This document shows positions 1 through 64,000 of a stretch of 64,000 nt of DNA, piece after piece. Made by a program: the position numbers and the translations under genes. The notes under the pieces were generated by a model. The model was not told where the DNA came from, ran no database searches, and was given only the letters and a program-made list of their open reading frames with translations. Source of the DNA: Sulfurovum sp. (GTDB lineage: Bacteria > Campylobacterota > Campylobacteria > Campylobacterales > Sulfurovaceae). Location: contig JALWLD010000012.1 in assembly GCA_027081115.1 (NCBI GenBank), forward strand, positions 62,001-126,000. Reading direction: 5' to 3'. Position 1 is the stretch's first letter; every line of letters starts with the position of its first letter.

Positions 1-23
1 ATGCCCATACAAAAAAGTCTCTC

Positions 24-437
24 TTACTTTTTCTTTTTACTGCTGCTCTTTTTAGTGCTCTTTGTTGTTTTTTTAGTACTCTTCTTGCTTGATTTTTTCG
101 TACTTTTGGTACTCTTCTTACTTGACTTTTTTGTACTTTTTGTACTCTTCTTTTTACTACTCTTTTTAGTGCTCTTTTTGGGCTCTTTTTTCATCTTGAC
201 GTCATGCTTAACATTCTTTGCTGTCTCTACACCAATTCCCTCAACCCTTTGAAAGTCTTCAAATGATTTGAATTTTCCTTTTCTACGCTCTTTAATAATA
301 GCATTTGCTTTTTTTTCACCTATTCCATTGATCTCCATAAGTTCTGTTTTTGATGCTGAATTCAATTTACTAAGGCTCATTCCAAACAGTGATGATGTTG
401 CAACAATGAGTAATCCTGCTATGATTTTCTTTAACAT
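24..437 (-). CDS. ComEA-like helix-hairpin-helix protein with Lys/Ser/Thr tail
   Basis: A 137-residue exported protein. Residues 1-20 look like a signal peptide. Residues about 24-75 hold two helix-hairpin-helix motifs of ComEA type (EINGIGEKKANAI and VEGIGVETAKNV), a fold that binds DNA backbone without sequence specificity. From about residue 82 to the end the protein is almost only Lys, Ser and Thr in repeating STKK/SSKK units, like a histone H1 tail. ComEA homologues bind incoming DNA in the periplasm during transformation; that role is inferred here. The gene follows the glycosylation operon but is separated from it by a hairpin and probably has its own promoter. RBS AAAGGAT precedes the ATG. 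Tail length may vary by slippage. Confidence 0.8.
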   Translation of the reverse strand: MLKKIIAGLLIVATSSLFGMSLSKLNSASKTELMEINGIGEKKANAIIKERRKGKFKSFEDFQRVEGIGVETAKNVKHDVKMKKEPKKSTKKSSKKKSTKSTKKSSKKSTKSTKKSSKKSTKKTTKSTKKSSSKKKK

Positions 438-454
438 TTTTTATCCTTTTGAAA

Positions 455-483
455 TTTTATATTATCGCTTTTATAATATAAAA
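455..483 (-). terminator. AT-rich perfect hairpin between pglF-like gene and comEA-like gene
   Basis: Left arm TTTTATATTAT (455-465) and right arm ATAATATAAAA (473-483) are perfectly complementary over 11 bp with a 7-nt loop. It begins about 9 bp past the stop of the pglF-like gene. It could end the glycosylation operon, but being all A/T it may equally be the -10 region of the downstream gene; both readings are inference. Confidence 0.4.
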
Positions 484-491
484 TATTGTAA

Positions 492-2267
492 CTAATCTTT
501 TCTTACAAATTCAGGTACTATCTTCTGTAAAGCTTCTACTTTATTTTCACTTTTTAAGAGACTCTCTATATCATCACTTAAGCTCTCTATATCATACACT
601 GTAGACTTTGCAATAAAAATAGAACTGTATTTTGTCTGCTCTTCACTCTCATCTAAAAATAACTCCTCATAGAGCTTCTCTCCAGGTCGTAAACCGGTAA
701 ATTCTATAGAGACTTCCCTCTCTTTTCCGTAAAGACGTATCATCTGTTTTGCCAGATCAACAATCTTAATAGGCTCACCCATATCTAAAATAAAAAGTTC
801 TCCCCCCTTGGCAATAGCTGCAGTTTGAAGTACCAACTGACAAGCCTCAGGAATCAGCATAAAATAGCGGGTAATCTCAGGATGGGTCACGGTTACAGGA
901 CCACCTGATTCTATTTGCTGTTTAAATTTAGGAATGACTGAACCACTGGATCCAAGCACATTACCAAAACGTACAGAGACTATCTCTGTAGCTTTACTCT
1001 CAATGTTGTTGGCATACAGCTCTGTTACTCTTTTAGTCGCACCCATTACATTTGTTGGACGCACAGCCTTATCTGTAGAGATAATAACCAGCTTGGAAAC
1101 TTCAGAAGCAATGGAGATATCCACAACATTTTTTGTACCAAGCACATTATTGAGCACTGCTGCTTCCTTGTTCTCCTCACAGATAGGAACATGTTTATAG
1201 GCTGCTGCATGTATCACAATATCTGGTCTTAGCTCTGCAAAAAGTCCATCAAGACTTTTACGTTCTGTCACATTTAACAGTTTAAGGGTCGCTTCGGGTA
1301 TCTGCTCTCCAATCTGATAGAGATTGAATTCACTGTTATCAACCAATATTAATGATGAAGCACCAAAGTACTGACACTGTCGGCTTATCTCAGAACCTAT
1401 ACTTCCTCCCGCACCGGTAATAAGAACAGATTTATCTTTAATAAATGTAGAGATCAACTCTATATCCAAATCTTTTGGATGTCTTGCCAACAGATCTTCA
1501 ATAGAAAGATCTTCAAGCTTTTCATGCTCTCCCCCCAAAAGTTTAACCTGTTTGATCTCATAGATACCCAGTGCATTGAGTTGATCAACTAACGCTTTTA
1601 ATGCTTTCTGGGTTAATGTTTCAGTGATGATGGCAGAACGTATACCTTTTTCATCAATAACAGATTTCAACTCTTGAAAATCATACACTTTTACATTGTT
1701 GATGTAAGCATGTGTACTGCTCTCTTTCTGGGTCAGAGAAACAATCGCAATAGGATAATAGTCAATCTCATTTTTAAAAGCACTTTGTATCATTGTTGCG
1801 GTTTTACTGTTTACCCCAACGATCAATGTTGGTTTCACATGGCTACTTCCATGTCCTTCCGTTAAAACCCGTTTACTTGCCCGCAAAGAGCCAATAAAGA
1901 TCAACGATAAAAAGAAGTCTATCACAATGACGGAACGAGGGAAAGGGGTAAAACTTTCACTAAACAACACATAGGCAAGAGTAAAGAGCCCATACGCAAA
2001 GAGATGTGCCTTAATAATATTTTTTGCATCAGCAAAGGAGAAAAATCGCCAGATCACAGCGTAACTTCGAAACAGATACAAAGAGAGTATTTTAAAGAGC
2101 GTTAAAATACCAAAAACCAATCCAAAAGAGCTAAAAAAACGTGCCTCTATGTGAAAATTGAAACGCAGTTCATACGCCAGGTAAAGGGTAATAAGAGAAA
2201 GCAGTATATCCGAAAGCATAAAAAAGAGGGCTCTTTTAAACGATGTAGGGCGCAACCACTCTTTCAT
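492..2267 (-). CDS. pglF: UDP-N-acetylglucosamine 4,6-dehydratase, PglF family (membrane form)
   Basis: 591 residues, the same size as Campylobacter PglF. Four hydrophobic segments in the first 120 residues anchor it in the inner membrane. A nucleotide-binding domain follows, then the extended SDR dehydratase domain with TGAGGSIGSE for NAD binding (about residues 283-292), STDKAV, and NVMGATKR, where Met replaces the usual catalytic Tyr of SDR enzymes, as is typical of the PglF/FlaA1 group. It converts UDP-GlcNAc to the 4-keto-6-deoxy sugar, first step to UDP-diNAc-bacillosamine. Its ATG overlaps the stop of the aminotransferase gene (ATGA), so the two are translationally coupled. It is the last gene of the 13-gene operon. 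Confidence 0.93.
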   Translation of the reverse strand: MKEWLRPTSFKRALFFMLSDILLSLITLYLAYELRFNFHIEARFFSSFGLVFGILTLFKILSLYLFRSYAVIWRFFSFADAKNIIKAHLFAYGLFTLAYVLFSESFTPFPRSVIVIDFFLSLIFIGSLRASKRVLTEGHGSSHVKPTLIVGVNSKTATMIQSAFKNEIDYYPIAIVSLTQKESSTHAYINNVKVYDFQELKSVIDEKGIRSAIITETLTQKALKALVDQLNALGIYEIKQVKLLGGEHEKLEDLSIEDLLARHPKDLDIELISTFIKDKSVLITGAGGSIGSEISRQCQYFGASSLILVDNSEFNLYQIGEQIPEATLKLLNVTERKSLDGLFAELRPDIVIHAAAYKHVPICEENKEAAVLNNVLGTKNVVDISIASEVSKLVIISTDKAVRPTNVMGATKRVTELYANNIESKATEIVSVRFGNVLGSSGSVIPKFKQQIESGGPVTVTHPEITRYFMLIPEACQLVLQTAAIAKGGELFILDMGEPIKIVDLAKQMIRLYGKEREVSIEFTGLRPGEKLYEELFLDESEEQTKYSSIFIAKSTVYDIESLSDDIESLLKSENKVEALQKIVPEFVRKD

Positions 2268-3364
2268 TGTAACACCTTCTTAATCACACTGCACACTCGA
2301 ACTACCTCTTCATCATGCAAAGAAGAACCACTGGGGAGACATAAACCTTTTTTAAAAAGTTGTGCAGAAGTACCATCTTCAACAATCAATGCATTTTTAA
2401 ACAGAGGTTGGAGGTGCATAGGTTTCCAAAGCGGTCTGCTTTCAATATTTTCTCCTTCCAGTGCATCAAGAACTCGTTGTGGATCTGTATGGTCAAAGGT
2501 AAGTGTCGTTAGCCACCTGTTGCCTTGACTGTCTGTAACTTCTGGCATGAAGTTAATTTCATCAATACCTTCAAGCTCTTTTTGGTACAGAGCAAAGATC
2601 TCTCTTCGTCTATTCACTCTTGCTTCTAAAACTTCCATTTGGGCCACGCCAATAGCCGCAAGTACATTGGACATTCTATAGTTATAGCCAAACTCTTTAT
2701 GTTCATAATGCAAAAAGTCTTCTTTTGCCTGAGTAGAGAGGAATTTTGCTTTTTCAATCCATGATGCATTGTCAGATACCAACATACCTCCCCCCGAAGT
2801 GCTGAGTATCTTATTGCCGTTAAAAGAGTAGACTCCTATGTCTCCAAAGGTGCCACTCTGCTTCCCATGGTATGTTGCCCCCAGTGATTCTGCAGCATCT
2901 TCTATAAGGAAAATTCCCTCCAAATGACAAATATGACGAATTTCATCAAGCTTGCACAATTGACCGTAGAGATGCGTGATGATCAGGGCTTTAGGCTTTT
3001 TGGGTGCCGATAGAATAGCTTTTTGTAACAATTCAGGTGAAATATTCCAACTCTCGTCTGAGTCTACAAACAGAGGATGTGCATTTTGATATAAAATAGC
3101 TGATACAGACCCTATAAAGGTAAAACTGGATGCCAGCACATAATCTCCCTCGCCTACACCTAAAACCCTTAGTGCCAAATGTAGTCCAGCCGTTGCAGAA
3201 GAAAGAGCCAAGGCATGGGAGCTCCCGGTATACGCTTTGATGTCCTCTTCAAACTTTGTTACAAATGTACCAATTGGCGCAATATAGTTACTCTTAAACA
3301 CTTCTGCAATATACTGCTGCTCTTTACCACTCATATGAGGAGGAGAGAGAAAAATTCTATCCAT
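2264..3364 (-). CDS. pglE: PLP-dependent 4-keto-6-deoxy-GlcNAc aminotransferase, PglE-like
   Basis: 366 residues of the DegT/DnrJ/EryC1 sugar aminotransferase family. The PLP Schiff-base lysine is in SFNGNKILSTSGGG (about residue 185), and the PLP phosphate-binding region is SSATAGLHLALR near residue 55. It should transfer an amino group from glutamate to the C4 ketone made by the PglF-like enzyme. The acetyltransferase that normally follows (PglD) is not obvious here; either of the two hexapeptide acyltransferases in the operon or a distant gene could do that step. Start ATG at 3364 is preceded by AGGA at good spacing. Confidence 0.9.
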   Translation of the reverse strand: MDRIFLSPPHMSGKEQQYIAEVFKSNYIAPIGTFVTKFEEDIKAYTGSSHALALSSATAGLHLALRVLGVGEGDYVLASSFTFIGSVSAILYQNAHPLFVDSDESWNISPELLQKAILSAPKKPKALIITHLYGQLCKLDEIRHICHLEGIFLIEDAAESLGATYHGKQSGTFGDIGVYSFNGNKILSTSGGGMLVSDNASWIEKAKFLSTQAKEDFLHYEHKEFGYNYRMSNVLAAIGVAQMEVLEARVNRRREIFALYQKELEGIDEINFMPEVTDSQGNRWLTTLTFDHTDPQRVLDALEGENIESRPLWKPMHLQPLFKNALIVEDGTSAQLFKKGLCLPSGSSLHDEEVVRVCSVIKKVLQ

Positions 3365-3368
3365 AGAT

Positions 3369-3968
3369 TTATCCTGTGATTGTTCTGATGATATATATTA
3401 TATCTTTTTTTAAAGACCATGATTTTAGATAATCCAAATTTATCTTTACCTTATCGGGCCAGATAACCTCACGATTATAATTTTCCGAATTTTCCTGCTC
3501 TGCCAACAGTTTCTCTTCCTCTTTATATTTTAATGAAGCAGGACCGGTAATGCCTGGACGAAGCGAGAGGATATAACGATCTTCCCCCTCTAGCTTATCT
3601 GCAAATCCGGGAACATCTGGGCGAGGCCCTACAAAACTCATTGAACCGAACAAAACATTAAAAAGCTGGGGAAGTTCATCTATCTTGAACTTACGAAAAA
3701 ATGCACCACTTTTCGTAATACGTTTATCATGGCTTGTTGTTACTGTTGTATCTACCCCATCAAGGGCTCTCATCGTTTTTATTTTATAGAGAGTAAAAGG
3801 TTTTCCCTCTCTGCCAATACGCTTTTGTCTAAAAAGTCCATGACTTCTTGTCTCTACTGTAGCAACAATCCAGGCAAGCAAGATAACCCACCAACTCAAA
3901 GCAATAGCGAACAAAGCCACAACGATATCAAAAGTTCTTTTGAATAGGCGTTCTGTTCTACTTAACAT
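3369..3968 (-). CDS. pglC: Initiating phosphoglycosyl transferase, PglC-like
   Basis: 199 residues, the size of the minimal monotopic phosphoglycosyl transferase. A hydrophobic re-entrant helix lies at residues 12-33. The family core is visible as FRQKRIG, KIKTMR, KIDELPQLFNVL and SFVGPRP. It moves phospho-diNAcBac (or phospho-HexNAc) from the UDP sugar to undecaprenyl phosphate at the cytoplasmic face of the inner membrane, so it sets the first sugar of the glycan. It starts directly after the PglB stop codon (TAG then ATG) and lies 4 bases before the aminotransferase. Confidence 0.92.
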   Translation of the reverse strand: MLSRTERLFKRTFDIVVALFAIALSWWVILLAWIVATVETRSHGLFRQKRIGREGKPFTLYKIKTMRALDGVDTTVTTSHDKRITKSGAFFRKFKIDELPQLFNVLFGSMSFVGPRPDVPGFADKLEGEDRYILSLRPGITGPASLKYKEEEKLLAEQENSENYNREVIWPDKVKINLDYLKSWSLKKDIIYIIRTITG

Positions 3969-6080
3969 CTATTTTTTTAATTTGTAAATTTTACTGTATG
4001 GTGATGAAACAACCAGTTCAAAGAGGTTTTTATCATATTTTCCAAGCATGAACATCTGCACATACATAGAATTAAAGGTTTCTATATCCATCACAATAAA
4101 CTGACCATAACTTTTCAAATACAGAACAATCAACCCGCCTTCTGCATGGTAAAATTGTGATTGCAATTTGGTATTCCCTGCTTTATCTAACGTTGCCACA
4201 ATGAAGTATTTTGCAGGAATCTTCTGTTGCCCCATGGAGATCATACCTTTTTTTGCATCAAAGACAATCCCGTTTGCAAAACTCAATACCCCATCTTTGT
4301 TATTTGTAACAGAAGTAGGATAAAAAGTGATTCTTCTCTCTGCTTTACCTGTAGTGAGATCAAGATTCCCAAATACAGCTACTGTAGGAAAAATATTGAG
4401 CATCCGATAGGGGAGATATAGGTAAATGTCTCGTGTCTTTTTTGGTAGGACATAACTGCCATTTTCCAATTCTCCTAAAAAGATATTAGGGTCAACTTGA
4501 TCTTCTTTACCATTTTTAAACAAGGTGTTGGCCACAATAGAGTAGTTGGAGTCTACATAGGTCTCCACTGCCAAACGACTCAAATTTGCTGCTAGTTCAG
4601 GAGAGGTGGTCTGCATAATTTTAGAGATGATAAAATTATCATTGTTATGCTTTCCTCCATCAATGAGAGTAGAAGTATCAGAATAGTACCAGACAGGATA
4701 ACCATAATCCCACCACGACAAAGTATAATCCTTGCCACTTGCTATTTTATTGAGTTTATCAAGATCCTGCACCTCTGCCTTGTTTAGTACTGTTGGTACT
4801 CTATAGCCAATAATATGCATAATGTTGGGGTATATCATCGCCGCAGTTGCCAATACGACAAAAGCATACTTTATTTTTTGATCTTTAAAAAGATCTCCCA
4901 AAACAAAAAAGAGATACACTACAGACATCGCTGCAATCGGTACTGCATATACTGTAAATCGAAGTCCACCAAACAAGGCAAACATACCTATGCCTACCAG
5001 AGGTAATGCCAAAATAAATGCACGGTGCTTAAGGACCAATACAATATATCCGATCAGCGAGAGTACGACCCCTACCTGTGAACCGGATATACGGTTAGCA
5101 AACGTACTAAAAGGGATTTGTCCTGCCTCTCTTACTGTTTGAACCACAGAGTAAAAATGCAAACCACTCTCTTTTGTTCCCGTCGAAATATAATTTCCAA
5201 TTTTTCCAAGTACCAAATGAATTACATTACCAAAAAAGAGGAACAGCACAAACAGTACTCCGGCAATGATCATCGACTTTTTCTGGTCCAATGTTGATCT
5301 TTCCAGTATTATATAGAGGAAAATGAGAAGAAAGATCTTCGCAATATAGGAGTATGGGGACGCAAATTGAAAGGGAAGAAGAGAGACAAAGACCAGAATT
5401 AAAGAGAGATAGGTGGTACTGTCTTGACGATGGTAAAACACCATATAAAGGGCATACATGATCCCCATCGCATAGACAATGGAGAGTCCCGCATCATATA
5501 GAAATGGATAAATGGCTATAGCAACCGCTGCATACAACGCAGAACGCAGATTGAAATCCATGGTACTTTTCATGAGGAAGAACAGAATGATCATCGGCGC
5601 CATAGCAGAGAACATATCCGTATCATAGTATCCTGTCATCGTACGGTTATAATAACTCCAAGCAATAGAACCAAGCAATGCCGCGAAAAATCCCCAGAGT
5701 GATTCACCATATAGTCTTGCTATTAAAATAATCGGAATAACAACCAGTGAAGAGATAACCGCAGGCATATAGAGGATAATCGTCTCTAAAGAAAAAGGTG
5801 TGATCTTTGCCAATACAGTTGTGAAAAATATAACACCATAATCCCACATACCGAAAACTCTTGGGTTCTCAGCATGCAATCCAAAAAGCTCTTTTTGTGC
5901 TCCAGAGGCAAAGAAGTACCCATCATTGGTGTTGATCATCAACTCTCCATTCCAGAAAAAATCAGCATTATCTTGAAATTGGTAGACCCAGATCATACGG
6001 ATGGCAAAAGAGAATATGTAGGCCATAAGCATAAGGCCCAACATCTGTTTTGAGGTTACTTGATTGATAGTTTGATTCAC
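3969..6080 (-). CDS. pglB: Oligosaccharyltransferase PglB (STT3 family)
   Basis: 703 residues with about 13 membrane helices in the first 430 residues and a soluble periplasmic C-terminal domain. The signature WWDYGY is at residues 456-461, nearly the same position as in Campylobacter jejuni PglB. TNDGYFF (near 51-57) and GYYDTDMF (near 150) carry the catalytic acidic residues. It transfers the assembled glycan from undecaprenyl diphosphate to Asn in D/E-X-N-X-S/T sequons of periplasmic proteins. The protein has such a sequon itself (DSNYS, Asn512), so self-glycosylation is possible. The start is GTG, overlapping the stop of the GT2 gene as GTGA, with AAAGG upstream. Confidence 0.97.
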   Translation of the reverse strand: MNQTINQVTSKQMLGLMLMAYIFSFAIRMIWVYQFQDNADFFWNGELMINTNDGYFFASGAQKELFGLHAENPRVFGMWDYGVIFFTTVLAKITPFSLETIILYMPAVISSLVVIPIILIARLYGESLWGFFAALLGSIAWSYYNRTMTGYYDTDMFSAMAPMIILFFLMKSTMDFNLRSALYAAVAIAIYPFLYDAGLSIVYAMGIMYALYMVFYHRQDSTTYLSLILVFVSLLPFQFASPYSYIAKIFLLIFLYIILERSTLDQKKSMIIAGVLFVLFLFFGNVIHLVLGKIGNYISTGTKESGLHFYSVVQTVREAGQIPFSTFANRISGSQVGVVLSLIGYIVLVLKHRAFILALPLVGIGMFALFGGLRFTVYAVPIAAMSVVYLFFVLGDLFKDQKIKYAFVVLATAAMIYPNIMHIIGYRVPTVLNKAEVQDLDKLNKIASGKDYTLSWWDYGYPVWYYSDTSTLIDGGKHNNDNFIISKIMQTTSPELAANLSRLAVETYVDSNYSIVANTLFKNGKEDQVDPNIFLGELENGSYVLPKKTRDIYLYLPYRMLNIFPTVAVFGNLDLTTGKAERRITFYPTSVTNNKDGVLSFANGIVFDAKKGMISMGQQKIPAKYFIVATLDKAGNTKLQSQFYHAEGGLIVLYLKSYGQFIVMDIETFNSMYVQMFMLGKYDKNLFELVVSSPYSKIYKLKK

Positions 6081-7081
6081 TTTTTACCTTTTATATATGT
6101 CATTATACTGCTAAAAATACCCATAAGCGATCCCCACCCATATGAGACATGCAGCGTCAAAAAGCTCATAACAAGGTAAGGAATTGTGTTAGTCCCATTT
6201 TTCATCTTTATACTTATGATTATAACAAAAGAGAGATAACTTACCAATGAGAATATACTGATCCAAAGAAGCTTGGAACAGCATAGAGAAAAAAGAAGAG
6301 GAAGAAGCCAAGAGAGGAGAAACAAAAGAGGGATAAAATGTCTTAGACTGAGAGATCTTACCCTCTTTGTATAATAGGCAGTCAAAATGTTCCAAAAACC
6401 ATTGGCATAACTGTTTTTAGCCAGATCTAAAAAATTTTCACGTGCATAGTATGTAGCACTAACATCGGGTATCACATATATTTTTCCACCACCATTGACA
6501 ATACGTTTGTTAAATTCTATATCCTGATTTCTGATTAGTCGTTCATCAAAAAGGCCATACGTTTCAAAAGTGCTTTTTTTATAACAACCAAAAGCGACGG
6601 TATCTACTTCTTTTATCTCTTTTGAACCTGTTCTAAAGTAAGCATCTCCCACACCAAACTTATGTGTTAATACATCTTTTATAGCATCTGATTTGTTATT
6701 TTTATTTTTTACATCTGTCACAAGTAAGGGTCCTACACAATCTGCATCTAGTATCTCTATTGCTTCTACCAGTTTTGTAAAAAATTGATCTTCATACTTT
6801 GCATGTGCAGAAAGTATGAAAATATACTCTCCATCCGAAGCTTTTATACCCAAATTCATACTTATTGGTGTATATTTTTCAGGATTCTTCAAGAGACGAA
6901 TAAAAGGATATTGTTCCATATTCTCTCGAATAATATTTTCTGTCGAATCAGAACTTCCCCCATCCACAAAAATGACTTCTGCTTGCCCCTGGTCCATACC
7001 CGATATTAAAATAGACTCTATACAACTTTTTATATACTTTTCTTCATTCAGGCAGGGGATGACAATCGATATCTTACTCAC
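6077..7081 (-). CDS. Family 2 glycosyltransferase with C-terminal membrane helices
   Basis: 334 residues. The N-terminal GT-A fold begins SIVIPCLNEEKYI; VIFVDGGSSDST is the nucleotide-sugar site and a DIEFNKR segment near residue 190 resembles the acceptor-side acidic motif. Residues about 240-325 contain two or three hydrophobic helices, so it is anchored in the inner membrane. It probably adds a sugar to the lipid-linked oligosaccharide; which sugar cannot be told. The start is a GTG at 7081, preceded by AAAGGAG, overlapping the upstream acetyltransferase by 8 bases. Confidence 0.88.
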   Translation of the reverse strand: MSKISIVIPCLNEEKYIKSCIESILISGMDQGQAEVIFVDGGSSDSTENIIRENMEQYPFIRLLKNPEKYTPISMNLGIKASDGEYIFILSAHAKYEDQFFTKLVEAIEILDADCVGPLLVTDVKNKNNKSDAIKDVLTHKFGVGDAYFRTGSKEIKEVDTVAFGCYKKSTFETYGLFDERLIRNQDIEFNKRIVNGGGKIYVIPDVSATYYARENFLDLAKNSYANGFWNILTAYYTKRVRSLSLRHFIPLLFLLSWLLPLLFSLCCSKLLWISIFSLVSYLSFVIIISIKMKNGTNTIPYLVMSFLTLHVSYGWGSLMGIFSSIMTYIKGKK

Positions 7082-7568
7082 TACTCTCCTTTATCACTAT
7101 GGGAATACCTGCAGCGACTTTTCCATCTGGTATATTTTTATTGACAAGACTACCTGCACCTACTACACTTCTCTCTCCAATTGTGATCCCCTCTTTACCC
7201 GAGATCACATTGCAGCGCATACCAAGATAGGCGCCTTTTTTAATATGAATCACAGTATGCCTCTGCCCTTTACCATGACAAGCAAAATAACATCCGTAAG
7301 AGATGGTTACATCTTCTTCAATATGCATCATCTCCATAGCCATATCATCCAGATAACATTTCATACCTATAAAGACATTTTTCCCTATATTAAACCCAAT
7401 CATACGATACAAAGAAACACGTAAGTTTGTAAAAGGTACATTGGGGATGACCACAACATTCAAATATTTTCGTAGAGGTTTCCAAAGTATCATGAATAAC
7501 GAATACTTTGCATAATAGGGTGCTTCTTTTCTCAATACTTTCTCATAAAACTTTTCAACTAAGTACAT
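7074..7568 (-). CDS. Hexapeptide-repeat acetyltransferase (WbbJ/maltose acetyltransferase-like)
   Basis: 164 residues from the chosen ATG at 7568, which has GAGG nine bases upstream; an ATG at 7601 would overlap the preceding gene more. The hexapeptide repeats (IGKNVFIGMKC, IKKGAYLGMRCNV, IGERSVVGAGSLV) form a left-handed beta helix, and FACHGKGQRH supplies the catalytic His. The C-terminal GKVAAGIPIVI matches acetyl-CoA O-acetyltransferases of the serine acetyltransferase group. It probably O-acetylates a glycan sugar, or may replace PglD, although it lacks the N-terminal Rossmann domain of PglD. Confidence 0.85.
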   Translation of the reverse strand: MYLVEKFYEKVLRKEAPYYAKYSLFMILWKPLRKYLNVVVIPNVPFTNLRVSLYRMIGFNIGKNVFIGMKCYLDDMAMEMMHIEEDVTISYGCYFACHGKGQRHTVIHIKKGAYLGMRCNVISGKEGITIGERSVVGAGSLVNKNIPDGKVAAGIPIVIKESSE

Positions 7569-8658
7569 TTTTATAGACCTCAAACAATTTTGCTTCTTCA
7601 TTTTCCCAATTATACTTCTCTTTTATAGCATTTTTGCCATGTTCTCCCATCTCTTTTGCCAATTGTAAGTCACAGATCACTGTCTGTATTGCTTCTTTGA
7701 TGGCACTTACATCAAGAGGATCTACACATAACCCACTTCCATTTTGCATGACAAAACTCTGGTACAAAGGAAAGTCAGAAGCAATAACGGTTAAACCTGC
7801 TCCCATATATTCAAACATTTTAACAGGATAAGCTTCTATATAACTAGGGGTGGGGTGGAGCGTGACAAGTCCCGCCATAGACTCAGACAAAATCTTTTTT
7901 ATCCCCTCCCTATCAACAAATCCTCTAAAATCTACCTTTCCCCAGCCTCTAAGTGCCTTTATCTCTTCTTCAAATGCCTCATCATGAAATTTGCCTGCAA
8001 CAATCAACTTCAGATCCAAATCTTCAACAGCTTGTACTATTTCTCTAATACCCCGTGTGTCATAAAGCAATCCTATATAACAAATGGCATGGGTACTATA
8101 GGTAGGGTTAATCTCTATAAGCTCATCCAAAATAGGAAAATTATTAATATCGATAGCTTGTAGATTATGAGAGAGAAATTTATCCCTTATCATTGGAGTC
8201 GCACCTACTATATAATCATACTTACGAAGTAGAAATCTTTCACCATATCCAATCAGCTTTGAAAGAGGTACTTTTACAAAATAATTCAAATAATGTTTTG
8301 CCATCACCTGTTTAGGTAAATCTTCATGCGCATCAAAGATGATTTTTTTACCCATCTTTTTTAATTTTAATCCTATGGGCATCAACTCAGGGTCATGCAG
8401 ATGATAGATGTCACTATCTAATTCTATCGCCTTTTGCAAAACCTTTTTTGTTGTTTTGAAAATACGATTTATTCTCCCCTCTATTTGACCTACATCATAG
8501 ATTTTGACACCATCTTTTACCTCATCTCCCAATCCATCAGCCACCACTAAACTTACTTCATAATCATTGATTTTAGTAAGAGAGCAACACTCTTTGATGA
8601 ATATTCTTGTATCGTATCTTGGGTGGGCCGAAGTGAGGTGAGTGATTTTAGTTTTCAT
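7555..8658 (-). CDS. GT4-like glycosyltransferase (GT-B fold)
   Basis: About 367 residues. The N-terminal domain begins ITHLTSAHPRYDTRIF, a pattern common in glycosyltransferases of capsule and O-antigen loci, and YHLHDPELMPIG follows near residue 90. The C-terminal donor-binding domain carries EAYPVKMFEYMGAGLTVIAS, whose E-x7-E pattern is typical of family 4. It should add a sugar to the growing undecaprenyl-linked glycan in the cytoplasm. I chose ATG 8658; a TTG at 8667 with AAAGG just upstream is an alternative. It overlaps the gene before it by 11 bases and the gene after it by 14. Confidence 0.88.
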   Translation of the reverse strand: MKTKITHLTSAHPRYDTRIFIKECCSLTKINDYEVSLVVADGLGDEVKDGVKIYDVGQIEGRINRIFKTTKKVLQKAIELDSDIYHLHDPELMPIGLKLKKMGKKIIFDAHEDLPKQVMAKHYLNYFVKVPLSKLIGYGERFLLRKYDYIVGATPMIRDKFLSHNLQAIDINNFPILDELIEINPTYSTHAICYIGLLYDTRGIREIVQAVEDLDLKLIVAGKFHDEAFEEEIKALRGWGKVDFRGFVDREGIKKILSESMAGLVTLHPTPSYIEAYPVKMFEYMGAGLTVIASDFPLYQSFVMQNGSGLCVDPLDVSAIKEAIQTVICDLQLAKEMGEHGKNAIKEKYNWENEEAKLFEVYKNVLS

Positions 8659-9655
8659 AAATATCAATATACCTTTGCTTGTTATACGATTTGGAAAATA
8701 GTTCTTTTAACTGCTTCGCACTCTTTTTATGCTCTACTCTATCTATATTCATATAATCAGAGAATTTTATATGTTCTAAATCTTTACAAATCAATCCTAT
8801 TTGATTAGTGACTACCTCTTTGTTGGCTGGTAAATCAGAAACAAATACAATACAACCACTTACTATGGCCTCTATAAGACTAAGTGATACAGAATCACTT
8901 TGGGGGATAGAAACATATATTTTTGCACGACAATAATACTGAAAATTTGTCACACTGTCTACAAACCCAATGAATTCTACATATTGCCCTAACTCTAACT
9001 TTTCAACAAGAAGTTTTAATTTTTCCGTATCCTCTCCACTTCCAGCAATTACCAATTTCCAATCATTATTTTTTTGCACAAATTGAGCGAAAGAACGTAT
9101 GATTTTATCAATATTGTACAATGACTTATGTAAACGGTTGGAATAAATAATATTCTCTTTTTCTTCCATACATTCTAAAAATTCAATACCAAAATTAATA
9201 TTTTTGGTTTTGATATTTGGTACAAGTTTTTTTGCTTCTTCAAGTACCACATCACTGTCTGCTACTACAACATCTGCATGCTTCAAATTAAACTTAACCA
9301 TTTGTCTAAGAAAAAAACTTTTTTTAGGATTAATCAATATATCGCTACCCCAAGCATTTAAAACTTTTTTTGCATCATACCCTTTTGTCGCCATAAGTGT
9401 AAAAAATGCATAGGTATTTGCTTGATGTATATGTATATGTGTAGGTTGAAACTGTTGCACTAGTCCCTTTATCTTTACAATTGTGGACAAAGATTTAAAA
9501 CGAAAGTCCAATGCATGCACATTAAAGTCCAATACCTTCTTTTCATATTTTTCATTTGTAATCAGTAAAATTTCATCAAAATAATCTTTAACAAGGTCTA
9601 TAAAATTATAGGTATGAATCGTTTTACTTCCTACAACCAAAAGCTTTTTATGCAT
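8648..9655 (-). CDS. GT4-like glycosyltransferase (GT-B fold)
   Basis: 335 residues. The N-terminal Rossmann half begins KLLVVGSKTIHTYNF and has HIHIHQANTYAF near residue 95 and NAWGSDIL near 122. The C-terminal half contains LVIAGSGED and SDSVSLSLIEAIVSGC, the donor-binding E-x7-E region. The pattern fits polysaccharide glycosyltransferases of family 4. The substrate is unknown. Very AT-rich base composition compared with the housekeeping genes suggests that this middle part of the glycosylation locus is exchanged between strains, an inference from composition only. Confidence 0.86.
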   Translation of the reverse strand: MHKKLLVVGSKTIHTYNFIDLVKDYFDEILLITNEKYEKKVLDFNVHALDFRFKSLSTIVKIKGLVQQFQPTHIHIHQANTYAFFTLMATKGYDAKKVLNAWGSDILINPKKSFFLRQMVKFNLKHADVVVADSDVVLEEAKKLVPNIKTKNINFGIEFLECMEEKENIIYSNRLHKSLYNIDKIIRSFAQFVQKNNDWKLVIAGSGEDTEKLKLLVEKLELGQYVEFIGFVDSVTNFQYYCRAKIYVSIPQSDSVSLSLIEAIVSGCIVFVSDLPANKEVVTNQIGLICKDLEHIKFSDYMNIDRVEHKKSAKQLKELFSKSYNKQRYIDIYEN

Positions 9656-10187
9656 GAGAAATAGCCTTTACCTCTACTGCAGGATTTCCTCCATACAGAT
9701 AACCACTTTTTAGTCTTCCTTTGAGAGTTGAATTCGCGGCAATAACAACATTGTCCTCAATGATTGTATTGGGCAAGATAATACAGTGTGTGCCGATAAA
9801 GACATTATTCCCTATATTCACATCCCCTTTTGTGTAACTATCTTTAAATAAAGTATTTTCATCTCCTGAAATAGCATTTGTACTACAAAATATAGAACAA
9901 AATGGTCCAATAGCGACATTATCTCCTATTGTGAGCTTTTGTTTTTCTATTAAAAAATACCCATACGGAGCAATATGACTACCCTCTCCAATATCAAGAT
10001 AACCCTCTTTTTGTTTATAGATAGTGATATTTTTATAAAGTATACTTTTCTTTCCTATGGATATATTATTTTTTTGTTCAATTTCACATCGGTAGTCTAC
10101 AATAACATCTTCATTGAACTGTAGTGTTCGATAAAACAGTCTTAAATAATAGGTATATATTTTATTCCATATTTTTTTAAATATCAT
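9648..10187 (-). CDS. Hexapeptide-repeat acyltransferase (LbetaH family)
   Basis: 179 residues. Hexapeptide turns are clear: SIGKKSILYKNITI, DIGEGSHIAPYG, TIGDNVAIGPFC, NIGNNVFIGTHCIIL and the C-terminal GYLYGGNPAVEV. It is a trimeric acetyl- or acyl-CoA transferase of the O-antigen modification type. ATG 10187 is chosen because it shares one base with the stop of the flippase gene (TAATG) and has AAAGGGG upstream; a longer form starting at 10220 would overlap the flippase by 34 bases. It may modify a glycan sugar or N-acetylate an amino sugar; sequence does not decide. Confidence 0.85.
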   Translation of the reverse strand: MIFKKIWNKIYTYYLRLFYRTLQFNEDVIVDYRCEIEQKNNISIGKKSILYKNITIYKQKEGYLDIGEGSHIAPYGYFLIEKQKLTIGDNVAIGPFCSIFCSTNAISGDENTLFKDSYTKGDVNIGNNVFIGTHCIILPNTIIEDNVVIAANSTLKGRLKSGYLYGGNPAVEVKAISHA

Positions 10188-11449
10188 TAGGGTGTCCCCT
10201 TTAATTTGTTTAGCATCCATCTAAGATTATAAAGTAATATGCAAGAGGCAAAAAGACTATATAGTGTCAAAGAAAGATATAAACTATTATAATGCATACC
10301 CATGAAAATTGCAACAGAGATAACAAGAGTATACACAAAAGAAACCCATAAAGCTTTTTTTTGCATATTCGTCAAACTAGGGATAAATGCTATCACAGAG
10401 ACGATAACATTTAGAAATAACCAAGGTGATAAAATCTGTGTATACACACCTGCTTCTCTCCACTCTTCCCCAAAAATAAACCCAAAAATATTTGGAGCAA
10501 ATATGACAATAATACTAAACGGAATAATAATCTTTTTCACAAACGATTTTAATAGCCGTACAGTAAAACCATAGGCATCTCCCTTTTCATGATAAAGTTG
10601 TGTTACCTTCTGATTATATACTTTGGCACTTGCACCAGAGAGTATCATCATAGGGGCAAAAACTATTCTCGTACTTAATGCATATAACCCAACCACGTGT
10701 AAACCAAAAAAAGGGGTAAAAAGATACACAGGCAACTGGGCAGAAAAGGTATTTAACATAGCATGTGGTGCTTGGTATTTCGGAAAATCCTTATACTGTT
10801 TTGCCAAGGTAATCATTTTTATTTTACTTATTTTGGAAAGTAACATTTTATTTTTTATGATATTTTTAAGCAGGCGCATATTGGCAAACAAAGAAGAGAT
10901 AATCTGCCCACTGATTAAACCACCCGGACCCGCTTTAAATAGTCCTATCCCTACTTGAAGTACAGCTAAAACAACGGACTTAACAATTGTAGCATTAGCA
11001 ATATCACTATAATGTTTGATTCTGTTATTGTAATAGCTAAGTAGATTAAACAATCCTATAAACAAAAATGCCACAGGAACAAAATAGAGCCAATATCCTA
11101 TAAGGTTATTGTTCACCATATTTACAATATAAGGATGTAATATAACAATGAACAAAAGAAGTAACAAGGATAAAATAAAAAGAATAACCAAACCTAAAGC
11201 AAAAATATTAATGGCATCTTCTTCTTTTCGAGGAAGCATCAGTGCTAACTCATATCGACCACTTGCGACAACAGAAAACACACCTGTTATCGCTAAAAAT
11301 AAAGCGAAAACCCCAAAATCCTCAGGCGTATACAGTCTTGTCAAAATAGGACTAATGGCTATAGGAATCGCTTGTGCTATGGTCGTACCTGTCATCAAAG
11401 TAAGGACATTACGGGAAAACTCTGATTTAGGCTTTATTTTTTTTAACAC
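10187..11449 (-). CDS. wzx: Wzx-type oligosaccharide flippase
   Basis: 420 residues, strongly hydrophobic, with about 12 membrane helices and the MOP/polysaccharide-synthase N-terminal pattern (VLTLMTGTTIAQAIPIAISPIL, shown here only as its key stretch TTIAQAIPIAISPILTRLY). It should flip the undecaprenyl-linked glycan to the periplasm for PglB. Campylobacter jejuni uses the ABC flippase PglK for this step; no ABC transporter is present here, so a Wzx protein seems to take its place. The start is GTG at 11449, directly after the TAG stop of the aminotransferase gene. Confidence 0.9.
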   Translation of the reverse strand: MLKKIKPKSEFSRNVLTLMTGTTIAQAIPIAISPILTRLYTPEDFGVFALFLAITGVFSVVASGRYELALMLPRKEEDAINIFALGLVILFILSLLLLLFIVILHPYIVNMVNNNLIGYWLYFVPVAFLFIGLFNLLSYYNNRIKHYSDIANATIVKSVVLAVLQVGIGLFKAGPGGLISGQIISSLFANMRLLKNIIKNKMLLSKISKIKMITLAKQYKDFPKYQAPHAMLNTFSAQLPVYLFTPFFGLHVVGLYALSTRIVFAPMMILSGASAKVYNQKVTQLYHEKGDAYGFTVRLLKSFVKKIIIPFSIIVIFAPNIFGFIFGEEWREAGVYTQILSPWLFLNVIVSVIAFIPSLTNMQKKALWVSFVYTLVISVAIFMGMHYNSLYLSLTLYSLFASCILLYNLRWMLNKLKGTP

Positions 11450-12541
11450 CTATAACTTCTCACAAATATACGCTATCTCTTCATCATCCAAATAAGGATT
11501 CATCGGTAACGACATGATTTCATTGGAAACCTGTTCAGCTATAGGGAAATCTCCCTTTTTGTATCCTAAATATGCAAAACATTCCTGTAGATGTAGAGGC
11601 ATAGGATAATGTACTGCGGTGGGAATACCATTCTCTTTGAGTTTAGTTTGAACCTCATCACGATTTTTTACACGTACGGAATACTGAGCCCAAGCAGAAG
11701 TAGCTCTTTCATCTACAAATGGCAAAACCAACTCTTCACTCTTAACTCTTAACTCTTCACTATATTTTTTCGCTACTTCCTGACGTAGAGCCAAATCTTT
11801 TGCATAATACTTTAATTTCACATCCACAATGGCACACTGTAGTGTATCCATTCTTCCACCCATCCCAATATATTTATGGTGGTATCGCTTATTCTGTCCA
11901 TGCACTCTAAGCATCTTTATTTTTTCTGCCAATACATCACTATTGGTAAAAACAGCACCCCCATCACCAAAACACCCTAAAGGTTTTGCAGGAAAAAAGC
12001 TTGTAGTGGAAATATCTCCCAAAGCACTATCCGTTTTACCATTATACGTAGCACCAAAAGATTGAGCACCATCTACAATCACTTTTAAATCATACCTGTT
12101 TGCAATATCTTGAATGGGCTTCATATCTGCAGGCTGTCCATAAAGACTCACAGGCATTATTGCTTTTGTTTTCTCGGTGATCTTCTCTTCTATTTTAGTA
12201 GCATCAATCGTATACGTTTTTTCGTCTATATCTACAAAAACAGGTACTGCCCCCAAAAGAGCAATGGTCTCTGCCGTGGCAATGAACGTAAAGGGAGTAG
12301 TAATCACCTCATCACCAGGTTTAATATCGAGGGCCATCATAGCAAGCAATAATGCATCTGTTCCTGAACTACAGCTTATGGCATGTTTTGCACCGGTAAA
12401 TAACGCTAAAGAATCTTCTAATTGTTTGACTTCTTCACCCATGATGTAATTGGATTTATCCAATACTGCGTGGATTGCTTCATCTATCTCTGTTTTATAC
12501 AATTGATACTGCTGTTGAAGGTTTACAAAATCTATCTGCAT
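11450..12541 (-). CDS. wbpE: UDP-3-keto-GlcNAcA aminotransferase, WbpE/WlbC-like (DegT family)
   Basis: 363 residues of the DegT/DnrJ/EryC1 PLP aminotransferase family, opening with [12 protein letters not shown] as in WbpE/WlbC proteins. [12 protein letters not shown] binds PLP and [16 protein letters not shown] carries the Schiff-base Lys near residue 185. With the two enzymes upstream it should build UDP-2,3-diacetamido-2,3-dideoxy-glucuronic acid. Near residue 275 there is a repeated [11 protein letters not shown] stretch, encoded by a short tandem repeat at about 11727-11765 that looks like a microsatellite insertion kept in frame. It overlaps the acetyltransferase gene by 10 bases. Confidence 0.88.
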
Positions 12542-13104
12542 AAGACAACTTCCAAATCATCATCAACCAATACATACTTTGCAAAGGTATCACTTGCGCT
12601 ATTATCATGAAAAACCAATGTATTTCCAGATATACCAACCCAGCCTATCTGTTTGGCAGGGATACCTACCATCAAAGCATAAGGTTTGACATCTTTATTG
12701 ACAACAGCTCCTGAACCAATAAATGCATATTCGCCTATGGTTACCCCACAAACAATAGTGGCATTGGCTCCTACAGAACAACCCTTTTTGAGTAACGTCT
12801 TTTTAAATTCCTCTTTTCTTCGAATAAATGCCCGAGGATTGACCACATTGGTAAATACCATAGAGGGTCCTAAAAAAACATCATCTTCCACTTCAACACC
12901 TTCATAAATAGAGACATTATTTTGTACCTTTACCCCATTCCCAATATTCACATGGGGACCAACAACACAGTTCTGTCCAAAAGAACACTCTTCTCCTATA
13001 TGGGTATCTGACAAAATATGAGAAAAGTGCCATATTTTTGTATTTTTCCCGATATTTACATCCTGATCTACATAGGCAGATTCATGTACAAAAAAGTCAG
13101 CCAT
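12532..13104 (-). CDS. wbpD: UDP-sugar 3-N-acetyltransferase, WbpD/WlbB-like
   Basis: 190 residues from ATG 13104, which overlaps the stop of the oxidoreductase gene by one base (TGATG); a TTG one codon earlier is the alternative. Hexapeptide repeats run through residues 8-75 ([42 protein letters not shown]) and 105-150. [19 protein letters not shown] is characteristic of the WbpD/WlbB/FdtC acetyltransferases, and [13 protein letters not shown] closes the helix. It acetylates the 3-amino group made by the WbpE-like enzyme. Confidence 0.9.
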
Positions 13105-14069
13105 CAAGTAAGCACCTTTTTACAGAAAGGATGCCAATTGCCTTTGAGCCCTACTGCATCAAGATTTCGTATGGCAGAGACTATATTGATGGAACCATAG
13201 GCCTCATCCAAGCCAAAACCATTGCCTTTCAGGATCTCCTCATAGGAGCGTGTATGCAGATCTGTAAAGCCGCCGGAAAACTCTATTTCTTCTCCATTCA
13301 CTGTAATGGAACGATATGTTCTTTGTCCTTCATCTTGTATCTCTTTGGGAATATAGTCATAATTCACAGAAAGAAACCAGCGCACATTGGCATGTTTAAG
13401 TTTGAAAGAGCCAGCATTACAATCTACAGTTTTCACATGGACAATATTCTCTTCCACTTCTCCAAAAATCCAGGTCAACATATCATAAAAGTGTACACCG
13501 ATATTTGAAGCAATACCCCCAGATTTCGCCTGATCACCTTTCCAGGAGATAAAGTACCATTTGCCTCTACTTGTCAGATAGGTCAAATCAATATCGTAAA
13601 CTTTATGGGGATCTTTTTTCAGTTCTTTTGCCACTTTTTCTTTTAGTGCGATGATGGAAGGATGCAGCCTAAGCTGCAAAATATTGTACACTTTTTGCCC
13701 TGTCTCCTGTTCAATGATCTTAAGCTGATCAATATTCCAAGGGTTCAGTACCAATGGTTTTTCACAAATGGCATCCGCACCACTCTTCAAAGCAAAGCGG
13801 ATGTGGGAATCATGCAAATAGTTTGGTGAGCAGATAGAAACAAACTCTATCTTCTTACCTGTATCTCTTCGCCATTTATCTACAAACCTATCAAAACGTT
13901 CAAACTCTGTAAAAAAATCTGCCTGAGGGAAATGACTGTCCATAATACCAATACCGTCATAAGGATCAAGTGCTGCAACAAGTTCATTACCTGTCTCTTT
14001 AATAGCACGCATATGTCTTGGTGCGATATAGCCGGCTGCACCAATGAGTGCAAAATTTTTAGACCCCAT
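13104..14069 (-). CDS. wbpB: UDP-GlcNAcA 3-dehydrogenase, WbpB/WlbA-like (Gfo/Idh/MocA)
   Basis: 321 residues. The N-terminal Rossmann domain starts [18 protein letters not shown]-binding; CEKPLVLNP (near residue 98) is the conserved Gfo/Idh/MocA motif with the catalytic Lys, and [15 protein letters not shown] carries the active-site His near 190. WbpB/WlbA oxidises C3 of UDP-GlcNAc-uronic acid to give the ketone used by the aminotransferase. The first enzyme of the route, the 6-dehydrogenase WbpA/WlbA-type, is not in the window. It is the first gene of the operon; GGGAGAG precedes the ATG. Confidence 0.88.
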
Positions 14070-14107
14070 CCAGTATCTCTCCCTCTTAAAATAACAAATA
14101 ATGATTT

Positions 14108-14136
14108 ATTATACCAAAAGTAGATTATGCTTACAA
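14108..14136 (-). promoter_or_regulatory. Sigma-70-type promoter of the glycosylation operon
   Basis: On the minus strand TTGTAA (14136-14131) and TATAAT (14113-14108) are separated by 17 bp, about 40 bp before the first gene of the operon. No other good promoter was noticed between the operon's genes, most of which overlap. Confidence 0.7.
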
Positions 14137-14142
14137 AGAAAC

Positions 14143-15705
14143 TTAGGCTCCGGGGGCTTTCCACATAGATGCTGTCAAGCCTCTGTCTACCAATGTAAGT
14201 TGGTTTTCATACACTGTTTTCCAATTCTCTTTTATCTCTTGGTATACCCTATAGTTTTTCCTGTTTGGACTATATATGTTTTCCCACTCAACCAAAGACT
14301 CTGCAGCATTTTCGAGGCTAGTATAGATACCCACACCCACCCCTGCTGTCATAGCAGCACCCAGAGCAGTAGCTTCTGTTACTTTTGGTACTTTGACAGT
14401 ACACCCTGTCACATCTGCCAATATCTGACACCAGAGTGCCCCTTTGCTGGCACCTCCGGCAAAGACGATCTCATCAAAGCTAAGATTGGTAAAGGCTTTA
14501 ATTTTTTCCAGATTAATCGCTGAAACAATACAGGCATTCTCCTGTAAAGCTCTGAACATAGAAGCTTTATTGCACATTTCAGGGTCTATAGAAAGATTTA
14601 AAAAAGAGGGGGCAGCATGATACCACTTTCCATACTTCATCGAGTCAGAAAAAATAGGAATGATACCATTTGATCCAACCGGTATTTTTGAGGCTCTCTC
14701 TTCCAGTATTTCATAAACATCGATCCCTCTTTTTTCTGCCTCTATCTTTTCCAAATCACAAAAAGCATCTCTAAACCAGCGCATAATAAGCCCTGAGAAA
14801 AAAGTAATGCCTTCAGCCTGAGAGAGTCCGTCAATCACATGAGGGTTGACCCGTACAGACATATTTTCAGGAGGGGTGACACTACTTTTAAGATTGACTA
14901 CCTGTTGCCAAAATGAACCACCAAGTATTGCAACCTGCCCCTCTTTAACCACACCAAGCCCTGCAGAACCAAGCTGTACATCACCACCACCCATAATTAC
15001 CTGCGTAGAGGTTGACAAACCTGTCAACACAGAAGCTTCCTCTGTCACATATCCAATAACCGTTCCAGGTTCCAAGGGTGAAGGGAAGATATTTTCTTTT
15101 AGCCCTATTTTTTTTGCCATAGAAACATCCCAATCTCTCTTTTCCAAAGAGAAGATTCCTGTTGTACCTGCATTACTTGGATCTGTTGCAATAATCCCTG
15201 AGAGTTTGGCCAAGACCCAGTCTCCTATCATAGAGACATGGGCTACTTTTTCATACAATTCAGGTCTATTGTTTTTCAACCATAATATCCTTGGTAACGC
15301 GCCTAAAGCAAATGTTTGCCCTGAAGTTTTATAAAAATCTGCTTCAATCCCTTCATAATTCTCTTTTAAAAAACGTACCTCCGTATCGGCTCTGGCATCT
15401 ACGTTTGCCACACCCCAAAAGGCTTTCTTCTCTTTGTCATAAAGTACAATGCCTTCACGCATACTGGTAGCTGATAAAGCAGCAATGTCCGAACCTTCTA
15501 GCTTTGCACTTTTTAAAGCCTCTCGAATACACCAAACTGTCAAATCCCAGTTTGTATCTGTATCAAAAGTCATAGAGTTAGGGACATCTTCCTCTTCCAA
15601 ATGTACCCACTCTTTTTGTGCGACAGAAAGTTGTTTCCCCTGCGTATCGAAAATAACAGCACGTACAGAGCCTGTACCGGCATCTATTGCCATAAGGTAT
15701 TGCAT
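14143..15705 (-). CDS. lsrK: Autoinducer-2 (DPD) kinase LsrK
   Basis: 520 residues of the FGGY carbohydrate kinase family. The ATP site is AIDAGTGSVRAVIFD (near residues 6-20), and SMREGIVLYD, ANVDARAD, DPSNAGTTG, MGGGDVQLG, MRWFRDAFC, WYHAAPSFLNLSID and the C-terminal SMWKAPG follow the Escherichia coli LsrK sequence closely through its whole length as I recall it. LsrK phosphorylates the signal precursor 4,5-dihydroxy-2,3-pentanedione at C5. I chose ATG 15705 because GAGGAG precedes it and the kinase motif begins at once; the upstream in-frame extension overlaps the aldolase gene. No lsrACDB transporter, lsrR or lsrF lies in the window. A kinase for a related ketose is possible, but LsrK is by far the best match. 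Confidence 0.9.
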   Translation of the reverse strand: MQYLMAIDAGTGSVRAVIFDTQGKQLSVAQKEWVHLEEEDVPNSMTFDTDTNWDLTVWCIREALKSAKLEGSDIAALSATSMREGIVLYDKEKKAFWGVANVDARADTEVRFLKENYEGIEADFYKTSGQTFALGALPRILWLKNNRPELYEKVAHVSMIGDWVLAKLSGIIATDPSNAGTTGIFSLEKRDWDVSMAKKIGLKENIFPSPLEPGTVIGYVTEEASVLTGLSTSTQVIMGGGDVQLGSAGLGVVKEGQVAILGGSFWQQVVNLKSSVTPPENMSVRVNPHVIDGLSQAEGITFFSGLIMRWFRDAFCDLEKIEAEKRGIDVYEILEERASKIPVGSNGIIPIFSDSMKYGKWYHAAPSFLNLSIDPEMCNKASMFRALQENACIVSAINLEKIKAFTNLSFDEIVFAGGASKGALWCQILADVTGCTVKVPKVTEATALGAAMTAGVGVGIYTSLENAAESLVEWENIYSPNRKNYRVYQEIKENWKTVYENQLTLVDRGLTASMWKAPGA

Positions 15706-15736
15706 TTTTTCTCCTCTTCTTCTCAATGAGAAGGAG

Positions 15737-16888
15737 TTATTTCTTGAGCTTTGCTTGTTCCAATTCCCAATACTCCATATCAAAACTGTCTGGAATGGAA
15801 ATACTCCGATACCCACCAATCTTATCGGCACGTAACACTGCCATCATGGTATGTTCAACCACATCATTGATCACATCAGCCTCTTTTTGTGTCCTGCCAA
15901 ATGTAACCACACCAAACTCTTTGATTACAGCATATTTCGGTTTAGGATCCAACATAGTTTCATTGGTCTTATAGGCATTAAAATACGCCTCATAATCGAC
16001 AATATAATGTTTAAGCGCGTCTTCTATGTCATTGTCTTCCAGAACCAAAGGTACACGCTTTGTACGGATAATATGTTCTGGAGTCAGTACACCTCGGGTT
16101 ACTTTTGCTCTCAGGTTTTCCTGAGAAGCATAGTATAGTGCCAAAGGGGTTTGGTTGATATGCATGAATTTATCAATATCCAAAGCATCAATATCTAAAG
16201 ATTTTGCCTCTATTGCACCCCATTCTACACGGGCATGCTCTTCTAAAAAAGCTTCTGCCCTAGAGACAGCCTCTATCATCTTGTCATATGATTTTTTTGC
16301 ATCGTTATCAAAAGTAAAAATACCATGATTATGCAGGATAATCCCTTCACAGGCATTCCAATCAAAATTATTTTCTGTCATCTCATAAATTTTCTGTGCC
16401 AAAATAAATCCTGGCATGACATAGGGAACAATCAAAAAGTTAGGAAACAGTTCATCTATCAACTTCTTCCCATTTTTAGAATTGGAGATGGTAACCACTG
16501 CATCGGCATGGGTATGATCTACCACTTTAAAAGGAATGAGCGCATGCAGTATGGCTTCCACAGAAGGGTTTGGAGCAGTTTTGTCTATCATCGCTGCCTT
16601 TTGACCAGAAACCATCTCTGTGTCTGTAAGATTTTTCATTTTTGCCATCTCCAAAAGTGTTGCCATCTTTACAGGAGCGAAACCTTCTGCCTTAATAGAA
16701 ACCAAATCCCAACCTGAGCCTTTAACATAGAGAATCTCTTCTGCATCTACTATGCTTTTGACTGAAGTATTTCCCCCACCGTGCAGTACCAATTCATCAC
16801 TTTGACCTAAAAGGTTAGAAGTATATACTCTGAGATCAAGATCGTTTTGATACTTTTGTGCCTCTTTATCATCCCATAAATTCTTCAA
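15737..16888 (-). CDS. Class II aldolase (RhaD-type aldolase domain, no dehydrogenase domain)
   Basis: 383 residues. The opening (LWDDKEAQKY, DLDLRVYTSNLLG, LVLHGGGNTSVK) is that of the aldolase half of bifunctional rhamnulose-1-phosphate aldolase/alcohol dehydrogenases, but the short-chain dehydrogenase half is missing. Metal-binding His residues are visible in DHTHADAV (near 125) and ILHNHGIF (near 185). Such enzymes split ketose phosphates to dihydroxyacetone phosphate and an aldehyde. Lying between the LsrG-like gene (3-base gap) and lsrK (31-base gap), it may cleave a phosphorylated DPD derivative in place of LsrF; that is inference. The start is TTG at 16888 after AGGG. Confidence 0.85.
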   Translation of the reverse strand: MKNLWDDKEAQKYQNDLDLRVYTSNLLGQSDELVLHGGGNTSVKSIVDAEEILYVKGSGWDLVSIKAEGFAPVKMATLLEMAKMKNLTDTEMVSGQKAAMIDKTAPNPSVEAILHALIPFKVVDHTHADAVVTISNSKNGKKLIDELFPNFLIVPYVMPGFILAQKIYEMTENNFDWNACEGIILHNHGIFTFDNDAKKSYDKMIEAVSRAEAFLEEHARVEWGAIEAKSLDIDALDIDKFMHINQTPLALYYASQENLRAKVTRGVLTPEHIIRTKRVPLVLEDNDIEDALKHYIVDYEAYFNAYKTNETMLDPKPKYAVIKEFGVVTFGRTQKEADVINDVVEHTMMAVLRADKIGGYRSISIPDSFDMEYWELEQAKLKK

Positions 16889-16891
16889 GAT

Positions 16892-17179
16892 CTACCCTAA
16901 CACTTCTAGGTCATCAGAATATTTATGTTCACAATAAGGTTCATACGACGATTTATACACGGCATAGTGTGCAGAGGCCTTATGCCCATCTAAGGCTGCT
17001 TCATTTTCCCAGCTCTCATAAGCCATAAATTTTCTTGGATTATTTTTATATTGAAAGATCTCATAAAAGATCACACCTTTTTCTGCTTTACTTGGCACAA
17101 CCATTGCAGAAAGGAGCGCTTTCATCTTCTCTTCGCATCCCTCTTTTGCTATAAATGTTACACGTTTAGTAATTGTCAT
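16892..17179 (-). CDS. LsrG-like antibiotic-biosynthesis-monooxygenase-fold protein
   Basis: 95 residues of the ABM (dimeric alpha-beta barrel) family: TKRVTFIAKEG at the N-terminus, EKGVIFYEIFQ and the helix YESWENEAALDGHKAS followed by HYAVYK. LsrG isomerises phospho-DPD to 3-hydroxy-2,4-pentanedione 5-phosphate; YgiN and general quinol monooxygenases share the fold, so LsrG activity is suggested by the neighbouring lsrK rather than by catalytic residues. ATG 17179 has GGAG eight bases upstream and is the first gene of the three-gene unit. Confidence 0.75.
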   Translation of the reverse strand: MTITKRVTFIAKEGCEEKMKALLSAMVVPSKAEKGVIFYEIFQYKNNPRKFMAYESWENEAALDGHKASAHYAVYKSSYEPYCEHKYSDDLEVLG

Positions 17180-17209
17180 ATTGTCTCCATTGTATATTTT
17201 ATTGGAATA

Positions 17210-17235
17210 ATTATACTTATCTTTTGCTTTGTCAA
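17210..17235 (-). promoter_or_regulatory. Possible promoter of the lsrG-like/aldolase/lsrK unit
   Basis: On the minus strand TTGACA (17235-17230) and TATAAT (17215-17210) lie upstream of ATG 17179. The spacer is only 14 bp, short for sigma-70, so the -35 assignment is uncertain although the -10 is good. Confidence 0.45.
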
Positions 17236-17309
17236 TCGGCATAATACGATTTTTACACCTTTAATGATATAATTGACACCTATACTATAAAAGACTGGAA
17301 GATATTTGA

Positions 17310-18128
17310 ATGCATAAATTGATTTTACTAGGGTGTGTAGTGCTCTTTTCACTTACACAGGCAAAAATGGTTGACGGGATAGCAATGATCGTTAATGGAG
17401 AGGCGGTCACTACTTCCGAAATACGTGCTGTACAACAGCAGTTGGGTGTCAGTAAAAAACAGGCAGTAGATATGCTTGTTCAAGATAGACTGCAAAAGTC
17501 TGCTATGCGCAAAATCAAGATTCCAGAAACAGATATTGATAATAAAATTGCACAAATTGCAGCACAAAACAATTTAACTATTCCTAAAATGCAAAAGCTT
17601 CTCAAAGCACAAGGAACCTCTTGGCGTAAATACAGAAAGTCTATTAAAGAGTCGCTCAAAAAACAGAAGTTTTATAGAGAAAAAGTCTCAGCAACACTTG
17701 CAAAACCTAGTGAAGATGAACTTAAGATTTTTTATGAAAACAATAAAAAAGACTTTATCATTCCTGCAACTATTTCAATGATTGAGTACTCCGCTACTTC
17801 TGAAGATACTTTAAAGAAGTTTCTTACAACAAGAAAAAAAACCAAAGGAATTAAAAGCCACTCAGTTAAAAAGAATACATCAAGTATGAACCCTGCACTT
17901 CTGGGACAACTGCTTCGTACACAAGATGGTTCATTTACCCGCCCATTCAATGCAGGAGACCGGTTTATCTCTTATAAGGTACTCTCCAAAAATGGCAAAA
18001 AAAGTATGTCATTTGAAGAGGCCAAAGGTGCAGTAGCAGGAAAATGGAGACAGCAACAGCAAGGTAAAGCACTCAAAGACTATTTTGAAAAAATGAAAAC
18101 AAATGCAAATATTAGAGTTATCAGGTAA
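17310..18128 (+). CDS. SurA-like periplasmic chaperone/peptidyl-prolyl isomerase
   Basis: 272 residues with a signal peptide (1-18). The SurA N-terminal domain pattern [17 protein letters not shown] is followed by a long helical region (about 40-130) and an isomerase-like C-terminal part with the closing NANIRVI. The size and layout fit the single short SurA-like proteins of Campylobacter (Cj1289 type) that assist outer-membrane protein folding. The parvulin domain is degenerate, so catalytic activity is unsure. The gene diverges from the lsrG-like unit and stands eight bases before dcd. Confidence 0.82.
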
Positions 18129-18136
18129 GGAAAAAC

Positions 18137-18703
18137 ATGGGATTAAAAGCAGATAAATGGATACGTGAAAAATCAGTCAATGAAGCAATGATTACACCTT
18201 TTTGTGAAGGTTTGGTGGGAGAAGGGGTGGTCTCTTATGGTCTGAGCTCATACGGATATGACATCCGTGTCTCTGACGAGTTCAAGATCTTTACCAACAT
18301 CAATGCCGAAGTGGTTGACCCTAAAGATTTCAACCAAAACAATGTTGTAGACTTCAAAGGTGATATCTGTATCGTTCCTCCCAACTCTTTTGCTTTGGCA
18401 AGAACCATTGAGTACTTTAAAATGCCAAGTGACACACTGGCGATCTGCTTAGGAAAAAGTACTTATGCACGCTGTGGGATTATTGTGAATGTAACCCCTT
18501 TTGAACCAGGGTTTGAGGGACATATTACTATTGAGATCTCCAATACCACCCCACTACCTGCAAAAATCTATGCCAACGAAGGGATTGCACAGGTTCTCTT
18601 CTTGCAAGGAGATGAGCAGTGTGAAACCACATACTCTGACAGAAAAGGGAAATACCAGAGCCAGACAGGAATAACTTTACCTAGGATCCTTAAAAAAAGT
18701 TAA
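18137..18703 (+). CDS. dcd: dCTP deaminase
   Basis: 188 residues, the usual length for Dcd. Recognised by [48 protein letters not shown] (key stretch [10 protein letters not shown]) and the C-terminal [13 protein letters not shown]. The catalytic Glu is in GHITIEISN. It deaminates dCTP to dUTP in thymidylate synthesis. RBS AAGGAAAAA lies just before the ATG and only eight bases separate it from the preceding gene, so both are probably cotranscribed. Confidence 0.96.
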
Positions 18704-18714
18704 TGCTCTTATAG

Positions 18715-18834
18715 CTACTGGTTTTCCCAAACTAACTTAAATCTTTCATACAGTTGTACGGAGACACAGTGATGATGTGCCAAGGAGTAGTACCCCTCTA
18801 GAAAATCAGGTTTTGGATCTTCTGATACGAGTAT
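18715..18834 (-). other. Coding-like open fragment without start codon, overlapping the next gene's end
   Basis: In the frame one base off from the 104-residue gene, the minus strand is open from just after a TAA at 18837 to a TAG at 18717-18715. The 39-residue translation includes PDFLEGYYSLAHHHC and LYERFKLVWENQ, which looks like real protein rather than random frame. It has no ATG or GTG. It may be the original C-terminus of the 104-residue protein cut off by a frameshift, or a remnant of another gene. Confidence 0.35.
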
Positions 18835-19112
18835 TTAATCTCTTCTGCTGCCAACTCCAATGCGGTAAGTACATCATCTTTACTCTCCGCTTTAATACCC
18901 AGCTCAGCAGCAATTTTCAATTCATCGAATGAATCATCTGCCACCTCAAAGATTTTTTGACTTTTTTCTTTGAAAAGTTCATACCTGTCATTAAGCTTTA
19001 AGAGTTCATCTCCCGCGTTTGCTGCACCCAAGTTTGCTTTTAATGCCAACTCATCACGTATTTTCTGTGCTTCTGCTATGGCTTTATTGATATTATCTTC
19101 TATTTCATTCAT
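18798..19112 (-). CDS. Hypothetical helical protein
   Basis: 104 residues, acidic, rich in Ala, Glu and Lys with heptad-like spacing through most of its length, so probably a helical bundle or short coiled coil in the cytoplasm; no signal peptide or membrane helix. AAAGGAC precedes the ATG at good distance, supporting translation. I do not recognise the family. Its stop comes at 18798 but a coding-like stretch continues in another frame to 18715, so the annotated C-terminus may be a frameshift product. Confidence 0.65.
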   Translation of the reverse strand: MNEIEDNINKAIAEAQKIRDELALKANLGAANAGDELLKLNDRYELFKEKSQKIFEVADDSFDELKIAAELGIKAESKDDVLTALELAAEEIKYSYQKIQNLIF

Positions 19113-19167
19113 ATTTTTGTCCTTTAGTCAAATATTTGCATTATCATAGCTAATAGTAGACTATTTG

Positions 19168-19186
19168 TCTATCCTAAAAGAAAAAG
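19168..19186 (+). promoter_or_regulatory. Repeated operator-like motif, copy 1 (before patatin-like gene)
   Basis: TCTATCCTAAAAGAAAAAG, 122 bp before the TTG start of the patatin-like gene and about 70 bp before its likely -10 (TATAAT at 19256-19261, no good -35). It matches copies at 22407 and 25652 in 9 of 9 leading bases. All three lie between genes near an AraC regulator. Confidence 0.55.
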
Positions 19187-19289
19187 TCATACACCGTTAC
19201 CTGTATTTTACTTATGTAGGTATAGAGAGTATCTCTAAACCCATTGTAAATTTGATATAATCTAGCTAATTATTTTACAAAGGCATCCC

Positions 19290-21383
19290 TTGTTCAGAAA
19301 AATATTCTCTTCACTCCTCCTACTCACTCTTTGGAGTAACCATCTTCATGCCCAACAACGTGAACAAATAGACTTTTCCATGGTCATTTCGGGAGGAGTA
19401 AGTCTTGGTGCTTATGAATCTGGGTACAACTGGGCCATGATCAAAATGCTCTCAAAAATAAGAGAACATGGTACCTTTGCAGAACCGGAACTTCGTTCCG
19501 TAGCAGGGGCTTCAGCAGGATCCATCAATGCACTGATAACTGCAATGTACTGGTGCCAGAAAGATGATATACCGTTAAATAATGCTGTTGCTGACAACCT
19601 TTTTTATGAAACCTGGGTCAATCTTGGCATTGAAGATCTGGCGATTAAGGGAGAAGACCCAAACAACAAAAGTACACTTTTTACACGTAAAGGTTTGAAG
19701 AAAAAAGCCAAATACATTTTAGAACAGATGAATAAACCCATATTCCGAAAAGGCTGTGAAGTACCTTTGGGAGTCTCTGTTACAAAAGCCACACCTATTG
19801 TAGAAGAGATCGCCGGTATTAAAATTAAAAATCAACACTTTTCTGTCCCTTTTACCGTCAAAGAGAAACAGGGAAAACTAATAATAGAAAACAGAGAAAT
19901 GCCTCCAAGCACAGATTTCTATATCTCCATTCCTGGTATAGAAAAAGATACCAGTAAAATTGTGGATGTACTCTTTGCCTCCTCTGCTTTTCCTGGTGCA
20001 TTTCAAAGAGTTAAACTTGATTATGTCTATAAAGGGAAGAGGGAGTCCCACTACTTCATCGATGGAGGTGCCTTTGACAATGTACCGCTTCAGCTTGCTA
20101 TAGAGCTCAGCGAAAAAGCCTCATTTTTCCTTTTTATGGACCCAAGTAATATGAGGAAAGAGCCACCAAAAACGGAAAAAGACAAAAAAGAAGAACCTCC
20201 CGTAGGCTTTATTACTACCAATGCCATACCCCTCTTGAGTTCACTTGAAATCTTTCAGTCTATGCGACTTTACCAGGCAATCAATAAATATTTTAGAAAC
20301 AATCATGACCGGACACTGATCCTCTCCTCACGTTACCACCCTATTACAGGAAAATACCTGGAACATTTTGCAGCCTTTCTAGACAAAAACTTTCGCGTCT
20401 ATGACTACTACGTGGGTGTTTATGATGCTATCTACCATTTAGCTTCCTCTCTACGAAAAAAACCACAATATCAACACTTTTCTCAAACAACCCTGATGAA
20501 TAAACTTAAAATCAGACTTGGTCTTGATAAAAATAAAGAAGCACTAGCTGCCTATAACTTACTTAGAGATATTGAATTCAAACATATCACACCTAAAACA
20601 ACAGACCGTTTTTCTGCTATTTATAATGCTTTCAATAAGAAAAAACGTGATGAAGATCGCTATGACATAGATGAGTTCAAAGCCTTTTTAACAAAACTCG
20701 ATATTCATTATCTCGATATGAAGGGAGACACAAGTCCTTTTCTTGTATATGTCAAAAAAGATGTAAACAAGTGGTATAAAAGACCATTCCGTACTATTAT
20801 CAACCGCGTAACCACCCTTGAAAATGACAGAGCAAAAATCTATAAAGACCATATGGCTTTTGCAAAGATGACTTCTCTCTCTGCATGGGTAGCCAGTACC
20901 TTTGTTGCAGAAAAAGATGGTTGGGATATCTTGCCCCTTCATGTTCCACAAGATGAAGGTAAAGCCGGCTTTAGAACTGCACTGCGCTTTCTTCCCGGAG
21001 AAATAGCCACAGACATGAAAAATGGTGGTGTCAGTTTTGGGTACACTGCACTCTATTATGCCAACCTTAAATACCTCTCCGGATTTGAAGCCAAAGCTGC
21101 CTATGTCATAGCAGACAGAAGTTCAGATTTTGTACGTGTAGACCTGGATGCTTTTTATGAATATGATGACTTTTTCAAGTTTGGTATTGGTGCTTCTGTC
21201 TTTGGTAATATGGAAGGTGGCTTTTATGAAAGAGAGACGGCTTTTGGAGCAAATACCTATCTTGATATTATGGATATTTTTAGGCTTACCTATGTACATA
21301 GAGCAGGAGACCCTGATACAAAGAACTATATCTATTTTGGTATAGAGAACCTCCCAAGTCTTATCTACTGGATGAACCGATAG
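19290..21383 (+). CDS. Patatin-like phospholipase with putative outer-membrane C-terminal domain
   Basis: 697 residues. After a signal peptide (1-21) the patatin domain shows the oxyanion loop GGVSLGAYES (near 36), the nucleophile elbow GASAGS (near 74) and the catalytic Asp in DGGAFDN (near 258), a complete Ser-Asp dyad. The last 130 residues alternate hydrophobic and polar positions with many aromatic residues and a closing Trp-Met-Asn-Arg, resembling beta-barrel strands. It is probably a surface or outer-membrane lipid acyl hydrolase. The start is TTG at 19290 after AAAGG. Preceded by copy 1 of the shared operator-like motif. Confidence 0.85.
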   Translation: MFRKIFSSLLLLTLWSNHLHAQQREQIDFSMVISGGVSLGAYESGYNWAMIKMLSKIREHGTFAEPELRSVAGASAGSINALITAMYWCQKDDIPLNNAVADNLFYETWVNLGIEDLAIKGEDPNNKSTLFTRKGLKKKAKYILEQMNKPIFRKGCEVPLGVSVTKATPIVEEIAGIKIKNQHFSVPFTVKEKQGKLIIENREMPPSTDFYISIPGIEKDTSKIVDVLFASSAFPGAFQRVKLDYVYKGKRESHYFIDGGAFDNVPLQLAIELSEKASFFLFMDPSNMRKEPPKTEKDKKEEPPVGFITTNAIPLLSSLEIFQSMRLYQAINKYFRNNHDRTLILSSRYHPITGKYLEHFAAFLDKNFRVYDYYVGVYDAIYHLASSLRKKPQYQHFSQTTLMNKLKIRLGLDKNKEALAAYNLLRDIEFKHITPKTTDRFSAIYNAFNKKKRDEDRYDIDEFKAFLTKLDIHYLDMKGDTSPFLVYVKKDVNKWYKRPFRTIINRVTTLENDRAKIYKDHMAFAKMTSLSAWVASTFVAEKDGWDILPLHVPQDEGKAGFRTALRFLPGEIATDMKNGGVSFGYTALYYANLKYLSGFEAKAAYVIADRSSDFVRVDLDAFYEYDDFFKFGIGASVFGNMEGGFYERETAFGANTYLDIMDIFRLTYVHRAGDPDTKNYIYFGIENLPSLIYWMNR

Positions 21384-21436
21384 AAAAAAATATATAAAAT
21401 CAGAGACATTGATTCTTTATACCCCTGCACTATATG

Positions 21437-22348
21437 TTACTGAAAGGTAATAATTTTGGGCATATCTTTCACTCTTTTGTTACCGACCTTCTCCAAACCA
21501 AGTACCTGTTTTGGAGTCATCATAGGCTTATCTTGTTTATAAAAGACTTTAAAGCCTCCAGTTACCAATCCCGCACGGGTATCAGTGTAGAGACCATTAT
21601 AGGTTTTTATCTTTAGCGCCGGACTTCCATGCCCATCAAGATGCATAGCCAGGTGTATTCTGTCCGTATACTTAATAGATTTTTTATTAGTCACCATATG
21701 CTCAGTGAACATATGTACTAATAAGATTTTATCTTCTTTAATCCCATTAGCTTTGATATAGTCTCTCATCATATGCTGTACCTCATTGATCTGCTGTCCT
21801 GTGATAGAACCAATTTTTTTACCTGGACGTACCTTAAGGTTATCAACTGAAAATTCCGGGTCCACCGCAATATGTACATTACTATACTTCAAATACTTCA
21901 ACAATGGTTTTACTGCTTGTGCAGGTGTTTTCTTACCAAGCTGCACATCAAGAAAAACTACAATTCCATTCTTTTGTGCTGCAATAATGTACTCTAACAA
22001 TGTTTTATGATTCAAGGTAATAACATATTTACCATTTTTCCCCGGTTCAGATGTTGCCATTTCATAAATAAGGTCAAACCCCGGCGTAACATGTTTTCCT
22101 GTACCCCAGGCCTTTTCATAAAGCTTCGCTTTTACTTTTGCTTTCTCAATAGTCTGTGCTAAAGGCTGATGTCCTAAAGTACCCAATGCTTTTGAGTAAG
22201 GACGACCATATAGTGCTACGATCATATTGTACTCTTTAGGAAGTGTTCGTAAACTCTGATTGGTACTGCTTGTGTCAGATACTGCATGCAACATGCTTAG
22301 CATTAAAAAGGGGAGTAGCATTTTTTTCGTGATGTGTTCAATATTCAT
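21437..22348 (-). CDS. Secreted protein of unknown function, possible TIM-barrel fold
   Basis: 303 residues from ATG 22348, which has AAGGA upstream; an in-frame extension to 22399 has no RBS. A signal peptide occupies about residues 1-24. Distinct features are ALYGRPYSKALGTLG, YVITLNHKTLLEYI, VVFLDVQLGK, HIAVDPEFSVDN and KIGSITGQQINEV. I recall a similar motif order in secreted actinobacterial proteins of unknown function, but cannot name a domain. Beta-strand/helix alternation ending in VFLDVQ, HIAVDPE and LLVHMF suggests an alpha/beta barrel with acidic residues at strand ends, as in glycosidases. Function not known. Confidence 0.8.
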   Translation of the reverse strand: MNIEHITKKMLLPFLMLSMLHAVSDTSSTNQSLRTLPKEYNMIVALYGRPYSKALGTLGHQPLAQTIEKAKVKAKLYEKAWGTGKHVTPGFDLIYEMATSEPGKNGKYVITLNHKTLLEYIIAAQKNGIVVFLDVQLGKKTPAQAVKPLLKYLKYSNVHIAVDPEFSVDNLKVRPGKKIGSITGQQINEVQHMMRDYIKANGIKEDKILLVHMFTEHMVTNKKSIKYTDRIHLAMHLDGHGSPALKIKTYNGLYTDTRAGLVTGGFKVFYKQDKPMMTPKQVLGLEKVGNKRVKDMPKIITFQ

Positions 22349-22406
22349 TATGATTAAGTCCTTGTTTTTATACGTTTTGAGATTATAGCGAGTAATCATT
22401 GAAGTA

Positions 22407-22425
22407 TCTATCCTAGAAGCGAATA
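22407..22425 (+). promoter_or_regulatory. Repeated operator-like motif, copy 2 (divergent intergenic region)
   Basis: TCTATCCTAGAAGCGAATA lies between the divergent secreted-protein gene (59 bp from its ATG) and the AI-2E permease operon (156 bp from its ATG). A partial inverted copy, TGTCTATCC, is at 22486-22478 on the other strand, so this region may carry two half-sites. Confidence 0.55.
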
Positions 22426-22562
22426 AATATATTTTGTCTCCATAAATGAAATTCTTTTATCTGCGATAGCGTAAATTGGATAGACAAAAAAAAGAGAACC
22501 TGCTATAGTATTAGAAGAACATCATAAAACATTCCCAAATATCTATATGAGGATAAGAATCA

Positions 22563-23606
22563 ATGCAAAAAGCATGGCCAATCAACCAATTTCTCATACT
22601 TTTAACCAGTATCTCTATTCTATTTGTCATTATGAAATATGCCGCTGGAGTCTTGGCACCATTTCTTATCTCTATAGCTTTGGCCATCGTACTCTCTCCT
22701 CTATTAAGAATGCTCCAAAAAAGGCATATTCCTAAGGTTGTGTCCCTGATGATTCTCCTTATCCTCTCTGCTATTCCTATTATTATGTTTGGAGGGTACA
22801 TTGTTGCAGAGGCACAAGAGTTTGCCAAAAACTTTCATACACTGAATGCACAGTTCGATACAGCACTTGGGAAATTCATACTCTACCTTCAAAATATAGG
22901 TCTTTCTGTCAACCAAACCGATATTGAAGCAATGTTGGCAAAAAATAATGTTTCAGGCATCGTCAAAAACCTGGCATCTCAAACAAGTACACAATTCTCC
23001 AACATTTTTCTCATACTTTTTACTGTTGCATTCATGCTCTTAGAGTCACAATCTATGCATCGTAAAGTACAGACTATCCTCTCTAAGAGTAAAATAAGTC
23101 TTGAAGATGGTATGCAAATTATCTCCAAAATAAATACTTATTTCATCATCAAGGTCAAAACCTCTTTGATCACTGCATTTTGGGTACTACTTGTACTTTG
23201 GTTTTATGACATTCACTACTTTTACCTCTGGGCAGCACTTGCCTTTTTCTTTAATTTTATTCCTGTAGTAGGGTCCATTTTTGCAGCATTCCCTCCCATT
23301 ATACTCACGATGATAGATCAAGGGATGATGACAGCACTTTGGGTAGCACTATGGTATTTGACCATCAATATGGTTATAGGAAATATTTTAGAGCCACGCA
23401 TTATGGGAAAGGGGCTGGGGCTCTCCGCACTTATCATCTTCCTTTCCATGACACTGTGGGGATGGATACTTGGACCAACAGGGATGATACTCTCTGTACC
23501 ATTGACTATGGCCATGCAATTTCTTTTTGCACAATATAAAGAGACAGAATGGATCGCACTCATGCTCAGTGACTATGGTATAGAGCCTATTAAAAAGGTG
23601 GTATAA
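22563..23606 (+). CDS. AI-2E/PerM family transporter
   Basis: 347 residues with about eight membrane helices and the family pattern NFIPVVGSIFAAFPP near residue 230, GNILEPRIMGKGLGLS near 278 and WGWILGPTGMILSVPLT near 300. The family was named after TqsA, an AI-2 exporter, but many members are antiporters or have other roles, so AI-2 export is not established here even with lsrK 7 kb away. First gene of a probable four-gene operon; GAGGATAAG precedes the ATG. Confidence 0.88.
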   Translation: MQKAWPINQFLILLTSISILFVIMKYAAGVLAPFLISIALAIVLSPLLRMLQKRHIPKVVSLMILLILSAIPIIMFGGYIVAEAQEFAKNFHTLNAQFDTALGKFILYLQNIGLSVNQTDIEAMLAKNNVSGIVKNLASQTSTQFSNIFLILFTVAFMLLESQSMHRKVQTILSKSKISLEDGMQIISKINTYFIIKVKTSLITAFWVLLVLWFYDIHYFYLWAALAFFFNFIPVVGSIFAAFPPIILTMIDQGMMTALWVALWYLTINMVIGNILEPRIMGKGLGLSALIIFLSMTLWGWILGPTGMILSVPLTMAMQFLFAQYKETEWIALMLSDYGIEPIKKVV

Positions 23607-23607
23607 C

Positions 23608-23829
23608 ATGGTAAAAAGGACTATGCATAAAGAACTTGAGGCAGCCTCTATACTGACCGGAGTAAACATTGCCGTAGCTGTGATTTTCTTCTTGCTTACC
23701 TCTAGACAAAGTATAAAAAAGGAAGCTGCTCCCATAGAAGATATTTGCGACTTTACAGCAGGAGATGCTTTTGGTATTAAGAAAGTATTGCCTATTATCA
23801 CAACATTGATAGACTTGAATAAAAAGTAG
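23608..23829 (+). CDS. Small membrane protein, unknown
   Basis: 73 residues with one hydrophobic segment at about 15-32 followed by a short polar tail. It starts one base after the permease stop and ends 13 bases before the lipid kinase, so it is surely part of that operon. No family recognised. Confidence 0.6.
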   Translation: MVKRTMHKELEAASILTGVNIAVAVIFFLLTSRQSIKKEAAPIEDICDFTAGDAFGIKKVLPIITTLIDLNKK

Positions 23830-23842
23830 TAAGGTACTCTAG

Positions 23843-24739
23843 ATGATTATGATTATTATTAATGGCAAAAAAGCAGCAATACCCACAATACGTAATGCCA
23901 TTACAACCCTTCGCAAAGAGGTAGCACAACTTGTTGAGGTACGTGTAACCTATGAATATGGAGATATAAAGCGCTTTATGGGCGAAGCCCTGCAACTTGG
24001 TGCAGAGCGATTCATCATTGGAGGTGGCGATGGTTCTGTCAATGAAGCAGTCAATGCTCTGGCAATGCTACCTAGAGAAGAGCGTCTGACACTGGCTATT
24101 TTACCTCTGGGAACCGCCAATGACTTTGCAACGGCCTGTGAAATCCCACTTGATCCCCTTGCAGCCCTACGTTTTGCAGTATCATATCCCTCTATCCCTG
24201 TTGACATTGTCAAAGCCAATGAAAAATACTTTATAAATATGGCAACCGCTGGTTTTGGTGCAAAAATTACTGCAGAGACTCCCGTAGAACTAAAAAACTT
24301 TTTAGGCGGTGGGGCCTATACTTTGACCGGTGTACTCAAAGCCATGGACTTTGTACCTTACCATAGCCATATTATAACCCCACATAACAGCCTACAAAGT
24401 CTTCACATTATTGCCGGTGCTGTAGGCAATGGCAAACAGGCAGGAGGAGGACAGGTACTCGCTCCTCGTGCGCTCATTAATGATGGTCTTCTTGATGTCA
24501 TCAGTATCTCACAGTTTAAACTGACAGACATTCCCCAAGTTCTGGAAGAGATCAAAAACCCTTCCCACAATGGAGAGTTTATTAAATATATCAAAACACC
24601 TTGGCTTGAAAGTGAATCCAAGCAAATCATCCCTGTCAATCTAGATGGAGAACCATACAATAGTCATAAGATACGTTTTGAAGTGATATCCAATGCCATT
24701 GACCTTGTAGTCCCTAAAGGAAGCCCATGTCTAAAATAA
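23843..24739 (+). CDS. Diacylglycerol kinase family lipid kinase (YegS-like)
   Basis: 298 residues. The nucleotide-binding GGGDGSVNEAVNAL (near residue 58) and LPLGTANDFA (near 90) are the hallmark of the DAGK catalytic domain; GAVGNGKQAGGGQVLAP and LDGEP complete the C-terminal sandwich. The substrate is probably a lipid such as diacylglycerol or phosphatidylglycerol, acting at the inner membrane. It ends 13 bases inside the metallophosphoesterase gene. Neighbouring lipase and phosphoesterase genes suggest lipid turnover, an inference from context. Confidence 0.92.
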   Translation: MIMIIINGKKAAIPTIRNAITTLRKEVAQLVEVRVTYEYGDIKRFMGEALQLGAERFIIGGGDGSVNEAVNALAMLPREERLTLAILPLGTANDFATACEIPLDPLAALRFAVSYPSIPVDIVKANEKYFINMATAGFGAKITAETPVELKNFLGGGAYTLTGVLKAMDFVPYHSHIITPHNSLQSLHIIAGAVGNGKQAGGGQVLAPRALINDGLLDVISISQFKLTDIPQVLEEIKNPSHNGEFIKYIKTPWLESESKQIIPVNLDGEPYNSHKIRFEVISNAIDLVVPKGSPCLK

Positions 24740-25626
24740 AAAAAGTTACACGTATCCTACATTTTTCGGATACACACGTTGATCTTCAAATTCGTCATAT
24801 GGCATGGAAGCGATGGTTTTCCAAACGTGCTATAGGTGCCATTAACCTCCTTAGAGGCAGAAGCAAATATTTTGATGATACAGAAAAGAAAATAGCCGCA
24901 CTCATCCAATTTAAAGAAGCCCAGAAAATCGACCTGGTCATCCACACTGGCGACTATACTGCTTTGGGTTTGGAAAGTGAATTAAAACTGGCAAAAGAGC
25001 TTGTTAGCCCACTTATGAATCCTCCTCAACGTTATGTGACAGTACCGGGAAACCATGATATTTATGTGCATGAAGGAAACAGTCACTACCGTTTCTCTGA
25101 ACAGTTCTGTTCTGTTTTACAAAATGACCTTCCCGAGTACTGTAGAGGTGGTCACTGGCCACTCATACGCTTGGTAGGAGACGATATAGCCGTCATCGCT
25201 GTAAACTCTTCAAAACCCAACCCTATTCCTTGGCACTCAAACGGGATGATCCCACAAGAGCAACTGGATGCACTCGAAGAAGTCCTGCAAGATCCACGCG
25301 TAAAAGAGCGTTATATTTTTATTATGACACACTATGCACCTCGTTTGGCAAATGGTAAACCCGACACTAAACTACATGGACTCATCAATGCAGATGATTT
25401 TTTGAAAAGATGTAAAGCTGTCAAATCGGGAGCCATTTTATGTGGACACATCCACAAAACCTATCATCTTGACTTGGAAGGTTTAGCCTGCGATCTTTAT
25501 TGTGCAGGGTCAGCAACCATGGATAGACACGAAGGTTTTTGGGTCTATGAGGTAAAAGAGAAGCAACTCCAAGCAAGCCCTGTTTTCTGGGACGGAAAAG
25601 AAGGCTGCTATAGCTACCACAAGTAA
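24727..25626 (+). CDS. Calcineurin-like metallophosphoesterase
   Basis: 299 residues with the full metal-ligand series: HFSDTHVD (near 11), HTGDYTALG (near 76), PGNHDIY (near 107), MTHYAP (near 200) and CGHIHKTYH (near 240). The substrate could be a nucleotide, cyclic nucleotide or lipid-linked phosphate; motif spacing alone does not decide. It overlaps the lipid kinase gene by 13 bases and is translationally coupled to it. No signal peptide is present, so it acts in the cytoplasm. Confidence 0.9.
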   Translation: MSKIKKVTRILHFSDTHVDLQIRHMAWKRWFSKRAIGAINLLRGRSKYFDDTEKKIAALIQFKEAQKIDLVIHTGDYTALGLESELKLAKELVSPLMNPPQRYVTVPGNHDIYVHEGNSHYRFSEQFCSVLQNDLPEYCRGGHWPLIRLVGDDIAVIAVNSSKPNPIPWHSNGMIPQEQLDALEEVLQDPRVKERYIFIMTHYAPRLANGKPDTKLHGLINADDFLKRCKAVKSGAILCGHIHKTYHLDLEGLACDLYCAGSATMDRHEGFWVYEVKEKQLQASPVFWDGKEGCYSYHK

Positions 25627-25651
25627 TTAATGTTAAATGGGAGAGTATATA

Positions 25652-25670
25652 TCTATCCTAAAAGCGAAAA
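25652..25670 (+). promoter_or_regulatory. Repeated operator-like motif, copy 3 (before AraC regulator)
   Basis: TCTATCCTAAAAGCGAAAA lies 36 bp before the preferred ATG of the AraC regulator gene. If the gene began at the in-frame ATG 25637 the motif would be coding, but neither start has a strong RBS and the shorter protein is the better fit. Position close to the start suggests autoregulation. Confidence 0.55.
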
Positions 25671-25687
25671 TAGTCTATACTCTTACT

Positions 25688-26689
25688 ATGCATAGTAAAA
25701 AAAATATCAAAACTATAAAACTTAATAAAGGTGATTCTCTTAAAAAAGAGTTTATCAATTATGAAGAGATGGCAAAATATGCTGTGGACTGGACACTTTT
25801 TTGCTCTTACCAACTTAAACCAAAATTCCCTAAAGGTATCTATAAAATTCTACAACTCCCTTCTATGCAAATTGTCTATACCGATATGGCAGGAGGGATC
25901 ATGTTTAATTATGTCACACCTGAAGAGTGTATCACATTGTCTGTGATGAAGAATATTTCACAAAAAGCCTGCATTGATCAAATGAAACTCGAAACAGATA
26001 TGGTTGTAGTCACAGATGATACAAAAGTTTACAATCTTATCTGCTCTGATCACGTAGAATTTTTTGATATTTCTCTCAATAGAAATGCTGATCCAGAACT
26101 AAGAAAAAAGCTTTCAAACGTCGTAGACAGATATTTTATAGATCATGATCAGAAGATAATAACACTTATACAGGGCCTTATTGATACATGGGCACAAAAC
26201 TCTCCACTTGATCTAGGAACCTCTATAGAGATAGAAAAACAGATTACCCAAGCCATAATTGAACTTCTTAAAGAACAAACAGCACAAATACCATACTTTA
26301 CCAAATCTGAAAAAATTGCCCTTAAGATAAAACAGAAACTTTTCAAGCATATGGATGGGAAGATGCGTATCAACAATTTGGCACAAGAGTATAGAATCTC
26401 TACAAAGAGTCTTCAAAATGCATTCCAATCACTCTTTGCACTCACTCCCAATAAATTTATGAGACTACTTAAACTCAATCTTGTACATCAGGACCTTGCC
26501 TACACTAATGCTTCAGAGACTACTGTTCAAGCTATTGCACAAAAATGGGGATTTGGACATATGGGACGTTTCTCCAAATACTATACAGAGCTCTTTGGCC
26601 AATACCCTTCATCAACCTTAAAAATGGATGGCCCAAAGATGAATGCTATGCAGGCACACTGTGTAGAAAGACAAGAAGAGATGCTCTAA
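25688..26689 (+). CDS. AraC family transcriptional regulator
   Basis: 333 residues from ATG 25688 (350 if ATG 25637 is used). Two C-terminal helix-turn-helix motifs are clear: INNLAQEYRISTKSLQNAF near residue 235 and TVQAIAQKWGFGHMGRFSKYY near 285, with FGQYPSS closing the domain. The N-terminal 200 residues match no ligand domain that I recognise. It follows the phosphoesterase by 61 bases. It is the obvious candidate to bind the three TCTATCCTA motifs at 19168, 22407 and 25652, thereby linking the lipase, secreted protein, permease operon and itself. Confidence 0.9.
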   Translation: MHSKKNIKTIKLNKGDSLKKEFINYEEMAKYAVDWTLFCSYQLKPKFPKGIYKILQLPSMQIVYTDMAGGIMFNYVTPEECITLSVMKNISQKACIDQMKLETDMVVVTDDTKVYNLICSDHVEFFDISLNRNADPELRKKLSNVVDRYFIDHDQKIITLIQGLIDTWAQNSPLDLGTSIEIEKQITQAIIELLKEQTAQIPYFTKSEKIALKIKQKLFKHMDGKMRINNLAQEYRISTKSLQNAFQSLFALTPNKFMRLLKLNLVHQDLAYTNASETTVQAIAQKWGFGHMGRFSKYYTELFGQYPSSTLKMDGPKMNAMQAHCVERQEEML

Positions 26690-26788
26690 TTCTCCTTCTA
26701 TTATGCATTTTTACATAGCCTTTTATCTACTTTTGTGTTACAATGCCACAAATTACTATGAAATTTACATATATAAAGTAAGGCATTT

Positions 26789-28999
26789 ATGAAAAATTTA
26801 ATTATCGTCGAATCACCGGCAAAAGCACGAACCATTACCAATTTCCTGGGCAAAGACTATAAGGTCATTGCCTCAAAAGGACATATTAGAGACCTTCCTA
26901 AAAGTACATTTGGTATTACCGTAGATGATGAGACTGGCGATCTTGTACCAAAATATTCTATTCCCAGAGATGCCAACCCCACCGTTAAAGAATTGAAGAA
27001 ACTTGCGAAACAGGCTGAAACAGTCTTTATCGCAACCGATGAGGATCGTGAGGGAGAAGCCATTGGATACCACATTGCAAAAGCCATAGGAAAAGAACCC
27101 ACAGAGCTTCCACGCATCGTTTTTCATGAAATTACCAAATCAGCCATTCAACATGCACTAGAGACACCACGTAAAGTAGACATGGACTCCGTAGATGCAC
27201 AACAGACAAGAAGACTACTTGACCGTATAGTGGGGTATAAACTCTCTCCACTACTTGCCAGCAAGATCCAAAAGGGTCTAAGTGCGGGTAGAGTACAGAG
27301 TTCTACTCTCAAGCTCGTAGTGGACAGAGAACGGGAGATCAAAGCATTTAAACCAGAAGAGTTCTGGACCATTGATGCCATTTTCCAAAAAAGTATAGAT
27401 GCTTCTATCTATGATTATAATGGATTAAAAATTGACAAACTGACTATTAAAACAGAATCCGATGCCACAGAGATCACCACTGCAGCAAAAGGAGAATCTT
27501 TTGTTGTCTCTTCTATTGAAAAGAGTAAAAGAAAGACCAAAACACCTCCACCATTCATGACCTCAACCTTGCAACAAACAGCTTCTACACAGCTTGGTTT
27601 CTCTCCAAAAAAGACAATGATGGTTGCACAGAAACTCTATGAAGGAGTCAAAACAGACCAAGGGACCATGGGGGTCATTACCTATATGAGAACTGACTCT
27701 ATGAACCTTGCAAAAGAGGCTGTTGAATCAGCAAGAGAGTATATCAAAGCAACCTATGGAGATAAATATCTTCCGACAAAAGCAAAAAATTATGTAACTA
27801 AATCCAAAGGTGCGCAGGAAGCTCACGAAGCGATCCGTCCTACAATGGTTGATTTTGACAGCAAAAAAGCTGCTGACTATCTCTCTGTGGATGAACTAAA
27901 ACTCTACAGACTCATCTACAACCGTTTTCTTGCCTGCCAGATGACAGAAGCTGAACTTGAATCGCAAACCATTCTTTTTAAAGGTGATAAATGTACCTTT
28001 AAGGCAAGTGGCAGAAAACTCCTTTTTGACGGTTTCTACAAAGTGACAGGTCATGGGGACAAAGACAAACTGCTTCCTGACCTTGAAAAGGGACAAGCCG
28101 TAACTCTTGATGAGATTAAGCAGGAGCAACACTTTACAGAGCCTCCTGCACGGTACAATGAAGCAAGTCTTATTAAGAAACTTGAATCTTTAGGCATCGG
28201 TCGTCCAAGTACTTATGCTCCAACAGTGACTACACTACAAACACGTAAATATATAGAACTTGAAAAAAAACGTATTCACCCCACAGAAATTGCCTTTACA
28301 GTCACAGAGATGTTGGAAAAACACTTCCCTGAAATTGTCGACTCCGGCTTTACTGCAAATATGGAAGAGACCCTCGATGAAGTAGCAGAAGGCAAGACCG
28401 ACTGGCAAACCATACTCAAAGCATTCTATACACCATTCCTTCAAAAAGTAGAAGAGGGTAAAAAGAATATAAAAAGTTTAAAAGTAGCCATTCCAACAGG
28501 AGAAGACTGTCCAAAATGTGGATCTGAACTACTCTTGAGAAAAGGTCGTTACGGAGAGTTTATTGCCTGTTCCAATTTCCCAAAATGTAAATATACCAAA
28601 AATACAGATGGTACAGAAGTAGAAGGTCCTGAAGAGACCGATGAAAAATGTGAAAAATGTGGTTCTATGATGGTCATCAAAAACTCAAAAAGAGGTAAAT
28701 TCCTCGCCTGCTCTGCCTACCCTAAATGTAAAAATGCCAAATCATTGGAGCCTGCAAAAGAGCTTACCGTACCTTGTCCGGAATGTGGAGGAAAACTCCA
28801 GGAACGTGAAGGAAGAAGAGGTAAATTCTTTGGTTGTGTCAATTACCCTAAATGTAAGTTCATCGCTAACTTTGAACCTGTAGACAAAAAATGTCCTGAA
28901 TGTAATTACACTATGGGCAAAAAAACCCTTCGTGGAAAAGAGGTCTATGAGTGCTTCAAGTGTAAACACAAAATTGATATGGCAGAAGAAAGTAAATAA
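26789..28999 (+). CDS. topA: DNA topoisomerase I
   Basis: 736 residues. The TOPRIM domain opens with LIIVESPAKARTI and contains TDEDREGEAI; the active-site Tyr is in VITYMRTDSMN near residue 298. Four C-terminal Cys-rich modules follow (CPKCGSEL, CEKCGSMM, CPECGGKL and CPECNYTM, residues about 570-730), the last a shorter form. It relaxes negative supercoils. A TACAAT -10 lies near 26738. Its stop overlaps the bioB start as TAATG, as in Campylobacter where the two are also neighbours. Confidence 0.98.
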   Translation: MKNLIIVESPAKARTITNFLGKDYKVIASKGHIRDLPKSTFGITVDDETGDLVPKYSIPRDANPTVKELKKLAKQAETVFIATDEDREGEAIGYHIAKAIGKEPTELPRIVFHEITKSAIQHALETPRKVDMDSVDAQQTRRLLDRIVGYKLSPLLASKIQKGLSAGRVQSSTLKLVVDREREIKAFKPEEFWTIDAIFQKSIDASIYDYNGLKIDKLTIKTESDATEITTAAKGESFVVSSIEKSKRKTKTPPPFMTSTLQQTASTQLGFSPKKTMMVAQKLYEGVKTDQGTMGVITYMRTDSMNLAKEAVESAREYIKATYGDKYLPTKAKNYVTKSKGAQEAHEAIRPTMVDFDSKKAADYLSVDELKLYRLIYNRFLACQMTEAELESQTILFKGDKCTFKASGRKLLFDGFYKVTGHGDKDKLLPDLEKGQAVTLDEIKQEQHFTEPPARYNEASLIKKLESLGIGRPSTYAPTVTTLQTRKYIELEKKRIHPTEIAFTVTEMLEKHFPEIVDSGFTANMEETLDEVAEGKTDWQTILKAFYTPFLQKVEEGKKNIKSLKVAIPTGEDCPKCGSELLLRKGRYGEFIACSNFPKCKYTKNTDGTEVEGPEETDEKCEKCGSMMVIKNSKRGKFLACSAYPKCKNAKSLEPAKELTVPCPECGGKLQEREGRRGKFFGCVNYPKCKFIANFEPVDKKCPECNYTMGKKTLRGKEVYECFKCKHKIDMAEESK

Positions 29000-29850
29000 T
29001 GTCAAACCAGATCTTTTTATGTGCTATTAACAACATTCTGAGTGGAACCTGCCAAGAGGATTGTAAGTTTTGTACACAATCTGTACGCTACCATGCAGAT
29101 ATCGAGCGTTACAGCTACAAAGATATCTCTCAGATTGTAAAAGAAGCAAGAGCAGCAAAGGCACAAGGGGCACTTGGGTATTGTCTTGTCACTGCAGGAA
29201 AAGGCTTAGATGATAAAAAAGTAGACTTTGTCGCACGTGCAGCACAAGCTATCAAAGCAGAAATTGAAGGGCTCAATCTTATCGCTTGTAACGGTACTGC
29301 CAATAAAGAGCAATTGACTTACCTCAAAGCACATGGGATTGACAGCTATAACCATAACCTTGAAACCTCAGAACGCTATTATGCCGATATCTGTCAAACC
29401 CATGCATGGTCAGAACGCTATGGAACCTGTGAGAATGCGCAATCTGTAGGACTAACTCTCTGCTCTGGAGGAATCTTTGGTATGGGAGAGACTGAAGAGG
29501 ACAGGAATGAACTGCTCAAAGCAATTGCCTCTCTGTCCCCTATGTCAACACCTCTCAATTTTTACCATCCCAACCCGGCACTTCCTATCAAAACACGTAA
29601 TATCGAAAGAGAAGAAGCACTGGAGATCATTAGCAAAGCACGTCATCTTCTTGGGGAGGAAAGACTGTTAATGGTTGCGGGAGGTAGAGAATTGCTTTTT
29701 AATGGTTATGAAGCTGAAATGTTCAAAGCCGGAGCCAATGCCATTGTTGTAGGAAACTATCTTACAACTGAAGGTCTTGCACCAAGTAGAGACAAAGAGA
29801 TGCTCGACAGACTTGGATATGAAGTAGCGACTTCCTGTGATACACAGTAA
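28999..29850 (+). CDS. bioB: Biotin synthase
   Basis: 283 residues, shorter than the usual 310-350 because the N-terminal arm is missing, as in other Campylobacterota. The radical SAM cluster is CQEDCKFCTQS near residue 17; NHNLETSERYY, CSGGIFGMGET, FYHPNPALP and GANAIVVGNYLTT are the BioB landmarks. It inserts sulfur into dethiobiotin. The ATG shares a base with the topA stop, so it relies on translational coupling. Its end overlaps the antiporter gene by 14 bases. Confidence 0.95.
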   Translation: MSNQIFLCAINNILSGTCQEDCKFCTQSVRYHADIERYSYKDISQIVKEARAAKAQGALGYCLVTAGKGLDDKKVDFVARAAQAIKAEIEGLNLIACNGTANKEQLTYLKAHGIDSYNHNLETSERYYADICQTHAWSERYGTCENAQSVGLTLCSGGIFGMGETEEDRNELLKAIASLSPMSTPLNFYHPNPALPIKTRNIEREEALEIISKARHLLGEERLLMVAGGRELLFNGYEAEMFKAGANAIVVGNYLTTEGLAPSRDKEMLDRLGYEVATSCDTQ

Positions 29851-30997
29851 TATTACCCTTATCCTTACACTCTCTGTCCTTATCTGGGGCAGTCCATTTG
29901 TCTCCAAGCTGATACGTCTGCCCATACCTCCTGTTGAAATTGCATTAGGTTCATTATTTGCCTATTTTGGGTTGATCACAAATAACCAGTACTTTAACCT
30001 CATTGCAGAAGTAGGCTTTCTCTACCTTATGTTCCTGGCAGGTATGGAGGTTGATCTCAAACAGATCACCAAAAGTTCAAAAATTGTCATCCAGAAATCT
30101 ATTCTTTTTATCTTCATTATGACATTCTTTGCAGTAACCATGGGGATGATATTTCGTCTGAACATGATCACTATTATCTCTATGCCACTTATCTCTATTG
30201 GACTGCTTGCTTCTTTGTCAAAAAGCTATGGGAAGGATGAACCTTGGCTTAAAATGGCTTTTATTGCAGGAATTTTAGGTGAGATTATCTCCATTGCTGC
30301 CCTTACCGTACTTGATGCAGCAAGCACCTCTGGTTTTGGTACAGAACTCCTCATAAAAGTAGGATACCTTTTGGCATTTATTATAGCTGTCTACCTCATA
30401 TACAGACTGCTTCACCTTCTTTTCTGGTGGTATCCGGAACTCAAAAATACACTGGTACCCAAACTCGATACTTCCGATCAGGATATACGTCTTGCTATGG
30501 CACTCTTCTTCATTATGATTGCAGTAATGTTCTCTTTAGAGTTGGAGTTGGCACTGGGCGCATTTATTGCAGGGATCGCTATTTCTGCATTCTTTCATCA
30601 TGAAAAACAGCTTGAAGCAAAGATCTCAAGTCTTGGATTTGGATTTTTGGTTCCACTCTTTTTTATTCATGTAGGGGCATCTTTTGATCTTAAATCATTG
30701 GCAGTGGAGGGAGTTGTTTATGGAGCACTGCTCATTACAGCCCTGATGATACTCTCTAGAATTTTTGCGGGGGTAGCCCTGAGAAAGATCAATGGTTCAA
30801 GAGATGCACTGATGATAGCACTATCCCTCTCTATGCCACTAACACTTCTTGTTGCTGTTGCCACCATAGGGTACGAGACAAAAGCAATTGATATATTGAG
30901 TTACTATCAACTTATTCTGGCCAGTATCTTTGAGATTATTATCTCAATGACCGCCATAAAAATACTTCATGCAAAACGAAAAACAGATAAGGGATAA
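29837..30997 (+). CDS. CPA2-type cation:proton antiporter
   Basis: 386 residues with about 12 membrane helices and no cytoplasmic RCK/TrkA-N regulatory domain. The exchanger core motifs GSLFAYFGLITNN, MFLAGMEVDL (near 65), GEIISIAAL (near 150) and LGAFIAGIAISAF (near 235) fit the KefB/NapA group. The ion exchanged (Na or K) cannot be told. It is coupled to bioB by a 14-base overlap and converges on the coiled-coil protein gene; ATAAGGG/CCCTTAT (30987-31011) can form a short hairpin between them. Confidence 0.9.
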   Translation: MIHSNITLILTLSVLIWGSPFVSKLIRLPIPPVEIALGSLFAYFGLITNNQYFNLIAEVGFLYLMFLAGMEVDLKQITKSSKIVIQKSILFIFIMTFFAVTMGMIFRLNMITIISMPLISIGLLASLSKSYGKDEPWLKMAFIAGILGEIISIAALTVLDAASTSGFGTELLIKVGYLLAFIIAVYLIYRLLHLLFWWYPELKNTLVPKLDTSDQDIRLAMALFFIMIAVMFSLELELALGAFIAGIAISAFFHHEKQLEAKISSLGFGFLVPLFFIHVGASFDLKSLAVEGVVYGALLITALMILSRIFAGVALRKINGSRDALMIALSLSMPLTLLVAVATIGYETKAIDILSYYQLILASIFEIIISMTAIKILHAKRKTDKG

Positions 30998-31007
30998 AGG
31001 TTAGCCC

Positions 31008-31796
31008 TTATTCATCCATCATTTTAATAGCTGCTTGAAACTCTGCATCTGCAGCTTTAGAAGCATCCTCCTTTTCTTTACTGATATTAATATCTGTAGC
31101 ATTCACAACCAAAGATTCATCACTTTTTACAGCCTCTTGCTCTGCAAGTGCCTCTTCTTCACGTTTCTTCTCTGCTTTGGCTGCTTCTTCTGCTGCCAAT
31201 TCTTTTTCCAGCTTTGCCTTTTCAGCTTCAAGTTTAGCCAACTCAGCCTCATCACGTTTTTTCTGTTCTGCTTTTGCAGCCTCTTCTATGGCAAATGCCT
31301 TTTGCTGCTCAAGTTTTTCAGCCTCTAACTTTTCAGCTGCTAATGTTTCTGCTGCCAATTTCTCTAAAGCTGCTTTTTCTGCCTCTTGCTTCTTACGAGC
31401 TTCTTCAAGACGTGCCTGATCCTCTTTAACCTTTTTTAGTCTTTCTTCTTCGATCTTAGGATCAACTTTCTCTACTGATATTTCAGGTGCGGGAACACTC
31501 CCTTCTTCTGTGGCTTCAGGAGCAGTAGTTTCTTCTCCTGTTTCTGTAGATGCAACAGGTATTTCAACTACAGGCTCTTCTGCCGTTGGAGATTCCTCTT
31601 CTTCCTCATCATCTTCTTCCTCTTCAGCAGCATCAGCAGCAGCCTCTAGTTTATCTGCAATCACTTTAAGTTCTGAAAGTAGTGAAGCTTGATCCTGCTC
31701 TATTTTTTTTACGTTTTTCTCTACCTCAAATGGGTTCTCTGATGCGTTTGCACCTACAAACAAAAATGCCACGAGTGACAACAATATCTTTTTCAT
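31008..31796 (-). CDS. Periplasmic Ala/Glu/Lys-rich coiled-coil protein with a PglB-type sequon
   Basis: 262 residues with a signal peptide (1-18, ending GANA). Residues about 60-85 are an acidic Glu/Asp run, then a long alpha-helical coiled coil of EAEK-type repeats (about 120-225). Near the C-terminus DINIS (residues 235-239) matches the bacterial N-glycosylation sequon D/E-X-N-X-S/T. It is the third gene after eno and the FtsB-like gene. In Campylobacter jejuni the same place holds the glycoprotein CgpA, as I recall; this protein shows no AMIN domain, so equivalence is only positional. Confidence 0.8.
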   Translation of the reverse strand: MKKILLSLVAFLFVGANASENPFEVEKNVKKIEQDQASLLSELKVIADKLEAAADAAEEEEDDEEEEESPTAEEPVVEIPVASTETGEETTAPEATEEGSVPAPEISVEKVDPKIEEERLKKVKEDQARLEEARKKQEAEKAALEKLAAETLAAEKLEAEKLEQQKAFAIEEAAKAEQKKRDEAELAKLEAEKAKLEKELAAEEAAKAEKKREEEALAEQEAVKSDESLVVNATDINISKEKEDASKAADAEFQAAIKMMDE

Positions 31797-31819
31797 ACAC
31801 TATCTCCTTGTTTTTAGTT

Positions 31820-32071
31820 TTACGTTTCAGGTTCCAACTGCTTGAGCTCAAAAAACTCTTTTTGTAACCTTTGATTTTCACTCTTTAACTCTTTGCCTTT
31901 GATGAGCAAACCTTGTTTTTTCTCTTTTAACTGGTTCAAGACAGTCAAAGAATTTTCTCCGTAAATCAAAATACCCACATAGATACCAAAAACAAGAATC
32001 CCGATAAGGGCTATCAGTAAAGTCTTTACCGATAAGCCTGCAAGTGCTCCTACTTCCTGTGTATCTGCCAA
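31820..32071 (-). CDS. FtsB/DivIC-like septum formation protein
   Basis: 83 residues: a membrane helix at about 14-36, then a coiled coil (LNQLKEKKQGLLIKGKELK and SENQRLQKEFFELKQL). This is the layout of FtsB/DivIC, which joins FtsL and FtsQ in the divisome. It begins 16 bases after the enolase stop and lies 23 bases before the coiled-coil protein, in one operon. Family assignment rests on architecture and on the eno neighbour, so it is moderately sure. Confidence 0.75.
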   Translation of the reverse strand: MADTQEVGALAGLSVKTLLIALIGILVFGIYVGILIYGENSLTVLNQLKEKKQGLLIKGKELKSENQRLQKEFFELKQLEPET

Positions 32072-32087
32072 AGCTACCTCTTTTTAC

Positions 32088-33362
<1,275 letters not shown>

Positions 33363-33444
33363 CTATATCCTTTAAAAATTTCAATTATCTATTATTTTAT
33401 CAAAATTCACCCTAACCTTAAATGAATAGCACTAGAGTATAGTT

Positions 33445-34086
33445 TTACTTATTTGTATTTGGAGCAATTGGCTTCATTGTTTTCAAATATGCTTTAATAT
33501 ATGCTGGTGTCTGAGAATGTTCTTTATAGCCACTCTTGCGTAGATCATAATAGACAAACGGCAAATAGTGTTCACGTGTTATAACAACCTTTGTCTGCCC
33601 TTTTTTTGCCCAGTTAAACATACTTTTGGCACCTTTGGCACCCACATGAATACAGCCATGGGACATGGCATCATCATTACCCATATGAATGGCATGTCCT
33701 TGCTGTGTAAACCATAAAGAGAAATCCATATTATTCACACCATTTGGATCCGGATGCGCTTTGGACATATAAAAACGCTCTTTTCTAAAGATCGTAAAGA
33801 TACCCGATGGTGTTTCATGCCCTTTTGCACCTGATGAAATAACAGCAGCCCACCAAACCACACCATCTCTATCGATTGCATAGGCAATTCCATCTGCACC
33901 TTTTTCCCGCAATGACACAACAATATAATCCTGACCTTTCAGATCAACTATCTTTTCTCCTCCATTCGTAATAACAGCAAATTTTGTTTTACTTCGGGGG
34001 AAGACTCTGCTGGTCGGGTCTCCGGCATTTAAAAATCCTGCTCCCATAAGCAGAGTAATGACTACAGTCATCCATAATTTTTTCAT
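33445..34086 (-). CDS. L,D-transpeptidase (YkuD family), secreted
   Basis: 213 residues from ATG 34086, which has AGGAG upstream; the longer in-frame form lacks an RBS. A signal peptide covers residues 1-20. The catalytic motif is HAIHMGNDDAMSHGCIHVG (His...SHGC, near residue 155-173), with Cys as nucleophile; His follows where Arg is usual in the SHGCIR pattern. It makes or trims 3-3 cross-links, or anchors proteins to peptidoglycan. No LysM or other wall-binding domain is seen. Transcribed alone behind eno. Confidence 0.9.
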   Translation of the reverse strand: MKKLWMTVVITLLMGAGFLNAGDPTSRVFPRSKTKFAVITNGGEKIVDLKGQDYIVVSLREKGADGIAYAIDRDGVVWWAAVISSGAKGHETPSGIFTIFRKERFYMSKAHPDPNGVNNMDFSLWFTQQGHAIHMGNDDAMSHGCIHVGAKGAKSMFNWAKKGQTKVVITREHYLPFVYYDLRKSGYKEHSQTPAYIKAYLKTMKPIAPNTNK

Positions 34087-34199
34087 TTCAATTCTCCTAT
34101 TTTTTAATATATAAATTATATTATTTTTAGTAGAGATTATCATTAAGAAATTTATATTCTGCTATAATTTTTTAAGAAAAAATAAAAAAAAGGGAAAGT

Positions 34200-34442
34200 A
34201 TGAAAAAAATTATCACATTATCACTAATTGTGATCTCATCAACACTTTTTACCGCCTGCACCGGTTCAGGTATTGATATAGGAAAACAGACACCAAGTTT
34301 CCAAAATGGAGTCAAAGATGGTTGTGCTACGGCAAATGGAGAATACACCAAAAACAGTCATGCTTTCAATAATGATGAAGAATATCATAATGGCTGGTTC
34401 CATGGTCGCAAAAAATGTAACCCTGCAGATTCAAAAAGATAA
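34200..34442 (+). CDS. Small lipoprotein, unknown
   Basis: 80 residues. The signal peptide ends in the lipobox LFTAC, so Cys20 is the lipidated residue. The mature part has paired Cys (DGCATA and RKKCNP), which may form a disulfide, and a repeated hydrophilic YHNGWFHGRKKC end. AAAGGGAAAG precedes the ATG. I know no function. It ends 77 bases before the converging DUF2339 gene. Confidence 0.75.
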   Translation: MKKIITLSLIVISSTLFTACTGSGIDIGKQTPSFQNGVKDGCATANGEYTKNSHAFNNDEEYHNGWFHGRKKCNPADSKR

Positions 34443-34447
34443 TCTCT

Positions 34448-34471
34448 CAAGCCATACTCCAGTACGGCTTG
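34448..34471. terminator. Hairpin between converging genes
   Basis: CAAGCC-A-TAC-TCCA-GTA-C-GGCTTG forms a stem of nine pairs with one A-C mismatch, 6 bases after the lipoprotein stop and between converging genes. No strong T-run follows on either strand, so terminator function is tentative. Confidence 0.4.
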
Positions 34472-34519
34472 TCAAATTAAGTATATTCCCTAAACTTAAT
34501 AGTTAAACAATGACTAATT

Positions 34520-37039
34520 CTACTCTTTACTCGGTGGCATAGGTACAAAATACCCTATGAGTAAAAGTAAAGTGCCTACCACCATAAATGAGATAATACG
34601 TTCTATCGTTCCTGAATTTGCAAGTTCTACAAAAAAGAGTTTAAATACCACAACGATGAGTAAGCCAAAACCTGCCATCCAAAGTACTCTAAGGACATAA
34701 CGTTTAGAAAGTACCATCAACACAATAGCTATTAGACTCCACAACAGTGACAACCCTGTTTGAAAGTAGTTACTCTGCCATAGTGCATGCACACTATATA
34801 CAACATCTTGCATCTGATGTACCACCCTTGAAAAAATCACGGTGATTAACAGAAAACCTAGTATAGACAATACACCATAAAGAGACTTGCTCTCATCATC
34901 AGATAATACCTTTTTATGACGATATCCCCAATAAACCATCACAGCAAATACTCCTATCTGCATCATATCTAATAGATTAAACACTGGAATGTATCTACCT
35001 ACAGAGACTAGACCAAAGGCACGCAGTTGCCATAATCCAAGTACTATAAGCAAACCACCCACACCTAACGTCTGATAAACTTCCCTTTGTGCTTCCAGCC
35101 AATCTTTATAGGCTTTAGGAAGTAGTAGTACTACAGACACAACCAATGGTACAACAGCCATAGAAAGAAGCGAGTACGTCCCAAAATGATAGAGCTTTCC
35201 AACATGATAATGCAACTCTAAACTGCCCAATACTACAAAGAACCAAAGTCCTGTAATATGTAACATTTTTCTCCAACACCATGTGTTACGGTATACATAA
35301 AGCAACACAAAATGCAAGAGTAAAAATACACCATACAACAAAGCACCCATATCAGCAAAAGGATGTTCAATAAAAAGATTACTATTTGCTTCTATGAAGA
35401 AAATGGCCATGCCAAAAAAGAGTGTACCTTGTAGTACATAGGTAAGTAATGCCCATTTTATTTTCATATTGATGATGACAAGTACAACTACCCCTAACAT
35501 AAGTGCAAGCAGACTATCTTGTCCTGCAATGAAATCATGCAGATACGATAAAACATCTACCGTTGAGATAAACCATAACACAAGCCCAAAGGTCAAAAAT
35601 ATTTTCATAATATAATTATCAATAACAGGTAATACTTTCTTATGTGTATCTAACAGATATGTAGAGATAAGCGTTGCAATGGTGATGATAATATATCCCA
35701 AATACTCTGCCATACTTAACCCATACACCCCTACAGACTCAGGATACACAAAGAGAGAAATAAAGAGTAAAAGCTCTCCAAAATAACGCGTCAACATACG
35801 ATGTTGTTTTAACGCTATCCATATAACCCCTGCACTCTCTAGCGACCAAAATGCTGCAGATACATCTGCATCGAAGATGTATGGTATGGCTATGGTAAAA
35901 AACACCACTGACAAGGCTAGAAAAGACTGTGCCAAAAGTAAGGTACGTTCTTTCTTTCTAAGCCAATACCAAAGCCCTGCATAGATCACCCCTAGAGATA
36001 CTGCACTGTAGGCTTCACCATACTCAAACATAGAGACTAAGCTGACCTGTAATGGAAAGGCTATCACAGGTAGACCAAATACCAATGTACTATCTACAAG
36101 ATTTTTAGGCTCGTAGGGATGTTTGATGGTAAACAGAATAGAGATACTCAAATACATAAGAAAGTAGAGTATCAAAAACGGTTCAGTCGTAGTAAAAATC
36201 TCTGACTGGTAACGTAACATACCCCATGTTGTTGCAATGATAAAAGTAAAAAGGAACCCAACCACATTCAACATACGCCAAGAACGGAACCATGCCACGA
36301 TGAACAGACCAAGATTTAAAAAGGTATAGTAACTAAACAATGTCACATGAGAGCCATCACCATTGGAAGTCAAGACAGGTACCAAGAAACCACCTGCTGT
36401 GGCAAAAAGTATTAAAGGTAATGAGTCTTCCATGACTGCCAAAATAGAGCCTAACACGACCACTCCGAGCATCAAAATAAATGCCATCTCCAAAGAGAGC
36501 AGTCCATAAAACTTAGATGCCCCATAGATGACCAGATACAGCATCGCTATACCAAGTCCTTGGAGTATCTGCCCATAAGCTCCTTCTCTATCTCTAAGCT
36601 TCCATCCTGTACCTATGAGTGCCATCGCAGCCAATCCAATACCCCATAAACGCATCTCTATACTGATGATGCTATGTTCGGCGGCATACTTCACTAAAAA
36701 AGCAAGCCCAAAAAAGAGTATTACCCCACCTATGCGTACAAGCAGGTTGCCACCCGTAAAGTAACTCGTAAGCATTTCCTTAAGCTTTGACGGTTCTGTA
36801 TGTACATACTCCTCTCTAGGAGGCACGACCTTTGTGGTTGCTTTGGTGGGGGCATGTTCTGTGTTAAGTGGAGAGACGGCACTAACGGACTCTGTTATTT
36901 CCTTTTCAATTACCATAGGTTTAGGGTGTTTCTCTTTATCAAGTAGCCCTGTGACTATCTTTTCCAAATGTTTGATTTTACTTTGTAATATGAAAATCCA
37001 TATAGCTAATGCAATAATCCAAAATGCTGATGTATTCAT
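34520..37039 (-). CDS. DUF2339 polytopic membrane protein
   Basis: 839 residues with one N-terminal helix, a charged linker (about residues 20-85), then some 24-26 hydrophobic segments through to the end. GGNLLVRIGGVILFFGLAFLVKYA (key piece LVRIGGVILFFGLAFLVKYA, near 96-115) is the hallmark of DUF2339 proteins. Function in the literature is unknown to me. It lies five bases after the Aas-like fusion gene and is the third gene of the merR unit, so a role in membrane lipid handling is an inference from context. Confidence 0.85.
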   Translation of the reverse strand: MNTSAFWIIALAIWIFILQSKIKHLEKIVTGLLDKEKHPKPMVIEKEITESVSAVSPLNTEHAPTKATTKVVPPREEYVHTEPSKLKEMLTSYFTGGNLLVRIGGVILFFGLAFLVKYAAEHSIISIEMRLWGIGLAAMALIGTGWKLRDREGAYGQILQGLGIAMLYLVIYGASKFYGLLSLEMAFILMLGVVVLGSILAVMEDSLPLILFATAGGFLVPVLTSNGDGSHVTLFSYYTFLNLGLFIVAWFRSWRMLNVVGFLFTFIIATTWGMLRYQSEIFTTTEPFLILYFLMYLSISILFTIKHPYEPKNLVDSTLVFGLPVIAFPLQVSLVSMFEYGEAYSAVSLGVIYAGLWYWLRKKERTLLLAQSFLALSVVFFTIAIPYIFDADVSAAFWSLESAGVIWIALKQHRMLTRYFGELLLFISLFVYPESVGVYGLSMAEYLGYIIITIATLISTYLLDTHKKVLPVIDNYIMKIFLTFGLVLWFISTVDVLSYLHDFIAGQDSLLALMLGVVVLVIINMKIKWALLTYVLQGTLFFGMAIFFIEANSNLFIEHPFADMGALLYGVFLLLHFVLLYVYRNTWCWRKMLHITGLWFFVVLGSLELHYHVGKLYHFGTYSLLSMAVVPLVVSVVLLLPKAYKDWLEAQREVYQTLGVGGLLIVLGLWQLRAFGLVSVGRYIPVFNLLDMMQIGVFAVMVYWGYRHKKVLSDDESKSLYGVLSILGFLLITVIFSRVVHQMQDVVYSVHALWQSNYFQTGLSLLWSLIAIVLMVLSKRYVLRVLWMAGFGLLIVVVFKLFFVELANSGTIERIISFMVVGTLLLLIGYFVPMPPSKE

Positions 37040-37044
37040 AAATC

Positions 37045-40000
37045 CTAATCCCTGCTACTTAATTCATTTGCCAATTTCTTAGCCCCCTTAAAATCAGCCT
37101 TCCCCGTACCAAGTTTAGGCAATTCATCTACTTTATAGTATTCACTAGGGACAAACAAGGGGTTAAATCCAAGCTCTTTTACTTTGGCTTGCAACTCTTT
37201 TACTGCCATATCACCCTCAAGAAGTAACACTAGTTTCTCACCTTTTTTAGCATCTGGAAGAGCTGCTACAGCCACCTGGTCATTTTCGCCAAGGATTGTG
37301 ACTATCTCTCGCTCTACCAGACCTAGACTCACCATCTCTCCTGCTACTTTGGCAAAGCGACTGTAACGGTCTACAATGGTAAGGAAACCATCTTCATCTA
37401 AACGGCCTTTGTCTCCGGTAATATACCAACGTATCCCATCTAATTCTTTGATGACTGATGCTGTCTTTTCCGGGTCTCCGATGTAGCCTTTCATAATCTG
37501 CGTACCACCGATGAGTATCATCCCCTCTTCTCCTGTTTTAAGCTCTTCAAAAGTCTCTGGTTCTACTATCTTAAAACTACTTCCAGGTAGAGGGAGACCT
37601 ACCGTACCCGGCTTATTTCCTACCTGTGCTTTCCAGGAGTCCTGCATAAGGACATCTGGTATATTGACAGAAGCGACCGGCGTGGTCTCAGTTGCACCAT
37701 AGCCCTCATATATCGTACAACCAAACTTCTCTTTAAATGTCTCACGTATCTCATTGGGTAGTTTCTCTGCTCCAGCCACCACAATACGTAGATCTTTAAA
37801 CATCAAAGGATGCAATTTTCTATTTTTGACATAGAGCCTAAAAAATGTTGCTGTAGCAAAAAGCATAGTCGCTTCATAAGTTGCAGCCATTTTACCAATA
37901 CCAAAACCATCCGTAGGGTCAGGATGGCAAGCCACAGGGATACCTTCTACCAAAGGTAGAAGTGTAGTAACAGTCAAACCAAAGGAGTGAAATATTGGCA
38001 GTGTTCCTAACATTACATCTTCATCGCCCGGGTTAAGCAATGTCGTGGTTTGCTTTATATTTCCCATCATGTTTTTATGACTCAAAGCGATCCCCTTAGG
38101 GGTACCTTCACTTCCACTTGAGAAGAGTATGGCCGCAGTATCTTCACTATGACTCTCTTTGACAAAAAAGAGCGACAATAAGGAGGCAGGTAATAGCTTT
38201 ACCCAAACATACATCCAAATACTTTGTATCTTTTTCATCTCCTCGTTTAACGTTTCAAGGTAAATAACCTCTACCTGATCAAGCACACGGCTTAAATCAA
38301 ACCCTTTTGCTTTTAATTTTATGACAAACTGTTTTGATGCTACGATTTTCTTAATATTGGCAATCTCCAAAGCATACAGCAAACTCTCCTCTCCACTGGA
38401 ATAATTGAGGTTTACTACTGTTTTTCCTAAAGTCAATACCGCCATATTGGTCATAGAACCACCCACGGATGTAGGGAGAAGGAGTCCAATATTTTGACTC
38501 TCTTTCAAAAATGATTTTAGGCTTTTTGCTATCATCAAGGTTCCAGCAATAAATTTATGGCCACTTACTTCTATTCCTGTAGAGTCAGCCATACAAAGCT
38601 TGTTCCCTACCTCTTTTGCTACGCTTATCCATGCCTTTTGTAACACAGGTAAATCCTCGGCATACTCCCTCCAACTCAAGACCGAGAGATCAAATACAGC
38701 TTTTTTGATTTCAGAAGCTGTACTATGAATATCCATGACTGTCCCAAAACTTACAGTGATCTCTTTACTCTTTTTACGCTTCATTTTCTGAGAAGCATGA
38801 GAGAAGTTGTCTTCCCACAGCCCCCGTAAATAAAATGGTACAATGATCGCATTGTCCGCTTCTTTGGCCGCTAATTCAAACCCTTTATTAAACACACCCA
38901 AATGTCCATTTCGGGAGAGATGACCTTCTGGGAAAAGGGCCACGGTTTCACCATTGTTTAGTGCTTCTGTCACTTTTTCAAGTGCCCCTCTACTTCCTCT
39001 GCTAGAGATAGGAATTACTTTAAAAAAATCTAAAAATGGTTTTAAGTACCATTTGCTGTAATATCCTCTATCCATCACAAAACGTATCTGTTTGGGATAC
39101 GCAATCTGTAGCATAGCCCAGTCTAAAAAAGAGACATGATTTCCCAAGAGAAGTACACCTTTTTGTGCATCTATATTGCGAAGTCCTTCTACACTTAATT
39201 GATACCTAAACCCTATAATGAAGCGTACCATATAGCGTACCATGGATTGAGGCAGCTTCACAAAAGTATACCCCATACCTAAAAAAGCAATAAGAGACAT
39301 AAGATAAAACAGTGTAGCAGACGAAAGAGAAAAATAGGCGAACAATGCTGTAAGAATAAGAAATACAAACATAAACGTATTTTGCATAAAATTATTCCCC
39401 GCAAGTACTTTCCCCAAGGTCCCAAAAGGAGTGGCAAACTGGATCAATGCATTCAACGGGACAATAAAAAGTCCGGCAAAAAACCCAAATACAAAGAGTG
39501 CCATCCCCAGGGCATAGAGATTCTCCAAAGAGGGAATAAGATAAAGAGAAAAGGCTATACCCATTGCACCTATGGGGATAATACCTGTCTCTATATAGTT
39601 TTTACTGACACGGCCTGCAAAAAGGGAACCTATAATAATCCCTATACCTGAAAAGGCTAAGAGCAATTGTGCCGTTACCGTATTGGTAATACCAAGATGT
39701 CCTTTGAGATAATCCCCAAAAATAGCAACAACCACTTGCGAGATACCCCAAAAAATACTCAAACCAATAATACTAAGCCATACAGGTCTATTCTCTTTGA
39801 TTACTGCTATGTTACTTTTGAGGTAAGAGAGGTTTTTATACTGTTTAACTTCAAACCCTGATTGCTCTTTGAAACTAACTGCTTTAAACTGTTTAACTAA
39901 GCGTTTTGCTAATATATACTCAACAATACTGGCACCTATTAGCAGATATCCCACAGGAGCAATATAGGACAATATTTCAGAAGGGATCATACTTCGATCC

Positions 40001-40500
40001 TGCAAAAGATGTTCGAAAAATATCGAATAAACCACTGCACCAACCAAAATAGAGACAATTGTGATGGCTTGCACTAACGCATTGGCCTCTGCCAACTTCT
40101 CATTTCCTGTCATCTCTTTGATCAAACCATATTTTGCAGGAGAGTAGATGGCACTCTGTGCCGCCAGTACAAAGGTAAGACCAAATGCAAACCAAAACCA
40201 TCCCATATAATAAGAAAACAGTATCAATATAGTAATGACTACTGCCAAACCTGATGCATACTCGATAATCTTTGTTTTAGGGTATCTGTCAGCAATATAT
40301 CCTGCAGGGGAAAAAAGGAAAATAAAAGGCAGAAGGATCAAAGCATTGACAATAGCGGTCAAGATAATGAGCTCAGGTCCTTCATAAGCTTTAAAAATCG
40401 TATTTTGTAAAATGATTTTATGCCCAAGATCTGTCATGGCATTAAGAAAGATAATCAATATATAAGGTGTAAACCCCGAAACTTTAAAGAGTTGCTTCAT
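37045..40500 (-). CDS. Three-domain LplT-PlsC-Aas fusion: lysophospholipid transporter, acyltransferase and acyl-ACP synthetase
   Basis: 1151 residues. Residues 1 to about 410 are a 12-helix MFS transporter like LplT. Residues about 430-620 are a PlsC acyltransferase with NHVSFLD (HX4D) and FPEGHLSRNG. Residues about 650-1150 are an AMP-forming acyl ligase: ILFSSGSEGTPKGIALSHKN, YGATETTPV, TGDKGRLDEDGF and the catalytic Lys in LGTGKADF. Together it could import lysophospholipid and re-acylate it, as LplT and Aas do separately in Escherichia coli. It begins directly at the end of the MerR gene. Confidence 0.93.
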   Translation of the reverse strand: MKQLFKVSGFTPYILIIFLNAMTDLGHKIILQNTIFKAYEGPELIILTAIVNALILLPFIFLFSPAGYIADRYPKTKIIEYASGLAVVITILILFSYYMGWFWFAFGLTFVLAAQSAIYSPAKYGLIKEMTGNEKLAEANALVQAITIVSILVGAVVYSIFFEHLLQDRSMIPSEILSYIAPVGYLLIGASIVEYILAKRLVKQFKAVSFKEQSGFEVKQYKNLSYLKSNIAVIKENRPVWLSIIGLSIFWGISQVVVAIFGDYLKGHLGITNTVTAQLLLAFSGIGIIIGSLFAGRVSKNYIETGIIPIGAMGIAFSLYLIPSLENLYALGMALFVFGFFAGLFIVPLNALIQFATPFGTLGKVLAGNNFMQNTFMFVFLILTALFAYFSLSSATLFYLMSLIAFLGMGYTFVKLPQSMVRYMVRFIIGFRYQLSVEGLRNIDAQKGVLLLGNHVSFLDWAMLQIAYPKQIRFVMDRGYYSKWYLKPFLDFFKVIPISSRGSRGALEKVTEALNNGETVALFPEGHLSRNGHLGVFNKGFELAAKEADNAIIVPFYLRGLWEDNFSHASQKMKRKKSKEITVSFGTVMDIHSTASEIKKAVFDLSVLSWREYAEDLPVLQKAWISVAKEVGNKLCMADSTGIEVSGHKFIAGTLMIAKSLKSFLKESQNIGLLLPTSVGGSMTNMAVLTLGKTVVNLNYSSGEESLLYALEIANIKKIVASKQFVIKLKAKGFDLSRVLDQVEVIYLETLNEEMKKIQSIWMYVWVKLLPASLLSLFFVKESHSEDTAAILFSSGSEGTPKGIALSHKNMMGNIKQTTTLLNPGDEDVMLGTLPIFHSFGLTVTTLLPLVEGIPVACHPDPTDGFGIGKMAATYEATMLFATATFFRLYVKNRKLHPLMFKDLRIVVAGAEKLPNEIRETFKEKFGCTIYEGYGATETTPVASVNIPDVLMQDSWKAQVGNKPGTVGLPLPGSSFKIVEPETFEELKTGEEGMILIGGTQIMKGYIGDPEKTASVIKELDGIRWYITGDKGRLDEDGFLTIVDRYSRFAKVAGEMVSLGLVEREIVTILGENDQVAVAALPDAKKGEKLVLLLEGDMAVKELQAKVKELGFNPLFVPSEYYKVDELPKLGTGKADFKGAKKLANELSSRD

Positions 40501-41163
40501 CTAAAGATCCTTCCTAATGTTGTTATGATGTGCTTCTACAGTATGCATATTGAAAATATATGGCTTTAAAGTAAGCACTAGATCAAAAAGAAGTTCATAG
40601 CGTGTATCAAGGGAGGATTCATTACTTTTAAGCAGTTTGGAACCTACTGCATTCTCTTTTTCTGCCAAAACCTTTGCATCTGCCACATAGGCATCAAGCA
40701 AAGAACAATCCAAACCAAGCGCATTGGCTCGCATCAGAATCTCTGCAACTTCAAGCTCTTTACTGGAGAAACCTTTTGCATGTTCAAAGAGATATCCTTT
40801 TTTTCGATACATTTCAAATGTCTCTTCATCCATACTTAGTAACTCTAAAAATTCAGATTTACTATACCATTGATTATCTCTGGCTCCAGAAATAAGTTCA
40901 AGGGAACGTACCATCATCTCAAAACTGTCATCAAAATCAAAATGGTTATTTTGAAAAATACTTTTTATTTCTGAGATTGAATAGGAGAAATTATGTTGTA
41001 GATATTTGATAAATTTAAGTATGGGAACACAACGCTCATCATAAAGGTGTACATTTGGTTTTGGTTTGGAAGGTTCAGGGAGAAGCCCCTCTTTGATATA
41101 GTAAAGTATCGTAGATTTACTTTCATCACTAAGAGACATAAGCTCTTTCATTTTATATGCCAT
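40501..41163 (-). CDS. MerR family transcriptional regulator
   Basis: 220 residues. The N-terminal winged helix MKELMSLSDESKSTILYYI and the DERCVPILKFIKYLQ segment are MerR type; the remaining 140 residues are helical with no metal-binding Cys pair, so the effector is probably organic, perhaps a lipid or acyl group given its target. It is first in an operon with the LplT-PlsC-Aas fusion (no gap) and the DUF2339 gene. A 27-bp dyad at 41211-41237 overlaps the place of its -35 box and is the likely operator. Confidence 0.85.
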   Translation of the reverse strand: MAYKMKELMSLSDESKSTILYYIKEGLLPEPSKPKPNVHLYDERCVPILKFIKYLQHNFSYSISEIKSIFQNNHFDFDDSFEMMVRSLELISGARDNQWYSKSEFLELLSMDEETFEMYRKKGYLFEHAKGFSSKELEVAEILMRANALGLDCSLLDAYVADAKVLAEKENAVGSKLLKSNESSLDTRYELLFDLVLTLKPYIFNMHTVEAHHNNIRKDL

Positions 41164-41210
41164 TACTAATCCTCATGTTGTATTAGTAACAGTATAAAAC
41201 ATTTAAGCTT

Positions 41211-41237
41211 AAAGTGTAGAGTGACACTTTACACTTT
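41211..41237 (-). promoter_or_regulatory. Dyad operator and promoter of the merR lipid unit
   Basis: AAAGTGTA (41211-41218) and TACACTTT (41230-41237) form a perfect 8-bp inverted repeat around an 11-base centre. On the minus strand TATACT (41196-41191) is a -10, and the dyad covers the -35 position, the usual site of MerR action. The plus strand reads into a T-run, so a terminator is the other reading, but no plus-strand gene ends there. Confidence 0.45.
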
Positions 41238-41247
41238 TTTATTTTCT

Positions 41248-42282
41248 CTACTCTTGCATTTCACTTTCATCTACGGTAAGACTATCACCAAATCCCAATG
41301 CTTCTTTAATCTTACTTTCAATCTCAGCCATCATTTCAGGATTCTCTTTTATGGTAATTTTTGCATTCTCTTTACCTTGTCCAAGCTTTTCCGTCCCATA
41401 AGAGAACCATGCACCAGACTTGTCAACAATATCCATCTTGACACCATAATCGATAAGCTCTCCTACATAAGAGATCCCCTCACCAAACATAATGTCAAAT
41501 TCTGCCTGTCTAAATGGTGGCGCCACTTTATTTTTCACAACTTTTGCTTTCACGCGGTTACCAATGCTTGACTCACCTGCTTTAAGTGTAGCAATTCGTC
41601 TGACGTCAATACGCACAGAACAGTAAAACTTCAATGCATTACCCCCAGTTGTCGTCTCAGGAGAACCATACCCCATCGTACCAATCTTCATACGAATCTG
41701 GTTAATAAAGATCACTGTAGTATTGGTCTTATGTAAAATAGCAGTCAATTTACGAAGTGCCTGAGACATAAGTCTTGCCTGAAGTCCCACATGCGTATCA
41801 CCCATGTCTCCTTCGATTTCAGACTTTGGTGTTAAGGCAGCAACAGAATCCACCACGATAAGATCAACTGCACCGGAACGTGTCAATGTTTCAAGTACAT
41901 CCAACGCCTGCTCTCCAAAATCTGGCTGAGAAACCAAAAGATTATCAGTATCCACTCCTAAGTTTTTTGCATAAACCACATCCAATGCATGCTCTGCATC
42001 AATAAAGGCACAAACCATCTCTTTTTTCTGAGCAGAGGCAATTGTCTGTAAAGCCAAAGTTGTCTTACCAGAAGACTCTGGTCCATAGATCTCAACAATA
42101 CGTCCTTGAGGAATACCACCAATTCCCAAAGCCATATCTAAACCAAGTGATCCCGTAGAGATAGATTCAATGGGTTCAAACTCTTTATCTCCCAGTCTCA
42201 TCAACGTTCCTTTACCAAACGTTTTATCTATCTGCTTGATTGCCATATCTAGTGCTTTTTGTTTGTTTGCATCCATTGCCAT
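41248..42282 (-). CDS. recA: Recombinase RecA
   Basis: 344 residues from ATG 42282 ([15 protein letters not shown]), preceded by AAGGA at 7 bases; ATG 42288 and 42315 are possible longer starts. Walker A is GPESSGKTT, loop L1 [16 protein letters not shown] and L2 [11 protein letters not shown] are intact, and the C-terminus is acidic. It catalyses strand exchange in repair and recombination. It diverges from mqnD and is followed by the merR lipid unit. Confidence 0.98.
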
Positions 42283-42438
42283 TGTCATATCCTTAACCTT
42301 ATATATTGAAATCATTTTACCTAAAAAACTAAAGTTTACTTAGTCATAGTCGCAGTTTAATAGAAATTTAAAATAATGTGGAAAAATATGTCATATTGTC
42401 ATATTTTTATGTAAATTTCTTTTTTTAGTGCCTTATGC

Positions 42439-42444
42439 TAAAAT
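42439..42444 (+). promoter_or_regulatory. Extended -10 element of mqnD-murB
   Basis: TATGCTAAAAT, an extended -10 (TGC before TAAAAT), lies 29 bp before the mqnD ATG in the recA-mqnD divergent region. The -35 is not distinct. The same 155-bp gap holds a tandem TGTCATAT repeat near 42390-42407 whose meaning I cannot tell. Confidence 0.45.
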
Positions 42445-42472
42445 ACATCTCAATTCACAATAAAGAGTTCTT

Positions 42473-43339
42473 ATGCCAAAAACCATTCAACTAGCCCACT
42501 CTCCAGATGCTGATGATATTTTTATGTATTTTGCAATTAAATTTGGCTGGGTAGATACCAAAGGCTATACATTTGACAATATTGGTTTAGATATTGAGAC
42601 CCTGAATGTTGAAGCGATGAAAGGGACCTATGATGTCTCTGCCATCTCTTTTGGTATGTATCCTCTCATCAAAGAGGAATATGCCCTACTTCGCACAGCA
42701 GTCAGTTTTGGGGAAGGATATGGACCAAAACTTATCAGACGCAAAGAGAGCAAATTAAAACGTAACTTTAAGGTAGCTCTTTCAGGTAAATACACCACCA
42801 ATGCTATGCTCTTTCAACTCTATTACCCTAATGCAAGACCTGTCTATATGGATTTTCTTGAGATAGAAGAAGCCGTTGTTTCAGGAAAAGTAGATGCTGG
42901 TGTACTTATCCATGAATCAATCTTGGATTTTGATGAGAGTCTTGAAGTAGAAAAGGAGATATGGGATATATGGGTTGAGCTTGCAGGAGAAGGCCTTCCT
43001 TTGCCTCTTGGAGGGATGGCCATACGAAGAAGCCTGCCTCTAACAACAGCCATTGATATTGAAAATATACTTATAGATGGTGTCAAGGTTGCCAATGAGA
43101 AAAAAGAGGCACTCTGTAGCAAACTGGAAGCCGACAACCTTGTGCGTATTTCTGATAAAATGCTAACTAAATACCTTGATATGTATGCTTCGGATGAATC
43201 CGTAGAGCTCTCCACACTTCAACTAAAAGCACTTGACAGACTCTATGAAATAGGTTTTAAACATGGTTTATTTGATACTCCGATGAAAACAGAAGAATAC
43301 CTTATTCCTAAAGAGTATGAAACACTCAGGAACAGTTAA
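42473..43339 (+). CDS. mqnD: 1,4-dihydroxy-6-naphthoate synthase
   Basis: 288 residues of the periplasmic-binding-protein fold used by MqnA and MqnD. MqnD features are LAHSPDADDIFMYFAI at the N-terminus, YDVSAISFGMYPLI, GYGPKLIRR and LPLGGMAIRR. It acts on cyclic dehypoxanthine futalosine in the futalosine route to menaquinone, the route used by Campylobacterota. It runs directly into murB with no gap, so the two genes are cotranscribed. Confidence 0.93.
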   Translation: MPKTIQLAHSPDADDIFMYFAIKFGWVDTKGYTFDNIGLDIETLNVEAMKGTYDVSAISFGMYPLIKEEYALLRTAVSFGEGYGPKLIRRKESKLKRNFKVALSGKYTTNAMLFQLYYPNARPVYMDFLEIEEAVVSGKVDAGVLIHESILDFDESLEVEKEIWDIWVELAGEGLPLPLGGMAIRRSLPLTTAIDIENILIDGVKVANEKKEALCSKLEADNLVRISDKMLTKYLDMYASDESVELSTLQLKALDRLYEIGFKHGLFDTPMKTEEYLIPKEYETLRNS

Positions 43340-44116
43340 ATGTTTTTTAAAGAGATCGACTTTTCCAAATATACAAGTATTAAAGTAGGTCAACCGACAG
43401 AAGTACTGATAATAGAAAAAGATGATGAAATTCCTCAAGACAGATATCTTATTGGTGCGGCCAATAACCTTCTTGTCTCTCCCAACCCTCCCCCTCTTAT
43501 GATGCTCAGTAAAGATTTTGCCTATATTGAAGAAAGAGAGATGATGCTGATTATTGGAGCAGCTATGCCTACGGGTCGTATAGTCTCTTATGCCAAGAAG
43601 CATGATATTGCCGGTTTTGAATTTTGTGCCAAACTCCCTGGGACATTAGGTGGAATGCTGGCAATGAATGCAGGGGTAAAAACCTATGAAATCTTTAATA
43701 TTCTACATAGTATAAAAATTGAGGGAGAGTGGGTAAACAAAGAAGATATAGCATTTGGCTACCGCTTTGCAAAACTAAATGGAGTTGCCACTGCTGCCAA
43801 ATTTAAAATTAAAAGAGGCTTTGACCAAACACTTCTAGATAGCCTCTTAGCCTTACGCTCCAACCAACCACATGACCCCAGTGCCGGTTCAGCTTTTAAA
43901 AATCCAAAAGACGATCATGCCGGCAGACTGATAGAAGCTGTAGGCTTAAAGGGCTATACACAAGGGGGGATGTCCTGGAGTAAAGTACATGCAAATTTCT
44001 TAGTAAATCTTGGAGGGGGTACATTCGAAGAGGCTAAATATATGATTGACTTAGCAAAAGAGAGGGTATTTAAAACGTTTGGCATTGAGCTAAAAGAGGA
44101 AATAAAGATCCTCTAA
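43340..44116 (+). CDS. murB: UDP-N-acetylmuramate dehydrogenase
   Basis: 258 residues, the short form found in Campylobacterota. FAD-binding landmarks GAANNLLVSP and FCAKLPGTLGGMLAMNAGVK are present, GYRFAKLNG includes the usual YR pair, and the catalytic Ser is in PSAGSAFKNP near residue 192, followed by QGGMSWSKVHANFLVN. It reduces the enolpyruvyl group to make UDP-MurNAc for peptidoglycan. Begins at the base after the mqnD stop. Confidence 0.95.
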   Translation: MFFKEIDFSKYTSIKVGQPTEVLIIEKDDEIPQDRYLIGAANNLLVSPNPPPLMMLSKDFAYIEEREMMLIIGAAMPTGRIVSYAKKHDIAGFEFCAKLPGTLGGMLAMNAGVKTYEIFNILHSIKIEGEWVNKEDIAFGYRFAKLNGVATAAKFKIKRGFDQTLLDSLLALRSNQPHDPSAGSAFKNPKDDHAGRLIEAVGLKGYTQGGMSWSKVHANFLVNLGGGTFEEAKYMIDLAKERVFKTFGIELKEEIKIL

Positions 44117-44137
44117 ATAGCACAACATTTTTAAGTT

Positions 44138-44626
44138 TTACTTATCGATACCTGTACAACGAACACATCTAATATAGTTTGTTTCACGTTTATTTCTTTT
44201 ATATCTATATGCATCTGCAGGATAAACTACGTAATATTTACCTTTTGATGTTGGGGTGGATGTCCAAAAGTCTTTGTCAGTACCGTAGGTAAACACATCC
44301 CCCTCAATTCTATGTACGTGCTGTAATTCATCTGATGTTGGTAGTCTCCAGTCAGAGTATCCTGCATAATACAAAGAACGACAGTAATTAACGGCATGAT
44401 TCCATGTCCCTGCTTTCCCAGCATTATGAGAACGTGCAACTGCACCTGCTTCAGCATCTGTATAGAGTTGATCTTGCCACATAAGATTCACATCTCGTTC
44501 AATATATGTTAAATCTTCATGACATACTTTGCCCGCTGCAACAGGTTCAATTGTTGAAAGATTGCCCCCGGCTACTAGAAATGCTGTTGACAATGCCATC
44601 CATAACGTTAAAACGCTTTTTTTCAT
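44138..44626 (-). CDS. Secreted DUF1566-type protein
   Basis: 162 residues from ATG 44626, preceded by AAGGAG. A signal peptide covers residues 1-20. The core shows LMWQD, WNHAVNYCRSLYYAGYSDWRLPTSDEL and DFWTSTPTSKGKYYVV (key piece SDWRLPTSDELQH), the pattern of DUF1566/Lcl proteins, and ends in two Cys (CVRCTG). Members are surface or periplasmic proteins related to C-type lectin folds; the role is unknown. It converges on murB with 21 bases between. Confidence 0.82.
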   Translation of the reverse strand: MKKSVLTLWMALSTAFLVAGGNLSTIEPVAAGKVCHEDLTYIERDVNLMWQDQLYTDAEAGAVARSHNAGKAGTWNHAVNYCRSLYYAGYSDWRLPTSDELQHVHRIEGDVFTYGTDKDFWTSTPTSKGKYYVVYPADAYRYKRNKRETNYIRCVRCTGIDK

Positions 44627-44734
44627 TGATTTCTCCTTGTTGTCCAATATTATTCAATATGATAATATAACATTTATCAATCTAAGCTAAAAAAATAGTA
44701 TTTCTTTTGTATTATTCAAAATTATATACAAAAG

Positions 44735-45319
44735 TTATGGATGGATGTCTATCTTTACCCCATTTTGTACAGATCTCCACAGTTGTGCCATCGCCTTATT
44801 GGAGACTGCCATACATCCTTCTGTCCAGTCATGAGAGAGCGTATAACTATCTCCTCGACCATCTGCATTCCATTTTGGCTGTCCGTGTATGGTAATATAC
44901 CCTCCTGGTTTCATCCCCTTTGCTCTTGCTTCTGCTATATCTTTTGCATTAGGGTAAGAGATCATTAATGAACGATACAATCTTGGGTCACACTTTTTTC
45001 GTACAATACGATAAGAGCCCTCAGGTGTTTTGTAATCACCTGCACATACCTTATCTCCTTTGTCACAGTTCTTGCCCATAGAGATACGGAACTCATGGAC
45101 TTTTTTACCATTTCTATAAGTATAGAGTCGTCTCTTTTTCTTATAGACTACTATCTTGTCTATTTTTGATGAAGGATCAATCTCTGAACCGCGAGAGAGA
45201 CTCTGACGACACTCTTTTACTGCATACGGTGTTTTATCCAGTTTCCCAAAAGAGGGCTCTCCACATCCACTTAGGATATACCCCAAAATTACGATTGCCA
45301 AACCTATTATATATTTCAT
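44735..45319 (-). CDS. L,D-transpeptidase lipoprotein (YkuD family)
   Basis: 194 residues. The lipobox ILSGC gives a lipid-anchored Cys near residue 19. The YkuD domain shows KIVVYKKKRRLYTYR at the start, GDYKTPEGSYRI, YITIHGQP and the catalytic Cys in DWTEGCMAVSN near residue 170. It resembles the ErfK/YafK branch. It is a close paralogue of the protein at 45743, sharing domain order and the DRYS/DPRLYRSLMISYP-type segment. AAAGGAG precedes the ATG. Third gene of the tandem set. Confidence 0.9.
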   Translation of the reverse strand: MKYIIGLAIVILGYILSGCGEPSFGKLDKTPYAVKECRQSLSRGSEIDPSSKIDKIVVYKKKRRLYTYRNGKKVHEFRISMGKNCDKGDKVCAGDYKTPEGSYRIVRKKCDPRLYRSLMISYPNAKDIAEARAKGMKPGGYITIHGQPKWNADGRGDSYTLSHDWTEGCMAVSNKAMAQLWRSVQNGVKIDIHP

Positions 45320-45342
45320 TTTTTCTCCTTTTTATTTGTGGG

Positions 45343-45735
45343 TTAACCCCAATCTTCCTGTGCCCTTTTGGCTTTATGTTTATCTTTTTTATAAGATGTA
45401 CCGTTCTTTAACTTTTGTAACCGGTTTAGGTTACTCATCTCCGCATCACGAAGATCATTAAAGGCGTTATCGCTAAATTCCTCTACACAGCAGGTTTGCT
45501 GATAGATACGCTCAATATAATTCTTCAATTGCTGATGATATTCTGAATCTAGTTGTACCGCCTCTTTTTCATCAAACTTCTTTTTTAACTGTATGAACTT
45601 GTTTCGAAATGATTCTGAAGAGACAGAATCATCACGATACATTCGAAAAAGATTTTTACTGACTTTTTCAAGTTCTGTAATATACTTTTGACGGTTAAAT
45701 TTATCAATCTGTTTTTGTGTGTATCTAATAAACAT
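45343..45735 (-). CDS. Hypothetical helical protein between two L,D-transpeptidases
   Basis: 130 residues, charged and helical, with no signal peptide or membrane segment. It has a CC pair (QQTCCVEEF, near 85) and a Lys-rich end. It lies seven bases after one transpeptidase gene and 23 bases before the other, clearly in the same operon. I do not recognise it. Confidence 0.65.
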   Translation of the reverse strand: MFIRYTQKQIDKFNRQKYITELEKVSKNLFRMYRDDSVSSESFRNKFIQLKKKFDEKEAVQLDSEYHQQLKNYIERIYQQTCCVEEFSDNAFNDLRDAEMSNLNRLQKLKNGTSYKKDKHKAKRAQEDWG

Positions 45736-45742
45736 CCTTTCT

Positions 45743-46318
45743 CTATTTGATAGTCACAGGTACACCTTCACGTACCGCATACCATAACTGGTTCATTGCA
45801 GAATTTGTTACAGCCACACAGCCTTGTGTCCAGTTACGTGCAAGGGTATAGTCATCACCTTTACCATCTGCATTCCAGGTTGGTTGCGCGTGAATCGTGA
45901 TGTCTCCACCTGGGTTCACACCTCTTGCCGCAGCACGTGCTTTATCTTGCGGTCTGGGGTAAGAGATACAAAGAGAACGATAATATTTGGGGGAGCAAAG
46001 TTTACGATGTATCCAAAACTGCCCTTCAGGTGTTCGATTATCACCTTTTTTAACTTTATGCCCTACAGGATTTTTTCCTAGAGAGACAGGGAAAATGGCT
46101 GAGACCTTATTGCCTTTATAAAGATACATTTTACGCTCTTTTTTAATCACTACAATACGATCTATTTTTTCAGCTTCAAGAAAATCTTCTGCTTCGAGCA
46201 TCTCTTGTTTACACTCTTTTAGAGAATATCTATCTCCATTGACATCAGGACTACAGCCCGTCATAAAGGGAATAATAAGTAAAAGTATAAAAGTTAGTGT
46301 TTTTTGATACATAGTCAT
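45743..46318 (-). CDS. L,D-transpeptidase lipoprotein (YkuD family)
   Basis: 191 residues with the lipobox FMTGC near residue 22. The catalytic region is ITIHAQPTWNADGKG and NWTQGCVAVTN near residue 170. KIDRIVVIKKERKMYLYKG, GDNRTPEGQFWIH and YYRSLCISYPRPQD match the paralogue at 44735, so the pair arose by duplication. No clear RBS before the ATG; a second ATG two codons on is an alternative. First gene of the three-gene set. Confidence 0.9.
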   Translation of the reverse strand: MTMYQKTLTFILLLIIPFMTGCSPDVNGDRYSLKECKQEMLEAEDFLEAEKIDRIVVIKKERKMYLYKGNKVSAIFPVSLGKNPVGHKVKKGDNRTPEGQFWIHRKLCSPKYYRSLCISYPRPQDKARAAARGVNPGGDITIHAQPTWNADGKGDDYTLARNWTQGCVAVTNSAMNQLWYAVREGVPVTIK

Positions 46319-46388
46319 AGATTGATTGTAACAAAAATCAAATTAAAAATGAAGATAAATAGGAGGGATTAAAGAAAAAGAGAGAAAA

Positions 46389-46413
46389 TTCAAAACCCTT
46401 TCAGGGTTTTGAA
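46389..46413 (-). terminator. Rho-independent terminator of tpx
   Basis: TTCAAAACCCT and AGGGTTTTGAA pair over 11 bp around a 3-base loop, 9 bases after the tpx stop. On the minus strand the stem is followed by TTTTCTCTCTTTTTC, a good U-rich tail. Confidence 0.85.
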
Positions 46414-46421
46414 TAGATTAC

Positions 46422-46937
46422 TTACTGTGCTGCTTTTGCTGCTGCAAGAGCTTCTTCATAGTTAGGCTCTTCTGTAATTTCTGGAACAACTTGCTTATAA
46501 GTTACTTTTCCATCTTTACCAATAACAAAGATAACTCTAGCAAGAACACCAGCCAAAGGACCGTCTGCAAGAAGTACACCATACGCGTTAGCAAAATCTC
46601 TGTTTCTGAAGTCTGAACATACTTTGATATTTTCAATTCCAGCTGCTCCACACCATCTTGCTGCTGCAAATGGAAGGTCCATAGATACTGTGATTACTTC
46701 TACACCGTCAAGAGACGCTGCTTCTGTGTTAAATCTTCTAGTCTCTGCATCACAAACACCAGTGTCTAGTGAAGGAACTGCTACTACTAGTTGAACTTTA
46801 CCTTCTCCACCTACCTGCTCATCTTGAAGCATTGGGTTACAGTTTACTACTGTTACTACTGGTGCTGTGTCACCTACGTTAATTTCTGTACCTGCTAGGT
46901 TACATACGATGTCATTTTTAAATGTTACTGTTGCCAT
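46422..46937 (-). CDS. tpx: Thiol peroxidase Tpx (peroxiredoxin)
   Basis: 171 residues, the usual size. The peroxidatic Cys is in SLDTGVCDAETRRFN (near residue 59) and the resolving Cys in KVCSDFRN (near 94). GAAGIENIKVCSD and ARVIFVIGKDG complete the family pattern. It reduces lipid and alkyl hydroperoxides in the cytoplasm or periplasm. AAAGGATATTAA precedes the ATG. Stands alone with its own terminator. Confidence 0.95.
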   Translation of the reverse strand: MATVTFKNDIVCNLAGTEINVGDTAPVVTVVNCNPMLQDEQVGGEGKVQLVVAVPSLDTGVCDAETRRFNTEAASLDGVEVITVSMDLPFAAARWCGAAGIENIKVCSDFRNRDFANAYGVLLADGPLAGVLARVIFVIGKDGKVTYKQVVPEITEEPNYEEALAAAKAAQ

Positions 46938-47366
46938 TTAATATCCTTTAGTTAATTTTTGATAACCGTATTATGACTTAAATAGGATAAATTTAGTCTT
47001 AATTAAAAGATTTTACCTTTTTATATCATATTTATATACATCAACAAAATTTTTAAGTGCCTTATGAGTGGGGCTTCTATTCATATTGTGTTTATTATCG
47101 TAACACTCATTTTTTTGAGTATATAATTATAGGCTACTTTAGTTAACCATTGATTTCAGCAATCTTAAGTATCTATTGATCAAGTAGTTATTCCATGAAT
47201 TTAGAGCCAAAATAAGCACTTTTATTATTTTTTTCATAGGAGAGGTTAAAAAAAGGTTTAAAATGGACTGAGAGATGATATAGGTATGATATTAGAGATT
47301 TTAGGAGTTTTACAAACTTAATAGGGTGAGATTAATATCATACCCTATACTAACAATATATTTATG
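46938..47366. other. Gene-free 429-bp region between tpx and nrdA
   Basis: No open frame with coding character or RBS was seen. It holds the tpx upstream region (CATAATA near 46970 on the minus strand), a short ACTCA-T7-GAGT hairpin near 47103-47120, and a long inverted repeat next to the nrdA stop. The base composition is more A/T-rich than the flanking genes. Confidence 0.6.
47283..47344. repeat. 12-bp perfect inverted repeat behind nrdA
   Basis: GGTATGATATTA (47283-47294) and TAATATCATACC (47333-47344) are perfectly complementary, 38 bases apart, with TATA/TATA continuing the pairing past one unpaired C. It lies 22 bases past the nrdA stop. It may be a 3' stem-loop of the nrdA transcript; no T-run follows. 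Confidence 0.6.
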
Positions 47367-49736
47367 CTATTGACACCCGACACACTCTTGAGATCTGTCT
47401 TCAACATCTCCACTTGACTCAGGAGACTGAGATCTCAAATAGTAGGTAGACTTCAATCCAAACTTCCAGGCATTCATATAGATCTCATTCAAGTACTTAC
47501 CGGATGCTTTATCGAGTGTAATAAAGATATTGAGACTCTGCCCCTGGTCTAACCATTTTTGACGGATAGCCCCTGCCTTAATGAGAATATTCTGGTCCAG
47601 ATCATAGGCTGGTGTATAGAATGCCCAAGTCTCAGGAGAAAGCTTTGGTGCAACTACAGGAATAAGCCCTGACAGATTCTCTTCAAACCATTTACGTTTA
47701 TAGACCGGTTCAATGGCTTGCGTGGTTCCTGTCAAGATAGAAATAGAGGAAGTCGGTGCAATTGCCATAAGGTATCCATTTCGCATACCATCTGTTTTCA
47801 CTTTTTCTCTTAGTCCCTGCCAATCATGGGTATAACCAAAGAGTCCACCTCTGTCAACAAGCTTACATGCATTATCATTTGCCTTGTCAATAGGGAAGAT
47901 CCCTTTTGACCAGTCAGAACCTTCAAAGGTTGGGTAGGCACCTTTCTCAAGTGCCAAATTGCTTGACTCTCTAATAATATAGTAAGAGAATGACTCCATC
48001 ACTTCATCTATCTTTGTAAAGTGCTCATGGCTTCCCCATTCAATCCCTGCCTCAGCAAGCATCTGCGCTTCACCCATAACACCCAATCCAATAGAACGTG
48101 ACTTCTCATTGGTTTTCTTCACTTTTGCAAGGGGATAGAAATTTAAGTCTATCACATTGTCAAGCATACGTGTAGCAATAGGCACAACACGCTCCAAATC
48201 TTCTTGTGTATGTACTTTTGAAAGGTTGACAGAGGCAAGGTTACATACAGCTGTGTCTCCATCTGTTTTCTCTTTGTCAACGATCCAAATCTGCTTACCA
48301 TTCAGGCTGTCCAGTGCTGTTACTTTTTTAGCCGGTTTGGTTACGCCAGTATCAACTGTCAGCATCTCGTTTTCATCATAAGCCTCTACTGTACCATCAT
48401 CAAATGTAAACTGTGTCTTGTAGGTATTGGGACTTGTATTTTGAAAGATCTCCGTACAAAGATTGGTAGAACGAATCACCCCTACATGTTTATTCGGATT
48501 GGCTTTGTTTGCTGTATCTTTAAATGTGAGGAATGGGTTTCCTGTCTCAAAGTAAGAGCGTAACATCTCTTTCCATAGACCTTTGGCAGAGACTCTCTCT
48601 CTTGTAATTTCATCTTCTGAATTTTCAAGCTCAATATAGCGCTTCTCAAACTCTTCACCATAAAGGGATGTGAGTTCACTCACTTCAAACGGATCAAAGA
48701 GTGTCCACATCTCATCTGCTTCTACCCTTGCCATAAAGAGATCATTGAGCCAGATAGCAGGGAAAAGATCATGTGCTCTACGACGCTCTTCACCAGAATT
48801 TTTCTTAAGATCCAGGAAGTCTCTGATATCTACATGCCAAGGCTCTACATAGACAGCAATGGCACCTTTACGTGTACCCAATTGATCTACTGCAATAGCA
48901 ACATCATTGGCAATTTTAAGGAAAGGAACAATACCCCCTGCTGCATGTTTATGACCATCGATAAAGGAACCCATTCCACGTACCAATGACCAGTCCCAAC
49001 CAATACCACCGCCAAACTTGGAAAGCAGTGCCATCTCTTTATAGCCATCAAAAATACCCTCAATATTATCCGGTGTTGAACCAATGTAGCAAGAGCTAAG
49101 CTGATGTCTTGGTGTTCTTGCATTGGAGAGTGTCGGTGTGGCCGCCATCACTTCAAATTTAGAAAGAATATCATAAAACTTTTTTGCCCAGGTTTGACAG
49201 TCAAATTCATTTTGTGCCAAAAACATAGCCACACCCATAAAAAGCTGCTGAGGAAGCTCGATAGGTGATCCTTTTTTGTCTTTTAGCAAGTATCTGTCAA
49301 AAAGTGTACGTATACCTAAGTAGTTGAATTGAAGGTCACGTTCTGGTTTAAGGTAGTCATTAAGCTCATCAAGATCATACTTATCTTTAAGCCCAAGTAC
49401 AATGCGCCCCTCTTTCTCTCCACGTGCAAAATACTCACGCAAGTGGTTATAGCCCGTAAAGCCTGTTGCTTTGTGGTAAATATCATAAAGAAAGAGTCTT
49501 GAAGCTACAAATGTCCAGTTCGGTCTGTCAATGTCTATCTTGTCAACTGCAGTTTTAATGAGTGTTGTCTGAATTTCTTCAGAAGTGATCATATCACGAA
49601 ATTGTAGTTTGGCATCTACTTCCAGTTCACTTTGGCTTACACCCTCTAGCCCCTCTACAGATGCTGATGTGTACTTTTGTATCTTTGATACATCCAAAGT
49701 CTCTACTCTACCATTTCGCTTCACAACTCTGATCAT
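47367..49736 (-). CDS. nrdA: Class Ia ribonucleoside-diphosphate reductase, alpha subunit
   Basis: 789 residues. An N-terminal ATP-cone (VVKRNGRVETLDVSKI) is followed by the barrel with LSSCYIG (redox Cys near 230), NLCTEIF (radical Cys), AVCNLASVNLS (partner Cys) and the radical-transfer pair STYYLRSQ near 770. The C-terminal CVGC pair shuttles electrons from thioredoxin. It makes dNDPs; the beta subunit gene nrdB is not in the window. A TATAAT (49763-49758 minus strand) precedes GGGAG and the ATG. Confidence 0.96.
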   Translation of the reverse strand: MIRVVKRNGRVETLDVSKIQKYTSASVEGLEGVSQSELEVDAKLQFRDMITSEEIQTTLIKTAVDKIDIDRPNWTFVASRLFLYDIYHKATGFTGYNHLREYFARGEKEGRIVLGLKDKYDLDELNDYLKPERDLQFNYLGIRTLFDRYLLKDKKGSPIELPQQLFMGVAMFLAQNEFDCQTWAKKFYDILSKFEVMAATPTLSNARTPRHQLSSCYIGSTPDNIEGIFDGYKEMALLSKFGGGIGWDWSLVRGMGSFIDGHKHAAGGIVPFLKIANDVAIAVDQLGTRKGAIAVYVEPWHVDIRDFLDLKKNSGEERRRAHDLFPAIWLNDLFMARVEADEMWTLFDPFEVSELTSLYGEEFEKRYIELENSEDEITRERVSAKGLWKEMLRSYFETGNPFLTFKDTANKANPNKHVGVIRSTNLCTEIFQNTSPNTYKTQFTFDDGTVEAYDENEMLTVDTGVTKPAKKVTALDSLNGKQIWIVDKEKTDGDTAVCNLASVNLSKVHTQEDLERVVPIATRMLDNVIDLNFYPLAKVKKTNEKSRSIGLGVMGEAQMLAEAGIEWGSHEHFTKIDEVMESFSYYIIRESSNLALEKGAYPTFEGSDWSKGIFPIDKANDNACKLVDRGGLFGYTHDWQGLREKVKTDGMRNGYLMAIAPTSSISILTGTTQAIEPVYKRKWFEENLSGLIPVVAPKLSPETWAFYTPAYDLDQNILIKAGAIRQKWLDQGQSLNIFITLDKASGKYLNEIYMNAWKFGLKSTYYLRSQSPESSGDVEDRSQECVGCQ

Positions 49737-49880
49737 TTGTACTCCCGTTTTACGTCAATTATATAAGAAAAAACCCCTGTCCTGAGGTAAAATATTAAAT
49801 TGATTTTACTCAAATAATGCTTGAAGAATTGTTAATTGTTGTATCATTTTTAGGCAATATTTTTATAAGGCTTTGTGATA

Positions 49881-49950
49881 CTTTTGAAAGTGCCGCTAGG
49901 AGCGGAAGGTGAGGTAGTAACCAGGGAGCAAAGTAGATTTCCCACTCTGC
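49881..49950. other. G/C-rich structured intergenic element
   Basis: Between the nrdA start and purB stop is a 70-bp stretch much richer in G/C than its surroundings. It contains the hairpin CCGCT-AGG-AGCGG (49893-49905) and further possible stems (GGGA/TCCC, GCA-AGT/ACT-TGC). Read on the minus strand it comes just after purB. It may be a purB terminator, a small RNA or a dispersed repeat; I recognise no riboswitch in it. Confidence 0.35.
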
Positions 49951-49961
49951 ATGTATTGGCA

Positions 49962-51293
49962 TTATTTGTTGAATACTCTATTAAATATTTTATCTACGTT
50001 CTTCGTATAATAATCAAAGTTGAAACATTCTCTGATCTGCTGTTCACTCAAAGACTCTCTTAACTCATCATCTGCAAGTAGGTATTGCAAATAAAGAGAC
50101 TCTCCTTTTTCATTGGTAGTAGATTTCCCCTGCTGGATCTCTTCCCATACTTTCATAGCATTACGCTGAACGATCCTATACGCATCTTCACGGCTTACTC
50201 CTGCTTTAGGCAACTCAAGCAATACACGCTGAGAGAAAACCAAACCGCCAGTGAGATTTAAATTTTTCATCATGTTCTCCGGCATTACAGTAAGGTTTGC
50301 AATCACGTTATTCATACGGTGCAACATAAAGTCTGATGTAATGAATGCATCCGGTAACCAGAATCTTTCAGTTGACGAGTGAGAGATATCTCTCTCGTGC
50401 CACAGTGCTACATTTTCCATAGCAGGTGCTGCATATGCTCTGATCATTCTGGCAAGACCTGTAATATTTTCTGTCAATATAGGGTTTCTTTTATGTGGCA
50501 TGGCAGAAGATCCTTTTTGACCTTTTGCAAAATACTCTTCAGCTTCATATACCTCTGTTCTTTGTAAGTGTCTTATCTGTACTGCAAACTTCTCTACAGA
50601 AGATGCCAACAGTGCCAAGGTGGTTGCCAATCTTGCGTATCTATCCCTATGGACTACCTGGTTAGAACATGGTTCAGGTTTTAACCCTAACTCTTCCATA
50701 GCATACTCTTCAAGCTCAAGTGGTGCATGTGCAAAATTACCCATAGCCCCCGAGATCTGACCTATAGCAATGACTTCCATCGTCTGCTCCAGATTTATCA
50801 AGTGACGTGCCATTTCATCATACCAGACAGCTAATGTAAGACCAAAAGTAATAGGCTCACCATGAATACCATGTGAACGCCCCACCATCAATGTCATCTT
50901 ATGTTCTTGGGCTCTTTTCTTGATAGACTCCATCATCATTTTCACATCTTCAATGATGATCTCCAGTGATGCTTTCATTTGAAGGGCAACTCCGGTATCT
51001 ACTGCATCTGATGAAGTCATACCATAATGGAACCATCTGGACTCCTCTCCCAGACTTTCACTCACGGAAGTATTGAACGCTATGAGGTCATGTCTTGTAA
51101 TCGCTTCGATCTCCTCAATTCTTTCTACTGAGAATGTAGCATTCTTAACGATCTTTTCACAATCATCATCAGGGATAAGGCCCAATTTATTCCATGCTTT
51201 TACTGCTGCTTTTTCAACCTCAAGCCATGCTGCATATCTTGCTTGCTGTGTCCAGTTCTTTTCCATCTCTTCTCGTGCATATCTTTCAACCAT
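49962..51293 (-). CDS. purB: Adenylosuccinate lyase
   Basis: 443 residues of the fumarase/aspartase superfamily. RYAREEMEKNWTQQARYAAWL at the start (key piece MVERYAREEM), GRSHGIHGEP with the catalytic His near 140, and the signature SSAMPHKRNP with the mobile-loop Ser near 263. It acts twice in purine synthesis, releasing fumarate from SAICAR and from adenylosuccinate. It diverges from the pseudouridine synthase gene. Confidence 0.97.
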   Translation of the reverse strand: MVERYAREEMEKNWTQQARYAAWLEVEKAAVKAWNKLGLIPDDDCEKIVKNATFSVERIEEIEAITRHDLIAFNTSVSESLGEESRWFHYGMTSSDAVDTGVALQMKASLEIIIEDVKMMMESIKKRAQEHKMTLMVGRSHGIHGEPITFGLTLAVWYDEMARHLINLEQTMEVIAIGQISGAMGNFAHAPLELEEYAMEELGLKPEPCSNQVVHRDRYARLATTLALLASSVEKFAVQIRHLQRTEVYEAEEYFAKGQKGSSAMPHKRNPILTENITGLARMIRAYAAPAMENVALWHERDISHSSTERFWLPDAFITSDFMLHRMNNVIANLTVMPENMMKNLNLTGGLVFSQRVLLELPKAGVSREDAYRIVQRNAMKVWEEIQQGKSTTNEKGESLYLQYLLADDELRESLSEQQIRECFNFDYYTKNVDKIFNRVFNK

Positions 51294-51364
51294 GTCATAC
51301 CTTCATCTGTATAAAATTTTGGTATTATTCTACCAAAATAGCTGTTACAGTGAGGTAAAATGAA

Positions 51365-52291
51365 ATGCCGTTCGTTAAAGAGAAATTCACCGTACCAAAG
51401 AAGATGCCTGCCTTTCTTTTTATCATGCGTCAATTCAGTTTTACCCAGGGACAGGCTCAGCGTGTCCTTGCCAAAGGTCGCCTTCTCATTAATGGAGAAT
51501 CCATTTTCAATACAGGTGACAGTATAGAAGGAGAAGTAGAAGTAGTTTATTTCAAACCCTCTTCACGTGAGAACAGACCTCTCTTTCAAAACAAAGATTT
51601 TATGATTTTTGAGAAATTCTCAGGTGTTTTGGTCCATCCCAATACCATGGCTACACCCTACTCTCTTTTAGATGAAATACGTACCATTGCAGGTGATAGA
51701 GCCAATGCTGTACACCGCATCGATATGGAGACATCTGGATTGCTACTTGCATCCAAACATAAAAAAGCAGAGAGCTATTTGAAAACTTCTTTTGAAAGTA
51801 GACGTATTAAAAAATCCTACCTTGCCTGGGTAGAAGGAAAACTCACAGAACCTTTCTCTTCTTCTGAACCCATCAAGATAAATAATGACTACAGTGAAAC
51901 CAAGCATAAGGTTTTCATCTCCACAGAAGGTAAAGCTTCCCATACTGATTTTACCCCTTTAGAATATGATAAAACCCTGGATGCTACACTGGTAGCCTGC
52001 TATCCGCATACCGGACGGACACATCAAATAAGAGTGCATTTGTTTCACGTGAAACATCCTATTTTGGGAGACCCTATTTATGGTACTACCTTCAAGGCTG
52101 CGAATGATTATTTGGAAGCAGTACTCTCCAATGAAAACAGAATGATAGAAACGGGGGCAAGTCGTTTGATGCTGCATGCACAGAGTTTGACATTTCCTTA
52201 TGGTGCGAATTATCATATAGAGAGTAAGGTGGATTTTGCAGGCATGAGGAAACTCATATGTTCTAAAAATAAACGGATTTTTAATACTTGA
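51365..52291 (+). CDS. RluA-family 23S rRNA/tRNA pseudouridine synthase
   Basis: 308 residues. An N-terminal S4-like RNA-binding region (LAKGRLLINGE) precedes the catalytic domain with the Asp in AVHRIDMETSGLLL near residue 120 and PHTGRTHQIRVHL near 218. It isomerises uridines in rRNA or tRNA; RluC, RluD or TruC target cannot be told. The codons for FHVKHP contain a perfect parS site (52041-52056). A terminator follows at 52319-52346. Confidence 0.92.
   Translation: MPFVKEKFTVPKKMPAFLFIMRQFSFTQGQAQRVLAKGRLLINGESIFNTGDSIEGEVEVVYFKPSSRENRPLFQNKDFMIFEKFSGVLVHPNTMATPYSLLDEIRTIAGDRANAVHRIDMETSGLLLASKHKKAESYLKTSFESRRIKKSYLAWVEGKLTEPFSSSEPIKINNDYSETKHKVFISTEGKASHTDFTPLEYDKTLDATLVACYPHTGRTHQIRVHLFHVKHPILGDPIYGTTFKAANDYLEAVLSNENRMIETGASRLMLHAQSLTFPYGANYHIESKVDFAGMRKLICSKNKRIFNT
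52041..52056. other. parS chromosome partition site 1
   Basis: TGTTTCACGTGAAACA, a perfect 16-bp palindrome identical to the bacterial parS consensus TGTTNCACGTGAAACA bound by ParB. It is inside the pseudouridine synthase gene, coding for Leu-Phe-His-Val-Lys-His. ParB spreads from such sites and loads condensin, moving the origin region at division. Confidence 0.9.
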
Positions 52292-52318
52292 TCTTGTTAC
52301 TTTACCTGATTGATTAAC

Positions 52319-52346
52319 AACACCTCATTAATATCATTGAGGTGTT
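52319..52346 (+). terminator. Rho-independent terminator of the pseudouridine synthase gene
   Basis: AACACCTCA (52319-52327) and TGAGGTGTT (52338-52346) form a 9-bp stem with a 10-base loop, followed by ATTTCTCTTATC, 28 bases after the stop. It also serves as a boundary to the converging small-protein gene. Confidence 0.8.
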
Positions 52347-52468
52347 ATTTCTCTTATCATTTTTTGAGCAAAAAACAAAGTAAAAACAGAAGTATGTGTT
52401 CTCCCTCCACAAAGCATGGGAAGAAAAAGAAAGAAAAAATATTTATAGTTTCATATGAAAAAAATCTA

Positions 52469-52567
52469 CTAATCATCCTCTCTACGAGAATCATAAACAA
52501 ACCATCCCACACCAACGCCGGCAACCAAAATAATAAACCCTAACAAAAACAATTCCATATTAGGCAT
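52469..52567 (-). CDS. 32-residue single-pass membrane protein overlapping rlmN
   Basis: A reading frame of 32 residues with one strongly hydrophobic segment (residues 5-25, [13 protein letters not shown] then VGVGWFV) and a charged end YDSRREDD, a standard tail-out membrane topology. ATG 52567 lies inside the last codons of rlmN, with AAGGAG exactly six bases upstream inside rlmN, and the stop of rlmN overlaps it by 8 bases. Campylobacter jejuni, as I recall, has an annotated small hydrophobic protein next to its rlmN, supporting a conserved microprotein. Function unknown. Confidence 0.72.
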
Positions 52568-53639
52568 TTGATTCTCCTTCATTTTCCTGTTCTCTCAACT
52601 GTCCACAGGCAGCAGAAATATCCAACCCTTTAGACTCACGGATCGTACAATGCAAACCACGTGAAGTCAAAAATTCCTGAAATTTTTGCATATCTTTTTC
52701 AGAAGGACGTTTAAATTCTGTACCACCATAAGGATTAAAATAAATTAAATTTACTTTTGCTTTAATACCATCCAGCAAAGAGAGTAACTTCTTTGCCGCA
52801 GAGATATCATCATTGACATCTTTGATGACAAGATACTCGAACATCACCCTTTTTCTATCATTGACAGGGAAATTTTTTACAGCTGTGATAATAGAAGCAA
52901 TATTATACGCTTTGTTAATAGGCATCAACTGTTGACGCAACTCATCATCTACCGCATGTAAAGAGATTGCAAGATTGATACCAAGTTCCATTTTCCCAAG
53001 CTTTTCTATCTTGGCCGAAAGACCTGAAGTAGAAATAGTTTGTCTGTGTGTCGCAATGGCAAACCCTTCCGGGTCTGAAAATATCTTGACAGACTTGACC
53101 ACATTCTCAAGGTTGTCAAGAGGCTCACCCATACCCATATATACGATATTGACACGACGGTTGGCATCGATCTCATTGTCTTTTTTGATCATACGCAACT
53201 GTTCCGTGATCTCACCAGCTGTCAGATTACGCATAAAACCACCTTTTGCAGTCAAACAAAAAGCACACCCTACCTTGCACCCTACCTGAGAGGAGATACA
53301 GACTGTATAGCGTTCCTGATGCTTTACAGAGCCATCTTCATGATACTCTTTATCTCTCATCAAAAGTAAGACAGCTTCAACTGTATGTCCGTCATACAAT
53401 TCAAAGAGATATTTACGACTTCCATCTATACTGTTTTGTACTGTCAAGGTCTTGAGTGGCATCAGAGTATATTCAGTATCTAATTTCTCTCTCATCTCTT
53501 TGGGAAGATTTTTCATCTCTTCAAAAGAATCAGCATATTTATGATAGATCCAGTTGTATATCTGTTTGGCTCGGAAAGAAGGCTTGATAAGGGAAGCCAA
53601 TTCCTCTTTTGTCAGGTCTTGTATAATCTTCTTGGACAT
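52560..53639 (-). CDS. rlmN: 23S rRNA (adenine-2503-C2) methyltransferase RlmN
   Basis: 359 residues. The radical SAM cluster is [14 protein letters not shown] near residue 125, [10 protein letters not shown] near 165 binds SAM, and the methyl-carrying Cys is near the C-terminus in [18 protein letters not shown] and [10 protein letters not shown] at the start are RlmN features. It methylates A2503 of 23S rRNA and A37 of some tRNAs. Shares one base with the stop of the phosphorylase-like gene. Confidence 0.96.
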
Positions 53640-54187
53640 TATTGTTTAGCTGCCATTTGCTCTGCGATCATCTTTTTCACATAAGCATCCAATTTAGCCA
53701 TACCCTCTTTCTGGTTTTTCAAAAAATCATCATGAGCATTCTCATCACAGTAATTGGTTACTACAAATATTCCACCTGCAGAAATACCGTAAAACTGCGC
53801 TACTTTCATTACTGCAAAAAATTCCATATTTTCAATCTGTACATTTTGTGCGGTATAGTGTTTGCCAATCTCTTTATCTGTGGTAATATAATTTGAAGAG
53901 TTAACCAGTGTTTCACGTGAAACATCTTTCAAAGAGGTAACAACATTGTCTATAGGACTGTATGACTTTCCTGAGAAAAAACTATTTTCTATATTCGCAG
54001 CAGTCTTAGACTCAATAATATCAAAAATCTTTTTTTCTCCATATGAACCTGCTGTACCTACAAACAAAATATAGTCTGGTTTTTTACTTTCACAAAGACG
54101 GGTCAAATTGATCGCCACCTCCATCATACCAATACCTACAGGCATTGCAAATTCGAATTGTTCACTTTTTCCAGCACATATGATCAT
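53639..54187 (-). CDS. Nucleoside phosphorylase/hydrolase-family protein (short form)
   Basis: 182 residues, shorter than MTAN or DeoD (about 230). [11 protein letters not shown] near residue 44 and the [17 protein letters not shown] segment near 125 (purine-side Glu-Met-Glu pattern) belong to the PNP/UDP phosphorylase superfamily, and [14 protein letters not shown] replaces the usual catalytic SD(x)A. It could act on a nucleoside such as MTA or futalosine, but the missing N-terminal part makes activity uncertain. Codons for DVSRETL contain the second parS site. Between hisF (2-base gap) and rlmN. Confidence 0.75.
53909..53924. other. parS chromosome partition site 2
   Basis: TGTTTCACGTGAAACA, identical to site 1 and to the ParB consensus, 1,868 bp away and inside the phosphorylase-like gene, coding on the minus strand for Val-Ser-Arg-Glu-Thr. 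Two exact copies of a 16-bp palindrome so close cannot be chance. Confidence 0.9.
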
Positions 54188-54189
54188 AT

Positions 54190-54954
54190 TTAAGTCCTTA
54201 CCGGTATATTTTTGTCGCTAAGATAGCGTTTTAAATCCATAATGTCAATCTCTTTAAAGTGAAAAATGGAAGCAGCCAGTGCTGCATCAGCATTGCCCAG
54301 TGTAAAAGCCTCCTCAATATGCTGCATGCTCCCTGCACCACCTGAAGCAATCACAGGGATATTAACCAACTCCCCTATTTTTTTATTGAGTTCATTATCA
54401 AAACCTGCTTTGGTACCATCTGCATCCATAGAAGTTACAAGCAGTTCTCCTGCACCTCTGTCATATGCTTCTTTTGCCCATTGCAAAGCATCTATTCCTG
54501 TATCTTTACGTCCGCCATGTGTAAAGATATGCCACTCATTCTCTCCCACTCTCTTAGCATCAATAGCCACCACAATACACTGAGAACCAAAACGTTTTGC
54601 ACCCTCCTCAATAAAGTCAGGTCTTTTGATTGCTGCAGAATTAATACTTACTTTATCGCAGCCCACGTTGAGAAGATTATAGATATCTGAGAGTTCACGA
54701 ATTCCTCCACCAACAGTAAGTGGGATAAATACCTCTTTGGCAACCTGCTTAACTACATCAACAATGGTGTCTCTACCTTCATGTGTCGCACCAATATCAA
54801 GAAACGTGATCTCATCTGCACCCTCTTCATTGTAACGGTATGCAACCTCTACGGGATCTCCTGCATCACGTAACCCTAGAAAGTTTACACCTTTAACCAC
54901 ACGTCCATTGTCTACATCAAGACAAGGGATAATACGTTTTGCGAAATAATCCAT
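54190..54954 (-). CDS. hisF: Imidazole glycerol phosphate synthase, cyclase subunit HisF
   Basis: 254 residues, full length. The catalytic Asp residues are in [15 protein letters not shown] (Asp11) and VVAIDAKRV (Asp130); [14 protein letters not shown] and [12 protein letters not shown] bind the two phosphates. It uses ammonia from HisH to make IGP and AICAR in histidine synthesis. hisH is not in the window. It is followed two bases later by the phosphorylase-like gene and then rlmN. Confidence 0.97.
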
Positions 54955-55047
54955 TGTTAGTCCATTAATCTTCTATTTTTATGGTAGAATTATACAAAAA
55001 TTATCCCAAATAGGGGATTAGCAACAAGTATAAAGGTAGATTATAGT

Positions 55048-55908
55048 ATGATTATCGATAATTTGGCGGAATTCGCTTCGAAGAAGTTCGGTCAGAACTT
55101 TTTAAAAAATGATGTCTACCTACACAAAATCGTCCAAGCGATGCCCAATGACAACCTTAAAGTTGCAGAAATTGGGCCTGGCTTAGGTGATTTAACCAAA
55201 GAGCTTGTAAAAGCTAGAAATGTCACAGCATTTGAGGTTGATAAAAGATTATGCGAGCATCTTACAACAGAGTTTGAAATACCCATCCACAACGGGAATT
55301 TTGAGCTACGTTGCGGAGATGTGCTTGAGCGTTGGGAGTCGGGGAGTCTGCTAGATGAGCCTTATCATCTGGTAGCCAACCTGCCCTATTATATTGCAAC
55401 CAATATCATTTTAAAAGCATTTAGAGATGAACAGTGCCGGTCTATACTGGTCATGGTTCAAAAAGAAGTGGCCGTAAAGTTTGCAGCAGTAGCAAAGCAG
55501 AAAGAATTTTCTGCACTCTCTGTCCTTGCAACCAGCGTAGGAAAGGCAACACTCTGTTTTGAGGTTGAGCCCGAAGCATTTGTTCCTCCGCCAAACGTCA
55601 CTTCTGCCGTGCTTTTAATAGAAAAAGAGCGTTCCAGAGACGATGAAAAGTTTGAATCTTTCTTGAAAATTGCCTTTCAGCAACCAAGAAAAAAACTCTC
55701 TAAAAATCTCATGGCGGCCTTTTCCAAAGATATTGTCAATCAAACCTTCGTAAAACTAGAGCTTGACTCCAACTTGCGACCTCATGAAGCTGAGACATCT
55801 ATTTATCATCACATATATAATGAATTAAAGGATAATTTAGATGGAAAGCAACAAAACAAACAACGAAAACTCTCAAAATCAAGGGACAAAAACACCCGAC
55901 AACAATAA
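55048..55908 (+). CDS. ksgA: 16S rRNA dimethyladenosine transferase
   Basis: 286 residues. KKFGQNFL at the start binds RNA, VAEIGPGLGDLTKEL binds SAM, and NLPYYIATNI is the catalytic NLPY motif. It dimethylates A1518 and A1519 of 16S rRNA. The last 23 residues (starting near DGKQQNKQ) form a basic Lys/Arg/Gln tail read from DNA that also encodes, in another frame, the start of RNase J. Confidence 0.96.
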   Translation: MIIDNLAEFASKKFGQNFLKNDVYLHKIVQAMPNDNLKVAEIGPGLGDLTKELVKARNVTAFEVDKRLCEHLTTEFEIPIHNGNFELRCGDVLERWESGSLLDEPYHLVANLPYYIATNIILKAFRDEQCRSILVMVQKEVAVKFAAVAKQKEFSALSVLATSVGKATLCFEVEPEAFVPPPNVTSAVLLIEKERSRDDEKFESFLKIAFQQPRKKLSKNLMAAFSKDIVNQTFVKLELDSNLRPHEAETSIYHHIYNELKDNLDGKQQNKQRKLSKSRDKNTRQQ

Positions 55909-57997
55909 ATCAAACTCACAAACCAGAGAGAGAAGACCAAACCCTCATAGACAAAACAATAACCCTAATAAACAGGGACAAAGCAACGAAAACAGACAAA
56001 ATAACCAGTCTAACAATGCCAACAGGAAGCCTAACCCCAATAAAAAACCTAACCCCAACAAAGAAGTAAATGGGAATGTTCAGGAAAAAGAGGTTAACGG
56101 TAACAGAAAACCGAACAACAATCAAAACAGAAATAACAATAACAACCAAAATAGAAAACCAAACCCTAACGGAAAACAGAACAACAGACCTAACAACAGT
56201 AAAAATGCGGGGAACAAAAACCGAGGTAGAAAAAAGAATGTAACCACTGTCAATGATACGATGAGAGCTTCTATTGAGGAAAATGCTCGCGTGAAAGATG
56301 CTACCATGAATCCATGGAAGCAGATAGATATATCAAGTAAAGGGAAAGTACGTTTCACACCACTGGGTGGACTAGGTGAGATCGGTGGTAACATGGCTGT
56401 TCTCGAGACAGAAACCACTGCTATCATTATTGATGTCGGTATGTCTTTCCCCGATGAGACTATGCATGGTGTAGACATCCTGGTACCTGATTTCTCTTAC
56501 TTGCATACACTTAAAGACAAAAAAGTATTTGTCATCATTACACATGGTCATGAAGACCATATTGGTGCTATGCCATACCTCTTTAAAGAGTTAAAGTTTC
56601 CTATCTATGCAACACCACTTGCACTTGCTATGATCGAGAACAAATTTAATGAACATGGACTCAAAGCAGATACAAAATACTTTAACTTTGTCACCATTAG
56701 AAAGCAGTATCAGATTGGGGACATGAAAATTGAGTGGATGCACAACACGCACTCTATTATTGATGCTTGTTCTTTGGCTATTGAAACACCTGCGGGAACC
56801 ATCATTCACACCGCAGACTTCAAGATCGACCATACACCGGTAGATGGGTACACCATGGACCTTCATCGTTATGCCTACTATGGTTCTAAGGGAGTCTTGT
56901 GTCTCTTCTCTGACTCAACAAACTCTCATAACCCCGGCTTTACTAAGAGTGAAACTGTCGTTGGTAAAACCTTTGACACACTCTTTGATCTTGCAAAAGG
57001 AAGAGTGATCATGTCAACCTTCTCATCTAACGTACACCGTATCTTCCAGGCTATGGAAAGAGGCGTGAAACATGGAAGAAAGATATGTGTAATTGGTCGT
57101 TCTATGGAGAGAAACGTTGAGACAAACCGTGCCCTTGGCTTTGTAGACATTGATGACAAGCATTTCATTGAAGTACATGAAGTACCGAAGTATTCAGACA
57201 ATGAAATACTCATCGTAACAACGGGTTCACAAGGTGAGACTATGGCTGCCTTGAACCGCATGGCCACTGATGAGCACAGACACATCAAGCTTAAGCCTTC
57301 AGATACTGTTATTATCTCAGCATCAGCTATTCCAGGAAATGAAGGGTCTGTTTCCAAACTAATGAACCTACTTGTCAAAGCGGGTGTAACTGTACGATAT
57401 AGAGAATTTTCAGATATTCATGTCTCGGGTCACGCAGCACAAGAGGAACAAAAGCTTATCTTGAGACTGATCCAGCCTAAGTTCTTCCTGCCTGTACACG
57501 GTGAGTATAATCATATTGCCAAGCATGCACAGACAGCAATCAGTTGTGGTGTTGACAAGCGAAATATCTTACTTATGTCAGACGGTGACCAGGTAGAGAT
57601 CACGCCTAAGTTCATCAAAAAAGTAAAAACAGTCAAGAGTGGTAAAACCTACATTGATAACCAGAACAACATGACCATTGAAAATGATGTTGTACTTGAC
57701 AGACAAAAACTTGCAGAAGACGGAATCATCAACATTGTGGCACAAATTGCACAAAGCAACCAGAAAATGGTCGGTAAACCGGTCATCTCTACACATGGTC
57801 TTGTTTCAGACAAAGAGATTAAGAAGTTTACAAAAGAGATCGAAGTCTTACTTGAGACATTCCTACTCAACACGAAACCCGAAGCACTGAAGGATCACAG
57901 AATCATAGAAAATGACATTAGAGCTATCGTCCGTAAACATGTGGTAAGAACAAAAAAGAGATACCCACTTATCATTCCTACAATCTTCATTGTATAA
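55841..57997 (+). CDS. rnj: Ribonuclease J with low-complexity N-terminal extension
   Basis: 718 residues. Residues 1 to about 140 are low-complexity Asn/Lys/Gln/Arg/Pro; the metallo-beta-lactamase domain starts near 160 (VRFTPLGGLGEIGGNM). ITHGHEDHIGA (near 233) gives the metal ligands, and HVSGHAAQEEQK and LPVHGEY are the beta-CASP and final His motifs. It is the 5'-3' exo- and endoribonuclease that degrades mRNA in Campylobacterota; Helicobacter RNase J has a similar extension. ATG 55841 has AAGGAT upstream and overlaps ksgA by 68 bases in a different frame. Confidence 0.95.
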   Translation: MESNKTNNENSQNQGTKTPDNNKSNSQTRERRPNPHRQNNNPNKQGQSNENRQNNQSNNANRKPNPNKKPNPNKEVNGNVQEKEVNGNRKPNNNQNRNNNNNQNRKPNPNGKQNNRPNNSKNAGNKNRGRKKNVTTVNDTMRASIEENARVKDATMNPWKQIDISSKGKVRFTPLGGLGEIGGNMAVLETETTAIIIDVGMSFPDETMHGVDILVPDFSYLHTLKDKKVFVIITHGHEDHIGAMPYLFKELKFPIYATPLALAMIENKFNEHGLKADTKYFNFVTIRKQYQIGDMKIEWMHNTHSIIDACSLAIETPAGTIIHTADFKIDHTPVDGYTMDLHRYAYYGSKGVLCLFSDSTNSHNPGFTKSETVVGKTFDTLFDLAKGRVIMSTFSSNVHRIFQAMERGVKHGRKICVIGRSMERNVETNRALGFVDIDDKHFIEVHEVPKYSDNEILIVTTGSQGETMAALNRMATDEHRHIKLKPSDTVIISASAIPGNEGSVSKLMNLLVKAGVTVRYREFSDIHVSGHAAQEEQKLILRLIQPKFFLPVHGEYNHIAKHAQTAISCGVDKRNILLMSDGDQVEITPKFIKKVKTVKSGKTYIDNQNNMTIENDVVLDRQKLAEDGIINIVAQIAQSNQKMVGKPVISTHGLVSDKEIKKFTKEIEVLLETFLLNTKPEALKDHRIIENDIRAIVRKHVVRTKKRYPLIIPTIFIV

Positions 57998-58004
57998 ATG
58001 ATAC

Positions 58005-58033
58005 ATATGTCGGGGCAACCAGTCCCGACATAT
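58005..58033. repeat. Strong GC-rich hairpin after rnj
   Basis: ATATGTCGGG (58005-58014) and CCCGACATAT (58024-58033) pair perfectly over 10 bp with a 9-base loop, seven bases after the rnj stop. No T-run follows, so it is not a classical terminator; it may protect or mark the rnj mRNA end. Confidence 0.65.
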
Positions 58034-58062
58034 ACAGATACACATCCTCCCCGCAAATATGC

Positions 58063-58068
58063 TATAAT
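58063..58068 (+). promoter_or_regulatory. Extended -10 promoter of kpsF
   Basis: TATGCTATAAT includes TATAAT (58063-58068) with the TGC extension, 29 bp before the kpsF ATG. The -35 is not distinct. Confidence 0.6.
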
Positions 58069-58097
58069 CTCACAACAAAACCTTAAAAAGACAGACA

Positions 58098-59066
58098 ATG
58101 GATCTCATAAAAATTGCACAAAAAACTTTTCATATTGAAGCTGATGCCCTACACAAAGCGGCAGAACGTCTCGATGGAAACTTTTTAGAAGCCATAGAAC
58201 TCATTATGGATACTAAAGGCAAACTTATCATCACAGGTGTAGGGAAATCCGGTCTTGTTGGAGCAAAAATGGCAGCTACCTTCGCCAGTACCGGTACCTC
58301 TTCTTTCTTTTTGCATCCTACAGAGGCTCTACATGGTGACTTGGGTATGATAGGAAAAGAAGATGCACTTTTGGCTATCAGCAGCTCAGGAGAGAGTGAG
58401 GAGTTGACCAAGATTCTTCCACATATCAAACGTTTTGACATTCCTCTCATAGGTCTAACCTCTCAAAAAAAGTCCTCTTTAGGGCGTTATGCAGATGTCT
58501 TTTTGGATATCTCAGTAGAAAAAGAGGCCTGCCCTCTTAACACTGCCCCTACAACTTCTACAACCCTTACTATGGCACTGGGTGATGCTCTAGCCATAGC
58601 ATTGATGGAAAAACGTGGGTTTCAAAAAGAGGATTTTGCTTCATTTCATCCCGGTGGTTCATTAGGGAAAAAGCTCTTTATTAGAATCAAAGACCTTATG
58701 AGGACCAAGGAGCTGCCTATTATCTCTGAAGATACTACACTCAAAGAAGCCGTAGTAAACATGAGTGAGGGTAAACTGGGTACCGTACTGATTGTCGACA
58801 AAGAAGAAAAGTTTACTGCCCTGCTAAGTGATGGAGACTTGAGACGTGCATTAATGCAAGAGGGCTTCAGTATGGACCATTTGGCTATAACATATGCAAG
58901 TAAAAATCCCAAAAGTTACCATAACACAGAACTGCTTGCCTCAGAAGCACTTGAGATCATAGAAAATGATCGTATACAACTTCTGCCCATTACCAATACA
59001 GACAAAAAAATTATCGGTGTATTACATATACATGACTTGATAAACGCGGGTATTAAAAGTACCTAA
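58098..59066 (+). CDS. kpsF: Arabinose-5-phosphate isomerase (KdsD/KpsF)
   Basis: 322 residues: an SIS domain (about 30-190) with ITGVGKSGLVGAKMAATFASTG (key piece GKSGLVGAKMA) and SSSGESEELTK, then two CBS domains (about 205-320). It interconverts ribulose 5-phosphate and arabinose 5-phosphate, the first step to Kdo for lipopolysaccharide. Followed by rluB, 27 bases on. Standard length and all active-site loops intact. Confidence 0.94.
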   Translation: MDLIKIAQKTFHIEADALHKAAERLDGNFLEAIELIMDTKGKLIITGVGKSGLVGAKMAATFASTGTSSFFLHPTEALHGDLGMIGKEDALLAISSSGESEELTKILPHIKRFDIPLIGLTSQKKSSLGRYADVFLDISVEKEACPLNTAPTTSTTLTMALGDALAIALMEKRGFQKEDFASFHPGGSLGKKLFIRIKDLMRTKELPIISEDTTLKEAVVNMSEGKLGTVLIVDKEEKFTALLSDGDLRRALMQEGFSMDHLAITYASKNPKSYHNTELLASEALEIIENDRIQLLPITNTDKKIIGVLHIHDLINAGIKST

Positions 59067-59093
59067 GCACACGAAAATATAAAACGGAAACAG

Positions 59094-59972
59094 ATGAGAC
59101 TAAACAAATATATATCACACAACACACGCTACTCAAGAAGAGAAGCAGATGCACTTATTGAGGCAGGAGAAGTCAGTATAGACAAAAAAACCATACGTGA
59201 ATTTGGTTATGATGTACAAGATGAAGACCGAGTCTTTGTCAAAGGCAAGCTGGTTAAACCCAGTAATGAGCTGACTATCATCGTATACAACAAACCTAAA
59301 GGTACCCTTGTCACAAAAAAAGATGACAGAGGCCGTACCACTATCTACCATAAACTTCCAGGCAAATTTAGACACTTTGTGCCTGTAGGTAGGCTCGACT
59401 ATGCCTCAGAAGGTATTTTACTGCTTACGGACACACCAGAAGTCGCTACTGCGCTTATGGAGAGTTCTCTAGATCGTACCTATAACCTCAAAATAGACAA
59501 ACCTGTCTCCGAGGAGATGATAACTGCCATGAAAGAGGGACTAGTTTTGGAAGATGCACGTGCCGGTGCTCATGAAAAATCAAAGATTTACTCCATGGAA
59601 TTTGCCCCTTTTGCAGGTTTTGAGATTAGGTCTGAAGGCAAAAATTTTACCAAGCTTCGTGTAACCATCACGGAGGGTAAAAACCGTGAACTAAGACGTT
59701 TTTTTGCCCACTTTGAAGCCAAAGTACTAGACTTGAAACGTGTCTCTTTTGGAGGTATTGACCTGAACAACCTCCCCACCAATAAAACACGTTTTTTTAC
59801 CAGACGTGAATATGATGATGTACACCAATTTATGAAACGCAGAAAAGCCAATGCCAAAGCCGAAATTCTCAACAAGGCCAATTCTCAAAAACAAGAAGAA
59901 GAAAATCTTAAAGAGAAAGAGTACCTAAAGAGAAAAGCCGAAAATGAAAAAAAGTTCAAAAAAAGAGATTGA
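59094..59972 (+). CDS. rluB: RluB/RsuA-family pseudouridine synthase
   Basis: 292 residues. The S4 domain is MRLNKYISHNTRYSRREADALI (key piece RYSRREADALI), the catalytic Asp is in VGRLDYASEGILLLT near 102, and GKNRELRRFFAHF near 196 binds RNA. It ends in about 50 residues rich in Lys, Glu and Asn, a charged helix not needed by the family core. It probably modifies 23S rRNA; the exact position is not known. It is followed three bases later by rarA. Confidence 0.92.
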   Translation: MRLNKYISHNTRYSRREADALIEAGEVSIDKKTIREFGYDVQDEDRVFVKGKLVKPSNELTIIVYNKPKGTLVTKKDDRGRTTIYHKLPGKFRHFVPVGRLDYASEGILLLTDTPEVATALMESSLDRTYNLKIDKPVSEEMITAMKEGLVLEDARAGAHEKSKIYSMEFAPFAGFEIRSEGKNFTKLRVTITEGKNRELRRFFAHFEAKVLDLKRVSFGGIDLNNLPTNKTRFFTRREYDDVHQFMKRRKANAKAEILNKANSQKQEEENLKEKEYLKRKAENEKKFKKRD

Positions 59973-59975
59973 TTT

Positions 59976-61163
59976 TTGGCTAATTTTGCACTAAAATACC
60001 GTCCAAAGAGACTAAATGAGATTGTAGGGCAGAGACATCTTCTGGGTGAAGGTGTGGTACTACAAAAACTCATAGAGTCAGATACACTCTCCCACACCTT
60101 TTTTTACGGGCCTCCCGGATGTGGAAAAACTACCCTGGCCCGTATTATTGCCTCCGAACTAAAAAGACCCTTTTATGAAATGAACGCTACGTCCTTAAAG
60201 ATTGAAAATCTGAGAAAGATCTTTAAAGAATACAACAATGCCCTGCAAAAACCTCTCATATTTATTGACGAAGTACATAGACTAAGTAAAAACCAACAAG
60301 AAGCACTACTGCCATTTATGGAAAACCATGCAGCGCTTATTATAGGGGCATCTACGGAGAATCCCTACTACTCGCTGACCGCTGCCATGCGTTCTCGTTC
60401 CCATCTTTTTGAACTGCATGCTATTGATACAAAAGAGATGTCAACATACCTTGATAATATCATCTCTCTTGAAACACTGAATGTAACAGAAGATGGCAAG
60501 GAGTATTTGGTCTTTTCCAGTGGAGGAGATGTAAGGGCAATGCTCAATTTGTTAGAGAGTGCACAAGCCGTATCAACACAGATCACGATGGAAACACTCA
60601 AACAGATACGGCCACATGCCATGCAGGCCGGCTCATCAGAGAGCGAAAGTCACTATGAATTGACCTCGGCTATGATCAAAAGTATCAGGGGGTCAGATAT
60701 CGATGCTTCCGTCTATTACCTCGCAAGACTTGTAGATGGAGGAGAACCTGCTGAATTCATTGCCAGACGTTTGACTATCCTTGCCAGTGAAGATATCGGC
60801 AATGCAAACCCCCCTGCCCTTAACCTGGCAAGCTCCACACTCAATATTGTGAAACATATCGGCTACCCAGAAGCAAGGATTTCTCTTTCACAACTTGTCA
60901 TCTATCTGGCCTCATCTCCTAAATCAAATGCTGCATACATGGCTATAAACAATGCATTAAAGGTCATCAAAGAGGGAGAGATATACCCTATCCCCTCCCA
61001 CATTAAAACACATGCCAAAACCTATCTCTACCCTCATGATCATGGAGGCTGGGTTAAACAGTCCTATCTCTTCAAGCCTTTACATTTTTATGAGACAAAA
61101 CAGATAGGGTTTGAAAAAACTCTTTATCAGTGGCATGAGAAAATCATCACACTAAAATCTTAA
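59976..61163 (+). CDS. rarA: Replication-associated recombination protein RarA (MgsA)
   Basis: 395 residues, a clamp-loader-type AAA+ ATPase. Walker A is GPPGCGKTTL, Walker B IFIDEVHRL, sensor 1 GASTENP; the C-terminal tetramerisation domain starts near 250 (ARRLTILASEDIGNANP) and ends YLYPHDHGGWVKQSY. It acts at stalled replication forks. The start is TTG at 59976, three bases after the rluB stop, so translation is likely coupled. Confidence 0.93.
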   Translation: MANFALKYRPKRLNEIVGQRHLLGEGVVLQKLIESDTLSHTFFYGPPGCGKTTLARIIASELKRPFYEMNATSLKIENLRKIFKEYNNALQKPLIFIDEVHRLSKNQQEALLPFMENHAALIIGASTENPYYSLTAAMRSRSHLFELHAIDTKEMSTYLDNIISLETLNVTEDGKEYLVFSSGGDVRAMLNLLESAQAVSTQITMETLKQIRPHAMQAGSSESESHYELTSAMIKSIRGSDIDASVYYLARLVDGGEPAEFIARRLTILASEDIGNANPPALNLASSTLNIVKHIGYPEARISLSQLVIYLASSPKSNAAYMAINNALKVIKEGEIYPIPSHIKTHAKTYLYPHDHGGWVKQSYLFKPLHFYETKQIGFEKTLYQWHEKIITLKS

Positions 61164-61221
61164 AACTTTTCATTCACTCTTCTATGTTACAATCTTAAAA
61201 TTATTCATAAAAAGGAAATAT

Positions 61222-61932
61222 ATGACATTAACAAAACCAATTCTCACGGCAACAATAGCTACCTATTTATTGACCGGGTGCTACAATGAACCTGGACTGG
61301 TACAAGACAATAGTAATTCGCGTACAGCTACAGGTGTAGCAGCAGGCGCATTGGCAGGCTCAATGATAGGATACAATACAGGAAGTCATGATGCGAAATC
61401 TGCACTTGTCGGTGGGTTACTTGGTGCTGCTGTAGGTGGTGCAGTAGGCTATAGCATGGACCAACAGGCAAATGAGATTGCCAATGCTCTTGGAACGGGA
61501 GTTAACAATGATCCTCTTGCTCCATTGGATCCCAATAGAGAGATCATCGTTTCAAAAAGCAATGACTATGTAAAAATTATGTTTAGAGACCCAATGATGT
61601 TTGCTACAGATTCAGCAAAACTACAACCGCGTGCTAAAAATAAAGTGCTAAAAGTCGCACAAGTTCTAAGAAACTACCCGCAAACTACTGTTGCTGTTGC
61701 AGGTTTTACCGACAATCAGGGTTCTTATGCATACAATCAGAAACTTTCTCAAAAAAGAGCTGATACAGTAGGTCGTCTACTGACAATAAATGGAAACTAC
61801 CCGCTCGTAAGAGGCTGTTCTTATGATAAAGCAATTGTCGCAAATGACAATAGTAAAAACAGGGCACTCAACAGACGTGTCGAGGTCTATCTCTATTCCG
61901 ATAGAAATAAAATGGCTGACCCTTGCCAATAA
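61222..61932 (+). CDS. OmpA-family lipoprotein with glycine-zipper region
   Basis: 236 residues. The lipobox LLTGC ends the signal peptide. Residues about 40-90 are a Gly/Ala-rich glycine zipper (AAGALAGSMIGYNTG, GGLLGAAVGGAVGYS), as in SlyB/OmpA-like proteins. The C-terminal OmpA domain includes GFTDNQGSYAYNQKLSQKRA near 160, which binds peptidoglycan. It probably links the outer membrane to the cell wall. AAAAGGAAATAT precedes the ATG. Confidence 0.9.
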   Translation: MTLTKPILTATIATYLLTGCYNEPGLVQDNSNSRTATGVAAGALAGSMIGYNTGSHDAKSALVGGLLGAAVGGAVGYSMDQQANEIANALGTGVNNDPLAPLDPNREIIVSKSNDYVKIMFRDPMMFATDSAKLQPRAKNKVLKVAQVLRNYPQTTVAVAGFTDNQGSYAYNQKLSQKRADTVGRLLTINGNYPLVRGCSYDKAIVANDNSKNRALNRRVEVYLYSDRNKMADPCQ

Positions 61933-61948
61933 GGTAAAAATAGCATAT

Positions 61949-62362
61949 TTATTTGATTGAGCTAAGTGCTTGCTTGGCTTGATCTTGTGTCATTGTACCA
62001 CTAAAAAATTTATCTTCTACATCTTTCAGCTGAGCATGAAGCTTAACACTTAAAACATCGCCGTTAATCTGTTCATCAATAAACATTTTCATTTGTCCAA
62101 AATCAGGGAAAAGTGTTAAATACTCATCTTTTAGTTTTCCCTCATTCCATGCAGCAACTTGAGTTTCCCCATCTACTCCTAAAAGATTCAAAACATTACG
62201 CCCTACACTGTCTACACCAACATATTTATCATATTTGTGTTCCTCTGTGTACGCCTGATTCGCATATTTATCATCTTCAGCTTGAATATCACCCACAAAG
62301 TGTGTTACAAAGTAAAGAAATCCTATACCTATAGCAACAAATACAAGAAAAGTCTTATCCAT
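61949..62362 (-). CDS. Hypothetical single-pass membrane protein
   Basis: 137 residues from ATG 62362, with GAGGA eight bases upstream; an ATG at 62377 is the longer alternative. One hydrophobic helix at residues 3-22 is followed by a soluble, acidic, mostly helical domain, probably periplasmic. An AATAATGATTATTAT stretch upstream resembles a weak Fur-type box. No family recognised. It converges on the OmpA lipoprotein gene. Confidence 0.7.
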   Translation of the reverse strand: MDKTFLVFVAIGIGFLYFVTHFVGDIQAEDDKYANQAYTEEHKYDKYVGVDSVGRNVLNLLGVDGETQVAAWNEGKLKDEYLTLFPDFGQMKMFIDEQINGDVLSVKLHAQLKDVEDKFFSGTMTQDQAKQALSSIK

Positions 62363-62468
62363 ACTAAACATCCTCACTATTTTAATAATGATTATTATAC
62401 TGTGTTTTTGAAAGATTTAGATTGTTAATAAAAAAGTTTGATTGTTTGTGTAAATACACACTAGTAGA

Positions 62469-62553
62469 TGGTGCGGATGAGAGGACTCGAACCTCCACGC
62501 CGTGAAGCACCAGATCCTAAGTCTGGCGTGTATACCAATTTCACCACATCCGC
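62469..62553 (-). tRNA. tRNA-Leu (anticodon TAG)
   Basis: Minus-strand cloverleaf with acceptor GCGGATG/CATCCGC, anticodon stem CCAGA/TCTGG around CTTAGGA (TAG), a long variable arm and T arm GGTTCGAGTCC. Encoded CCA follows the discriminator A. Last of the tRNA operon. Confidence 0.93.
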
Positions 62554-62590
62554 ATATAAATAACATTTTACCTAAAACAATGTTAAAAGG

Positions 62591-62667
62591 TGGTACACCC
62601 GTCAGGATTCGAACCTGAGACCGCCCGCTTAGAAGGCGGGTGCTCTATCCAGCTGAGCTACGAGTGC
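62591..62667 (-). tRNA. tRNA-Arg (anticodon TCT)
   Basis: Acceptor GCACTCG/CGGGTGT (with G-U wobble), anticodon loop CTTCTAA between CCCGC and GCGGG, and T loop GGTTCGAATCC. CCA is encoded. Confidence 0.93.
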
Positions 62668-62686
62668 ACATATATAGTTCTAATGT

Positions 62687-62763
62687 TGGTACGCCTGAGA
62701 GGACTCGAACCTCTAACCCTCAGATCCGAAGTCTGATGCTCTATCCAATTGAGCCACAAGCGC
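62687..62763 (-). tRNA. tRNA-Arg (anticodon TCG)
   Basis: Acceptor GCGCTTG/CAGGCGT, anticodon loop CTTCGGA between TCAGA and TCTGA, T loop GGTTCGAGTCC. CCA is encoded. Resembles the adjacent tRNA-Arg(TCT) in the D arm but not in the anticodon stem. Confidence 0.92.
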
Positions 62764-62798
62764 TTCTTCGTTAGGGTGGTTCCCAATCATCTTACCAA

Positions 62799-62875
62799 TG
62801 GGGTGGGCGACGGGACTCGAACCCGCGACAACCAGTACCACAAACTGGCGCTCTACCAACTGAACTACGCCCACC
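62799..62875 (-). tRNA. tRNA-His (anticodon GTG)
   Basis: Acceptor GTGGGCG/CGCCCAC with the extra 5' G (G-1, position 62875) opposite C73, the identity mark of tRNA-His. Anticodon loop TTGTGGT between CCAGT and ACTGG. CCA is encoded. Confidence 0.95.
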
Positions 62876-62924
62876 ATAATTTTATGAAAGTTACATTATT
62901 ACTATATGATTTTAAATATCTAAA

Positions 62925-63001
62925 TGGTCGGAGTGAAAGGACTCGAACCTTCGACCCCCTGGTCCCAAACCAGGTGCGCTACCAGACTGCGCTACACTCC
63001 G
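62925..63001 (-). tRNA. tRNA-Pro (anticodon TGG)
   Basis: Acceptor CGGAGTG/CACTCCG, anticodon loop TTTGGGA between CCTGG and CCAGG, T loop GGTTCGAGTCC. CCA is encoded. First in the tRNA operon, starting about 25 bases after the likely transcription start. Confidence 0.95.
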
Positions 63002-63033
63002 TACAAATTACATCAGATGTAAAATGGAGTGCA

Positions 63034-63062
63034 ATTATAGTCAAAAGGTTTCTATTTGTCAA
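63034..63062 (-). promoter_or_regulatory. Consensus sigma-70 promoter of the tRNA operon
   Basis: On the minus strand TTGACA (63062-63057) and TATAAT (63039-63034) match the consensus perfectly with a 17-bp spacer, just upstream of tRNA-Pro. This is the strongest promoter in the window. Confidence 0.9.
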
Positions 63063-63121
63063 TAGAGATTGTAAAAAAAATAAAAATTTTCTATTTTTCG
63101 CCTATTTTAGGGCTTTATGTG

Positions 63122-63127
63122 TATAAT
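63122..63127 (+). promoter_or_regulatory. Extended -10 of the symporter gene
   Basis: TGTGTATAAT includes TATAAT at 63122-63127, 29 bp before the symporter ATG. No clear -35 is present; TTTTTCGCC-type T-rich DNA lies upstream. Confidence 0.55.
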
Positions 63128-63155
63128 CTTTTAACTTAAACTATAGGAATTACAA

Positions 63156-64000
63156 ATGAATGGACTCTTTGAACAACTCAACAGCATCATGGGCTCAGTC
63201 TTCTTTTTTGATGTATTTTTTGGGCAGGTAGAAGGGTCTAGCATGCCATTTATTGTGGCTTGGCTCATTGTTGGAGGTGTTTTTCTTACCTTTCGTTTTG
63301 GTTTTATCAATGTACGCATGTTCACACACTCCTACAAGATCATTACAGGTAAATACCGTACAGCAGATGATGTTGGGGAGATTACACCCTTTCAATCATT
63401 GACAACAGCACTCTCAGCCACTGTTGGATTGGGCAATATTGCCGGTGTTGCCATTGCCATTGCCATTGGAGGACCCGGAGCTACATTTTGGATGATTTTG
63501 GCAGGGTTTTTTGGTATGACCCTGAAGTTTACAGAAGTGACCCTTGCACAGATATACAGAGAAGAGAGACCTGATGGACGTATTATGGGTGGTGCTATGC
63601 AGTATCTCTCTAAAGGGTTGGCGGCAAAAGGTCATAAAAAACTTGGTGCAGGTCTAGCTATACTCTTTTCTGTGTTAGCTATTGGTGGTTCTTTTGGTGC
63701 GGGGAATGCTTTTCAGGCTTCTCAAGCTTTAGGTGCCATCTCTGAGCGTGTGCCTTTCTTCCAATCCTACCCAATCGTCTTTGGGCTTATTATGGCTACA
63801 TTGGTTGGTTTTGTAATCATAGGTGGTATTAAACGTATTGCTACAACTGCAGAGAAGATCGTACCACTGATGGTAACCATCTACCTTGCGGCATCTATCT
63901 GGATATTGATCGTCAATGCCGGAGCGGTACCTCATGCCATTGCACTCATTATCAACGAAGCCTTTGCCCCTACTGCTGCTGCAGGTGGGCTTATAGGTGT
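63156..64000 (+). CDS. Sodium:alanine/glycine symporter (AGCS family), 5' part
   Basis: The first 281 residues are in the window and the frame stays open to its end. LSATVGLGNIAGVAIAIAIGGPGATFWM (key piece VGLGNIAGVAIAIAIGGPGA, near residue 90) is the AGCS signature, and GGSFGAGNAFQASQA and GGIKRIATTAEKIVP follow. About seven helices are seen. It imports alanine or glycine with sodium. GGAATTAC precedes the ATG. The remaining C-terminal part lies outside. Confidence 0.93.
   Translation, partial: MNGLFEQLNSIMGSVFFFDVFFGQVEGSSMPFIVAWLIVGGVFLTFRFGFINVRMFTHSYKIITGKYRTADDVGEITPFQSLTTALSATVGLGNIAGVAIAIAIGGPGATFWMILAGFFGMTLKFTEVTLAQIYREERPDGRIMGGAMQYLSKGLAAKGHKKLGAGLAILFSVLAIGGSFGAGNAFQASQALGAISERVPFFQSYPIVFGLIMATLVGFVIIGGIKRIATTAEKIVPLMVTIYLAASIWILIVNAGAVPHAIALIINEAFAPTAAAGGLIG

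Follow-up and report, generated by a model that had tools for sequence, protein, structure and literature searches.

In the Lsr pathway for autoinducer-2 (AI-2), phospho-DPD (P-DPD) is isomerised by LsrG, and the product is split by LsrF into DHAP and acetyl-CoA (PMC8016206). A paper on the LsrF structure had proposed an aldolase-like break of the C2–C3 bond, giving acetate and DHAP (PMC2728841). A class II aldolase is the established last enzyme of the DHAP shunt, where 5-deoxypentulose 1-phosphate is the substrate of DrdA (PMC6079011). The Sulfurovum locus analysed here lies in a stretch of 64,000 nucleotides (the window). An ABM-domain protein, a class II aldolase and LsrK are encoded there, in this order, by one tight minus-strand operon:

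17207–17235, minus strand: possible operon promoter of the sigma-70 type (TTGACA, spacing of 17, AATTAT; consensus scan)
16892–17179, minus strand: ABM-domain protein, 95 aa (Pfam ABM), probable phospho-DPD isomerase with an LsrG-like role
15737–16888, minus strand: stand-alone class II aldolase of 383 aa that starts with TTG (PF00596), proposed to convert a phospho-DPD-derived diketone to DHAP and a C2 unit
14143–15705, minus strand: LsrK, autoinducer-2 kinase, 520 aa (matches to NF008187 and PDB 5ya0)

The aldolase starts 3 bp past the stop of the ABM gene, and LsrK starts 31 bp past the aldolase. The initial annotation had described LsrK, an LsrG-like protein and a class II aldolase as one operon, and the coordinates of all three were confirmed. 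The candidate promoter matches 10 of 12 consensus positions, but such sites are about as many as expected, and the match is no functional evidence. The downstream oxidoreductase gene (13104–14069) was considered as a fourth member of the operon and rejected, since it adjoins the trio in only a few relatives' loci; in relatives it groups with sugar-nucleotide genes. Also downstream of the trio, a glycan cluster encodes an oligosaccharyltransferase-like membrane protein of 703 aa (3969–6080), and proteins resembling it (cluster C8) were found in Sulfurimonas loci, there too downstream of LsrK.

The kinase belongs to the FGGY family and scored 874 bits against the autoinducer-2 kinase equivalog model NF008187 (cut-off 528); it is not an MTR kinase. 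It shares 56% identity with E. coli LsrK and matched the solved structure of that enzyme (PDB 5ya0) with an E-value of 1.6e-194 and 650 bits. All four residues of the proposed DPD site of E. coli LsrK (T21, R93, Q278 and F312), whose roles come from docking and modelling work (PMC8016206, PMC8028047), have conserved equivalents in the alignment. Such strong homology suggests that DPD is the substrate phosphorylated by the kinase.

The assignment of the ABM protein is weaker. That it is LsrG-like, as first annotated, holds at the level of the superfamily (Pfam ABM, 51 bits) but not at that of the LsrG model NF007791, where it reached 27.5 bits and the cut-off is 135; its alphaproteobacterial counterparts scored 108–121 bits on the same model. 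An H(K/R)xxxHY motif is common to the protein and LsrG, while the NLRFDVL and GPRxK stretches of LsrG are missing, and in phmmer searches the protein was closer to uncharacterised ABM proteins than to LsrG. It may nevertheless act, like LsrG, as a phospho-DPD isomerase.

In line with the initial annotation, which had recognised the aldolase half of RhaD-type fusions, the match of the aldolase is confined to the aldolase part of PRK08324/RhaD-ADH fusions, and a dehydrogenase (SDR) domain is absent. Its metal site (H125, H127, H188 and E111) is conserved; the three histidines are kept across all aldolase groups compared, and E111 is kept except in rhamnose-type enzymes, where three out of four have Asp. 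An AlphaFold model (pLDDT 90) resembles the folds of 3m4r, fuculose-1-phosphate aldolases (FucA) and DrdA, the last both with and without DHAP (6btg, 6btd). Compared with the bifunctional rhamnulose-1-phosphate aldolase/SDR enzymes (TIGR02632, PRK08324), the protein shares the metal ligands of their homologous aldolase part but lacks the SDR domain, and no rhamnose genes accompany it. Both the DHAP shunt (DrdK-DrdI-DrdA or MtnK-MtnA-aldolase) and the trio consist of three steps that end, or in the trio would end, in a class II aldolase that has three His at its metal site and releases DHAP; the trio differs in having an FGGY kinase instead of an MTR-kinase-like one, an isomerase of another family and an aldolase of the PRK08324 type.

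The genome contains luxS, outside the window. The annotated lack of LsrACDB, LsrR and LsrF was borne out for the proteins searched: tblastn with E. coli LsrA, LsrB, LsrF and LsrR gave no match in the window, and LsrB, LsrF and LsrR were unmatched anywhere in the Sulfurovum genome. Among the 19 LsrK-bearing genomes described below, LsrB had one match, at 19% identity, in a genome other than that of Sulfurovum; LsrF had only partial matches at 30% in three, again not in Sulfurovum; and LsrR had no match in any, although tblastn with the same LsrR query finds the protein in alphaproteobacterial loci at 41–45%. Both a kinase of the MtnK/DrdK type and an isomerase of the MtnA/DrdI type are absent from the Sulfurovum genome.

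The initial annotation had suggested looking at whether luxS and the three genes co-occur across Campylobacterota. Among 200 genomes of the phylum, LsrK scored over its cut-off in 19, from ten genera, and exactly the same 19 carried the aldolase (E<1e-100) and the ABM protein (at least 56% identity). The probability of this co-occurrence by Fisher's test is about 6e-27, uncorrected for relatedness, and in the genera of mixed status (g12, g33 and g44) all three genes are missing together. A co-occurrence this perfect indicates that the gene arrangement is not due to chance. Further, since several genomes (G177, G196, G165 and G125) carry the kinase gene apart from those of the aldolase and the ABM protein, the association is more than conserved gene order. 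luxS was present in 163 of the 200 genomes and in all 19 LsrK carriers, a link that on its own is statistically weak (p 0.03).

The gene neighbourhoods of the 80 closest LsrK loci were analysed; wherever a taxon was stated, it belonged to Campylobacterota. In the DNA around these loci, the aldolase family was found in 60 and the ABM protein in 54, usually in the order ABM-aldolase-LsrK, and MetK and MqnE were recurrent neighbours. In genus g40, luxS and the aldolase-ABM pair are divergently oriented within about 100 bp of each other (L091, 9594–11684; L092, 6847–8936) with lsrK adjoining, and these loci sit beside 2-oxoacid ferredoxin oxidoreductase genes; luxS of Sulfurovum adjoins the same oxidoreductase gene as luxS of g40. 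In Sulfurospirillum and Arcobacter, a small cupin comes directly after LsrK, as one does in Salmonella, and the two cupins are 53% identical (L071, L021, L023, L018, L027, L031, L035, L068; L134, 10574–10924). A close homologue of this cupin occurred in only two of the 200 genomes, both LsrK carriers.

Some Sulfurimonas neighbourhoods of LsrK contain MtnK, MtnA and an aldolase-SDR fusion. Clusters of this composition from Sulfurimonas relatives (L103, 2547–4508; L104, 2435–4396; L105, 5306–7267) look like DHAP-shunt type methylthioribose/5-deoxyribose pathways. The genomes from which these three loci come possess no aldolase other than this fusion to go with LsrK and the ABM protein.

The strongest evidence for the role of the aldolase came from a comparison with lsr loci of another phylum. 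A homologous stand-alone class II aldolase was encoded in all ten distinct alphaproteobacterial lsr loci examined (S. meliloti pSymB, read twice, being counted once), and LsrF in none of them. The aldolase directly follows lsrB, where E. coli has lsrF, in nine loci (Sinorhizobium, Ensifer, Rhizobium, Shinella, a plasmid filed as Roseateles, Thalassospira, Paracoccus, Alloyangia and Tritonibacter), and these nine have an ABM gene after lsrK whose product is 41–54% identical to E. coli LsrG. In the tenth, from Roseicitreum, an aldolase-ABM pair lies near LsrR and LsrK, and the transporter is of a different type. Conversely, the lsr loci of E. coli, Salmonella and Lacticaseibacillus contain LsrF and no such aldolase. 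That the aldolase takes over the job of LsrF is, in terms of comparative genomics, a well-supported prediction.

In comparison with the Lsr system of E. coli and Salmonella, the Campylobacterota trio is alike in its LsrK over the cut-off, its ABM-superfamily protein and the expected logic of phosphorylation, isomerisation and cleavage. It differs in the lack of LsrACDB, LsrR and LsrF, in the divergence of its ABM protein and in having a metal-type class II aldolase where the enterobacteria have LsrF, a thiolase with a Schiff-base fold. With the alphaproteobacterial operons it shares LsrK, an ABM (LsrG) protein, a homologous stand-alone aldolase and the absence of LsrF; unlike them, it has neither a transporter nor LsrR. 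The aldolases of the two phyla are about 35–40% identical and form separate clades, that of Campylobacterota with support values of 100/98 and that of Alphaproteobacteria with 96/97. Within each, the LsrK-linked stand-alone aldolases lie apart from the MtnKA-linked fusions. Rhamnose-cluster aldolases form a clade of their own. On this tree, which has a midpoint root and several long-branch rows, the association with LsrK would therefore be either ancient or gained more than once. No residue pattern set the LsrK-linked aldolases of both phyla apart from other aldolases: shared specificity residues were rejected, because only three positions were common to them, compared with four, six and nine in control pairings.

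We consider it likely that the trio serves the intracellular disposal of DPD, with P-DPD as its substrate and DHAP as its product, whichever cleavage chemistry is used. DPD from the cell's own LuxS would be phosphorylated by LsrK, and P-DPD would then be converted by the ABM-family protein, in the manner of LsrG, to 3-hydroxy-2,4-pentanedione 5-phosphate. In the third step, where genome comparison places the aldolase, this enzyme would replace the CoA-dependent thiolase LsrF and cut the C2–C3 bond to give DHAP and a two-carbon unit. In the likeliest chemistry, the hydrated diketone would be split into acetate and DHAP with the help of the metal, the metal aldolase stabilising the DHAP enediolate; alternatively, reduction to 5-deoxypentulose 1-phosphate might be followed by DrdA chemistry, giving acetaldehyde and DHAP. 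This agrees with the initial proposal that a transporter-less LsrK module processes DPD and that the aldolase splits a phospho-DPD derivative to DHAP, a proposal favoured by the co-occurrence of the genes, luxS in all carriers, its adjacency in g40 and the alphaproteobacterial operons without LsrF. The score of the kinase with its conserved site residues, the recurrent MetK and MqnE genes and the cupin shared with the Salmonella locus also speak for disposal of DPD. Since a transporter, a receptor and a repressor are all missing, the expected role would be metabolic clean-up with recycling of carbon, and not reception of a signal. On the other side stand the distance of the ABM protein from the LsrG cut-off, the lack of a residue pattern common to the LsrK-linked aldolases, three genomes (G126, G163 and G186) that have LsrK and the ABM protein but no aldolase except one fused to an SDR and lying next to MtnK-MtnA, and a Sagittula plasmid operon (L127, 3333–6947). 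The last encodes an FGGY kinase, an LsrF homologue 72% identical to that of E. coli and a class II aldolase of the same family, with no LsrK, LsrG or LsrB.

The fusion in these three genomes indicates that the aldolase can belong to another pathway, and the pairing with methylthioribose genes that the initial annotation had regarded as damaging to its proposal does exist in part. Read in this way, the trio would be a kinase-isomerase-aldolase DHAP shunt acting not on DPD but on 5-deoxyribose or methylthioribose, which arise as by-products of radical SAM enzymes and of polyamine synthesis. Such shunts with a class II aldolase are established (PMC6079011), the radical SAM enzyme MqnE is a frequent neighbour, and the aldolase family also occurs as an SDR fusion in MtnK-MtnA clusters of both Campylobacterota and Alphaproteobacteria. 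Nonetheless, we judge this quite unlikely: the pairing does not extend to the Sulfurovum genome, which has neither MtnK nor MtnA; genomes with MtnA and no LsrK (G053, G057 and G145) have no such aldolase; the kinase is an LsrK; and the unfused, LsrK-linked aldolases fall in clades separate from the fused, MtnKA-linked ones. Catabolism of rhamnose- or fucose-type deoxysugars by a rhamnulose 1-phosphate aldolase, suggested by the match of the aldolase part to the RhaD_aldol-ADH model TIGR02632, is very improbable and was rejected on cut-off (220 bits against 568), domain make-up and context, there being no nearby isomerase, rhamnulokinase or sugar transporter; the separate clade of the rhamnose-cluster aldolases also argues against it.

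Disposal of DPD by reduction of the P-DPD isomer by a dehydrogenase, with the resulting 5-deoxypentulose 1-phosphate then cleaved to DHAP and acetaldehyde, is somewhat unlikely; as this is a special case of the disposal explanation, the two estimates are not exclusive of each other. It would require only the ordinary retro-aldol chemistry of DrdA (PMC6079011), and the three genomes with LsrK, the ABM protein and only the fusion are consistent with it. However, the SDR domain is missing from the LsrK-linked aldolases of both phyla, no reductase gene recurs in the LsrK neighbourhoods, and a stand-alone relative of the fused SDR was discarded as a candidate, since the other 16 genomes, which are fusion-free, gave only distant matches (about 21–36% identity). 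Stand-alone aldolases accompany LsrK and SDR fusions accompany pathways with an aldehyde product, which would favour a non-aldehyde product for the LsrK-linked enzyme. Lastly, the trio might tune extracellular AI-2 signalling (quorum quenching) rather than serve metabolism, since removal of DPD by LsrK would be expected to lower the AI-2 exported. We hold this to be unlikely, as neither of the two proteins searched for in this respect, LsrB and LsrR, was found in the whole genome.

Taken as disposal of DPD, the trio is, in our view, a new variant of AI-2 processing and not a signalling system, and it is wider than the initial annotation had supposed; a search limited to open-access literature found no description of such a module. 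luxS occurs in many bacteria for which no AI-2 receptor is known, which raises the question of what becomes of their DPD; the trio offers a testable answer for part of Campylobacterota. More tentatively, it is possible that the class II aldolase, as a metal-dependent enzyme, carries out a CoA-free retro-Claisen cleavage of phosphorylated AI-2 to acetate and DHAP, that it has replaced LsrF as the partner of LsrK in two phyla, and that the Campylobacterota trio is a purely intracellular means of disposing of LuxS waste. If so, the trio would explain how some luxS-only bacteria deal with DPD. The comparison also predicts that alphaproteobacterial lsr operons use a class II aldolase instead of LsrF, among them the operon of the model organism S. 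meliloti, which lacks LuxS according to PMC2561040 and to the title of a reference cited in PMC2728841. Moreover, the presence of lsrK need not imply AI-2 signalling.

Elsewhere in the window, a short nucleosidase-like protein of the PNP_UDP_1 family (53639–54187, 182 aa) was considered as an MTA/SAH nucleosidase of the same pathway and rejected, as it fell under every NCBIfam cut-off, including that for futalosine hydrolase. From its sequence alone, a protein of 1151 aa (37045–40500) reads as a fusion of an MFS transporter, an acyltransferase and an acyl-CoA/ACP synthetase.
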